From positions 1 through 41,066 of IMG/VR virus record IMGVR_UViG_3300034682_000404: a stretch of DNA of 41,066 nucleotides; one strand, 5' to 3'. Positions 1 through 41,066 of the stretch are shown piece by piece (position 1 is the first letter of the stretch; every line of letters starts with the position of its first letter). The position numbers and the translations under genes were made by a program. The stretch comes from a virus. The notes under the pieces are model-generated. The model ran no database searches. It was given only the letters and a program-made list of their open reading frames with translations, and had not been told where the DNA came from.

Positions 1-210
1 ATGAAACTGCATAAACTGTTTGTTGTTGAAGATTCAGCTATTCATGACTGGCTAATGGTGTCCAGTGGCGGTACTACTTTACCTCCATTACCAAGTGCTA
101 AAGACATAGTCTCGACTGCCACAAATGCTATGAGAATGTCCGAGTTGGTTATTTATGCTTTTTTTGTAAGTCTCTTGATTGCTGCTGTAGTGTGTGTCAA
201 CAGGAAATAA
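1..210 (+). CDS. Small single-pass membrane protein, unknown function
   Basis: A 69-residue protein whose C-terminal third (about residues 48-66, rich in I, V, A, L and F) is a clear transmembrane helix followed by a short basic tail. The N-terminal part is soluble and contains a G/P-rich stretch around residues 22-31. The window begins exactly on the ATG, so the upstream region and ribosome binding site cannot be seen and the true start could lie further left. It converges with the ParA gene across a shared terminator. I do not recognise the family. It could be host or phage, because the phage end is not visible. Confidence 0.4.
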   Translation: MKLHKLFVVEDSAIHDWLMVSSGGTTLPPLPSAKDIVSTATNAMRMSELVIYAFFVSLLIAAVVCVNRK

Positions 211-240
211 TCATCGATTGTAAATTTTATCAGTCATAAA

Positions 241-270
241 ACAAATGCCCCTCGGAGGGACATTTGTTTT
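241..270. terminator. Bidirectional Rho-independent terminator
   Basis: An inverted repeat at 241-267 pairs ACAAATG with CATTTGT, then continues after one mismatch through CCCT/AGGG around a CGG loop. It is followed on the + strand by a T run (267-271) and preceded by an A run (237-239), which gives a shorter U tract on the - strand. It sits between the convergent small gene at 1-210 and the ParA gene ending at 307, and should serve both. Confidence 0.8.
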
Positions 271-306
271 TAAATTCGTTTGTGTTTTGGGCCTCTATTT
301 AGTCAG

Positions 307-1371
307 TCAAAAATTATTGATCACATAATCAGCTAATCGATCATATTCTCTATCCATCCGACTCATAAGATCGATTTGGTTCTGTGCCCATTGGCCTCGA
401 ACAAGCATGTCTCTGGTTGGTTTTACGGTGTGTAGATATTTCAGTGGGACACCTTGGATAATGCTATCTGGGGCCATTACATTTAGATCTTCTATTTTTG
501 CAACTGGTAATGCCGTTACAAATGTAGGTACTGCTGTGTATGAGTGGATTTGACTAGTTAATGCAGGAATTAAGCTAGTAGAGACAGAGTGGTTTATTAT
601 ATTAAGGTGAGCTAAATCAGCTCCAACTTCTGTTGCAACGGATGCTCCAGGACGTTTTCTTGTGTCAAACCCGTTGAACATCCAACCAGCAAACTGTGGT
701 CTCCCTTTTGACTGAATTCGATTATCTGCGCCGTTATTTTGTATGTGTCTATATTTACCGCTTTCCCAATCCTGTATAAATCTTGGAAGCATTTCACCTA
801 TAAGGCCAATACAATAAGCCGAAAATAGGTCAGCTGTACACGGTACTATGAAGTAATCTGAGCAGTACAGCGCAGACCGCACTAATGAGTTGAAGGATGG
901 AGGTACATCTATTAATACATAGTCGTACTTAGTACCAGTCACTCGACTCGCTTCATCAGAAATAATAGATGGAAGCAAGAATCTATAAAGACCACCTCCA
1001 GCTACAACATCTGTACCAACATTAAGCAAATCAGACATATTGTTCAGCCAAAAATCACCGGCAATAACGTGCATGTTGCCTTTTGACGGCCTTATCTTGG
1101 GATGAAAGCAATTTAATACCGGTGGCATGTTCTGCATTAAAAACGGCTGGACAAAGGCTCTAATAGTTTTACCGAAAGGTGTACCTTGCGATTTTTGTAG
1201 CAACTCAGCGAAGACTGTATCTCCTAGTGCTGCAATCGATAAATTACATTGAGGATCGAAATCAATGAGTAAGACATTTTTTCCTTTCTCAGCTATTGAG
1301 GTTGCTAAGTTCCAAGTTGAAGTTGTTTTACCAACTCCACCTTTGTTGTTAAACAGAGTGATTGTAATCAT
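307..1371 (-). CDS. Orphan ParA/MinD-type P-loop ATPase
   Basis: A 354-residue protein with the deviant Walker A motif KGGVGKTT at residues 10-17, including the signature first lysine. The LIDFDPQ motif is at 35-41 and Walker B (YVLIDVPPS) at 151-159, all typical of the ParA family that forms ATP-dependent dimers on DNA. It is longer than plasmid ParA proteins of about 210-260 residues and has extra sequence after the core. No ParB lies beside it. The gene is set apart from the early operon by 121 bp with its own likely promoter, and it looks AT-richer than the genes to its right. It may be phage cargo, or host DNA just outside the left phage end. The ATPase call is firm; the role is not. Confidence 0.85.
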   Translation of the reverse strand: MITITLFNNKGGVGKTTSTWNLATSIAEKGKNVLLIDFDPQCNLSIAALGDTVFAELLQKSQGTPFGKTIRAFVQPFLMQNMPPVLNCFHPKIRPSKGNMHVIAGDFWLNNMSDLLNVGTDVVAGGGLYRFLLPSIISDEASRVTGTKYDYVLIDVPPSFNSLVRSALYCSDYFIVPCTADLFSAYCIGLIGEMLPRFIQDWESGKYRHIQNNGADNRIQSKGRPQFAGWMFNGFDTRKRPGASVATEVGADLAHLNIINHSVSTSLIPALTSQIHSYTAVPTFVTALPVAKIEDLNVMAPDSIIQGVPLKYLHTVKPTRDMLVRGQWAQNQIDLMSRMDREYDRLADYVINNF

Positions 1372-1439
1372 AGTAAGTCATCATCCTTGCTGTGTTTAAT
1401 ATTGGTAAATTAAACTCTACCTGTGCTTGGATATGAAAA

Positions 1440-1468
1440 TCTATAGTTTCAGTTAAATTAACTGATAA
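1440..1468 (-). promoter_or_regulatory. Candidate ParA promoter with a palindromic operator in the spacer
   Basis: Reading leftward, TTATCA (1463-1468) and TATAGA (1440-1445) are separated by 17 bp. Each matches the sigma-70 consensus at four of six positions. The spacer is almost filled by a perfect 17-bp palindrome, TCAGTTAAATTAACTGA, at 1449-1465 (8-bp arms around one central base). A dyad placed this way is what an autorepressed gene would show, and many ParA-type proteins or their partners autoregulate. The assignment is inference from position. Confidence 0.4.
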
Positions 1469-1492
1469 TTCAGCATGAGATTAATAGAATTT

Positions 1493-2185
1493 TTAGAACT
1501 CAGTATTTCTGCCAATCCGGCCTTGGCTTGCGCCAGTTACACCGGCATTCAGTTGAACATTGCGGCCCTGGGCTTTGCCGTCGTAGTAAGCCTCCTGGTC
1601 ACGTGCTTTTTCTTTGGATGCCCGGCCTTGAAGGTTGTTGAGTGTGCCGAAGGTACGTTCTTTGAATACGGCAATCAGCTGCTGCTCTTTTTCGTTGGGT
1701 ACCAGCCTGTGAAGCTTTGAGTGAACAGCCTGGATCCAGCCTTCAGAAAACAAATTCAGCCGGTTGGTCTTGGAGCTACGTTTCAGGCGCTTACTCAAAC
1801 CAGCTAAGTATTCAGCTCTGGCTCTTAACAGCAAACGACCAAGCACTGTGTAGCAGTAGGTACCAATTTCACAGCGGTCTGCAGGGCCAATAAACTGGAT
1901 TTTTGGGCCTCCCCACAACGTTGATGCCCGAACCGCAGACAGACCAAAAGCCGTAGTGATAGTGGCGATTAACTGCACGCTCCAGGCTGGTGGTTTACCT
2001 GCTGAATTCACATCATCAGCAGACTGCATAGCAATGTCGGAAAGCTCAACGTCTACCTGGTCTACCTGATGCTCCTGCATCAATTTCTGAGCCATGCGCA
2101 GCGCGTTAGCTGCTTCATGTTCATTGCTGCTGCTTGCAAGGTTCATCAGCTTTTTAATCTTGTCTAAAATACGTTTATCCATCAC
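1493..2185 (-). CDS. DUF2786-type phage early protein
   Basis: A 230-residue protein. Its N-terminus (residues 3-40, with MDKRILDKIKKLMNLASSSN, then an ALRMAQKLMQEH helix) has the pattern of the DUF2786 domain, common in Mu-like and other temperate phages. A second conserved part follows (about 60-170), with WSVQLIATIT and GRLLLRARAEYLAG. The C-terminus is polar and G/Q-rich. It is the last gene of the leftward operon and overlaps the gene before it by four bases (ATGA). Its biochemical function is not known. Confidence 0.75.
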   Translation of the reverse strand: MMDKRILDKIKKLMNLASSSNEHEAANALRMAQKLMQEHQVDQVDVELSDIAMQSADDVNSAGKPPAWSVQLIATITTAFGLSAVRASTLWGGPKIQFIGPADRCEIGTYCYTVLGRLLLRARAEYLAGLSKRLKRSSKTNRLNLFSEGWIQAVHSKLHRLVPNEKEQQLIAVFKERTFGTLNNLQGRASKEKARDQEAYYDGKAQGRNVQLNAGVTGASQGRIGRNTEF

Positions 2186-2388
2186 TCACCCCCGAATAGA
2201 AGTAAAAAAACGCTAGCAATAGCCAGCAGCATCAGCCCTATAAAGCCACGGAATATCAGGCGCTCAATAGTGGGTAGTAGCCTTTTGTCGTTGCTGATCC
2301 CCGAAAAAAAATACATCCATGCAGCTGCTGCAGAAGAAAGCAGCAGTACAGTCAAAGCGATGACCCAAAGAACAATTTCAGTTGTCAT
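2182..2388 (-). CDS. Small membrane protein with two predicted helices
   Basis: About 68 residues with two hydrophobic helices: roughly residues 4-26 (IVLWVIALTVLLLSSAAAAW) and 46-65 (GFIGLMLLAIASVFLLLFGG), joined by a basic loop. I place the start at ATG 2388 because GAGG lies six bases upstream; an in-frame GTG at 2400 would add four residues. It sits inside the early operon, overlapping the following gene by four bases. No family recognised. Confidence 0.6.
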   Translation of the reverse strand: MTTEIVLWVIALTVLLLSSAAAAWMYFFSGISNDKRLLPTIERLIFRGFIGLMLLAIASVFLLLFGGE

Positions 2389-2396
2389 AGCAAGCC

Positions 2397-2768
2397 TCAC
2401 AGCTCAATTAACGTAACAACCACACAGTTTTTAACCACCATTTTCAGGCCGTTAGCCATGCGGATATCACAGGTTTTCAGATGACGGATTTGGTCTACAC
2501 GACCATCCAGGATTTCCTTGCGGATCACGTTCAAATCGACGCCTTTCACGCGCTCTAAATAACGCAGCAAGGCATGTTCACTCACTACAGGTTCACCTGC
2601 AGGGCTATGGAACTGACCAATTTTCTGGTTTATTTCGGTCAGCTCAGCCTTGATGGCCTCGCTTTCGGCTGACACTTTGGCGCGGGCCGTGTGCAGTTCC
2701 ATCTGGCGGGTTTCCAGGGAACGCTTTTTCGTCTGCAGTTGCTTAAGTTGGTGGCTGTTTGTTGTCAT
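2397..2768 (-). CDS. Phage early protein with coiled-coil N-terminus, unknown function
   Basis: A 123-residue protein. Residues about 5-52 form a charged, heptad-like coiled coil. The rest (from SEHALLRYLERVKGVDL) is a small alpha/beta-looking domain ending in hydrophobic strands (LKMVVKNCVVVTLIEL). The start at ATG 2768 is chosen because AAGGA lies eight bases upstream and because the longer reading frame would run far into the Mor gene. Similar small proteins follow Mor/GemA in many transposable phages, but I know of no assigned function. Confidence 0.65.
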   Translation of the reverse strand: MTTNSHQLKQLQTKKRSLETRQMELHTARAKVSAESEAIKAELTEINQKIGQFHSPAGEPVVSEHALLRYLERVKGVDLNVIRKEILDGRVDQIRHLKTCDIRMANGLKMVVKNCVVVTLIEL

Positions 2769-2779
2769 TGGCGTCGTCC

Positions 2780-3145
2780 TTATTGCGGTTCCGGTTCGTC
2801 TGGAAATAATCCAGGCTGAATCGTTTTGCGGGTGGCTAGGGTGTACGCACGGATCACCTGGTAAACGTAGGCTTCTGAGCAATCGTATTTCTTTGCCAGC
2901 TCTGCGTGGTTACTGCCCCTGAAATCCTGAATAATGCCGTTTTGCCGGATGGCAACATCCATCTGCATTCCTTTAGGGATATAGATGTTTGAGCCGCCAT
3001 GGATTTGCCGGATACTATCGGTCAGCTTGTAGCCCAACGCCTCGGCATCACCTTCAGTCAGCTTCAGTTCTTGTCGCAGTAAATTTGCTGTATGTATGAT
3101 TAGATCAATCAGAAAGTCAGCACGTTTCTTTTCAGGTGTAGCCAT
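2780..3145 (-). CDS. mor: Mor-type transcription activator
   Basis: A 121-residue member of the Mor/C family of Mu-like phages. Members bind a dyad upstream of middle or late promoters as a dimer and recruit host RNA polymerase. Seen here are the dimerisation and linker segment with HGGSNIYIPKG (residues 49-59) and a C-terminal helix-turn-helix at about 77-101 (SNHAELAKKYDCSEAYVYQV). AGGAGG lies eight bases before the ATG. It is the only Mor/C homologue I see, so it probably does the job of both Mu Mor and C and switches on the rightward lysis and head genes. Its place late in the early operon fits a delayed switch. Confidence 0.85.
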   Translation of the reverse strand: MATPEKKRADFLIDLIIHTANLLRQELKLTEGDAEALGYKLTDSIRQIHGGSNIYIPKGMQMDVAIRQNGIIQDFRGSNHAELAKKYDCSEAYVYQVIRAYTLATRKTIQPGLFPDEPEPQ

Positions 3146-3148
3146 GGG

Positions 3149-3682
3149 TTATGCCTCCTGTTGTGCGGTTCGAAGCTCATACATTTTCAGTACGTCGCTA
3201 TAACTTTCTTTAAAATCCGGCCGCTTCATGGCTTCCAGCATCAAACGGCGATGCCAGCGCTTCAAGCGCTCAATCAGCTGATAAGTGAGGTCTGTCATCC
3301 ACTCCAGCTTTTCAATTGCCACACCGTTATTAAGACCAGCACTTTGGCGTACTGCCCATAGCTCAAGCGCCACATAGCCCGCGTTTTTTACAAAGCCCTG
3401 GGCGGCCATCAGCGTCCATATCTGCCCCAACTTTTTCAGTTCTTCGTTTTCAAATGGTTTCTTAGAACGGTTGTCTTTGGCTTTGGCCACAGGCTTAAAG
3501 CCCAGGTCGCGCATGCCATCCAAAACCCGCTCCATTTGCGTCGAGCTCATTTCCGTAGTGCTGCTTTTACCTGTCCAGGCAATCAGGTTCTGGCGGTAAA
3601 TGGCATCGTCCATGTGCAGCTGGCCTTTGGCGATGTGGATCAACTGTTTTAGCTGTGCTGATGTTCTAAAGGGCTTTTTCAT
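3149..3682 (-). CDS. gemA: GemA-type phage regulatory protein (Mu gp16 family)
   Basis: A 177-residue protein matching the GemA/DUF1018 family. The N-terminus KQLIHIAKGQLHMDDAIYRQ and the following TGKSSTTEMSSTQ region are diagnostic, as is the downstream LGQIWTLMA segment. In Mu, GemA (gp16) alters host gene expression and DNA topology during early growth. The gene overlaps the upstream winged-helix gene by 17 bases and is three bases from Mor, the usual gemA-mor order of Mu-like phages. Confidence 0.85.
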   Translation of the reverse strand: MKKPFRTSAQLKQLIHIAKGQLHMDDAIYRQNLIAWTGKSSTTEMSSTQMERVLDGMRDLGFKPVAKAKDNRSKKPFENEELKKLGQIWTLMAAQGFVKNAGYVALELWAVRQSAGLNNGVAIEKLEWMTDLTYQLIERLKRWHRRLMLEAMKRPDFKESYSDVLKMYELRTAQQEA

Positions 3683-4439
3683 GGGCGGAGTACTCCCTCA
3701 AAAAGCTGCACAATTCTGTTAGATGGGTTTTTACTTCAGAGCCAAACACGGAGGCTAATTCAGTCAGGATCCGCATTTTTATAGGCACGTCAGAAAGCAG
3801 TGGTAATTCCTGCTCTACGGGTACAAGCAATGCTGCAATAGCTTTAGCTTGCCTAACTGCTGGGTGGTTATCCAAATCGTTTTCGGACTGTTTTACATCT
3901 TTTGTTTCAGGAATTTCAGCAACAACCACAGGCGCTGTCTTTTGGCTTGGTAATTCCGAATGAGGATTTATTTTAAATGCGCCGCCAGGGTTCTTTATTT
4001 TGTCGAACACAAACGGCTTTAACTCAATGTCGGGGCAATGTTGCTGCATGCGCTCAGTGCCGATCAATGTGAGGTAGTAATAGCCTTGGTCGTTAGCTGA
4101 AAGGTAGGCACTATTTTTGAGAAAACGTATGACCGGCTTCGCGCGTTCTTCAGGCCATTCAAGTAAATCCCGAATGGTTTTTGGTAAACGGCTTTTTGGC
4201 TCGCTAGCCAATAGCTTTAAAACCGCTTGAGCATCAGCAGACAGAGGGGACTCTTCTTGGCTTTGCTGCAGTTTGTAGCCGACAGAGCATTTAGCTATTG
4301 AGTGAGTTGATTGCAGTTCACCCAAGGTTTTGAGCACAACGGTTTGTTGCAACCCGCTGATGTCAGATAATTCCTTAGATGTCAGTGGGTCTTCCTGGCC
4401 TTGTAAAATCCCTAAAATTACTTGTTGGTTTGAAGTCAT
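3666..4439 (-). CDS. Early protein with one or two winged-helix domains
   Basis: A 257-residue protein. Residues 3-57 look like a winged helix (a TSKELSDISGLQQTVVLKTLGEL recognition region followed by a wing), and residues about 68-130 look like a second (LPKTIRDLLEWPEERAKPVIRFL, then GYYYLTLIGTERM). A low-complexity linker (150-190) precedes a helical C-terminus. It is probably DNA-binding, but I do not recognise the family. There is no clear Shine-Dalgarno sequence. Instead a GC-rich hairpin ends about seven bases before the ATG, so translation may be coupled or controlled. Confidence 0.6.
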   Translation of the reverse strand: MTSNQQVILGILQGQEDPLTSKELSDISGLQQTVVLKTLGELQSTHSIAKCSVGYKLQQSQEESPLSADAQAVLKLLASEPKSRLPKTIRDLLEWPEERAKPVIRFLKNSAYLSANDQGYYYLTLIGTERMQQHCPDIELKPFVFDKIKNPGGAFKINPHSELPSQKTAPVVVAEIPETKDVKQSENDLDNHPAVRQAKAIAALLVPVEQELPLLSDVPIKMRILTELASVFGSEVKTHLTELCSFLREYSAHEKAL

Positions 4440-4446
4440 AAAGTTT

Positions 4447-4464
4447 CGGGGCCAGCTGGCCCCG
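4447..4464. other. Perfect GC-rich palindrome/hairpin upstream of the winged-helix gene
   Basis: CGGGGCCAGCTGGCCCCG is an 18-bp perfect palindrome that as RNA folds into a 7-bp all-GC stem with an AGCT loop. It lies in the 44-bp gap between the HU gene and the leftward winged-helix gene, right where the latter's ribosome binding site should be. No U run follows it on either strand, so it is not a standard terminator. Confidence 0.6.
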
Positions 4465-4483
4465 CCTCATTGTTAGGGTTGGA

Positions 4484-4759
4484 TTACTGGTTCACAGCGT
4501 CTTTCAGCGACTTACCGGCTTTAAAGCCAGGCACGTTACGCGCGGAAATTTCCATGCTTTCGCCTGTTTTCGGGTTACGGCCAGCACGTGCTGCTTTAGC
4601 CGTTACCGAAAACACGCCAAAGCCTACCAGCGTCACTGAATCACCATTGGCCAGAGCAGCTGTTATCGCTGACAGGCAGCTATTTAAAGCAACTTCAGCT
4701 TTGGCTTTACTCAGGTCAGCACCGGCAGCGATGGCGTCTACTAATTGCGATTTGTTCAT
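4484..4759 (-). CDS. HU-family DNA-bending protein
   Basis: A 91-residue, full-length HU/IHF-family protein. It starts [22 protein letters not shown], has the GFGVFSV turn at about 47-53 and the DNA-binding beta arm with [13 protein letters not shown] (59-71), and ends in the usual C-terminal helix ([12 protein letters not shown]). HU and IHF bend DNA within Mu transpososomes and at the Mu enhancer, so a phage-borne copy beside the transposition genes probably serves that step. AAGGA sits ahead of the ATG. Confidence 0.92.
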
Positions 4760-4769
4760 AGCGTTTTCC

Positions 4770-4943
4770 TTAATGGATTGTTGGGGTTTTGTCGGCTGGG
4801 CGATTGCTCAGCACTGTTACTTCAACCAGCTTGATATCCGCAGCTGGGTAACGGTTTACGGCCTGGCCGTAAGCTTTCTTTGCCTGCTCGTCATCAGGCG
4901 TTTGCATATGCATGGCACCATTTACTAACACCTGATAAGCCAT
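4770..4943 (-). CDS. Small phage early protein, 57 residues
   Basis: An uninterrupted 57-residue reading frame starting [20 protein letters not shown] and ending in a P/T-rich tail. It fills the gap between the DUF3164 gene and HU exactly: its ATG is two bases after the DUF3164 stop with GAGGTG upstream, and it ends just before the HU ribosome binding site. The composition (alternating beta residues, then an A/K/Y helix) looks like a genuine small alpha/beta protein. No function can be assigned. Confidence 0.7.
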
Positions 4944-4945
4944 GG

Positions 4946-5629
4946 TTAGTTCACCTCACTTTCTGTCTGAGCTTCCGCTTCAACGTCTGCCTTTTCGGCA
5001 GTCAGGATCAGGTCACTGAACCGAAGGCTCAGCAGTTGGTAAACGTCCTGGCTATTGCGTTGGTAAAAGTTGTAATAAACACAGCTGCCGTCAGCATCCA
5101 GCGCTTCACGCAGTGCCCGCTGAGCCTGTTTAAATAGGGGGTGTGAAATGTTGCTGTCCAGTAAGTCCAGCAGCTTGCTGGTACTCAGCACATCGTTGCG
5201 GCCTGGCTTCAATGCGTTGTTAATAAACTCCTTCGCATCCACATCAGCAGACTGAGACGCCACTATGTCGCGGTACTGCGCAAACAACTGGCGCGCAGCT
5301 TCAATCCGGGCGTTTGGTTTTATGGTGTCGTGAACGCGACGACTGATCCGGAACGAACGGTCAAAGCTGTAGAAATCCAGGTTGCCTTTAATTTTCGCCA
5401 GCTTTTTAACTCCATACTCAGCAACCAGTTTTTCTACAAAGCTTTCGCACTCTTTAATCAGCTTCGTTTTCAAATCCACCATAGCGGTATTGATTGCAAT
5501 GGCCTGCGCCATAAAGTTGCAAACCAGTGCGTCCTCTTCCAACAGCTGCGGGTTAATTTTGCTTACCTGAACCAAACGGCCTTCGCCGTCCATTTTCCAG
5601 CCTTCGGGCACTACAATTTTGTCAGTCAT
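4946..5629 (-). CDS. DUF3164-type phage protein
   Basis: A 227-residue protein whose N-terminus (IVVPEGWKMDGEGRLV) and following K/E-rich helical region match the DUF3164 family of Mu-like phages, usually found a few genes after MuB as here. A central segment (RSFRISRRVHDTIKPNARIE, about 92-111) is strongly conserved in style. It is probably an early cytoplasmic protein acting on DNA, but the role is not established. The C-terminus is acidic. Confidence 0.8.
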   Translation of the reverse strand: MTDKIVVPEGWKMDGEGRLVQVSKINPQLLEEDALVCNFMAQAIAINTAMVDLKTKLIKECESFVEKLVAEYGVKKLAKIKGNLDFYSFDRSFRISRRVHDTIKPNARIEAARQLFAQYRDIVASQSADVDAKEFINNALKPGRNDVLSTSKLLDLLDSNISHPLFKQAQRALREALDADGSCVYYNFYQRNSQDVYQLLSLRFSDLILTAEKADVEAEAQTESEVN

Positions 5630-5634
5630 AATGG

Positions 5635-5877
5635 TTACTCTTCAGAAATCAGGAGGGTGTTTACCTCCTGTGGGTTCAATGGTTTCATGGCGTTTAACAG
5701 CCACACGTCACGGATCACATCTAAATCTTGCTGGCTAAATTCAGCCGTCTTATCAGTGGTGGCCACCTCCAGCCCCATATCGCCATGGCGCGGTGCCATG
5801 GCTACAATCACGCCGTGGTGAGGGTGAACATCCCGAAACACCATCAGCACCAGGTCAGAAAACTTCACCGTTCTCAT
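5635..5877 (-). CDS. Small phage early protein, 80 residues
   Basis: An 80-residue protein that begins inside the stop codon of the MuB-like gene (ATGA overlap), so it is translationally coupled to it. The N-terminal half is beta-like (KFSDLVLMVFRDVHPHHGVI); the C-terminal half is helical and acidic (SQQDLDVIRDVWLLNAMKPL). No family recognised. Position and coupling make it a real gene of the early operon. Confidence 0.6.
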   Translation of the reverse strand: MRTVKFSDLVLMVFRDVHPHHGVIVAMAPRHGDMGLEVATTDKTAEFSQQDLDVIRDVWLLNAMKPLNPQEVNTLLISEE

Positions 5878-7154
5878 GCTTTCACCTTCAGCTGCTTCAC
5901 CAGCTCACCGCTTATTTTGCTTTCGCCCAAACGTGCAGCCAGGTTCATGGCATTTTTCATCAAGGTGTTCACATTCAGCGGGTAGCTCATATCCACTATT
6001 TCGTCGGCTTTGCCTGTGTTGGCACCAAAGCGGCGTGCACCTCTCAGCACATCCTGCATAGCGTCATAAGCGTCATCAGTAAGCAGATCGCTGGGTACCT
6101 TGTTGACAGAGTTCAGCTTCAGGCTCACATAGTTCTGCAGCTCTTTGCCCAGCGGTTGGATCACCACCTGAGTGGCGCGGTAGGTAAACTCACGGATAAA
6201 GTGGTTTTTAAGTTTTTTCTCCATTTCGTTCTGGCCAATCAAAATGATGCCAATGAACTTGGTAAAGCCGTCAGCCAGCTCCCAAATGCGTTTTAACTGC
6301 TTAATCACGTCATCGGTCAGGTCATGCGCCTCATCAATCACCAGCACATGGCGGTTGCCAGCTTTGTAGCTTTGTGTCAGAACATCCCGAATAATCGAGT
6401 CGCGGTGCTCAGAGCTTTTTGGCTTAATGTTCACCTGCAGCTCACGCATAATGCTTTCCGAAATGGTGTTGGCTCCAATTTCACGGCGGTCAATACGTGC
6501 GGGTTCAATGATCCGAATGTTCGGATATTCAGCGTTCACCTTTTCATTGAACACGCGACGCACTGTGGTTTTGCCAGCTCCACACTCGGCATATACACAC
6601 AACATGCTGCCCATGCGGGCCGCTTGGATCATGTGCTCTACGGCATAGCGGTGGCTGCCACTCATATACACCTGGTCCATACTGTAAATTTCGTTCTCAA
6701 ACGGGTCCTGGAAGAACCCAAAGTGCTCTTTGGCTTGTTGGCTTAACATTTCTGGCTCCGGTAATGGGTTAATCAAACGTCCGTTCAGGTCTTCCTCAAA
6801 CTGCTCCTGGTAACTGCGGGCCTTGTACAGCGCACGCCATTTAGCGCCTGCAGTAATTGGCCTTTCATTTGGGTCACGTATAAAAATCAGGTGGGCCTGG
6901 CTTTCAGCCACCAGGCCGTTTTCAACGGCAAAGCGGGTAAGGGCGGCGTGAATTTCTTCCTGTTTTTTCTTCGGCCAGTCGCCATGCTTAATAATCAGGT
7001 TCAGCGTTGCCGCACTGATATCTAAGTCACAGTGATCACGCACCCATTCCACGACACTGGCTTGGCTCAGCCCTTTATTGGCCAGCATCCGTCCAAGGCG
7101 AATTTTCCAATCCCGCTGTATCACCACTTGTTTGTGCTCGTTTGGTTTAGCCAT
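5874..7154 (-). CDS. MuB/TnsC-like transposition ATPase
   Basis: A 426-residue AAA+ ATPase. An N-terminal helix-turn-helix (about 18-65, with GLSQASVVEWVRDHCDLDIS) precedes Walker A ECGAGKTT at 190-197, Walker B VLVIDEAHD at 270-278 and a sensor-like IGIILIGQNE at 301-310. This is the MuB plan: an ATP-dependent DNA-binding protein that selects target DNA, delivers it to the transposase and protects phage DNA from self-insertion. The protein is longer than Mu B (312 residues) and closer in length to BcepMu-type relatives. It lies directly downstream of the transposase in the same operon. Confidence 0.9.
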   Translation of the reverse strand: MAKPNEHKQVVIQRDWKIRLGRMLANKGLSQASVVEWVRDHCDLDISAATLNLIIKHGDWPKKKQEEIHAALTRFAVENGLVAESQAHLIFIRDPNERPITAGAKWRALYKARSYQEQFEEDLNGRLINPLPEPEMLSQQAKEHFGFFQDPFENEIYSMDQVYMSGSHRYAVEHMIQAARMGSMLCVYAECGAGKTTVRRVFNEKVNAEYPNIRIIEPARIDRREIGANTISESIMRELQVNIKPKSSEHRDSIIRDVLTQSYKAGNRHVLVIDEAHDLTDDVIKQLKRIWELADGFTKFIGIILIGQNEMEKKLKNHFIREFTYRATQVVIQPLGKELQNYVSLKLNSVNKVPSDLLTDDAYDAMQDVLRGARRFGANTGKADEIVDMSYPLNVNTLMKNAMNLAARLGESKISGELVKQLKVKA

Positions 7155-7166
7155 GGTCAGTACTCC

Positions 7167-8939
7167 TTACACTGCACGCAAAGCGGGCTTGGGTTGTAAT
7201 TGTCGCGTCATCAGCTGAATCAGCTGCGCAAGGTCTGCTTCGGCCACCTCACCGGCAGCGGTTAGCCATTGGTTTTCTTCAGCACTCAGTGGCCGATCAA
7301 TCAGCTGCAACACAGCTGTTTTAAGCGCAATCCCCGAAAGCTTCTTGCTGACAGGCGCTTCAAAACCGGTTTGCACTTGCTCACCTTTCACTGGCATATA
7401 GGTAGGGTTGTAGGCATCCTGCAGGTGCGACAGCGCATCCAAACCGCCAAATGGCGCGGTTTTCTTCTGGCGGGCTTTGGTTATTTCGTCGTCGGTCAGG
7501 TTGGGGTACGCAGTGCGCAGCGCCGCTTTACGTTGTTCGTCCACTTGTGTATCTGCCACGCCTTTAAATTCGGCACCTATCACCGCAGAGCTGTCCACAA
7601 AACCATTGTGATCCATCGCCTCTGGCTTCACCTGGTGGCATTGCTCCTGATTCTGAAAGGTGCAATACACCAACATTTCGGCGTCATCGCTCATCACCAG
7701 CGGAGTGATCAGCACTTCAAGGCCCACATAAATGCCTGCTAAGCCGGTTAATGGATAGGTATGGCTGCGCTTAGTGCGGGGGTGGGTGGCGCTAATAGCC
7801 AGGTCTTTGCCCACTTTGCGGGTTTCTGGTTTATGGGTCAGCAACCAGCGGCAAACCTCTGGCGCTGGCAGTTCGCGCACTGTGGTGTACGAGCGAATGG
7901 TTTGCCAGTTCTCATAACGGGCCATACCGTGGCGGCCGTGGGTCGAGTCGTAACCAGGTATGGTGTTGGCGTTGTAAGCGTTCTGCCAGGCTTCAGCTTT
8001 CTGGTTCAGCTCTTCAACGCTGTGCACCGGCTCTAGCAAAATACGGCTTTCAAACAGCTTCTCTACCAGGTTGTTGGCGTTTTCTACCTGGCCTTTGGCT
8101 CTGGCGTTCTTTGCTTTGTGATCCAGCAGGGTAATATTCAAAGCCCTTACGGCACGCTTTACCGCAATACTTTGGTTGGCACTGCCTTTGTCCATCAGCA
8201 GTATTTCTGGCAAGCCACGCATAGGGCAGCGGCTATCGTTATGTTCGCCCCAGGCCCATAGTAAGAATTGATACAACAGCATGCTGCTTTCACCAGCAGC
8301 CTCAAAGTAGCGAAACCGAATGGTACCGCTACAGTGATCGGTCATCACATAACGCCATACCCGAAGGTTGGCTACTTTCTCAAGGTTCTGCGGTTTGTTT
8401 TTATAAAAGTCGTCATCATCCATAAATTTCTGGATTTTGCCGCTGCGCCCAGGCGGGTAGTACAGGAGGCACAGCGACGGATCCACCTGGTGCACGTGGT
8501 TGGGGTAAAGGCTTTTTAAGTGAATATGCGCAGTAGGGGCCGCCAACTGCTTTGCAGTGGCTTGCCTGTCGCGCAGAACACGGCGCAGCGTGCTATTGCT
8601 GCAGTCGATGGTGTGGCCATTGGCACTTAAAATGCTGGCGGCGTTGGGCAGCTCCATAATCTGCTTACCGTTGGCACGGGTACCCGTAGCCAGCAATGCT
8701 GCAGCGTGGGCAATAGTGGTTTCGTCCAGGCTGGTGGTGCCGGCATCAGAGCGTTTTTTCCGGCCACTGGTCCAGCCCAGTGCTTTTAGCTCACGGTAAA
8801 ACTTGTCTTTGCTCCAGGCCAGCTGCTGCTGAACCTCGGCCAAAATAGTATTCTTTTCACCGTGCTTGGCGCTTTCCAGGCGCTGGGCAAACATCAGTAT
8901 CAACTGGCTTTGTGCAACATTGGCAGATAGCTCAAACAT
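7167..8939 (-). CDS. Mu/TnsB-type DDE transposase
   Basis: A 590-residue transposase with an rve-type catalytic core. The three acidic residues are visible: D153 in HQVDPS, D250 in LLMDKGSAN and E286 in GQVENANN. The 35-residue spacing between the last two is classic for D,D-35-E enzymes. N-terminal helix-turn-helix regions for end binding precede the core, and a beta-barrel and Mu-type C-terminal region follow. It should cut and join the phage ends during replicative transposition. ATG 8939 is the start because GGAGG lies five bases upstream; a frame 24 codons longer would overlap the preceding gene. It is followed by the MuB-like ATPase. Confidence 0.93.
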   Translation of the reverse strand: MFELSANVAQSQLILMFAQRLESAKHGEKNTILAEVQQQLAWSKDKFYRELKALGWTSGRKKRSDAGTTSLDETTIAHAAALLATGTRANGKQIMELPNAASILSANGHTIDCSNSTLRRVLRDRQATAKQLAAPTAHIHLKSLYPNHVHQVDPSLCLLYYPPGRSGKIQKFMDDDDFYKNKPQNLEKVANLRVWRYVMTDHCSGTIRFRYFEAAGESSMLLYQFLLWAWGEHNDSRCPMRGLPEILLMDKGSANQSIAVKRAVRALNITLLDHKAKNARAKGQVENANNLVEKLFESRILLEPVHSVEELNQKAEAWQNAYNANTIPGYDSTHGRHGMARYENWQTIRSYTTVRELPAPEVCRWLLTHKPETRKVGKDLAISATHPRTKRSHTYPLTGLAGIYVGLEVLITPLVMSDDAEMLVYCTFQNQEQCHQVKPEAMDHNGFVDSSAVIGAEFKGVADTQVDEQRKAALRTAYPNLTDDEITKARQKKTAPFGGLDALSHLQDAYNPTYMPVKGEQVQTGFEAPVSKKLSGIALKTAVLQLIDRPLSAEENQWLTAAGEVAEADLAQLIQLMTRQLQPKPALRAV

Positions 8940-8940
8940 A

Positions 8941-10167
8941 TCAGCCTCCAACCTTGGCGCTTGCTGCCAGCTGTTCCAGCACCTGCACAGCTGGTTTGGC
9001 TTTTTGTGCATAGCCTTTGAACATCAGCTCAGTGTCTTGCCAAAAGTCGGCCACATCTTCTGCCAGGCTGCGGCTGGTGGTGTACATTGCACCTGCCATG
9101 TAATCCATGGCGGCATGGTAAACAGAGCTGTCTGCACCAAATACGTCGTCTGAATCTGCTTCAGTTATTTTGTTTCTAATCACCATCAGCTTGTTTAAGC
9201 GCTGCAGTATTTCGCCTTCCAATGTGGCCACGCTCAGCACTAAAGAGCTGACATCACTTTTCCAGGCTTCGGGGTTAAACTTGCGGCTGGCTATGTCTTC
9301 TTTAAACTGATTGGCTTCGGCCTGTGCTTCATCACGCATCTGGCGGGCAACTTTAAGCGATTTATCCAGCTCTTCCTTTTCGCCTTTCAGTGCCTTCAGT
9401 TCTTTTTGGTGCTTTGCGTTTAAATCATCAATCAGCTCACGCAGCGCGTCTTTATCGCCTAAATCTACCGCTTCGTTTTCAATCACCAGTTGTTGCTGTT
9501 CTTCGGGAAGCTGGCGCAACTTACGCAGTTCGCGGTAGCCCAGTCCGATTTTTTGGCTGGCTTCAAAGAATTCTTCACCGAGTTGATTTAGGTTGAGAAG
9601 TCGATCATCTACAGTAGCTCTCGGAATGTTTAATTTACGCACGCAAAACTCGTCCCAACTGCTAACGGTTAGCAGTTCTTCGTTTTGATCCCTGTAGACC
9701 AAACCCTTATAGCTCTTGGTTTCCTTGATTTTTTGAATGATCTTCAAACTGCTAACGGTTAGCAGTTTGTTGATGAAATCAAATGCTTCGATCTGGCCGA
9801 TCTCCCGCATCACTTCTTCCATTTTTGCCATTACTTCTTTGGTATTAATCACGGCCTTTTGCTGGTCGTGGCTGAGTGGGGCGGTATCAGTGGTACTCAT
9901 AGTGGTCTGTTGCTCCATAGCCTGTGCCTCTATTACTTTTTGTGCTTCTGCTGGCTGCTCAGGTAAACGGTTGTCACCTGTATGTTTGTTTGGGCGATCC
10001 CATAGGTCGTCGGCCTCTACAGCTGCTTGTGCTGCATCCGCAAGTTTCTTTTTCCAGCGCAGCTCTGCCTTTGTAGGTTTTTGTTCTGCAGCTACCTCTG
10101 CTGCAAACAACTCGGCGTCAACATCACCAAAAGCGTCTTCATCGATGTGCAGTTCGTCGTTCGCCAT
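8941..10167 (-). CDS. Putative DNA-binding coiled-coil protein of the transposition operon
   Basis: A 408-residue protein directly upstream of the transposase. The N-terminus (1-120) is acidic and A/Q-rich. Residues about 170-225 (WDEFCVRKLNIPRATVDDRL, then YRELRKLRQLPEEQQQ) resemble the helix-turn-helix part of ParB/KorB-like proteins, and 245-292 is a charged coiled coil. The hexapeptide LLTVSS occurs twice (135-140 and 165-170) because a perfect DNA palindrome is embedded twice in the gene. I do not recognise a named family. A site-specific DNA-binding role is inferred from the helix-turn-helix and the palindromes, and no nuclease motif is seen. Confidence 0.6.
   Translation of the reverse strand: MANDELHIDEDAFGDVDAELFAAEVAAEQKPTKAELRWKKKLADAAQAAVEADDLWDRPNKHTGDNRLPEQPAEAQKVIEAQAMEQQTTMSTTDTAPLSHDQQKAVINTKEVMAKMEEVMREIGQIEAFDFINKLLTVSSLKIIQKIKETKSYKGLVYRDQNEELLTVSSWDEFCVRKLNIPRATVDDRLLNLNQLGEEFFEASQKIGLGYRELRKLRQLPEEQQQLVIENEAVDLGDKDALRELIDDLNAKHQKELKALKGEKEELDKSLKVARQMRDEAQAEANQFKEDIASRKFNPEAWKSDVSSLVLSVATLEGEILQRLNKLMVIRNKITEADSDDVFGADSSVYHAAMDYMAGAMYTTSRSLAEDVADFWQDTELMFKGYAQKAKPAVQVLEQLAASAKVGG
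9657..9677. repeat. Intragenic palindrome, copy 1
   Basis: The core CTGCTAACGGTTAGCAG is a perfect palindrome extended by AA and TT to 21 bp (10-bp arms around a central G). It lies in the coding sequence of the 408-residue DNA-binding protein and encodes LLTVSS. A second copy has its centre exactly 90 bp away. I found no other copy in the window. Confidence 0.85.
9745..9769. repeat. Intragenic palindrome, copy 2
   Basis: The same CTGCTAACGGTTAGCAG core as copy 1, with symmetry extending to 25 bp (12-bp arms around a central G at 9757). It again encodes LLTVSS in the same frame. Flanking sequence outside the palindrome is not shared with copy 1, so this is a repeated site and not a duplicated gene segment. 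Confidence 0.85.
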
Positions 10168-10179
10168 AACGCAACGTCC

Positions 10180-10491
10180 TTACAGAAACTTGCTGTAGTT
10201 AGTTACGTCTTGCTGCAGTTGCAGCTGAGACTGTTCCAGGTGCACCCGCACTGTATTGCTGATGCGCACAAACGCATGGCCTAAACGCCAGCGGTTGTCG
10301 TCCCAGCTACAGCGTTCTGCAAAGCCTTCCTCTTTTAAATTGGTCAGGTCGCGCAGTACTTGCGATGGTGTTGTTTCCAACAGTTCGGCTAACTCAGAAC
10401 AGGTTTTACCTGTGGTTTCGCAACCGGCTAATTGTTTGGTTAAGCGCAGTACTCGGCAAATTTGGTTAGATAAATATTGGCTTTCAGACAT
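10180..10491 (-). CDS. Winged-helix regulator, early operon
   Basis: A 103-residue protein with an IclR-like winged helix. A first helix (NQICRVLRLTKQLAGC) is followed by a helix-turn-helix KTCSELAELLETTPSQVLRD and then a wing (EEGFAERCSWDDNRWRLG). A C-terminal amphipathic helix rich in Q and L could mediate dimerisation. ATG 10491 is chosen because GGAG stands upstream at normal distance; it overlaps the end of the preceding gene by eight bases. It is probably a phage regulator or accessory DNA-binding protein; the target is unknown. Confidence 0.65.
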   Translation of the reverse strand: MSESQYLSNQICRVLRLTKQLAGCETTGKTCSELAELLETTPSQVLRDLTNLKEEGFAERCSWDDNRWRLGHAFVRISNTVRVHLEQSQLQLQQDVTNYSKFL

Positions 10492-10969
10492 GGCCGCTCT
10501 CCGGAAATAGGTTGAGTTCAGGTTGCAAATGCTTTTGTGCCTCAAGGCGGTGGTAGGCGAGGTTTTCCATCAGTACTGTTAAGTGGTCGACTACTTCTTG
10601 CTGGCTGCATTCACCGGCCTGCAGCGACAGCAGCTTGCCCATCACTGCAGTGCAAAATAGGTTCAGTTGCACCAGAGCTTTGTGTTCGGCTTTGCGACCA
10701 CGTGGCATAGGTACCAACAGGTAGTTCATGCTGTGGGCTAAGTACTGCAATGGGTAAGTGCGGTGACAGGCTTCCATGAAAGGGATCAGCAAGTTCACTG
10801 GCATGCTGGCATCGCCTAAGTACTTGTACAGGCTGTCAGGGGTACGGCCTAAACGGTCTGCAATACGCGGCACGCTTAACTGTTTGGTGTCAATGCCAAA
10901 TTCTTTGGTGAGCTGCAGGCTCTCTGTTAGTGATCGGGGGATCACCTGGTTCCAATTCCGCTTGTTCAT
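10484..10969 (-). CDS. Phage helix-turn-helix protein, CII-like style
   Basis: A 161-residue protein. Residues 30-70 (SVPRIADRLGRTPDSLYKYL, then VNLLIPFMEACH) have the look of a helix-turn-helix of the phage CII/regulatory type, followed by a helical C-terminal half. The start at ATG 10969 overlaps the stop of the preceding gene (ATGA). In BcepMu-like phages small DNA-binding proteins fill the stretch between the gp16-like regulator and the transposase. The function is inferred only from the fold pattern. Confidence 0.6.
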   Translation of the reverse strand: MNKRNWNQVIPRSLTESLQLTKEFGIDTKQLSVPRIADRLGRTPDSLYKYLGDASMPVNLLIPFMEACHRTYPLQYLAHSMNYLLVPMPRGRKAEHKALVQLNLFCTAVMGKLLSLQAGECSQQEVVDHLTVLMENLAYHRLEAQKHLQPELNLFPESGHV

Positions 10970-11322
10970 TGGAAGATCCCCACGGTCACGTCCATCCAAA
11001 AATACAGGTTGTTTGGAACTGATTTCGGAACCATGCTGACTTCCGAAATTTGCTCACCAAAGGCCAACACAAAATGCGACCCAACCCATACACGAATGAA
11101 TTGCCGGTAACTGAACAGCTGCGGCTGTGGCTTGGCCTGCCAGCCAATAGTGCTGCCAGTGGCGCAAGCCAAAAAATTGATATTGCACAAGTACGAGCGT
11201 TGGTTTTGCAGTTGTGCCAACTGCGAAGTAGTAGCCGTAACAGCTGGGTTGGGGTGCTGCTGTTTAGTCGCGATCCCGTTCTGCTGCAGCTGGTGTTGTG
11301 GTTTAACTGGTGTTGTGAACAT
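10966..11322 (-). CDS. Hypothetical early protein, 118 residues
   Basis: This frame has a strong ribosome binding site (AGGAG seven bases before ATG 11322) and ends in an ATGA overlap with the next gene, so it fits the leftward operon exactly. The first 40 residues are Q/T/P-rich. The rest is mixed and hydrophobic with several aromatic residues. A competing frame on the + strand covers the same DNA but has no operon context. No family recognised. The unusual composition keeps the call moderate. Confidence 0.5.
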   Translation of the reverse strand: MFTTPVKPQHQLQQNGIATKQQHPNPAVTATTSQLAQLQNQRSYLCNINFLACATGSTIGWQAKPQPQLFSYRQFIRVWVGSHFVLAFGEQISEVSMVPKSVPNNLYFWMDVTVGIFQ

Positions 11323-11384
11323 AAGCCGACTCCTGGCCTTCCTTTAACAATGAATGCGTTGCTGGAACAGTGGTTGTTGACCCC

Positions 11385-11657
11385 TTATGAGGCGAGTAGC
11401 TGTTGCAGCGTGGCTTGTTTTTCGGCTTTGGCTTTGCCAGACGGCAGGCGGGTTCGGGCGTATGAAGGTACATCCGGAAACAAATCGGTTACAGGGGTAC
11501 CAAGCACTTTTGCTATGGCATCAGCTGCAGGTTTAGATATACCTCTGCGGTAAATCACGTTGGATAAAACATTGGGGTGGCATTCAATTGCTTCAGCAAT
11601 CATGGCAAGCGAAAAACCTTTGGCATGTAAGGCTTGCTTAATTTCCTGACCATTCAT
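11385..11657 (-). CDS. Ner/BcepMu gp16-like DNA-binding regulator
   Basis: A 90-residue first gene of the early operon. The segment GFSLAMIAEAIECHPNVLSN (about 14-33), followed by AADAIAKVLGTPVTDLFPD, is the lambda-repressor-like helix-turn-helix typical of Ner/Nlp and BcepMu gp16-type proteins. In Mu, Ner turns down both the early and the repressor promoters after induction. AGAGG lies eight bases before the ATG, and the divergent repressor lies across a 133-bp intergenic region holding the likely operators. Confidence 0.8.
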   Translation of the reverse strand: MNGQEIKQALHAKGFSLAMIAEAIECHPNVLSNVIYRRGISKPAADAIAKVLGTPVTDLFPDVPSYARTRLPSGKAKAEKQATLQQLLAS

Positions 11658-11699
11658 AAGATAAACCTCTTGTAAGTGTTTCAGTTTGTTTAACAGGTG

Positions 11700-11717
11700 G
11701 CAGTGTTACAGCACTGC
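11700..11717. promoter_or_regulatory. Candidate downstream operator in the early leader
   Basis: GCAGTG-N6-CACTGC is an 18-bp inverted repeat in the untranslated leader of the leftward operon, between the early promoter and the Ner-like start. Its spacing of about 18 bp suits a helix-turn-helix dimer such as Ner or the repressor. No binding data can be inferred beyond position and symmetry. Confidence 0.5.
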
Positions 11718-11737
11718 TTTGTATTCGGTGTGAATTG

Positions 11738-11766
11738 ATTATTGTGCAGATATCTGCTCATGTCAA
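11738..11766 (-). promoter_or_regulatory. Early (leftward) sigma-70 promoter
   Basis: On the - strand a perfect -35 box TTGACA (11761-11766) is followed after exactly 17 bp by AATAAT (11738-11743), five of six to consensus. Transcription would start near 11731, giving a leader of about 70 nt before the Ner-like gene and driving the whole leftward operon. It is the strongest promoter match in the window. Confidence 0.85.
11746..11757. promoter_or_regulatory. Candidate repressor operator in the early promoter spacer
   Basis: The perfect palindrome GCAGATATCTGC lies between the -35 and -10 boxes of the leftward promoter, where a bound repressor would exclude RNA polymerase. Nearby, TGCTCATG occurs at 11755-11762 and again at 11786-11793, 31 bp apart (about three helical turns), and AATTG recurs several times. 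This fits a multi-site operator shared by both divergent promoters. Confidence 0.6.
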
Positions 11767-11779
11767 TTGAAATTGTTTG

Positions 11780-11793
11780 GATAATTGCTCATG
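11780..11793 (+). promoter_or_regulatory. Probable leaderless start of the repressor mRNA
   Basis: GATAAT (11780-11785) matches the -10 consensus at five of six positions and ends five bases before the repressor ATG at 11791. A transcript from it would begin at or next to the A of the ATG. There is no Shine-Dalgarno sequence at a usable distance and no good -35 box. Lambda cI transcribed from PRM is the known precedent for a leaderless repressor mRNA. Confidence 0.4.
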
Positions 11794-12192
11794 ATAGGTT
11801 CTCGCCTTCGCGAGGAGCGTGAACGCCTTGCTCTTAATCAGGAGTCATTCGCAGAGTTGGCTGGTGCAAAACGCAGAACTTTGGTTGATTGGGAAAAAGG
11901 TGTTTCTTCTCCTACGGCTGTTCAACTTCAAGCACTAAGCAGTTCAGGAGTTGATATTCAGTATGTTGTTGTTGGCGTGAGATCGGTTCAGGCGCTTGCT
12001 CCTCGGGAAATGTTTTTGTTGGAGTCATTTATTAATGCGTCTGAAGAGCTGAAAAATGCTGCATTAAATGTATTAACTGGTGGGCAAGCGTCTAAATACA
12101 GCAATGTGTTTCACGGCAACGTGGGACAGGTTGCTAAATTTGAAAGTGGGTCGGCAGCTAGTTTTGAGTTTTTTGGCGATAAAAAGAAGTAA
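11791..12192 (+). CDS. XRE-family phage repressor
   Basis: A 133-residue protein with an N-terminal Xre/Cro-type helix-turn-helix (about 3-60: GSRLREERERLALNQESFAE, then KRRTLVDWEKGVSSPT). It is divergent from the early operon, the standard place for the lysogeny repressor. There is no S24 autoprotease domain, so induction would not be by LexA-like self-cleavage. The C-terminus (105-119) carries NVFHGNVGQVAKFES, which matches the start of the next protein. A TTG two codons upstream is possible, but ATG 11791 fits the Xre N-terminus and the -10 position better. Confidence 0.8.
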   Translation: MIGSRLREERERLALNQESFAELAGAKRRTLVDWEKGVSSPTAVQLQALSSSGVDIQYVVVGVRSVQALAPREMFLLESFINASEELKNAALNVLTGGQASKYSNVFHGNVGQVAKFESGSAASFEFFGDKKK

Positions 12193-12224
12193 GCAGGGTT
12201 GTACAACAATAAAGGGAGTTTGCT

Positions 12225-13022
12225 TTGGGTGATAACGTGTTTCATGCACCTGTAGGTGCAGTTATTCAAGCTGAGAATGTTCAGGTTACTGTCTACCCTA
12301 ACGGTATAAGTAATTGCGATCCCAGAGAACCTGAAGAAATTGCTAACGACAAGCTGGATTACAACGCTGACAGCCAAATTACAGCTTTATATACTAAATG
12401 GGGGCTGTATCGAACTTTTTTTCGAATGACTGTATCTAGGATAAAATACGGGCCTGCTCTTATAACAACGTCCGCGGTAGGATTGGTTTTGGCGTTGTTA
12501 GATATATATGTTTTACACTCAATGTTTCTGCAAGTTATTGGAACAGTGATGGCAGCTTTTCCTATTGCTTACTTGACCCAAAAAATTAACCGAATTTATG
12601 GCCATCTTAAAAAGTCTTACGGATTGCGCTGGTGCCAATCTAAGCCTCTAATGCTGATCCGGTGGAGTGAGTTTTCTGCCGAGTTAAGGTGTGTAGTGCC
12701 AAACTACCAAGTAGTTGTGAAAGATCTTCTCATCGAGTTTGATAAAAAAAACCGTTTAGGCTCTGCGCCAGCAGCTAAGGGTTGGTTAGTTGGCATGTTG
12801 GTAATTACGATGATTAGTCTTGTTCTGTGGTTTTCAGCGATCTTACTCAATCAAAAACACGAAATATTTGGTGTGGCTTTAGTCGTTTTTACAGCAGTAT
12901 CCGCTGCGATAGGAATTAGCTACATTGGTGATTTGCATAAAATTAGAAAACAGAAAGAGCTCGTTCATTGGCTTGAATGGATCTTAGAAGACGATAAAAA
13001 AGCGAATAGCAAAAGGAGTTGA
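12225..13022 (+). CDS. Four-helix inner-membrane protein of the immunity region
   Basis: A 265-residue protein starting at TTG, chosen because GGGAG lies six bases upstream and no ATG fits. The N-terminus has NVFHAPVGAVIQAEN (residues 4-18), aligning with the repressor C-terminus at N, V, F, H, V, G, V and E. Transmembrane helices are at about 77-97, 100-118, 187-208 and 213-234, in two hairpins around a cytoplasmic segment of about 65 residues. It lies 32 bp after the repressor and probably shares its transcript, so it would be made in the lysogen. A superinfection-exclusion or signalling role is inference. No named family recognised. Confidence 0.7.
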   Translation: MGDNVFHAPVGAVIQAENVQVTVYPNGISNCDPREPEEIANDKLDYNADSQITALYTKWGLYRTFFRMTVSRIKYGPALITTSAVGLVLALLDIYVLHSMFLQVIGTVMAAFPIAYLTQKINRIYGHLKKSYGLRWCQSKPLMLIRWSEFSAELRCVVPNYQVVVKDLLIEFDKKNRLGSAPAAKGWLVGMLVITMISLVLWFSAILLNQKHEIFGVALVVFTAVSAAIGISYIGDLHKIRKQKELVHWLEWILEDDKKANSKRS

Positions 13023-13023
13023 T

Positions 13024-14046
13024 ATGCGTATTAAAAGTGCGAGCTTATTCGGTGCAACACTATTATCCCTGACGTTTATAAGTGGTTGCGCAGGTGGCGG
13101 TGTTGGCGGTCTTACAGGTGCTACGATGTGTGCAGCTGGTTATTGTGCTTCTGAAGAACCAGAAAAGGTGCTTAGTTCTAATGGTACTTGTGAATACGAA
13201 AATATTAAACAAGCTGAATTTCGAATCGCTAATGGACAAGGTGCGTTTGTTAAGTATGCAGCCTTGTTTGATAAAGGCAGAAAACGTCTTTATCAAACCC
13301 CCGAAAGCTCTTACATACCCTTGTTAACTCAGAATTTTAAAGTAATCGGTATTGATGCGGTAACAGTCGAGACAGAAAATGCTGCAAGAACTGGCTACAA
13401 TTATGAAGACATTGAGCTTGGCGGCCAGTTGTATAAATTGAACAAAAGCTATTCTACAAAAGTGTTAACACAAAACTGTTCAGTTTTTTATCTAAGTATG
13501 TCACCCACGGACATCAAATTAGGCCTTGAACTCGCTGATGGAAGCACTATTCCCGCAAGTGAATACTCCTCATTTTATGGCTCTGGCAGCTTGAGTCGCT
13601 TATCACTCAATCCAGTCGTTACCTACGACAATTTTGAAAAACTGTATAAAGTTGAGACCCCCATTTTTGACGAGATGGTGCTGCGAGGGACCGTAATTGA
13701 GGCAACTGGAAAAGAGATCGCTTTGCAAATTTATACCACTGTAAGTTTCAGTGGCGACTGGGCCAATATAGACCGAGCTTTTAGCGCCAGCGGCGATCAA
13801 TTAACAGTGACTCGTATTAAATCAGACCCAGATTGCTCAGGCACTAGTCTAGGATTGCCTTGTATTTTGAATGAGACCGTTGGTGTTAACCTCACTCGCC
13901 AGTTTTTAGAACGGCATAAATCAGGGGTAGAGATAAAGCTTAGTGGCCAAAAAAGCACGGTCGTTTATGTGCCTGGGCCTCTTATTGTTGCATTAGTGAC
14001 CGGCTTGGACGATGCTCAACAGAAAATTAAAAATGGAAACCATTAA
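13024..14046 (+). CDS. Putative lipoprotein of the immunity region
   Basis: A 340-residue protein with a signal peptide (basic MRIK, then a hydrophobic core) ending in the lipobox ISGC with the modified cysteine at residue 22. A glycine-rich stretch follows, as in many outer-membrane lipoproteins. The mature part is mixed, with scattered cysteines and a beta-rich look; no domain recognised. AAGGAG precedes the ATG, and the gene follows the membrane protein after one base, so the two are probably co-expressed. Phage-coded lipoproteins are known to block receptors or DNA entry of related phages; that role here is only a possibility. Confidence 0.7.
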   Translation: MRIKSASLFGATLLSLTFISGCAGGGVGGLTGATMCAAGYCASEEPEKVLSSNGTCEYENIKQAEFRIANGQGAFVKYAALFDKGRKRLYQTPESSYIPLLTQNFKVIGIDAVTVETENAARTGYNYEDIELGGQLYKLNKSYSTKVLTQNCSVFYLSMSPTDIKLGLELADGSTIPASEYSSFYGSGSLSRLSLNPVVTYDNFEKLYKVETPIFDEMVLRGTVIEATGKEIALQIYTTVSFSGDWANIDRAFSASGDQLTVTRIKSDPDCSGTSLGLPCILNETVGVNLTRQFLERHKSGVEIKLSGQKSTVVYVPGPLIVALVTGLDDAQQKIKNGNH

Positions 14047-14047
14047 T

Positions 14048-14185
14048 ATGACAAGGTTCTTATTTGTCGCATTTACATTCTTTTCTGCCAGTTGTTTGGC
14101 TGGTGGTGGAACTGATTGGCCGGATCCTCCAGTGCATTATTTCGGAGGCGGCGCAGATTGGCCCGATCCGCCAGCCAACGCATAA
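14048..14185 (+). CDS. Tiny exported peptide with repeated DWPDPP motif
   Basis: A 45-residue frame. MTRFLFVAFTFFSASCLA is a good signal peptide, leaving a mature peptide of about 27 residues with two near-copies of GGG(T/A)DWPDPP separated by VHYF. The exact internal repeat and signal sequence argue that it is a gene despite its size. It begins two bases after the lipoprotein stop. The Shine-Dalgarno sequence is weak (GGA about 11 bases away), so it may be translated by coupling. Function unknown; an envelope-acting peptide is a guess. Confidence 0.5.
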   Translation: MTRFLFVAFTFFSASCLAGGGTDWPDPPVHYFGGGADWPDPPANA

Positions 14186-14277
14186 CGTTGTTTCTATAAA
14201 ATAAACTGATGACGAACATGGAATGTTGGTATAGAGTTTAGGGTACAAGCGAGCACACGCTGAAATGGAGGTCAGGT

Positions 14278-14611
14278 ATGCTACTTTTCTTAGTTCTTCT
14301 TTACGCCTGTGCTTTGATGCTGGGTAGCCTTTTTTGTAGTTGCTGTCGCTTATTTAACCTATCTATTTTGCTCCGACCTAAAACTGGCAAATGCCAAGTT
14401 CTGGGGCGGCTTCGCTATTGCTGCGCTGGGCGTCTCCCATATGGTTTTAATGCCCAACATGTTCAACAGTCCAGACATCGCCAACCATAACGGCCTGCTC
14501 TGGGGCGTGTTCGATATGCTGTATCGGGTGGCGTTTTACATGGTGCTGCTGACTGCGTATGAAGTGGCGTTGATGTTTATTGAAAAGCGATATTTTAAGA
14601 CGTATGTGTAG
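14278..14611 (+). pseudogene. Small membrane protein gene with a one-base frameshift
   Basis: ATG 14278 has GGAGG six bases upstream and opens a hydrophobic frame (MLLFLVLLYACALML). After about 15 codons the coding character moves to the +1 frame, which reads through a multi-helix membrane protein (VAYLTYLF, then FWGGFAIAALGVSHMVL, then LYRVAFYMVLLTAYEVALMF) to a stop at 14609-14611. Removing one G from the GGG at 14322-14324 restores one continuous frame of about 110 residues with three or four transmembrane helices. It is either a recent inactivating insertion or a sequencing error. No family recognised. Confidence 0.6.
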
Positions 14612-14637
14612 CGTTGAATTTGTTGACGTTATGAATT

Positions 14638-14666
14638 TTGACACTGGAAACATTAAAACCAATTAA
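14638..14666 (+). promoter_or_regulatory. Weak promoter candidate before the RexAB-like pair
   Basis: A perfect TTGACA (14638-14643) is followed 17 bp later by AATTAA (14661-14666), a poor -10 match. It lies in the 96-bp gap between the frameshifted gene and the RexA-like gene, about 40 bp before its ATG. It would allow the pair to be expressed independently of the repressor transcript. Confidence 0.25.
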
Positions 14667-14707
14667 TAGGTTAGTAGGCTTGGTTTGTGTAATTTAGAGG
14701 GTATTTA

Positions 14708-15574
14708 ATGGCTGAACAATTCACTGTGCACGCCTTTGGCGTCAAGCTTAGCGATGGAACACAAGCTCTGGAGGATGTTTTAAAACTTATCCAAGCTGAA
14801 ACCATTGAGCAAAGGAATCGGGAGATTAAGGGCGCTACTATCCGTATTGAGGATATTAAGAAAAAGAATGGTATGTGGTATATGGATTTTATTAAAATTC
14901 GCGATACTCATGGGCCCGGTAAAGGCAGTAAAACTAAAGCTGTTAAAGGTTTTACTTTTACAGGTGACGAAACCTTCTGTGAGGAAACAGCGATTTTGTT
15001 TATACCAGCAACACATCATTTGTTGGTGCAATATAACCATTATGGCGTGAAATACTCAGCGATAGAGGATTATTTCAGCCAATACAATGATGCAGTGAAC
15101 AACGTATATGAGTTAACTACCAAATATGATGCTGATGTAGAGCGGCAGTTTGAATCAAGAAAGCTCATTCGTAAGCTGGAGTTGGCCATCGACCCGAGGC
15201 ATTTAACCAAGGAAGACAAGAAAAAAGGAACCGCAGTGTATGATGCTATTGATGTTGGGGATAAATCTGATGCTGCACAGGTTGAAATTTCGGTGAGCGC
15301 AGGGCTTGGTAAAAAAAGTCAGTTAAATAGCTATATTGAAAAGACAGTAGAGCATTTGCGGCGGTTACATATCATTAGACCAAATGGGGTATCTAAAATA
15401 AATGCCACAGTTGTTGGAGTTGATGAAAAAGTAGCAGTGCTTGATCTGATTGCTCAAAGATTAAAAAGAACATTTAAAGATATTCCTGTTGGGCCTGATA
15501 AGCGTTGGCCGGTAGGTGATCGTTATCATGGATTGGACAAAGCAAGACTAGGCTGGAAAAACATACTGAAATGA
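14708..15574 (+). CDS. Cytoplasmic partner of a RexAB-like pair (putative sensor)
   Basis: A 288-residue soluble protein with no signal peptide or membrane helix. The N-terminal half is beta-rich (GMWYMDFIKIRDTHGPGKGS and AILFIPATHHLLVQYNHYG). The C-terminal half is alpha/beta with many lysines (about 200-285). I recognise no family by sequence. It overlaps the next gene by four bases (ATGA). In size (lambda RexA is 279), in pairing with a four-helix protein of 140 residues and in position downstream of the repressor, it parallels lambda rexA. The homology is unproven; an exclusion-system role is inference from architecture. Confidence 0.6.
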   Translation: MAEQFTVHAFGVKLSDGTQALEDVLKLIQAETIEQRNREIKGATIRIEDIKKKNGMWYMDFIKIRDTHGPGKGSKTKAVKGFTFTGDETFCEETAILFIPATHHLLVQYNHYGVKYSAIEDYFSQYNDAVNNVYELTTKYDADVERQFESRKLIRKLELAIDPRHLTKEDKKKGTAVYDAIDVGDKSDAAQVEISVSAGLGKKSQLNSYIEKTVEHLRRLHIIRPNGVSKINATVVGVDEKVAVLDLIAQRLKRTFKDIPVGPDKRWPVGDRYHGLDKARLGWKNILK

Positions 15575-15993
15575 CACCTTTAGCTTGGGAAAAATGGCAC
15601 CCTTATCTACTGGCGCTGATTGGAGCGGTAGCATGGTATTGGTTTGAACCTACGTTCCCAAAGGGCGATGATATTTTATCTGCATCACTAAGTGTTGGGG
15701 CGATATTGGTTGGTTTTCTGGCGACGGCAAAATCGCTATTAATGACTTTGGATACCCCAGTTTTACAGCGGTTGGCTGCTGCGGGGTATATCAAAGACAT
15801 TGCATCCTATATGCGGGAAGGTATTTATTCCCTGTTCGCTTACTGTGCATGGTCAATGTTAGGTTTTTTTGTGGGTACCAAATGCTTATGGTTCGGCATT
15901 GTATGGATTTTTTTAATAGTAGCCGGTAGTTTTAACTTTCTGCGAGTCACGCAAATTTTACTTAAGCTTTTTGAGAAAAAAGAGTCAAAGTAA
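15571..15993 (+). CDS. Four-helix membrane protein, RexB-like
   Basis: A 140-residue protein with helices at about 10-26, 35-57, 83-103 and 106-127 and a basic C-terminus. From memory of lambda RexB (144 residues, four helices), the order is the same: helix 1, a short polar loop, helix 2, an L-R-L-containing loop with a G-Y motif (here LQRLAAAGYIKDI), then helices 3 and 4. Translationally coupled to the soluble partner, it would be the membrane effector if the pair is an exclusion system. Sequence identity is low, so this is a resemblance, not a family call. Confidence 0.6.
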   Translation: MTPLAWEKWHPYLLALIGAVAWYWFEPTFPKGDDILSASLSVGAILVGFLATAKSLLMTLDTPVLQRLAAAGYIKDIASYMREGIYSLFAYCAWSMLGFFVGTKCLWFGIVWIFLIVAGSFNFLRVTQILLKLFEKKESK

Positions 15994-15994
15994 C

Positions 15995-16017
15995 TTTCCT
16001 AAAACCCTTTAATTTAA
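15995..16017 (+). repeat. 23-bp repeat after the RexAB-like pair
   Basis: A sequence containing TAAAACCCTTTAATTTAA begins one base after the RexB-like stop codon. The same 23 bp, with one C/T difference, starts directly after the AbiGi-like stop at 23906. Both copies stand at the right edge of a putative cargo gene and about 60 bp before the next structural gene. Confidence 0.8.
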
Positions 16018-16043
16018 CTTCTGCAAGCAGGCACCTAAGCTGC

Positions 16044-16060
16044 GGTTAACATTGTTAACC
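16044..16060. promoter_or_regulatory. Perfect palindrome before the lysis genes
   Basis: GGTTAACATTGTTAACC is a 17-bp perfect palindrome (8-bp arms) in the 81-bp gap before the holin. It is a candidate site for Mor or another dimeric regulator at the start of the late region. The later part of this gap has no obvious sigma-70 promoter, as expected for activator-dependent late promoters of Mu-like phages. Confidence 0.45.
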
Positions 16061-16074
16061 TCGCTGTGGTGCTT

Positions 16075-16365
16075 ATGTTTTTATCAAAACTCCCTCGTCT
16101 AACGGGTTGGCTGTTGCTAACCCTGTTGCTGTTGTTGTTAATTTTATTCTCATACCCCGAGCAACTACCTGTTGTGCTGTACAAGTGCGCCTTGGTCAGC
16201 CTGGGCAGCGTGATGGCCTATTGGGTTGATCGCTCCATGTTCTACTATGACCGGCCACATACCTACGCTGAATCTGGTGAGGACTTGCTGCCTCGGGGCT
16301 TAGCCATGCTTCGTCGTGCCATCATCTGCTGCGCCTGTGTTCTTGGCCTGACGATGGGGCTGTAG
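16075..16365 (+). CDS. Putative holin
   Basis: A 96-residue protein with a very hydrophobic N-terminal helix (about 10-26, mostly leucine), a second hydrophobic segment (35-50, with the LYKCALVSLGSVMAYW pattern), a polar loop with YDRPH, and a third helix at the C-terminus (80-95). This pattern matches a putative-holin family found just before the transglycosylase endolysin in BcepMu-like phages. ATG 16075 is taken as the start; GTG codons at 16066 and 16069 would add three residues. No good Shine-Dalgarno sequence is seen. It would form the inner-membrane lesion that releases or activates the endolysin. Confidence 0.65.
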   Translation: MFLSKLPRLTGWLLLTLLLLLLILFSYPEQLPVVLYKCALVSLGSVMAYWVDRSMFYYDRPHTYAESGEDLLPRGLAMLRRAIICCACVLGLTMGL

Positions 16366-16367
16366 TC

Positions 16368-17003
16368 ATGAAGGGCATAGTGTTTATTTTACTACTGGGT
16401 GGCCCTTCGTGGCTTGAACCTGTGCTTGCGCATGCAATTCCTGATGCCGCAATTGTGCACAAGCGCACCCTAACCCGCACAGCCAGAGTGCATGCTGGCT
16501 TAGATGCGCCTGTATCTCTGTATGCAGCTCAAATTCACCAGGAATCGGGCTGGCGAATTGATGCCCGCTCTCCTGTCGGAGCTGAAGGGCTTGCGCAGTT
16601 TATGCCGGCAACCAGCGAGTGGTTTGCACTGCGTAATCCACGCGATTTAACGACCGCTCAACCATTTAACCTGGCGTGGGCCATGCGTGCATTGGTGTTG
16701 TACGACCAACACCTGTTTAAACAAATCCAGGCCAGCAGCCCATGTGAAAAATGGGCATTCACCCTCAGTGCCTATAACGGCGGTATTGGTTGGGTCAACC
16801 GCGATAAACAACTGGCTTTGGCTTCCGGGGCCAATCCGCTGGTCTGGTTTGGCGAAACCGAACATGTCAATGCGGGTCGCTCCAAAGCGGCCTTTGCTGA
16901 AAACCGCCACTATCCACAAGCCATCATTTACCACCATCAGCCACTTTATGTCGCAGCTGGTTGGGGCGCTGGCCAAGGTGGAGGCGTGTGCCATGCATTT
17001 TAA
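16368..17003 (+). CDS. Lytic transglycosylase endolysin (SLT fold)
   Basis: A 211-residue protein with an N-terminal hydrophobic segment (1-22) that can act as a signal or signal-anchor. An SLT/lysozyme-like domain follows: catalytic glutamate E59 in HQESGW, GLAQFMP at 74-80 and SAYNGG at 134-139, the three hallmark motifs of family 1 lytic transglycosylases. It would cleave peptidoglycan for host lysis. The gene starts two bases after the holin stop and overlaps Rz. Confidence 0.9.
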   Translation: MKGIVFILLLGGPSWLEPVLAHAIPDAAIVHKRTLTRTARVHAGLDAPVSLYAAQIHQESGWRIDARSPVGAEGLAQFMPATSEWFALRNPRDLTTAQPFNLAWAMRALVLYDQHLFKQIQASSPCEKWAFTLSAYNGGIGWVNRDKQLALASGANPLVWFGETEHVNAGRSKAAFAENRHYPQAIIYHHQPLYVAAGWGAGQGGGVCHAF

Positions 17004-17610
17004 ACAAATAGGTGTGCTTATTCTGGGCATTTTAGGTTTGGTTTATTTCGGCCTGAAAAACTATCAGTCCACGTTGGCCGACTCCCACACTGCCGGTTAC
17101 AACCAAGCCAAAGCAGAGTGCAAGCAACGCAACGATAAGGCTTTATTGGCCGCCAAAGACAAAACCATCACCAATCTGCAGTCGCAAATTGATCTGGCAA
17201 ACAACACCGTTCAGCAGCTGCGCAGTGACAAATCAGCCAATGCGCAGCGTGCTGAAAAACTACAACAGGAGATTGACTATGTTACGTCGACATGGACCCC
17301 GCCGGGCTCTTCTAAGCCTGAGCCTCAGCCTGGCTGTATGTTCACCCATGGTTTTGTCCGGGTGTACAACCAGTCCTTTAATTCCGCCAGCAGTAGTGTT
17401 GCCGGAATGCCCGCCATTGGTACTGCCACCAGAGCTGATGGAACGGCCCCAACCACTGCCAGTACTGACCCCTCGCTGCAACCCAGCGGCATTGACCGGG
17501 CAGACATCCTGCGTCATGCCAATCAGGCAGGGCAGCAATGCCAGAACACCGCCGCCCAGCTGAACAGGCTGATTGACCACCTAAAAACGCTGCAAAAGCG
17601 AAATAAATAA
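16993..17610 (+). CDS. Rz: Inner-membrane spanin subunit, Rz-like
   Basis: A 205-residue protein with one N-terminal membrane helix (about 5-20) followed by a long charged coiled coil (30-95, K/Q/E-rich) and a P/S/T-rich C-terminal part. GGAGG lies eight bases before ATG 16993, inside the end of the endolysin gene. With the Rz1 lipoprotein nested inside it, it should bridge inner and outer membrane and fuse them at the last step of lysis. It is longer than lambda Rz (153 residues) because of the C-terminal extension. Confidence 0.85.
   Translation: MHFKQIGVLILGILGLVYFGLKNYQSTLADSHTAGYNQAKAECKQRNDKALLAAKDKTITNLQSQIDLANNTVQQLRSDKSANAQRAEKLQQEIDYVTSTWTPPGSSKPEPQPGCMFTHGFVRVYNQSFNSASSSVAGMPAIGTATRADGTAPTTASTDPSLQPSGIDRADILRHANQAGQQCQNTAAQLNRLIDHLKTLQKRNK
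17279..17563 (+). CDS. Rz1: Outer-membrane spanin lipoprotein, Rz1-like, nested in Rz
   Basis: A 94-residue protein read in the +1 frame entirely within Rz. A signal peptide with the hydrophobic stretch LLSLSLSLAV leads to the lipobox VLSGC (cysteine 29). The mature part is proline-rich (many P in 34-70), as in all Rz1 proteins. AGGAG lies seven bases before ATG 17279. The nested arrangement is the same as in lambda. Confidence 0.88.
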   Translation: MLRRHGPRRALLSLSLSLAVCSPMVLSGCTTSPLIPPAVVLPECPPLVLPPELMERPQPLPVLTPRCNPAALTGQTSCVMPIRQGSNARTPPPS

Positions 17611-17622
17611 CGGGGACACGGA

Positions 17623-17862
17623 ATGCCAGATTACATCGACCAAGGACAAGAATTAGCTCAGCTTTTTGCTGACAAATCGTTAGCCGATCACAACACGCGC
17701 CAGCGTCAAAAGCCAAAGCTGGCGCCGTTTGAAGTAAACGGTGAGCGGTTTTGCCTGATCTGTGCAGATGACATATCACCAGAGCGCGTGGCAACAACGG
17801 ATGCGGTGCACTGCGCTGTGTGTGAAGAGCGTTTAACCCGGAGTGAAAAACATGCCAGGTAA
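17623..17862 (+). CDS. TraR/DksA-type zinc-finger protein
   Basis: A 79-residue protein with a C4 zinc finger (C44-x2-C47 and C64-x2-C67) in the DksA/TraR arrangement. The family binds the RNA polymerase secondary channel; short TraR-like forms act without ppGpp. It follows the lysis genes and overlaps the next gene by 11 bases, as in many Mu-like phages. It may adjust host or late phage transcription. Confidence 0.82.
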   Translation: MPDYIDQGQELAQLFADKSLADHNTRQRQKPKLAPFEVNGERFCLICADDISPERVATTDAVHCAVCEERLTRSEKHAR

Positions 17863-18223
17863 AAATTTGTTTTTAGAGTACTGGCCTGTGATCAGCTTTG
17901 TACTGATGGCTGCCATGGGGTTCGCTGGCTATGTCATGCGTCGAAGCTTTGTCAGTCAAGAGCAGCTGCAGCCACTGAGCAATCGGGTGCAAACCATTGA
18001 AAACACCTATGCGGAACAAACCGAGCTTAACAAGCTGCAGCTTCGCATGGAGAAAATGGAAGAAGTTGTTCGAGCTTTACCCAACCGCGAGCAGCTTGCT
18101 CAAACTCAGCAGCAACTGGCGCGGGTTGAAGAGCAGTGCAAGCACCTGGACGACACCATGAAACGTATTGAACGGCCGTTGCTGTTGATGTTAGAGGCCA
18201 AAATTAACGGAGGTCAGTCATGA
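17852..18223 (+). CDS. DUF2730-type membrane-anchored coiled-coil protein
   Basis: A 123-residue protein with one membrane helix (about 9-29) and then a long heptad-rich coiled coil (36-105). This matches the DUF2730 family that precedes the packaging genes of Mu-like phages. ATG 17852 has GGAG eight bases upstream and lies inside the end of the zinc-finger gene. The function is not established. Confidence 0.72.
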   Translation: MPGKNLFLEYWPVISFVLMAAMGFAGYVMRRSFVSQEQLQPLSNRVQTIENTYAEQTELNKLQLRMEKMEEVVRALPNREQLAQTQQQLARVEEQCKHLDDTMKRIERPLLLMLEAKINGGQS

Positions 18224-18513
18224 AAGATTTATTCGAGGCCGACCAGCGCCTGGTTATTCTGCGCACCCTGTCGCACTCGGCAGGCTACAGCGCCAATGAC
18301 TCTATCCTGGACGATGTGCTAAGCAGCTATGGCCATCATATCAGCCGCGACTTGGTGCGTAATCACATGCGATGGCTGGAAGAACAGGGCTTAGTCACCC
18401 TACAGCGTGTAGGGGATAAAACCTTGGTAGCGCAAATTACTCAGCGTGGTACCGACGTTGCCACTGGCCAGTCTAAAGTGGACGGTGTAAAGCGCCCGGC
18501 ACCTGGGGGCTGA
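18220..18513 (+). CDS. Winged-helix phage protein (VpaChn25_0724-like)
   Basis: A 97-residue protein beginning MKDLFEADQRLVILRTLSHS and containing GYSANDSILDDVLSSYGHHI, then WLEEQGLVTLQRVGD, the pattern of the VpaChn25_0724 family of Mu-like phages. The fold appears to be a winged helix. It overlaps its upstream neighbour by four bases (ATGA). Its place just ahead of the small terminase-like gene suggests a packaging-associated or regulatory role. Confidence 0.75.
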   Translation: MKDLFEADQRLVILRTLSHSAGYSANDSILDDVLSSYGHHISRDLVRNHMRWLEEQGLVTLQRVGDKTLVAQITQRGTDVATGQSKVDGVKRPAPGG

Positions 18514-18514
18514 T

Positions 18515-19096
18515 ATGAAAGGCAACAAAGTGGATTTATTGCCTGAAGAAATTCGGGCCTATTTTCATCGGCTTATTCAAAGCAAAAAGTACACCTGCGA
18601 TCAAATCGCTGAAATGGTAAACAGCGAGCTGGAGCAATACAACGGCGAAACCAACGTTGAGCAAATCTCAAAAAACCTGGTGTGGCGTGAAGCTAAGAAA
18701 ATGGAATCTGTGGCTCAGGATATTCAGCGCTGCAATGAATACAGCCGTGCTATGGCTGACAAACTCAATTTAGCCAGCCTGGGTGAACAGGGTGTACTCC
18801 TGCAGTCGATGCTGATGAGCGCCATGTTTAAAACCACAGCCCATGCTATGTCAAAAGCCACAGACGAAGCCCCGGTGGACATTGAGACGTTGGGTGACCT
18901 GGTGCTGAGTATTCAGCGACTGCAGAGAACGGCGAACTTCAGTGCTGTGCTTGAAAAGCAAATTGAAGAAAAAGCAATTGCTAAAGCCAAAGCTGCAGCT
19001 ACTGACGCAGCTGTAACTGCAGCTAAAAAAGCTGGTGTTGGCAGTGGCAGTGTTGCATTGATCCGTGAGGCTATTGCGGGCGCCCGTTTATCATGA
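18515..19096 (+). CDS. DUF3486 protein, probable small terminase subunit
   Basis: A 193-residue protein resembling Mu gp27/DUF3486. The N-terminal LLPEEIRAYFHRLIQSKKYTCDQIAEMVN looks like a helix-turn-helix for DNA recognition. A long helical middle follows, then an A/K-rich tail (about 153-175). Directly overlapping the large terminase gene by four bases, it most likely recognises the phage end for headful packaging of integrated DNA. Confidence 0.8.
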   Translation: MKGNKVDLLPEEIRAYFHRLIQSKKYTCDQIAEMVNSELEQYNGETNVEQISKNLVWREAKKMESVAQDIQRCNEYSRAMADKLNLASLGEQGVLLQSMLMSAMFKTTAHAMSKATDEAPVDIETLGDLVLSIQRLQRTANFSAVLEKQIEEKAIAKAKAAATDAAVTAAKKAGVGSGSVALIREAIAGARLS

Positions 19097-20628
19097 ATAC
19101 ACAAGTCAGCCCGGTATCAGCAGCTGTTAGTGCGGCCATTCTGTTGCCTTATCAGGCCGATTGGATTTATGACCCTGCACCAGTGAAAATCATGGAGAAA
19201 AGCCGCCGTATTGGTTTGAGCTGGGGCGAAAGCGCCGACGCTGCGCTTGTAGCCTGTTCAACTCGTGAAGCCGGTGGCATGGATGTGTGGTACATCGGTT
19301 ATAACCAGGACATGGCCAAAGAGTTTATCCGCGATTGTGCCGCATGGGCGAAAGCCTACAACGTTGCATGTGGTGACGCGGTTGAAGAGGTGTTACTCGA
19401 CGAAGACAAAGATATTCTGACCTATGTCATTTACTTTGCCAGTGGTTTTAGGGTAACAGCGCTAAGCTCCCGTCCATCTAACCTGCGTGGTAAGCAGGGC
19501 TTAATTATCATTGATGAGGCCGCATTCCATGATGATCTGGCAGGCTTGATCAAAGCCGCTATGGCTTTCCTGATTTGGGGCGGCAAAGTCCGCATCATCA
19601 GTACACACAATGGCGAAGACAATCCTTTTAACCTGCTTATCAAAGAGTGCCGAGCAGGTAAAAAACCATACTCTGTGCACCGCGTGACCTTTCGGGAGGC
19701 TGTTGCTCAGGGCTTATATAAAAGCGTATGTAAAAAAATGGGTATCGAATGGACTCAGGAAAAAGAAGATGCCTGGGTCAATGAAACCTATGAGTTTTAT
19801 GGGGATGATGCGGCTGAAGAACTGGATGTAATCCCCTCTGCAGGCAGTGGCGTTTACATCAGCCGCTTGCTGGTAGAGCGTTGTTGGCAGGACGGAGTTC
19901 CTGTTATTCGTATTGAGAGGCCAGACAGCTTTGTAGAAAACCCCAATAGGCTAGAAGATATTCGACAGTGGTGTGTCGATACCTTAAAACCTCTGATTGA
20001 TAACATGCCTGGTTTGCGCTCAGTGTTTGGTCAGGATTTTGGCCGCTCTGGCGACTTGTCAGTCATGTGGTTGCTTCAACAGCATGGCCCGGATGACTGG
20101 CGTACTCCATTTTTAGTGGAGCTGCGTAATATTCCGTTTGATTGCCAGCAACTGATCCTGTTTTACATCCTGGACAATATCCCGCTGTTTTTCCACGCCA
20201 AGTTCGACTCACGGGGCAACGGCCAGTCTCATGCTGAAGCTGCATTGCAGCGGTACGGCTCGCATCGGGTTGAATGCGTCATGTTATCCGGCCCTTGGTA
20301 CAACGAACACTTCCCCAAATACAAAGCAGCGCTTGAATCGGCTTGTATCAAAGTGCCGAAGTCGGAAGACATTGTTGCAGACCATCGTCGGGTCATCTTG
20401 GTGAAAGGTCAACCACGCATGGATGAGAAGCACGACAAAGGCAGTGATGGCAAGCAACGCCATGGCGACACCGCAGTTGCTGGGGTGCTGGTATGGGCGT
20501 GCACCACAGTGGAGGGGGAACCACCAACTGGCGTGCAGGTTCACAATGTATCTATCCGCGAAACCTTTAAACCCGAAAAGATGCGTTTTCGCCAGACTGC
20601 AGGCGGAATTTTCAAACGAGTGGCTTAA
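19093..20628 (+). CDS. Terminase large subunit (Mu gp28-like)
   Basis: A 511-residue packaging motor. The ATPase half has the phage-type Walker A variant EKSRRIGLSWG (35-45), Walker B LIIIDEA (137-143) and a coupling region with SSRPSNLRGKQG (125-136). The C-terminal RNase H-like nuclease starts near FGQDFGRSGDLSVMW (about residue 312 onward), with the first acidic ligand visible. It drives ATP-dependent DNA entry into the prohead and the headful cut. Confidence 0.92.
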   Translation: MNTQVSPVSAAVSAAILLPYQADWIYDPAPVKIMEKSRRIGLSWGESADAALVACSTREAGGMDVWYIGYNQDMAKEFIRDCAAWAKAYNVACGDAVEEVLLDEDKDILTYVIYFASGFRVTALSSRPSNLRGKQGLIIIDEAAFHDDLAGLIKAAMAFLIWGGKVRIISTHNGEDNPFNLLIKECRAGKKPYSVHRVTFREAVAQGLYKSVCKKMGIEWTQEKEDAWVNETYEFYGDDAAEELDVIPSAGSGVYISRLLVERCWQDGVPVIRIERPDSFVENPNRLEDIRQWCVDTLKPLIDNMPGLRSVFGQDFGRSGDLSVMWLLQQHGPDDWRTPFLVELRNIPFDCQQLILFYILDNIPLFFHAKFDSRGNGQSHAEAALQRYGSHRVECVMLSGPWYNEHFPKYKAALESACIKVPKSEDIVADHRRVILVKGQPRMDEKHDKGSDGKQRHGDTAVAGVLVWACTTVEGEPPTGVQVHNVSIRETFKPEKMRFRQTAGGIFKRVA

Positions 20629-20645
20629 ACGCGCTGTACGCGATT

Positions 20646-20729
20646 TTAAGCGCTTAACCCCTGTTTGGGGTGTGTAGGTTCGATAGTGAGAGCGTTCATC
20701 GCTTCTAAACAAACGTAAATGCTTTACGT
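20646..20729 (+). other. Hairpin-rich leader upstream of the portal gene
   Basis: The 124-bp gap between terminase and portal holds several dyads: the palindrome TTAAGCGCTTAA (20646-20657), ACCCC/GGGGT around a TGTTT loop (20657-20671) and ACGTAAA/TTTACGT around TGC (20713-20729). The last lies 23 bases before the portal GTG, which has a perfect AAGGAGG. None has a U run, so they are not standard terminators. They may act as RNA-processing or stability elements. Confidence 0.45.
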
Positions 20730-20752
20730 CCGATTTCATTAAGGAGGCCCAC

Positions 20753-22228
20753 GTGGCTTTTTGGGATAACTGGTTTAATTCATCTACCGCAGCGCAGCAA
20801 CCAGAGCCTGCACAACAACCTGTCAATGAGCCAATGCGTGAAGCTGTTGGTGTCAACGTGGCTGAAGATATGACCGGCTGGACGCGCCTAAGCAGCGATG
20901 CTGGGCGCGACTTAAACCCAGTGCAGCGTCAGCGCATGCAAAAAGTGTCGTCCTGGTTGTGGCAGTCGAACTTAATTGCTAACCGGCTGATTGAATTGCC
21001 TGTGGCTTATTTGCTGGCTGAAGGCGTAAAACTAACTAACGAAGACGATGATTATCAAAAGATACTCGATATTTTCTGGCGCGACCCTATCAACAATATG
21101 GACATGAAGCTGGAAAAAAAGGTGCGTGAGCTTTCGTTGTTCGGTGAGCAGTTTTATCCGGCATTTGTAAATGATATGAATGGCCATGTCCGGCTGGGGT
21201 ATTTAGATCCAAACCAGGTAGCAGAAGTTATTTTCGATCCGGATAACCCGGAGCAGCCTATTGGTGTGATCACTAAACGCAAAGGCACCAAACAAACCTA
21301 CTTAAAATACAGGGTGATTATCAATGGCCCAGAAGAAGTGTTTACTACCCGTACTCAGGCTATTCGTGAAGGGTTTCCAGATGGCGAAATTTTTTACTTT
21401 AACATCAACGCATTTTGTAACCAGGGCCGTGGCCATGGCGACTTAACCGCCCAAGCTGATTTTTTAGATTTATACGATGAGTTCTTGTTTGGCGAGGGCG
21501 AACGTGCACAATCATTACGTGCCTTCGTGTGGGATGTCACTTTAACTGGCGCTGATGAGAAGCAGGTTATAGACCGGGCAGCTCAAATCACGCCGCCTGG
21601 TCCAAACTCAGTCAATGTACACAATGACCGGGAAGTGTGGAAAGCAGTAAGCCCATCGCTGAATAGTGGCGACACTGAGATTATTGGAAAGCTGTTTCGT
21701 AACCACATGCTGTCAGGCGCGACCATGCCGCCGCATTGGTTTGCTGATGCCGGTGATGTGAACCGAGCAAACGGTGAAAGCATGGGCGAGCCTACGCTGA
21801 AAATACTGACGCTGCGCCAACGCCATATTCGCAATATGCTCATCACTATAGCGACCTTTGTACTGCGTCAGCATTCCCTGGCAAACAAGAGCAAAGAGCC
21901 AGAGCTGAACGACTGGGCCTACTTCACTGAAGTGCAGTTCCCTGAGTTGACAGCTCGCGATACCACCAAATATGCCACCGCATTAGCTCAGGTGACCGGC
22001 GCTCTGGTGTTGGCCATTGAGAACGGACTGATCAGCGAAGAAACGGCCCTGCAGGTGATCAGTAATATTTGTGGTCAGCTGGGCGTTAACTTTGATGCCA
22101 CCGATGAGCTGAAAAAAGCCAAAGACGCACTGGTGGCGCGCAGAGCAGCAGAAAAGGCTGCACGCAAACAGCAAGCTGAAGATGATGCATTTGTAGACCC
22201 CGCACCAGGTGAGGACGACGCAGCGTGA
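20753..22228 (+). CDS. Phage portal protein
   Basis: A 491-residue protein starting at GTG, supported by AAGGAGG six bases upstream. The wing and stem region carries WLWQSNLIANRLIELPVAYLL and GYLDPNQVAEVIFDP. Its place between terminase and head-morphogenesis genes and its length match portal proteins of transposable siphophages. The C-terminus (about 455-491) is charged and low in complexity. Twelve copies would form the DNA channel at one capsid vertex. Confidence 0.85.
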   Translation: MAFWDNWFNSSTAAQQPEPAQQPVNEPMREAVGVNVAEDMTGWTRLSSDAGRDLNPVQRQRMQKVSSWLWQSNLIANRLIELPVAYLLAEGVKLTNEDDDYQKILDIFWRDPINNMDMKLEKKVRELSLFGEQFYPAFVNDMNGHVRLGYLDPNQVAEVIFDPDNPEQPIGVITKRKGTKQTYLKYRVIINGPEEVFTTRTQAIREGFPDGEIFYFNINAFCNQGRGHGDLTAQADFLDLYDEFLFGEGERAQSLRAFVWDVTLTGADEKQVIDRAAQITPPGPNSVNVHNDREVWKAVSPSLNSGDTEIIGKLFRNHMLSGATMPPHWFADAGDVNRANGESMGEPTLKILTLRQRHIRNMLITIATFVLRQHSLANKSKEPELNDWAYFTEVQFPELTARDTTKYATALAQVTGALVLAIENGLISEETALQVISNICGQLGVNFDATDELKKAKDALVARRAAEKAARKQQAEDDAFVDPAPGEDDAA

Positions 22229-23034
22229 CACCCGCAGAAAAGAAAAAGGCATTTAACGCTGAACGCGGCCGCCAGCTGCGTAAACGAAAAGAACTGCAGG
22301 AAGAGCTGTATCAGCAGATAGAGCAACTGATTAAAGCCGCCGAGCTGGAAATTATGGCGCAGCTCAGCAGCAATCCTAGCGAATGGCAAACCTGGCAGCT
22401 CAGAAAATTGAAAAGCGAAGTAGACCGACTGATGCGCGACTTGGGCCTGCAGTCTGAAGTGCTGGTCAACGACAGTGCTAACCGCGCCTGGCAAGCTGGT
22501 ATCGACTTGATTGATAAACCGCTGCAGGCGGCTGCCGTGGAGGTGGTGGGGGTGTTGCCAGCAATCAATACTCAGCAGCTGGAAGCCATAAGGTATTTTA
22601 TGGTCGACAAAATAAAAGACATCACAAGTGACGCCGCCAAGGCCATTGGCCAGCAGCTCGGTTTGGCTGCGATGGGGGCTTTGGATTTAAATAAACTCAG
22701 AGAAAGCATAGCCAAACGACTTACCGATAACGCCGATTATCGCGCCCAGCAAGTGATTCAAACCGAATTGGGCAGGCTATATGGTGTATCTACCCAGGCC
22801 CGAATGGAGCAGGCCGCTGAGCATGTACCTGCACTGAAAAAGATGTGGCGCAAAAGTAACAGGCGAGTACCGCGTTTAAGCCATGCTGCAGCAAATAACC
22901 AGGTGCGCCCTGTCGACAAGCCGTTTATGATTGGTACAACAGAAATGATGCACCCACACGACCCTAAGGCTCCGGCCAGTGAAGTGATTAAGTGTGGCTG
23001 TATGATGTTACCGCATATGGATGAATGGGATTAA
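22225..23034 (+). CDS. Head morphogenesis protein (Mu gpF/SPP1 gp7-like)
   Basis: A 269-residue protein starting at GTG in a GTGA overlap with the portal gene. The N-terminal 150 residues are helical. The C-terminal part has the family signature: RAQQVIQTELGRLYGVSTQ, then WRKSNRRVPRLSHAAANNQ, then HPHDPKAPASEVIKCGC. It is a minor head protein that binds the portal and may travel with the DNA. It is shorter than Mu gpF. The next gene is an apparent insertion. Confidence 0.82.
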   Translation: MTPAEKKKAFNAERGRQLRKRKELQEELYQQIEQLIKAAELEIMAQLSSNPSEWQTWQLRKLKSEVDRLMRDLGLQSEVLVNDSANRAWQAGIDLIDKPLQAAAVEVVGVLPAINTQQLEAIRYFMVDKIKDITSDAAKAIGQQLGLAAMGALDLNKLRESIAKRLTDNADYRAQQVIQTELGRLYGVSTQARMEQAAEHVPALKKMWRKSNRRVPRLSHAAANNQVRPVDKPFMIGTTEMMHPHDPKAPASEVIKCGCMMLPHMDEWD

Positions 23035-23047
23035 CGAAGAGGTTGCA

Positions 23048-23905
23048 ATGAGCAAAACGCCAGGGACTGTTTCTAAGATTTTATGGCATTTTACAGGCGG
23101 GCCAGGTTGGGATGTCGATAAAGACAGACAAATGGGCGCACCAAAAGAAGATAAGTCTGCTTATGATGCACTTATCAGTATCCTTACGAGTAATGAGCTT
23201 AGAGCAAGCACCTACACTGAAAGTATCAAGGCATTTATATTTGAACAGTTCGGCGACGTAGTTGCAGATGACGGGAAGCCAGTGCTTGTACCAAAGTTGG
23301 CACGTGTTGAGACTGAATCAGTAGTATGTGTTGCTGATATTCCAATTCAGCATCTTGGATATCATGCTATGAGGTATGGTAAGTTTGCTGTCGGTTTTAA
23401 GAGAGACAAGTTGCTTTATCGTGGATTTAATCCAGTTTTGTATACACACAGCAGTTCATTAGTCGCTAACAATTTAATTCAGTTAATTGGTGATTTTGAG
23501 CATGTTTCATCCGGCGTTACCGACCTTAATAAAGCATTTATGGATATTTTGAGAAATCAACCTGTAGGTGATTTAGATGTAATTCATCAAAATCGATATG
23601 GTTTCACCACAAAAAGAGCTGATTTTATTGGGATTTGCGCTTCTCTGGCCACTGAGCTTGCTAATGTTAAACAGCGGCTAATAGATCATGGTTGTATGGT
23701 AAAGACGTTTAAACAGCAGGAAATGGATCAGATTTTGCCAGAGCGTGAATGGCGTCTACCGAGGAGTTTCCATTTTACTAGTGAAGACATAGCTATGGTT
23801 GTATTACCCAGAAATGGAGGATGGTTCGAAAAGTTCATTGAATCTAAATCAGACTTTCCTCGCCATATACCAATAGTTCCTTGGGAAGACCTAATCGAAC
23901 ACTGA
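23048..23905 (+). CDS. AbiGi-like abortive-infection protein (phage cargo)
   Basis: A 285-residue protein. ILWHFTGGPGW near the N-terminus (11-21), the SAYDALISILTSNELRAS segment, the VADIPIQHLGYHAMRYGKFA segment and a C-terminal EREWRLP match my memory of the AbiGi family (half of the lactococcal AbiG system, annotated as antitoxin). No AbiGii partner follows. The gene breaks a head-gene operon, looks AT-richer than its neighbours, and is followed by a 23-bp sequence that also follows the RexAB-like pair. GAAGAGG precedes ATG 23048. It probably protects the lysogen from other phages; that is inference. Confidence 0.7.
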   Translation: MSKTPGTVSKILWHFTGGPGWDVDKDRQMGAPKEDKSAYDALISILTSNELRASTYTESIKAFIFEQFGDVVADDGKPVLVPKLARVETESVVCVADIPIQHLGYHAMRYGKFAVGFKRDKLLYRGFNPVLYTHSSSLVANNLIQLIGDFEHVSSGVTDLNKAFMDILRNQPVGDLDVIHQNRYGFTTKRADFIGICASLATELANVKQRLIDHGCMVKTFKQQEMDQILPEREWRLPRSFHFTSEDIAMVVLPRNGGWFEKFIESKSDFPRHIPIVPWEDLIEH

Positions 23906-23928
23906 TTTCTTAAAACCCTTTAATTTAA
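23906..23928 (+). repeat. 23-bp repeat after the AbiGi-like gene
   Basis: Identical in 22 of 23 positions to 15995-16017. It starts directly after the AbiGi-like stop codon and ends 63 bp before the next head gene. Beyond the repeat, the flanking DNA of the two sites is unrelated. Confidence 0.8.
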
Positions 23929-23991
23929 ACCCCACCAGCTATAACCCACACTGCCATTGTACTTGCTTATTCCACTAACCGGAGAGCTGCA

Positions 23992-24252
23992 ATGGCAGAG
24001 CCAAAAGACACAACGTTACCCACCAAAAAAGAAATTGCCGCCGCTGTAAAGCGCACTGTGGTGCAGTTAGTTATTGATCCTAAAACCAAAAAGCCTGAGC
24101 TGGATGACAACAAAAAAGTCAAAACAGAAACCGTTAAAAAAGAGGTGGCTGAAGACGAAGTGCTGTCTTACCGCGTGGATGGCTTGAATGTTGTGGTAGT
24201 CACTACAGACGGCCAGAAACTGACTGGCACTTTACCAGCGCCGAAGGCTTAA
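23992..24252 (+). CDS. Small head-operon protein, 86 residues
   Basis: A highly charged protein (K/E/D-rich, about 5-55) with a beta-rich end (GLNVVVVTTDGQKLTGTLP). GGAGA lies in front of the ATG, and the stop is two bases before the capsid-fusion gene. It may be a small capsid-associated protein made together with the capsid. No family recognised. Confidence 0.6.
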   Translation: MAEPKDTTLPTKKEIAAAVKRTVVQLVIDPKTKKPELDDNKKVKTETVKKEVAEDEVLSYRVDGLNVVVVTTDGQKLTGTLPAPKA

Positions 24253-24254
24253 TC

Positions 24255-26486
24255 ATGTTTCTGCAGCTGCGCCCTGAACAGGGTATCAAAGGTTACCAGG
24301 CTTTGCGTGAAGCAAAAGCCGGTGACTACCGCGACATTCTGACGCTGGTCAACGGCGCTTTAGCAAAATCGCTGGGGCGCGAATGGATTGATTTAGTCGC
24401 GCTGTATGCAACCTATGCCGTGGTGCAGCGGGATGGCCGTCACTATGCCTATCAGTACACCTTAAACGATGCCAACCAGATTGAAATTGGCGGCTTCACC
24501 GAAGTGGTGCGCGAATACACGCCTGTTGGTGTAACTCAGTTAACTGAAGCCTGGGGCAATCAAAGCATCTTTATTGAAAGTGTTGGTGCTGAAGGCTCCA
24601 GCTTTCTGATCACTGTCATTGAAGCCGGTTTGTCCTACAACAACACGAATTACTCCGCTGATGTTTTGCGGGAAGCCGTGAAGTTGTTTGAAGGTGCTCG
24701 GGTGTTCAACAAAAGTGATGCTGAACATATTAAAGGCGAAGGCAAAAGCTTTAATAACCTGATTGGCCAACTCACAAAGCCGCGCTTTATTGACGGTGCC
24801 GGTACCAAAAAGCTGGGTGCAATTCAGGCCACGTTTAACGTGCTGAAAACAGCGGGTGATGTCAGTGCCAAGCTTGTTGAAGCTGTGCAACGCGACATGC
24901 TTGAACTTTTTGGCTTTTCCATCGACTGCGATGGCACGGCCAAGAAGAAAGGGGCGTTTCGTGAAGCCACATCCATTCTGCGGGTCAACTCCGTTGATCT
25001 GATTATCGAGCCAGGAGCCGGTGGACGTGTGATCCGCATGGTTGAGGCAAAACAACCTATCGAGGGCAAAACTATGACGTTGTTGCAACGCATGATTGAA
25101 GCGATCACGAAAAACAAGCCTGCGTTGCTGGCTGGTTTAGATCAGGAAGACGAAAGCGCGGTTTTAGTTGCGTTTCAAGAGGCTACTGCATCAGCAGCAC
25201 CTTATGGTGTGACCAAAGAGCAGTTAGACCAAACTGTGCGTATGGTGGAAGCCCGCAGTTACGCCCGAGCTACTGTCGCGGCAAGCAAACTGCCACAGCC
25301 TGCTATTGAACGTTTAACTGAACAGTTCTCCCAGTTGGACAAATTTACTGAAGCTCAGGTGGACGCTGCAATTAAAGCAGAGCGTGATTACCTGGCGAAG
25401 TTTACTGAGTCAGGCAAGGTTCGCATGCCTGAAGGCGGTCCAATGTACGGCGATGCGCCAAATGCCGCTGAATTACTGGCAGCATTCTTTGATCCAAAAG
25501 ACAAAGCTGTTCGAAGCTTCCGTGAATGTTATATCGACATTACAGGCGACAGGCACGTAACTGGTGATTTAAGTAAATGTTCAAAAACCCGGATGGTTGA
25601 AGCTTTAAATAGTGCGAGCCTGCCGGAAGTGTTGGGCGAAGCCATTCATAAGAAAATGATTGAAGAATACAGTGCGCAGGACCAATACGACATTTGGCGC
25701 GAAATTGCCAAAACAGTGCCGGTTACCGACTTCCGCAATCAAGAACGTGTGCGCTATGGCGGTTATGGTGACCTGCCTGTGGTTGCTGAAAGTGGAAGCT
25801 ACAACGCGTTGACATCCCCTTCAGACGAATCCGCAAACTACAAAGTGAGCAAACGCGGGGGTACTGAAAAAGTCACCCTGGAGCTGATTAAAAACGACGA
25901 CGTGGGTGTGATCATGGAAATCCCGCGCAAGCTGGCGCGGGCAGGCAAACGCACCTTGTCAAAGTTTGTTTTGGATTTCCTTCGCAACAACGCTGTGATT
26001 TATGACAGTAAAGCGCTTGCACATGTGGACCATGGCAACTTGTTAACAGCTGCTCTGGATGCAACGAGCTGGAAAGCTGCTCGTTTGGCCATGATGAAGC
26101 AGGTTGAATATGGTGTGACCGACCCAACAGGCATACCTCCTCGCATGCTGTTGGTTCCAGCAGACCTTGAAACTGCTGCGCACGACTTGTTTGTCCGGAA
26201 CACTAACCTGGATGAAACACTGATCCAAACCCAAAAGCCAAAAATTCTGGTGCCCTGGTACTGGACAGACGCTAACGATTGGGTGGCTATGGCTTCGCCT
26301 CTGGATATTCCAACGATTGAGATTGGTTTCCTGGATGGCAATGAAGAACCAGAGTTATTTGTCCAGGACAACCCTACAGTTGGCAGCTTATTCACCAACG
26401 ACGAAATCACCTACAAAATCCGCCATATCTACGGTGGCGTGGTGAAAGACTTCCGCGGTGTAGTGAAGTCGGTAGTTCCGGCCTAA
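24255..26486 (+). CDS. Fused prohead protease, scaffold and major capsid protein
   Basis: A 743-residue protein with three parts. About 80-270 looks like a prohead protease, with H158 in SDAEHIKG and S222 in GFSIDCDG as likely catalytic residues and VNSVDLIIEPGAGGRVIRMVEA after them. About 275-395 is helical, A/E/Q-rich and scaffold-like. From about 395 to the end is an HK97-like or Mu-type capsid subunit (MYGDAPNAAELLAAFFDP, RYGGYGDLPVVAESGSYNAL, IPPRMLLVPADLETAAHDLF). In Mu the protease/scaffold (gpI/gpZ) and capsid (gpT) are separate genes. Here one chain would release all three by self-cleavage. I find no in-frame stop or frameshift. Confidence 0.82.
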   Translation: MFLQLRPEQGIKGYQALREAKAGDYRDILTLVNGALAKSLGREWIDLVALYATYAVVQRDGRHYAYQYTLNDANQIEIGGFTEVVREYTPVGVTQLTEAWGNQSIFIESVGAEGSSFLITVIEAGLSYNNTNYSADVLREAVKLFEGARVFNKSDAEHIKGEGKSFNNLIGQLTKPRFIDGAGTKKLGAIQATFNVLKTAGDVSAKLVEAVQRDMLELFGFSIDCDGTAKKKGAFREATSILRVNSVDLIIEPGAGGRVIRMVEAKQPIEGKTMTLLQRMIEAITKNKPALLAGLDQEDESAVLVAFQEATASAAPYGVTKEQLDQTVRMVEARSYARATVAASKLPQPAIERLTEQFSQLDKFTEAQVDAAIKAERDYLAKFTESGKVRMPEGGPMYGDAPNAAELLAAFFDPKDKAVRSFRECYIDITGDRHVTGDLSKCSKTRMVEALNSASLPEVLGEAIHKKMIEEYSAQDQYDIWREIAKTVPVTDFRNQERVRYGGYGDLPVVAESGSYNALTSPSDESANYKVSKRGGTEKVTLELIKNDDVGVIMEIPRKLARAGKRTLSKFVLDFLRNNAVIYDSKALAHVDHGNLLTAALDATSWKAARLAMMKQVEYGVTDPTGIPPRMLLVPADLETAAHDLFVRNTNLDETLIQTQKPKILVPWYWTDANDWVAMASPLDIPTIEIGFLDGNEEPELFVQDNPTVGSLFTNDEITYKIRHIYGGVVKDFRGVVKSVVPA

Positions 26487-26556
26487 CAGGGCATAAACAG
26501 AATTCACTCCGGTAAGTAGTGAACAGGCCAAGGAAGGCCGCCTCTTAGGATTTGTT

Positions 26557-27171
26557 ATGCAGCTCAGTGAAATTACAGACCTTGTTAAAGCCCTCGTCCG
26601 AGACGACAGCGCTGTGCTGTCGCCAGAGGATGTGGCTTTGACGCTGCAGCAGGCGTTAGCCCGTTACAGCCAGGATGCTCCAGTAATGCTGGCTGCAGAC
26701 GTAGGTTGTAATGGCGACACTGCACCTTTGCCAGCTGCCTGGGTTAATGGAAAAAGTCAGCTGAAAGGGGTAACTGCGCCACATCAGGATTGTACACCAA
26801 CTGTGACAAAGGTAACGACTGAAACCGGCGACGTGCTGCAGTTGAGTTGGTTTTATAGCGGTACGCTGCGACTGCAATTTACCGTGCCGCATCAGTTGGA
26901 CGAAGTTATCAGTACTGTTTTTTACTCTGACACCGAAGCGCTGGCCTGCTATGCAGCTGCCATTTGCTGTGACCAACTGTCGGCTTATTACATAAACGAA
27001 GCCAATAACACCATTGCTGCAGACACCACGGCGCATCAGCTCAAGAGCAGTGAATATCGTAAACAGGCGGCAACTTACCGCAAGCGTTACAGCGATCACA
27101 TCGGCCAAAAAACACCTGGTAGTACTGCTGCTGGTGTTGTTGTGTCCTGGGGCAGCCGGAGGCGCAAATGA
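26557..27171 (+). CDS. Putative head-tail connector protein
   Basis: A 204-residue protein after the capsid gene. The N-terminal helical segment (LSEITDLVKALVRDDSAVLS) and later helical C-terminus (LACYAAAICCDQLSAYYINE, then SSEYRKQAATYRKRYSDHIG) resemble adaptor or head-completion proteins. A beta domain lies between them. AGGA precedes the ATG and the end overlaps the next gene by four bases. The 70 bp upstream hold a weak TTCACT/AGTGAA dyad. Function is inferred from position. Confidence 0.6.
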   Translation: MQLSEITDLVKALVRDDSAVLSPEDVALTLQQALARYSQDAPVMLAADVGCNGDTAPLPAAWVNGKSQLKGVTAPHQDCTPTVTKVTTETGDVLQLSWFYSGTLRLQFTVPHQLDEVISTVFYSDTEALACYAAAICCDQLSAYYINEANNTIAADTTAHQLKSSEYRKQAATYRKRYSDHIGQKTPGSTAAGVVVSWGSRRRK

Positions 27172-27668
27172 AAGTTGAACTGGCAGTAAAAGGATTTGAT
27201 GAACTGGTTGATTTATTTAGCCAGGCACCGGAGCTGGTGCAACGTGAAATGACCAAAGCTGCCTGGGCATCATCACTGCGTTTTGAGCGTGAAGTGCGAG
27301 AGCGCACACCTCGTGGAGCAAACGGTTTGTTGGCAATGAGTATTGCTGCACAGGAACCCGTGGTGTTGCCTGGTGGAGTCATGGGCATTGTTGGTACCAG
27401 CCTAGCCTATGCACCTGCAGTTGAATTGAACACTAAACCGCACATGCCACCTGTACAGCCTTTGGTTGAATGGGCACAGGTGGTGCTGGGGCTGGATGGC
27501 AAGGACGCTCAGCAAGCAGCCTGGGCTATTGCACTCAAAATAGCCCGTAAGGGTACTGAAGGTAAGTTTATGTTCCGGGATGGCTTTGCGGCAAGCGAAG
27601 ACTATATCAAACGCAAATTCCGTGAAGCGTTAAAAAATATCCGGAATAGCCTGGCAGGTGACGCATGA
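27168..27668 (+). CDS. HK97 gp10-like neck/tail-joining protein
   Basis: A 166-residue protein with the gp10/Z-like pattern. An N-terminal KGFDELVDLFSQAPELVQRE is followed by REVRERTPRGANGLLAMSI, a beta region with VGTSLAYAPAVELNTKPHMP, and a C-terminal helix. The family sits at the head-tail interface or helps complete the tail. The ATGA overlap with the connector gene and the same type of overlap downstream show a tight neck-gene block. Confidence 0.75.
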   Translation: MKVELAVKGFDELVDLFSQAPELVQREMTKAAWASSLRFEREVRERTPRGANGLLAMSIAAQEPVVLPGGVMGIVGTSLAYAPAVELNTKPHMPPVQPLVEWAQVVLGLDGKDAQQAAWAIALKIARKGTEGKFMFRDGFAASEDYIKRKFREALKNIRNSLAGDA

Positions 27669-28099
27669 GTGCCCGGACATTGTTAATGGCTCGCCTCGCC
27701 GACTTCCCGATATTTGGCCGAGTGCATAGCTATGAACGTTACAGCAAAACAGTGAAGGATTTGATAGCGCTTTACACTGACAACGGCAAGTTAGCCGGCG
27801 GATTTTTAAAACGTCCTAAAGCCAAAGTAACTGCAGGCGGCAGTATGGGCAACGGTAAAGTAGAAAATTATGAGCTGATTTTAGTGCGCGGCTGGGAAGA
27901 CGCAGAAGAAAGCCAATTGAAGTTTGACGATGCTCTGGACAACTTGATGGAAGAATTTTCTAAAAGCCATCGCTTGGGAGATTGGACATCGTTAGACGGA
28001 GAAAATATAGGGTTTGAATTAATGAAAAATGAGCCAGCCATGTTTGGTGGGGTATTAGTTCATTACGCAGTTTTAGCCATTACTTTGACAAAAAGGTAA
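27665..28099 (+). CDS. Putative tail terminator protein
   Basis: A 144-residue protein with a beta-alpha pattern. YELILVRGWEDAEESQLKFD, then FDDALDNLMEEF, and a final GVLVHYAVLAITLTKR strand resemble gpU/tail-terminator-type proteins that cap the tail tube and join it to the head. It overlaps the gp10-like gene by four bases and precedes the tube gene, the usual position. The homology is suggested by context and pattern only. Confidence 0.6.
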   Translation: MSARTLLMARLADFPIFGRVHSYERYSKTVKDLIALYTDNGKLAGGFLKRPKAKVTAGGSMGNGKVENYELILVRGWEDAEESQLKFDDALDNLMEEFSKSHRLGDWTSLDGENIGFELMKNEPAMFGGVLVHYAVLAITLTKR

Positions 28100-28104
28100 C
28101 CATC

Positions 28105-28266
28105 ATGAAAACGACAGCAGTGAGTGATCAAAAACGCGACTCATCAGAACTGGCGGCAACAAAAAAGCCAACTGCAGAGGTGGTATCCACCGATAACAGC
28201 AAAAATGGCTATTTAGCTGCCCAGCGTGCTGCGCGTGTTGAAAAAGCCAAAAAGGCAAAGGAGTAA
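28105..28266 (+). CDS. Short charged protein before the tail tube gene
   Basis: A 53-residue frame between the terminator and tube genes. It starts with MKTTAVSDQKRDSSELAATK and ends in a K/A-rich helix (EKAKKAKE). AAGG precedes the ATG, and its last codons form the AAAGGAG ribosome binding site of the tube gene. Such K-rich mini-proteins occur at this place in related phages. Function unknown. Confidence 0.6.
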   Translation: MKTTAVSDQKRDSSELAATKKPTAEVVSTDNSKNGYLAAQRAARVEKAKKAKE

Positions 28267-28269
28267 ACC

Positions 28270-29208
28270 ATGGGCAAAATATACGAGCAGGATTTATTAA
28301 TTCTGGCAGGAACCGAAACAACATATGGTTCGGGTTTAGCACTCACCGGTGCTGCTAATGCGATGCGTGCCAAAGTTAACCTGAAGTTTTTGGACGGTGA
28401 CCAGGAAGACCTGGACTATGACGCTGGCCGTGGCGGTAGCAAAGGCGCTATTCAGCTGAATAAGCGTGTGACCGGCGACATTACTACCTATTTATCTGGC
28501 GTTGGCACTGCAGGTACTGCGCCTGCCTATGCGCCATTTTTACAAATGTGCGGGTTGAAGCCTGCAATTACTGCGGGTGAAAAGGTTGTGTACACCCCTG
28601 TATCGCAGGACTACGACAGCGCGGTGGCGCATGTGTACAGAGGCAAAATCAAGCACCCAATCCATGGTGCCAGAGCCAGCTTAGATTTAAGCCTGGGTAC
28701 CAAGGCACTGCCAAAATTCACATTTAATAGTTTCATTGGACTGTTTGTTGACCCAACGCAGGTTGCCAACTTTATCAGCACGGATTACTCCGCGTTTGAA
28801 CAGCCTATGACCAGTGACGCTGTGCTTGTCACCAAAATGAACTTGTTTGGTCAAGCTGTAAACATGAGTGAGCTGACGTTCAAGCTGGGTAATACCGTGG
28901 TGCACCGGACTGTGACCAACAACATTAGCGTTGAGATCACGAACCGCAAGCCACAAGTGGAAATCACCATTGAAGAGCCGGAGCTGAACACCTTTGACTG
29001 GTGGAGCAAGCTGAGTACCTATGGCGATATGGAGTATCAGCTGGGTGACGACGCGCTGGACGAAGGCCATATTTTCGAGTTGAACGTGCCAAACCTGCAG
29101 CTACGAAGCATTGAGCCAACAATGGCCGACGGTATCAGCCACCTGAAAATTGTGCTGGATGTGGTACCAACGGCACGGGATAACGACTTTGAACTGATTT
29201 TCCGTTAG
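28270..29208 (+). CDS. Tail tube protein
   Basis: A 312-residue protein in the tube position, with an excellent AAAGGAG ribosome binding site. The middle (about 100-200) is rich in beta strands, and the C-terminal half contains VEITNRKPQVEITIEEPELN, typical of tube-type folds in transposable siphophages. No sheath gene accompanies it, which points to a flexible non-contractile tail. A 103-bp gap with a hairpin follows, as often after a highly expressed tube gene. Confidence 0.75.
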   Translation: MGKIYEQDLLILAGTETTYGSGLALTGAANAMRAKVNLKFLDGDQEDLDYDAGRGGSKGAIQLNKRVTGDITTYLSGVGTAGTAPAYAPFLQMCGLKPAITAGEKVVYTPVSQDYDSAVAHVYRGKIKHPIHGARASLDLSLGTKALPKFTFNSFIGLFVDPTQVANFISTDYSAFEQPMTSDAVLVTKMNLFGQAVNMSELTFKLGNTVVHRTVTNNISVEITNRKPQVEITIEEPELNTFDWWSKLSTYGDMEYQLGDDALDEGHIFELNVPNLQLRSIEPTMADGISHLKIVLDVVPTARDNDFELIFR

Positions 29209-29248
29209 CAGAATAAACCCCGGCAAAGAGACAAGGGACTGGAACGTA

Positions 29249-29265
29249 TGGGGCTGGATGCCCCA
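29249..29265 (+). other. Hairpin after the tail tube gene
   Basis: TGGGGC and GCCCCA pair around a TGGAT loop, in the 103-bp gap between the tube and chaperone genes. The sequence after it is A/T-rich but lacks a U run directly at the stem base, so it is a weak or partial terminator at best. It could also protect the 3' end of the abundant tube mRNA. Confidence 0.45.
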
Positions 29266-29311
29266 CATAATTTGAAAAAACTTTTTAAAAATGTTTAACC
29301 AGGAGTAACCC

Positions 29312-29800
29312 ATGTTTCAAATTAAAGCTTTAGCAAAAAACCTTTTTAAACACCCTGTTTGTGTAGTGATACCTACAAATCAGGTAGACGAAAAAGGTAT
29401 TACGATAGATGCCAAAGCATTTTTTATTGGCCACTTTCAGTCTGTTTCAGTCGATGAAGAACAGGCGGCTATCGCGAATTTAACAAGCTTCACTAAGGCC
29501 GCAAGCATCACCGATGAAGAGGAAAATCAGGCCGATGTTGAAGAAAAAATAAATGAAATCAGCAAAACGGATTTTAGCGGAATGTTTAGCACTATGAATA
29601 AGCAAGTGACAGACGTTTTCATTGGATTTGAAAAACACCCGTTGCACCCAATGCCTTTCAAAGACGGCGAATCTGATGCGATCAGTAGTCCTGAGACTAT
29701 CAAGTACTTGCTGAACTCCAAATTAGTGCGAAAAGCTGTGATGACTGCTTACAAAGAAGGTTGTGAAAAGGATATATCCACAAAAAACTCCAAGAAATAG
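29312..29800 (+). CDS. Tail assembly chaperone, short form (gpG-like)
   Basis: A 162-residue protein that ends at a TAG right after a slippery heptamer. It begins MFQIKALAKNLFKHPVCVVI, followed by an acidic middle (about 48-80, DEEQ and DEEENQADVEEK). Its position before the tape measure and the frameshift signal define it as the G protein. G and GT bind the tape measure and organise tail tube assembly but are absent from the finished tail. AGGAG lies ahead of the ATG. Confidence 0.85.
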   Translation: MFQIKALAKNLFKHPVCVVIPTNQVDEKGITIDAKAFFIGHFQSVSVDEEQAAIANLTSFTKAASITDEEENQADVEEKINEISKTDFSGMFSTMNKQVTDVFIGFEKHPLHPMPFKDGESDAISSPETIKYLLNSKLVRKAVMTAYKEGCEKDISTKNSKK

Positions 29801-30156
29801 CCCGCTGGTGGGCTACCGGCAGCAGGAAAAACCCGCAGGCTGTAGCTGAATCTATGACAGCTGCGGGGGCCCCGTCGGAAATTATCCAGAAAGTTTTAAA
29901 TGAACGCTCTCAGGAGCCAGAGGTACAGCCCTGCAATGTTTACATTGTCAGCTTGTTTTACAGAGTGTGCACACAGTGGGTTTATGCCGGTATGTCTGGC
30001 GCCAGAGTGGCACTGAATTACTCGGCTGTTGAGAGCCGCGTAAATTCGATGCCTGGTTGGTCCGATTTATCTGTAGAACTAAAAGACAAAGTGTGGCGAG
30101 GGCTTTTGGTTATTGAATCAACAGCATTAGCGGCTTGGCGTGAACAAGAGGGTTAA
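29312..30156 (+). CDS. Tail assembly chaperone, -1 frameshift product (gpGT-like)
   Basis: A shift at A AAA AAC (29782-29788) joins the G frame to the -1 frame, which is open without a stop from there to 30156 (281 residues in all). After the shift the chain continues KKLQEIARWWATGSRKNPQA and then about 100 further residues (VSLFYRVCTQWVYAGMSGAR). An ATG at 29854 could give the T part alone, but it has no good ribosome binding site, and 18 codons of conserved-looking sequence precede it. Fusion is the usual design, as in lambda. Confidence 0.82.
29782..29814 (+). promoter_or_regulatory. Programmed -1 ribosomal frameshift site
   Basis: The heptamer A AAA AAC (29782-29788) is in the correct phase of the G frame. 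Ten bases later (29799-29814) AGCCC pairs with GGGCT around a GCTGGT loop. Slippery heptamer, 10-nt spacer and stem-loop are the three parts of a classic -1 site, and the G stop codon (TAG, 29798-29800) overlaps the base of the stem. Confidence 0.85.
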
Positions 30157-30165
30157 ACCAACATC

Positions 30166-33100
30166 ATGAGTGACTTGACCTTAGCAATACATTTTACAGC
30201 CAATGGTGGGCAGGTTGTTGTAAAAAATGTTAGAGATATTAGCTCAGCCGTTGGTTCAGTTAATCAAGAGTTTGCACAGGTAGTAAAGACCGGGGAAGCT
30301 GCAAAATCAGGTTTCAACTCTGCTGCAGAGGGGGCAGCTGAAGCTGAAAAGTTTGCCATTTCTTTGACCAAAGCTCTTGGTTTCGTGGCTGCCAGTTTTT
30401 CGTCGATGAAGCTGATTGATATTGCAGATGATTGGGGACAAATGTCTGCACGGATCCGTCAAGCGACAGACAATAGTGCTGAGTATGATTATGTCCAGCA
30501 GCGAATGGTTAGTTCTGCCAACGATACTTACCGCGCAATCAATGAAACCAGGGAAGGTTTTATTCGGATGTCTCCAATATTACGTGACATGAATTATTCC
30601 CTTGGCCAAAGCATTGATATTGTCGACAGTTTCAGTGCTTTACTCGTAACTAATGCTGCGAAAGCTGACCGAGCAGCTTCAGCTCAAGACGCCTTATCAA
30701 AAGCGATTCAAACAGGTCGCTTAGAGTCCGATGGTTGGCAGACTATCTTCGGTGTAATGCCAAGTATCCTCGATAATCTGACTGCTGCGACCGGGAAAAC
30801 CGGCTCAGAAATTCGTGAGCTTGGCATATCAGGCAAAATGTCGATCAATGATTTGACCAATGCTTTGCTTTTAAATCAGGATAAAAACCTTGCCGCAGTT
30901 GAGGATATGCCTACGACGGTGCGTGACGCTCTGCAAAGCATGGCTAACCTATTTGAAAATTACATAGGCCAACAAAATGAGGCTTTTGGTGCAACAGCGG
31001 CTTTAGCTGGAAGCATAGTTGATGTATCTGATGCGTTGTACAACATTACTACCCAACCATTTGATGACTTAAATCCACAGTTGCAGGCAACCCTTAACAC
31101 AGCAGAGCTGCTAGTGACTATTGCTGGTGTGGCTGGTTTCGCTGCATTTTTAAAATATGGCGCAAGTCAGTACCTGGTATTTCAAAATGCCCTGTTACTG
31201 AATACTCAGTCTGTCAGAACCGTGTCGACTTTAGGTTTAGTAACCACAACAGCGGGCACTTCGACAGTTGCTTTAAATGCGTTAGCAATGGCACAGCGTT
31301 TAGTTTTAGGCCCTGTGGGTTTACTTATAGGTGTGCTTGGTGCCGCTGCAGTGGCTTTCAATTTGTACGAAGATGCTGCAGAAGATGCGAAGAAGAAAAA
31401 TGAACAGTTACAAAAGTCTTTTGGAGAGTGGAGCAATCAAAGAAAAGCTGACGCATATAATGGGGCTGTTATTCAACTTAATGAGTTAAACGCGCAAATT
31501 GAGGCAACCCAAGCAAAAATTAGATCAGCCAGATCAACAATGCCGGTTCAAAGTACTCAATTTGGCAGTATTGCTTCTTCTGACGAAATGGCGGCTTTGA
31601 AATTACTTGATGAACTTAAAGCTAAAAAAGCTGAGCTGAATAGCCTTATTGAAGAATTGAATAAAAACTTTAATGCCGGGCTTCCAGGATTAAACGAATA
31701 CAGCGATAAACTAGAAGGCAATGCATCATCGGCCAGCGTTCTAAAAGATGATCTGTTAAAGCTTTACAACCAACAGATGCTCAGTGCCCAGGCAATCAGT
31801 GCGACAGGCGCAGCTTTAACCGGCATCGACTTGGAGTTGTTTAAAGCCACTTTTGTGGAGGCTACAAAGCTACCAGAGGCCGCTAAAGAGGCCATTATGC
31901 AGTTTGCTGCTGAGGCGAAAGTAGCCACAGCCAACCTGAATTTAGATACCTACCTAAAACAACTGCAGGCTGAACTGGCCCTGCTTGACATAAAGCTACA
32001 GAAAGGTGAAGCCGAATATAACATTCAAAAAGCCCTCTCGGCTTACACCGGTGTTAACCCAGCCCGAACAAAAGCCCTCACAGATGAACTGAAGTTGCTG
32101 GAGAAAAAGAAACTTGCAGTAACAGGCAAGGATACTTTGGATGCAATGAAACAGGAAACAGCACTGCTGCGCATACGGTTGAACCAGGGCGAAAAAGAAT
32201 ACGACGTGCAAAAAGCTCTTTATCAGTTAAAGGGCGGTGATCCAGCAGTACTTGCTGCTATTGAAGCTGAAGTACGTGCACAGCAGCAACTAAACGAGCA
32301 GCTGGATATACGCAAGTATTTAACAGACGGCACCTATGACGACTTGCTGGATAGCTTGACACAGATTGGTGATATTGGCGGTGCAGCGGGTAATGCCATT
32401 GTGGATGCTTTTGGCAGTGTTGCCGACCAGTTTGCAGCAATGGCCGAACAGCAGGACGAGTTCACCAAGAAGTTTTTAGAGTTATCTGAAGCCCGTAAAA
32501 AAGTTGAAAAAGAAGTCGATCCGGTGCGTCGCACCAAAGCACTGGAAAAAGCTGATGCGGTTGAACGCAGCCTGATGGAAGACCAACTGCGGGGCCAGTT
32601 AGGTAACTACGCCACACTGACCGGCGCTGCCAGTAAAATGTTTAGTGAAAACAGCAAAGGCCGCCAAGTGTTGCACCGGATGGAAACAGCTTTTGCTGCC
32701 ATTGAAACTGCGCTGGCTATCAAAAAAGCAGCGGCTAATGCCCTGACCGCTATTACGAATCAGGGTGGTGGTGACCCTTACACAGCGTTTGCCCGGATTG
32801 CCGCAATGGCAGCACTAATGGCGGGTTTAGGTGTGTTTAGCGGCAGTGCATCCGGTGGTACCAGCGCTGCAAGTAATCAGCAAAGTCAGGGAACTGGTAC
32901 AGTACTGGGCGACAGTTCAGCCAAATCAGAATCGATTGCTAATAGCCTGGAGCGTATTGAGTCGTTGGAATTAGACCAGTATGCCGAGCTGCGCAGCATT
33001 AACACAGCCATCAGGGATTTAAATGCGGGTATCGCTAAGTTGGCAGTTAACTTAGTGGCCAGTTATGGTCGCTTTGATGAAGGCAATTACCAGGGCGATT

Positions 33101-35628
33101 TAGGCAAAGACTACAACCTGCAATTGGGAAGTACTGCTGGCGCTTTAGTGCTGGGCGGGTTTATTGGGGCTGCTGTTGACAACATGCTTGGCGGCCTGCT
33201 TTCTGGCATCACTAATAAAGTATTAGGTGGGCTGTTTGGTTCGACTAAAAAAGAGTTAGTGGACTCAGGTATTTCATTTGCAGCTCAAGAGCTGGGCGAC
33301 ATTTTAGCGTCTGGTCTGGTTGATGCCACACTCTACGACACTATTAAAGTGACTAAGAAAAAGCTGTTCGGCCTCAGTAAAAGCACCTCAGAAAAAACCG
33401 AATATCGAGATCTGGATCAAGAAGTGCGTGCAGAGTTTGGGCGGGTGTTTAGTTACATTGGCAACTCTGTGACTGAAGCTGTGAAACTGTTGGGGCTTAC
33501 GACCACTCGTGACTTAGAAAACTTTGTGATCAGCCTGCCAAAAATCAGTTTTAAAGGCTTGTCCGGTGATGAAATAGAAGAAGAGCTGCAGGCCCTGTTT
33601 AGCCAACAAGGCGATTTGATGGCTAAGTACCTGGTGCCTGGCATTGCAGAATTTCAAAAAATGGGTGAAGGGCTATACGACACACTGATCAGGGTAGCCC
33701 AGGAACAGGCCGTATTTAATGCGAGCATGGATTCGCTTGGGCTGGAGCTGTCACGCTTTGGCTCTGTCACTTCAGAAGTTCAGATCCGTGTTGCTCAGTC
33801 GCTTATTGAACTGATGGGCGGTATCGAAGAATTCAGCAGTACAACCAGCAAGTACTTTGAAGCTTTCTATAGTGAAAGCGAGCAAATGGCTGCCATGCAG
33901 AAGCAAATTGACGAGCAGTTTAAGTCGATGGGGTTAACTCTGCCCACCACCAGGGACGGCTTTAAAGCGCTGGTTGATGGCCTTGACTTAACAACTGACG
34001 CTGGCCAAGCCATGTTTGCCGCACTGATGTCTTTAGTGCCGATGATGGATCAGTTTTACGACGCGGCAGAAGATGCTGCTAAAGCTGCAGAAAAAGCCGC
34101 TGAAGCTGAGCAAAAACTGGCCGCTGAGCGCAACAAATTTAACAGCGATATTCAGAGTGAGCTGATTCGATTGGATTTCAGTCCGTTTGAACTGGCGATG
34201 GACGATTTAAATCAGTGGTACGCAGACGCTAAAGCCGAAGCTGAACAATTGGGCGCGAGCACTGCGCTACTTACACAACTGTACAACAAAAAACGCGAAG
34301 CGCTTGCCACTGAGTATATGAACAAAAGCATTGCCAGTGCAGAAACTGCAATGAGTTCGTTGGTTGCTGATTATCAGCGCACTGTTGATCAGTTAGGCCA
34401 GGCGTTGGCGCAAGTGCTGGACAGTATCAGTTCAATGGCTGGCACTATCCGGGCTGACATTCTAAACATCCGCAAAACATTGCCTGAGTTTGACTCTGTG
34501 GGTTACTACGCCGATCAGGTTTACTCACTAACTGCGCAACTGGGAACCGGCACTGCAGCAGCTCAGTTGGATGTGATTGGCAAGTTAAAAGCCGCAATGT
34601 TAGACAGATACAGCGCTGAGCTTGAGGCCATGGATAAAAACATGGAGGCAATTAATGCCGAGCAAGCCGCCCGTGAAGAGCTGTACGAAAATCAGCTGGA
34701 ACAAATTAACGCGTTAAGAGATGCCGCGAAGGCAATGAAGGACGCTGCTTCGGCGTTGCTTTACGGTGATTTGTCGACGCTGACTGCGGGCGAACGCCTG
34801 CAGCAATTGCAAAGCCAATACAATACTGCTGTGGCAAAAGCCCGTGGCGGTGACGCCGAGGCGTATAGCCAGGTGCAAAGTTTGGGCGAGCAGCTGCTGC
34901 AGATGAGCCGTGACTATGATCCAGCCAATTATGGTGCGGTGTTTGATAGTGTGCTGGGCACCTTTAACGAGCTTGGCAATAAGAACTTTATTACACCGAC
35001 AGCTCCAGCTCCACATCCAGCCATTGCTGCTTATGAAGAGACAAAAATTGCACTGGCCCGCCAGACTATTGCCCAGTTGGAGTTGTTGGCGGGTACTACA
35101 GACTCTTTGGGTGCACTGGCCACTGCAGAGAACACTGCTGCAATTAATGCCTTAACAGCCCAGTTCACTGCGGACACAGCTAAAGTAAGCGCCATTCTCG
35201 AAACTGAGCTTGCTGCTATCCGCGCTCAAATGCCTGCGCAAACGGATGCGATCGTTGAAGCATTGCACTTACTGGATACCAGTGTGCGTGATGGTACGGT
35301 GTATACCGGCACTGTTATGCAAGATGTTGCAGATGCCGTGGGAGTAAGTAACACCAATTTAAGCACCATAGCTCAGTTGGCCGGAAATCAGCAGCCAATC
35401 GTCGTGCCAGCCCCGAATGTTGATGTGGTCGTCAATGTGAACTACACCCCACCGCCGTCAAACCCTGGTGAGCCTACACAGCCTCAAGTTGCAGCGCTGC
35501 AGTCATTGCAGGCATTAACTGCAGAAACGAATAGCCAGCTGCAAAAAGTGGTCAGCAGCAATGAAAGTATTAGCCGAGAGTTAGCTGACACCAGTAGCCA
35601 GCTGATCGCAATGCAGAGGGTTAGCTGA
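30166..35628 (+). CDS. Tape measure protein
   Basis: At 1820 residues, the largest gene. Residues about 85-250 match the tape-measure N-terminal domain (YRAINETREGFIRMSPILRD, then ALSKAIQTGRLESDGWQTIF, then SEIRELGISGKMSINDL). Hydrophobic segments lie at about 310-410 and 860-910, and glycine-rich membrane-like segments at about 995-1025. Long coiled coils fill the rest. A segment is duplicated in tandem at about 602 and 664 (GEAEYNIQKAL and GEKEYDVQKAL). It sets tail length and may help DNA cross the envelope. The size implies a long tail. It follows the GT gene by nine bases. Confidence 0.9.
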   Translation: MSDLTLAIHFTANGGQVVVKNVRDISSAVGSVNQEFAQVVKTGEAAKSGFNSAAEGAAEAEKFAISLTKALGFVAASFSSMKLIDIADDWGQMSARIRQATDNSAEYDYVQQRMVSSANDTYRAINETREGFIRMSPILRDMNYSLGQSIDIVDSFSALLVTNAAKADRAASAQDALSKAIQTGRLESDGWQTIFGVMPSILDNLTAATGKTGSEIRELGISGKMSINDLTNALLLNQDKNLAAVEDMPTTVRDALQSMANLFENYIGQQNEAFGATAALAGSIVDVSDALYNITTQPFDDLNPQLQATLNTAELLVTIAGVAGFAAFLKYGASQYLVFQNALLLNTQSVRTVSTLGLVTTTAGTSTVALNALAMAQRLVLGPVGLLIGVLGAAAVAFNLYEDAAEDAKKKNEQLQKSFGEWSNQRKADAYNGAVIQLNELNAQIEATQAKIRSARSTMPVQSTQFGSIASSDEMAALKLLDELKAKKAELNSLIEELNKNFNAGLPGLNEYSDKLEGNASSASVLKDDLLKLYNQQMLSAQAISATGAALTGIDLELFKATFVEATKLPEAAKEAIMQFAAEAKVATANLNLDTYLKQLQAELALLDIKLQKGEAEYNIQKALSAYTGVNPARTKALTDELKLLEKKKLAVTGKDTLDAMKQETALLRIRLNQGEKEYDVQKALYQLKGGDPAVLAAIEAEVRAQQQLNEQLDIRKYLTDGTYDDLLDSLTQIGDIGGAAGNAIVDAFGSVADQFAAMAEQQDEFTKKFLELSEARKKVEKEVDPVRRTKALEKADAVERSLMEDQLRGQLGNYATLTGAASKMFSENSKGRQVLHRMETAFAAIETALAIKKAAANALTAITNQGGGDPYTAFARIAAMAALMAGLGVFSGSASGGTSAASNQQSQGTGTVLGDSSAKSESIANSLERIESLELDQYAELRSINTAIRDLNAGIAKLAVNLVASYGRFDEGNYQGDLGKDYNLQLGSTAGALVLGGFIGAAVDNMLGGLLSGITNKVLGGLFGSTKKELVDSGISFAAQELGDILASGLVDATLYDTIKVTKKKLFGLSKSTSEKTEYRDLDQEVRAEFGRVFSYIGNSVTEAVKLLGLTTTRDLENFVISLPKISFKGLSGDEIEEELQALFSQQGDLMAKYLVPGIAEFQKMGEGLYDTLIRVAQEQAVFNASMDSLGLELSRFGSVTSEVQIRVAQSLIELMGGIEEFSSTTSKYFEAFYSESEQMAAMQKQIDEQFKSMGLTLPTTRDGFKALVDGLDLTTDAGQAMFAALMSLVPMMDQFYDAAEDAAKAAEKAAEAEQKLAAERNKFNSDIQSELIRLDFSPFELAMDDLNQWYADAKAEAEQLGASTALLTQLYNKKREALATEYMNKSIASAETAMSSLVADYQRTVDQLGQALAQVLDSISSMAGTIRADILNIRKTLPEFDSVGYYADQVYSLTAQLGTGTAAAQLDVIGKLKAAMLDRYSAELEAMDKNMEAINAEQAAREELYENQLEQINALRDAAKAMKDAASALLYGDLSTLTAGERLQQLQSQYNTAVAKARGGDAEAYSQVQSLGEQLLQMSRDYDPANYGAVFDSVLGTFNELGNKNFITPTAPAPHPAIAAYEETKIALARQTIAQLELLAGTTDSLGALATAENTAAINALTAQFTADTAKVSAILETELAAIRAQMPAQTDAIVEALHLLDTSVRDGTVYTGTVMQDVADAVGVSNTNLSTIAQLAGNQQPIVVPAPNVDVVVNVNYTPPPSNPGEPTQPQVAALQSLQALTAETNSQLQKVVSSNESISRELADTSSQLIAMQRVS

Positions 35629-37055
35629 TGATTGACTTTAATAGCTGGCTTGCTGCTCAGGGAAATTTCAGATGTGTGCTGGTGGAGCTGGATTACCGCG
35701 ATGCTGGCGTTATAAAAACAGCTTATTTCAGTAATAGCGCCTTTGTAAGTACAGCAACGGATAGCCCTGCACATACTGGCTATGACCCTTTTGTGATCGG
35801 CTCCGTGCAATTTGAGCGCAGTTTAAATGAGGTGTTTACAGGGCGTAGTGTCAGTAAAACTCATGATATTGAGTTGATCCTTCAGTCAGACACATTGCAG
35901 CTGTTGACCAAAGCGGTCTATGGGCAATCAGTGCGTATTTATCTGGGTGATAAGAGCTGGCCAAAGGCAAATTTTCAGCAAATTATCGCTGGCATTTGCG
36001 ATGGCATTACGCCTGAGCAAACAAAGATCCGTATCAAATTTCGTGATGCGGCAGATGTATTGCAAACCCCTCTGCTAAATGCACGCTATACCGATGGCGC
36101 TGCAGTAGACCAGCTAAAGCCACTGTGCCTGGGCCGGTGTTTTAACGTGAAGCCCGTGCTGATTAATGCCGCAACGCACACGTATCAGTTTAACTCAACC
36201 CCATCCGCCTCAGTGACGGCAGTCAGGTTCAACGGCTCCATTGTACCTACGACTAATTACACGGTTGATTACGACAACAGCACGATCACCTTTAGCATTT
36301 ATCCTGCCGGTGATGTCACCATGGATGTCGATGGCACTGTTGTTGGAGGCTTGTGGCTGCAAAATGCAGCGGATTTTATTGGCTATATAGCTTCATTGAG
36401 AGGGTATTCAGTCGACTGCAGTGGGTTAGCTGGTTATCTGCTCGGCTTGTACATCACGTCTGATACATCTGCAGAAAAAGTGCTTGATGACATCTGCAGT
36501 AGCATTGGAGCTTATTGGATGTTTGATCGCACTGGTCAATTTTTGGTGCGCGCCTTTAACGGTGTTCCAGCGCTAGCGGACATCAACATTACGGGTGATC
36601 AAACCGTCTTTGGTACCACGAAAATTCGGCGGGTAATTAATCCCCTTTATAGCCTGACTTTAGGTTACAAACGCAACTGGACGCCATTATCAACCATTGC
36701 AGCAGTCGTTCATGAAACCTCCCCGGATGTTGCCAAAGAATTAGCCGAAACAGCGAAAACAAAGTCGGTAACACAGGATCATGTGTTGGCCAATTACCCG
36801 CAAGCCGAGTCTATTAATGTCAGCACGTTGATTGTGCTTCAAACCGATGCATCAGCCGAAGCGAACCGCCGCCTACTGGTGGCTGCTACTCCGCATTTTG
36901 TATACGAAATAAAGCAGTTTGCAGCCCCTTTTCAGTGGCTGCCAGGCATGTGCGCGAAGCTTGAAAAGCCAGGCATTAATGGTGACCGGGCGGTAATAAC
37001 AAAACTAATAGATTCGGCTACAGATGGCACTTGCAACGTGGAGTACTGGCAGTGA
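35628..37055 (+). CDS. Distal tail / baseplate-type protein
   Basis: A 475-residue protein that overlaps the tape measure stop by one base. It is beta-rich and starts with a tail-hub-like FRCVLVELDYRDAGVIKTAY segment and SVQFERSLNEVFTGRSV. The centre has strands in VRFNGSIVPTTNYTVDYDNS, and the end is FQWLPGMCAKLEKPGINGDR. Proteins of this kind follow the tape measure in D3112/B3-type transposable siphophages and form the tail tip. No enzymatic motif is seen. Confidence 0.6.
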   Translation: MIDFNSWLAAQGNFRCVLVELDYRDAGVIKTAYFSNSAFVSTATDSPAHTGYDPFVIGSVQFERSLNEVFTGRSVSKTHDIELILQSDTLQLLTKAVYGQSVRIYLGDKSWPKANFQQIIAGICDGITPEQTKIRIKFRDAADVLQTPLLNARYTDGAAVDQLKPLCLGRCFNVKPVLINAATHTYQFNSTPSASVTAVRFNGSIVPTTNYTVDYDNSTITFSIYPAGDVTMDVDGTVVGGLWLQNAADFIGYIASLRGYSVDCSGLAGYLLGLYITSDTSAEKVLDDICSSIGAYWMFDRTGQFLVRAFNGVPALADINITGDQTVFGTTKIRRVINPLYSLTLGYKRNWTPLSTIAAVVHETSPDVAKELAETAKTKSVTQDHVLANYPQAESINVSTLIVLQTDASAEANRRLLVAATPHFVYEIKQFAAPFQWLPGMCAKLEKPGINGDRAVITKLIDSATDGTCNVEYWQ

Positions 37056-37891
37056 GCAACAATATAAGAATGTTAGTTGTGAATGATTTTGATGACGCTA
37101 CGGTCAACCTGGTGGGCGGTGAAGCCGTGCCATCACTTCCCGCTGAAAACTTAAAAATCTATAACAACAGCCGAATTTTTCGCAGTGCGTCGACCAACTT
37201 TGTTTTGGAGGGCAACTTCGAAAACATACGTTTGATCAGCGCCTTTATTATGTGGCGTCACAATTTTACTGCAGCTGCAAAGTATCGCCTGGAGCTATAC
37301 GAAAACGCTGATCAGTCTGGCGCTGTGGTATTCGATACCGGTCTTATTAACGCTATTCCAGAGCGCACTTATGGTGAGTGGGACTGGCGGATGCAAACCA
37401 TTGTCAGTTCTGTGCTTGATGGCTGGGCTACAAAATATACGCAGTGTTGGTTTGATGATGTATTTGCCCAGTCGTACCGCCTGACGGTAACCGATCCGCT
37501 GAATGAAGCGGGGCAACTCGACTTAACACGTATTTACATGGGCCGTCACTACTCACCAGCGGTGAATTTTAGCTATGGCAGTACCTTTGCTTTTGGAAGC
37601 AGCGAAAGCCAACAACGCACAGACGATGGTGGTTTGTTCAGCAATTCAACCAATTCGTGGCGTAAAAGCACCTTTGCCCTCGAATACATAGACGAAGAAG
37701 ACCGCCCAGGATTTATTTTGGCTATTCGCCACGCCCGTTTAAGCCGTGACTGGTTTGTTTCGCTTTATCCAGAGCTGGGTAACCAAAAGGAAATTGAGCA
37801 CAGCTTTGCTTGTAAATTTATGTCACTCCCCCCTGTGACAGCCACCCAATTCAATCAATTTTCTACCCCTGTTACCGTGGAGGAATGCTAA
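37052..37891 (+). CDS. Tail tip protein, unknown function
   Basis: A 279-residue protein. The start is GTG 37052, overlapping the previous stop as GTGA and preceded by GGAG at eight bases; a TTG further upstream would only add residues inside the preceding gene. It is rich in aromatic and beta residues (FENIRLISAFIMWRHNFTAA, YRLTVTDPLNEAGQLDLTRI). It probably forms part of the distal tail with its neighbours. No named domain recognised. Confidence 0.65.
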   Translation: MSNNIRMLVVNDFDDATVNLVGGEAVPSLPAENLKIYNNSRIFRSASTNFVLEGNFENIRLISAFIMWRHNFTAAAKYRLELYENADQSGAVVFDTGLINAIPERTYGEWDWRMQTIVSSVLDGWATKYTQCWFDDVFAQSYRLTVTDPLNEAGQLDLTRIYMGRHYSPAVNFSYGSTFAFGSSESQQRTDDGGLFSNSTNSWRKSTFALEYIDEEDRPGFILAIRHARLSRDWFVSLYPELGNQKEIEHSFACKFMSLPPVTATQFNQFSTPVTVEEC

Positions 37892-40264
37892 ATGCCTACA
37901 GATATAGAGAAACTACAAGTTCCTGAGATTGTTCTGAATACGCAAGACGTAGGCAGTATATTTCAAACCAAAATGAACGCTGCTATTGCAGCACTTCGGA
38001 CGGCGATCATCGCATACAACAACCAGGTAGACGCTGCGAATACATCTGGCCATCAGGTTGCCCAAATGGATTCTCTAATTCAGCAGGTGGAGTTGGATAG
38101 TAACAGCGCCATAGTTCAGGTGCTGACGAGCACGGAGCCAGAAGTGGAGGTCGAGTTCGGTGGTCAGACACAGCTGGTAGTTCCTTATGGTTATCTAAAG
38201 CAGCAAGTTGATGGGTCTGTCGGTTCCGCCGCAGCATATGCAAATGCATCAGCAGCTAGCGCTGAAGCGTCTAGGACTTTAGCCAATCTGTATCCAACCG
38301 TTGATGCAGGTTTGGCGGGTGTTGCTGATGGTGAATATTTTCAGGTGCCAGCAAGCATTGAGAGTGAGTTTACGATTGTTTATCAGAAAGTAGGTAGCGT
38401 GGCCATAGAGAAAAAACGCACACCATCAGGTGTCGCAATAACTGCGTTAGTGAACAGCATGGATGCGTTAGCCACAACAGTGCCACTCGTTAAGGATTGG
38501 CTTGATATTACATTAGATAAAGATGGTTTGTTTGTAAGTGGACGGAAAAAAGATTTGTCGTTTTGGGAGTGTCGGGCTGGAGAATTGGTAAAAATTGCGG
38601 CTTTAGAATTTGATCCAACGGATTCAAGTTTACAGCTTCCGAACTGGAACTTTTTAGATACTTTTGTCCCTTTAGTTTCTGATTGGAGCGAACTCTATGT
38701 TGATAAGCTAGGCAACTTTGTAAAAGGTATCAAGCGTGATGGGTCTATTTACGAATCCAGAGAGGGGATCCTCGTTAATGTCGCTTCAAAAACGTTTTCA
38801 AAATTAACTGTTACGGATGACTTAGAGCTACCTCTATGGAGTTTTTTAGATACTTCGGTTCCTCTTGTCTCTGATTGGCATGAGCTCCACGTAGATAAAC
38901 TGGGGAATATAGTTAAAGGAATAAAGCGCGACGGATCAGTTTATGTCGCCAAAGAAGGCGCTCTGCAGCCAATAACGCCGACTGATGCATCAAGTGTTCA
39001 AGGTTTACAGTCCTATTTATATAGCTATTTAGATGGAACCGCATTAAACGCAGATTCAAACATTGACTATCTCATTATGATAAACGGCCAAAGCTGGGCG
39101 GAAGGAGGTAAGTCTGGTTTTGTATCAGATGCAACAGTGACCATAAATCCTGAACATCCGGGTTTTGCGTTAATGTTTGATGCAGGAGTTAAGCCTGCCG
39201 GAGCTCCAGTTAGTAGTTTTGTTGACTTAAAAGAGACTGAAAATTATTGGAGTTATGAGACTCCTGCAAGTGGTATTGCAGATGTTTTAATGTCGCGACT
39301 TAGTGCAAAGTTTGACAGGAAACCTCGCGTAATTTTCACATCCGCAGCACTGGGAGGCCAGGCATACCTTGATTCTAGGACCCCAACTTCAGGGTTGAAA
39401 CGTGGGACAAGTACCTATTCAGAAAGCTTGCGGCTGGTTGATAAAGCAAGAAATATTAGTATTTCGCAAGGTCGCAAACTTGTTGTATTGGCTCAGGTCA
39501 TAATTCACGGCGAGCAGGACTTTACTAATGCAACTTCAAAAGCTCTTTATATGAGAGCTCTTGAACAGTGGCAATCTGATTTTGAAGAAGATTGTCAGGC
39601 TATCACAGGCCAGCGAACTCACGTAAAGGCATATGTTACACAAGTTAATCGGGGTGGCGCTGCCATTGGGAGTCCTGCGCAAGTCGCTTTGGCTCAGTTG
39701 GCAGTGGAAGATCGTAATTCTAAAATCAGGTGCTGCGGTCCGCTTTATCAGGCACCTGGTGGGACTGATGGTGCACATTTGCGCGCAGTCGGATATCGGA
39801 TGATTGGGCGTCTGGTCGGTCACTTTATTTATAGTGATGGATTTGGTGCATATGCACAACCATTGCGGGTTATCGACTATTGGTGGGCCAGTTCAACAAC
39901 CGTTCACTTGCAATACAGCATGCCGGTCTTTATTGAGACTTCTGATGAGTTGGTTACAGTGTCCACATTAGGTGCTGATAAAGGCATCAAATTTACTGAT
40001 GGTTCAGCCATTCCGCCAACGGTTATAAACGTTGAAGTTTCATCAAGTGCTTCCAATCAAATTATTGTCACTTTGTCAGCGGTACCCACTGGCAAAAATC
40101 CTCGACTTTATATAGCAGCTCATCGCGCTGGCGGCGGTGGTAGTGGCTCTATAAATGGTGCGCGTTCTGCTATCCGCTCGGTTAGTCCTTTTGATTCAGA
40201 TCCATTAACAGGCATCACACAGTATTTCTGGGCGTGCCAAGAACAAATTAACTTAACAATTTAA
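37892..40264 (+). CDS. Tail fibre with tandem repeats and an SGNH-type esterase domain
   Basis: A 790-residue protein. The N-terminal 190 residues probably attach it to the tail. Three tandem repeats start at 197, 259 and 323, each with VPLV-x-DW, VDK-x-G-like and GIKRDGS-Y motifs, about 63 residues apart. From about 390 to 650 an SGNH/GDSL-like hydrolase shows block I GQSW (S401), block II glycines at 488-489, HGEQD (539-543) and block V DGAH (D626, H629). The C-terminus (650-790) is beta-rich and may bind the receptor. It would remove acyl groups from a surface glycan. GGAGG precedes the ATG. Confidence 0.8.
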   Translation: MPTDIEKLQVPEIVLNTQDVGSIFQTKMNAAIAALRTAIIAYNNQVDAANTSGHQVAQMDSLIQQVELDSNSAIVQVLTSTEPEVEVEFGGQTQLVVPYGYLKQQVDGSVGSAAAYANASAASAEASRTLANLYPTVDAGLAGVADGEYFQVPASIESEFTIVYQKVGSVAIEKKRTPSGVAITALVNSMDALATTVPLVKDWLDITLDKDGLFVSGRKKDLSFWECRAGELVKIAALEFDPTDSSLQLPNWNFLDTFVPLVSDWSELYVDKLGNFVKGIKRDGSIYESREGILVNVASKTFSKLTVTDDLELPLWSFLDTSVPLVSDWHELHVDKLGNIVKGIKRDGSVYVAKEGALQPITPTDASSVQGLQSYLYSYLDGTALNADSNIDYLIMINGQSWAEGGKSGFVSDATVTINPEHPGFALMFDAGVKPAGAPVSSFVDLKETENYWSYETPASGIADVLMSRLSAKFDRKPRVIFTSAALGGQAYLDSRTPTSGLKRGTSTYSESLRLVDKARNISISQGRKLVVLAQVIIHGEQDFTNATSKALYMRALEQWQSDFEEDCQAITGQRTHVKAYVTQVNRGGAAIGSPAQVALAQLAVEDRNSKIRCCGPLYQAPGGTDGAHLRAVGYRMIGRLVGHFIYSDGFGAYAQPLRVIDYWWASSTTVHLQYSMPVFIETSDELVTVSTLGADKGIKFTDGSAIPPTVINVEVSSSASNQIIVTLSAVPTGKNPRLYIAAHRAGGGGSGSINGARSAIRSVSPFDSDPLTGITQYFWACQEQINLTI

Positions 40265-40274
40265 GAGGTGTTAT

Positions 40275-41066
40275 ATGCCAACAGTAATCCGTAAGCTACC
40301 AATTGTTATACCTGGTGCAGTAGCCGCTAATTTGGCACCTAGTGCTCTGGAAATCGAAATTTTTAAAGATGCGCGTTTGTCACATTGGTGGCGTGCAGCC
40401 GATGGTTTCGGCGATCCAGGTTGGGAGTGCAGAAAAACAGGTATCATACTGATGCCTGCGCGTTCTAATTTACCTACAAAGATTTCTTTGCCAGCCTACA
40501 ACAATAACGATGTTCTGGCGTTTGGTTCTGGCCTAACTAATGGTGAAATGTTTGGCGGGACTAATAACATATTGCCTGTTGGAGCTGATTTTACTGTGAT
40601 AGTTGTAGGTAGTAACTCTTCTGCCGATAACGCGTTTTTGGTAAATAATGGGTTAGCTAATAGCGACCCTAATGCAACTTACGTACAAATGGGCTCTTCT
40701 GGTTCAACATCGTTCCGTGTTGGCTCTAGCAGCGCAATTAGCTCAACCACAGGACAAACTCCGCTTGCCCCTTTTACAGACCCTCATGTGGCTATATACA
40801 GCATGGCTGACAGTTCTAATTCAGCACAAATACGCATCGATAAAGGTGAGTTTCTTTACCAGAACAATGCAGCAGCGAACTCAAATACAAATGGCCAGCT
40901 GCGCATTGGAGCTGGGGTAACGAGCACGGGGGCACAGACTGGAGCTTTTGATAACGGACATCTTGCCGAGCTGTTTATATTGAATGTTGCTGCACATTTG
41001 CCAGCAAATGCAGATTTAGTCACAAAAATAGAATCTTACTTAAGCAACCGATACGGTCTGGCATAG
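40275..41066 (+). CDS. LamG-like terminal tail protein
   Basis: A 263-residue protein directly after the fibre, with GAGG six bases before the ATG. The first 30 residues are hydrophobic and proline-containing (IRKLPIVIPGAVAANLAPSA). The rest has the look of a concanavalin/LamG-type beta sandwich, ending GHLAELFILN, then KIESYLSNRYGL, the typical end of that domain. It probably binds a surface sugar or caps the fibre. The window ends on its stop codon, so genes after it and the right phage end are not seen. Confidence 0.65.
   Translation: MPTVIRKLPIVIPGAVAANLAPSALEIEIFKDARLSHWWRAADGFGDPGWECRKTGIILMPARSNLPTKISLPAYNNNDVLAFGSGLTNGEMFGGTNNILPVGADFTVIVVGSNSSADNAFLVNNGLANSDPNATYVQMGSSGSTSFRVGSSSAISSTTGQTPLAPFTDPHVAIYSMADSSNSAQIRIDKGEFLYQNNAAANSNTNGQLRIGAGVTSTGAQTGAFDNGHLAELFILNVAAHLPANADLVTKIESYLSNRYGLA

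What the first reader, a model, noticed from the sequence alone, without database searches (positions are those of the whole stretch)
9657..9769. Two perfect long palindromes inside the gene upstream of the transposase
CTGCTAACGGTTAGCAG occurs twice, as a 21-bp and a 25-bp perfect palindrome, centres 90 bp apart, within one coding sequence. Each encodes LLTVSS in frame, while the flanking DNA differs, so symmetry is being kept at DNA or RNA level. The host gene looks like a DNA-binding, ParB-helix-turn-helix-like coiled-coil protein, and an orphan ParA lies at the far end of the early region. Options: a binding site for the protein itself, a roadblock or pause controlling transposase synthesis, an enhancer-like site for transpososome assembly (compare the Mu enhancer, which differs in position), or a centromere-like site for a ParA pair.
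Basis: partly seen in the sequence, partly recalled or inferred. Interest (0 to 1): 0.72.

Follow-up and report, generated by a model that had tools for sequence, protein, structure and literature searches.

The report
Phage protein's target inside its gene
A transposing bacteriophage carries, inside the gene for a DNA-binding protein next to its transposase, two copies of what sequence evidence strongly suggests is the DNA address that this very protein recognises; across about 60 distinct related genes the address and the protein's recognition helix change together, and a second, unrelated protein in the same position does the same.

Summary
Observation confirmed. CTGCTAACGGTTAGCAG lies at 9659-9675 and 9749-9765 inside the 408-aa gene (8941-10167, minus) just upstream of the transposase; the two are the longest perfect palindromes of the window. 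In relatives the same positions hold other perfect palindromes with compensating changes in both arms (z = 11.2 and 11.7 against arm shuffling), and the two sites of one gene match each other (38 of 39; 6 expected). The arm bases follow three residues of the protein's own recognition helix: base 3 with residue 188, base 5 with 184, base 6 with 183. Predicting the base from dissimilar relatives succeeds in 85-94% of cases. Pseudomonas beetreviruses swap site pair and helix together as a cassette inside nearly identical genes. Phage B3 has an unrelated DNA-binding domain (DUF3102) in the same slot, with its own 26-bp intragenic palindrome and the same kind of code. So the palindromes are, with high confidence, the DNA target of the gene's own product. 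What binding achieves is inferred: most likely throttling of the early operon, or a cis element for transposition. A ParA pair is not supported (0 of 51 relatives). All evidence is computational; no binding was measured.

The parts
8941..10167 (-). 408-aa DNA-binding protein gene (phrog_4623, function unknown): predicted helix-turn-helix (residues 171-191) followed by a long coiled coil
9745..9769 (.). site A: perfect 25-bp odd palindrome CAAACTGCTAACGGTTAGCAGTTTG (codons of residues 134-141)
9657..9677 (.). site B: perfect 21-bp odd palindrome AACTGCTAACGGTTAGCAGTT (codons of residues 164-171)
9595..9621 (-). codons of the recognition helix (residues 183-191, RATVDDRLL); residues 183, 184 and 188 covary with half-site bases 6, 5 and 3
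   Evidence: nucleotide coordinates computed from the gene start at 10167
7167..9011 (-). transposase ORF (phrog_310), immediately downstream in the early operon
5874..7154 (-). AAA ATPase, DNA transposition protein (phrog_296, MuB-like role)
8662..8676 (.). weak resemblance to the site (TGCTTACCGTTGGCA, 2 mismatches of 14) inside the transposase ORF; at chance level, not counted as a site
   Evidence: foreign half-sites give about one such match per genome

Best explanation
The two palindromes are the cognate DNA target of the protein encoded by the gene in which they lie. A dimer is inferred to place its two recognition helices (residue 183 outermost, 188 nearest the centre) on the two half-sites GTTAGC read outward from the centre. 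The sites sit within about 150 bp of the codons of the recognition helix, so target and reader are inherited, recombined and diversified as one cassette. Shown by sequence evidence: conservation of symmetry independent of the peptide, identity of the two sites within a gene, covariation with the recognition helix, uniqueness of the site in the genome, cassette exchange. Inferred: that binding happens, that it is dimeric, and its consequence. The consequence I think most likely (about 45%) is that the protein assembles a nucleoprotein complex on the early operon just before the transposase and so limits transcription of itself, the transposase and the transposition ATPase; next (about 35%) a cis-acting architectural or loading site for transposition. 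The confidence given is for the identity of the target, not for its consequence.
For: Of only 9 matches to CTGCTAACNGTTAGCAG in IMG/VR, 7 lie in homologous genes, at three different positions of the gene; in 257 Gb of genomes 4 of 19 do. Relatives without this sequence have other perfect palindromes at the same places. Arm-shuffle test z = 11.2 (site A) and 11.7 (site B), none of 2000 shuffles reaching the observed value; sites A and B identical in 38 of 39 genes, 6.1 expected. Mutual information: top protein column for base 3 is residue 188 (z 6.8), for base 5 residue 184 (z 7.8), for base 6 residue 183 (z 6.7), codons of the sites excluded; transposase, ATPase and three other early regulators give no column above z 4.6 for these bases. 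Near-identical sister genes switch both together, e.g. L050/L055 GTT to GTC with Q188 to E, L024/L029 GTT to GTG with N188 to R. Prediction from relatives under 60% identical: base 3 49/54, base 5 46/54, base 6 47/50; baselines 32, 34, 32. The rule agrees with phages not used to derive it: Fc02, JBD67, SS2019XII, Komp_PAO1_1. The geometry agrees with ParB, whose R173 at the equivalent helix position contacts the outermost base pair of parS (PMC7383237). In the window and 10 relatives the phage's own site occurs twice in this gene and, apart from chance-level weak matches, nowhere else. The design recurs with an unrelated DNA-binding domain: 57 of 61 DUF3102 genes have a palindrome with at least 11 of 13 pairs, and bases 4-7 map to helix residues 102, 99, 98, 101 (z 7.0-12.5).
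Against: No binding, footprint or expression data. The fold is only predicted (mean pLDDT 80) and has no PDB match. Some relatives have one site degraded or none (for example L069, L093, L015 site A), and spacing varies (spacer 0, 1, perhaps 2). G-T mismatches at pair 4 in one clade (L040, L041, L044, L049, L052, L062) would also be tolerated by an RNA hairpin. Base 4 varies too little to be assigned. Nothing computed here distinguishes repression from an architectural role.
Confidence: 0.9

Rival explanations
1. Function, reading 2: transposition element. The bound protein acts in cis during transposition, like an enhancer or loading site that marks the phage's own DNA for its own transposase and ATPase. 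(Compatible with the best explanation of what the site is.)
For: Directly upstream of the transposase in every annotated relative checked. A related C-terminal part is carried by two unrelated DNA-binding heads (B3 and JBD25, 48% over 120 residues), which suggests an effector brought to an address. At least five head/site cassettes in phages of one host suggest selection for self-specificity. No Pfam domain, hence no Mu-type DNA-binding domain, is found in the window transposase, and the Mu enhancer-binding domain is reported missing from Leptospira transposable prophage transposases (PMC8705779).
Against: Position and number differ from the Mu enhancer, which is in the operator region; no covariation of transposase columns with the half-site above background for bases 3, 5, 6. 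No functional data.
Confidence: 0.35
2. Function, reading 1 in its narrow form: roadblock or pause. The bound protein stops RNA polymerase inside its own gene, giving negative feedback on transposase synthesis. (Compatible with the best explanation of what the site is.)
For: Sites lie only in the transcribed path between the early promoter and the transposase. In phage Fc02, which has this gene, early operon transcripts dwindle distally (PMC9936078).
Against: A roadblock would not need sites next to the helix codons or a long conserved C-terminal part; distal decline of mRNA has ordinary causes.
Confidence: 0.4
3. Centromere-like site for a ParA pair (partition).
For: A ParA-like gene lies at 307-1371 (phrog_164) and the helix-to-base rule resembles ParB.
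Against: phrog_164 in 0 of 51 relatives, while the same search finds it in the window; a transposing prophage is integrated and needs no partition; no ParB domain detected.
Confidence: 0.04
4. RNA hairpin acting in the mRNA (pausing, RNA binding or stability) instead of a DNA site.
For: Symmetry would also give a stem-loop; some mismatches are G-T.
Against: Covariation with a helix-turn-helix recognition helix in two unrelated families; loop would be 3 nt or, in even-centred relatives, 4 nt; constant core ACNGT at the centre.
Confidence: 0.03
5. By-product of protein constraint on the peptide LLTVSS, or of a repeated mobile palindromic element.
For: LLTVSS recurs at two places of the protein.
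Against: Relatives read LATVAS, LVTVTT, LLTVSN and so on while staying palindromic; in beetreviruses site B is in another reading frame (PNGS, EDGL, GHGD); the two copies lie in a helix and in or beside a strand of the model; no duplicated flanks.
Confidence: 0.01

Closest known systems
ParB-parS, including parS sites inside parB (Bacillus subtilis parS-359 lies within the parB gene, PMC4442127)
   Same: Short palindromic site recognised by a helix-turn-helix protein; the site can sit within the gene of its own binder; the helix residue equivalent to ParB R173 matches the outermost base.
   Different: No ParB CTPase domain, no ParA in relatives, no known family domain; specificity is hypervariable instead of conserved; the site is unique to this gene; odd-centred, usually two copies.
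Noc-NBS / ParB-parS specificity switching (PMC7383237)
   Same: A few residues of the recognition region set the preferred base at a few positions.
   Different: Here many natural site-helix combinations exist and site and helix are in the same short stretch of DNA.
Mu transpositional enhancer (internal activation sequence)
   Same: Internal phage DNA in the early region, near transposase functions, bound by a phage protein.
   Different: Mu's lies in the operator region and is bound by repressor and transposase; this one is inside a coding sequence upstream of the transposase and pairs with a different protein.
DUF3102 protein of phage B3 (ORF13)
   Same: Same slot upstream of the transposase, own intragenic palindrome, same kind of helix-site code, C-terminal part related to the beetrevirus proteins.
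   Different: Unrelated N-terminal DNA-binding domain; one 26-28-bp even palindrome with CAAAA...TTTTG ends instead of two short odd ones.

Membership tests
phrog_4623 | profile match over most of the protein | tested here: met
   E 1.5e-82, residues 80-403
ParB family | ParB CTPase (N-terminal) domain | tested here: not met
   no ParB family among Pfam matches of the protein or its 64 relatives, nor in NCBIfam
ParB family | ParB/KorB type helix-turn-helix domain by sequence or fold | tested here: not met
   no ParB or KorB profile hit with isolated HTH segments; no PDB fold match for full or core model; only the recognition-helix geometry is alike
ParB family | partner ParA | tested here: not met
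   0 of 51 relatives, positive control in the window
ParB family | specific binding to a palindromic site | tested here: inconclusive
   strong covariation, no binding assay possible
Mu enhancer | located in the operator region and bound by the transposase N-terminal domain | tested here: not met
   sites are in a coding sequence; no Pfam domain found in the transposase; half-site does not track transposase columns
B3-like transposable phages | early operon with CII-like gene, small regulator, this gene, transposase, ATPase in that order | tested here: met
   window; B3 and beetreviruses

The most novel reading that the evidence does not exclude
B3-like transposable phages carry a self-address module: a DNA-binding head, exchangeable between at least two unrelated kinds, whose unique target is written inside its own coding sequence beside the transposase, joined to a C-terminal effector. 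Head and target are swapped as one cassette, so that phages sharing a host stay orthogonal and the module marks each phage's own genome for control of its own transposition.
Probability: 0.35. Interest if true: 0.88.

Novelty: new variant of a known kind. Interest (0 to 1): 0.82.

Why it matters
It turns a gene of unknown function found across many transposable phages, and a second unknown family (DUF3102), into DNA-binding proteins with predicted targets and a readable residue-to-base code, which can be tested at once with oligonucleotides. It provides a natural data set of matched recognition helices and sites, useful for studying how DNA-binding specificity evolves when reader and target share one gene. 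It is also a clear case of protein sequence being subordinate to a DNA site in the same bases. If the role in transposition holds, it would add a regulatory layer missing from the Mu paradigm.

Tried and rejected
A single-sequence search of IMG/VR with the protein found nothing; the palindrome search and an alignment search worked. ParB/KorB membership: rejected for lack of any profile or fold match. PDB sequence search with the profile returned only coiled-coil noise. ParA partnership: rejected. Further copies in the genome: none beyond chance. Host target in bacterial chromosomes: 15 of 19 genome matches lie outside this gene family and look like chance. Transposase, ATPase and other early regulators as binders: no comparable covariation for bases 3, 5 and 6 (base 4 varies too little to be used). 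RNA hairpin: mismatch types were not decisive by themselves; the helix covariation decides. Paper searches found nothing describing these sites; the one held paper that names DUF3102 together with phage is on another topic.

Full report
CTGCTAACGGTTAGCAG is at 9659-9675 and 9749-9765, extended to perfect odd palindromes of 21 bp (9657-9677) and 25 bp (9745-9769). These are the two longest perfect palindromes of the window; Markov shuffles give 0.12 with arms of 10 or more and 0.02 with arms of 12 or more per window. Both lie in the minus-strand gene 8941-10167 (408 aa, phrog_4623, function unknown), and both read LLTVSS. The next genes in the operon are a transposase (phrog_310) and a transposition ATPase (phrog_296).

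The palindrome is tied to this gene. An exact scan of IMG/VR for CTGCTAACNGTTAGCAG gave nine loci; seven are in homologous genes. They occupy three positions of the gene: A (KLLTVSSLK), B (ELLTVSSWDEF) and, in L009, C, where the usual E-A/T-S-Q-K/R-I/L-G of the protein has been replaced by LLTVSSLS. A scan of 257 Gb of bacterial genomes gave 19 loci, four of them in this gene family, including a second case of position C (L112); the other fifteen look like chance.

The symmetry, not the peptide, is conserved. An alignment search returned 80 IMG/VR loci with relatives. Where the sequence is not CTGCTAAC the same two positions mostly hold other perfect palindromes: CTGGCAACnGTTGCCAG, TCGTAACnGTTACGA, TGGTAACnGTTACCA, TGCTGACnGTCAGCA, TACTGACnGTCAGTA, TGGTGACnGTCACCA, TCGTCACnGTGACGA and others. 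Pairs 3-7 match far more often than when right arms are dealt out among genes: 217 against 133.5 +/- 7.4 for site A, 232 against 149.1 +/- 7.1 for site B. Where both sites are perfect they carry the same half-site in 38 of 39 genes, 6.1 expected. A few distant relatives have even-centred palindromes, for example TGCCGACGTCGGCA in L013.

The half-site follows the protein's own recognition helix. With 58 genes (effective number about 34) the protein column with most information about base 3 is residue 188, about base 5 residue 184, about base 6 residue 183 (z 6.8, 7.8, 6.7, codons of the sites left out); five other early proteins tested the same way give at most z 4.6 for these bases. Glu188 goes with C (15 of 17), Arg188 with G (5 of 5), most others with T; Arg183 goes with C (31 of 31), Tyr183 with A (5 of 6). 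Closest relatives that differ in the half-site differ in the recognition helix too, mostly in the matching residue. Prediction from relatives less than 60% identical is right in 49/54, 46/54 and 47/50 cases against baselines of 32, 34 and 32. Relatedness could inflate such numbers, but the sister-pair switches and the position of the top columns in one predicted helix argue against that. Caulobacter ParB uses the equivalent position, R173, for the outermost base pair of parS, and N178, equivalent to 188, also contacts DNA (PMC7383237); this equivalence is my alignment of the helix motif, not a detected homology.

Phages of one host show cassette exchange. In ten Pseudomonas aeruginosa beetreviruses the gene and its flanks are mostly 90-100% identical, but a stretch of about 350 bp with both sites and the helix falls to 50-78% over most of its length between types. 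JBD25 has two GGTCACGGTGACC, Fc02 two CCGAACGGTTCGG, CF125a and JBD67 AGCCGAACGGTTCGGCT plus ATGCCGAACGGTTCGGCAT, SS2019XII two GAAGACGGTCTTC; the more distant Komp_PAO1_1 has GGTGACCGTCACC and a 19-bp site around GGTGACGGTCACC. Centres are 76 bp apart, so the second site is in another reading frame and encodes quite different residues. As far as their residues occur in the training set these phages obey the code, although four of them (Fc02, JBD67, SS2019XII, Komp_PAO1_1) were not used to derive it.

A second family repeats the design. In phage B3 the same slot holds a DUF3102 protein with an unrelated N-terminal part but a C-terminal part 48% identical to the beetrevirus protein. Its gene contains CAAAACGGACAACGTTGTCCGTTTTG, the longest perfect palindrome of B3 and unique in it. 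Of 61 distinct relatives 57 have at least 11 of 13 pairs; pairs match 397 times against 295 +/- 8 in shuffles; base 7 is tied to residue 101 (normalised information 0.93, z 12.5), base 6 to 98, base 4 to 102 and base 5 to 99, all in the putative recognition helix.

Site number and place. In the window and ten relatives the phage's own site, with up to two mismatches, occurs twice, 90 bp apart in this gene; three genomes show one extra weak match each, at the rate seen with foreign half-sites. The ParA-like gene at 307-1371 has no counterpart in 51 relatives.

What it does. That the gene's product reads these sites is well supported. What follows from binding is inference. Sites lie between early promoter and transposase and nowhere else, which fits feedback on the early operon; Fc02 early transcripts decline distally (PMC9936078), which is weak evidence. 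A shared C-terminal part under two unrelated DNA-binding heads, and orthogonal cassettes in one host, suggest rather that an effector is brought to a self-specific address, which would fit a role in transposition. I give about 45% to feedback of some kind, 35% to a cis role in transposition, the rest to other functions; these two are not exclusive.

Novelty. Binding sites inside the gene of their own binder are known (parS-359 in B. subtilis parB, PMC4442127), so the kind is known. The hypervariable, internally matched pair in one coding sequence, in two unrelated families in the same slot, I could not find described in the papers held here; subscription literature was not searched.

Noticed in passing
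L136 gene 1506-2432 (phage B3 ORF13); L139, L140, L146-L225: DUF3102 proteins upstream of the transposase have one 26-28-bp palindrome in the gene whose arms covary with helix residues 98, 99, 101, 102; base 2 (ACGT versus GCGC centre) tracks residues 128, 162 and 163 outside the helix.
   Followed up: yes
window 307-1371: ParA-like ATPase gene at the end of the early region, absent from 51 relatives; looks like accessory cargo.
   Followed up: partly
L007 4501-4517: CAACTGCTAACCGTTAGCAGTTG, a 23-bp palindrome of the same sequence in a viral contig with no homologous gene in the fetched locus.
   Followed up: no
L040, L041, L044, L049, L052, L062: One clade keeps a T-G mismatch at pair 4 in site A (and partly B), with half-sites GTCGGC/GTCGGT/GTCGGA opposite GTCAGC or GTCAGA.
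   Followed up: partly
L015 site B; L009 and L089 site A: L015 has GGCAACAGGTTGCC, the same half-sites with a 2-bp spacer; L009 and L089 have spacer 0, so half-site spacing may be flexible.
   Followed up: partly
window 238-270: Imperfect inverted repeat AAAACAAATGCCCCTC / GAGGGACATTTGTTTT just beyond the end of the leftward early genes, possibly a terminator.
   Followed up: no
window 7167-9011: The transposase has no Pfam match at E 0.1 although PHROGs identifies it clearly; its ORF as listed overlaps the end of the 408-aa gene by 71 bp, so its start codon is uncertain.
   Followed up: no
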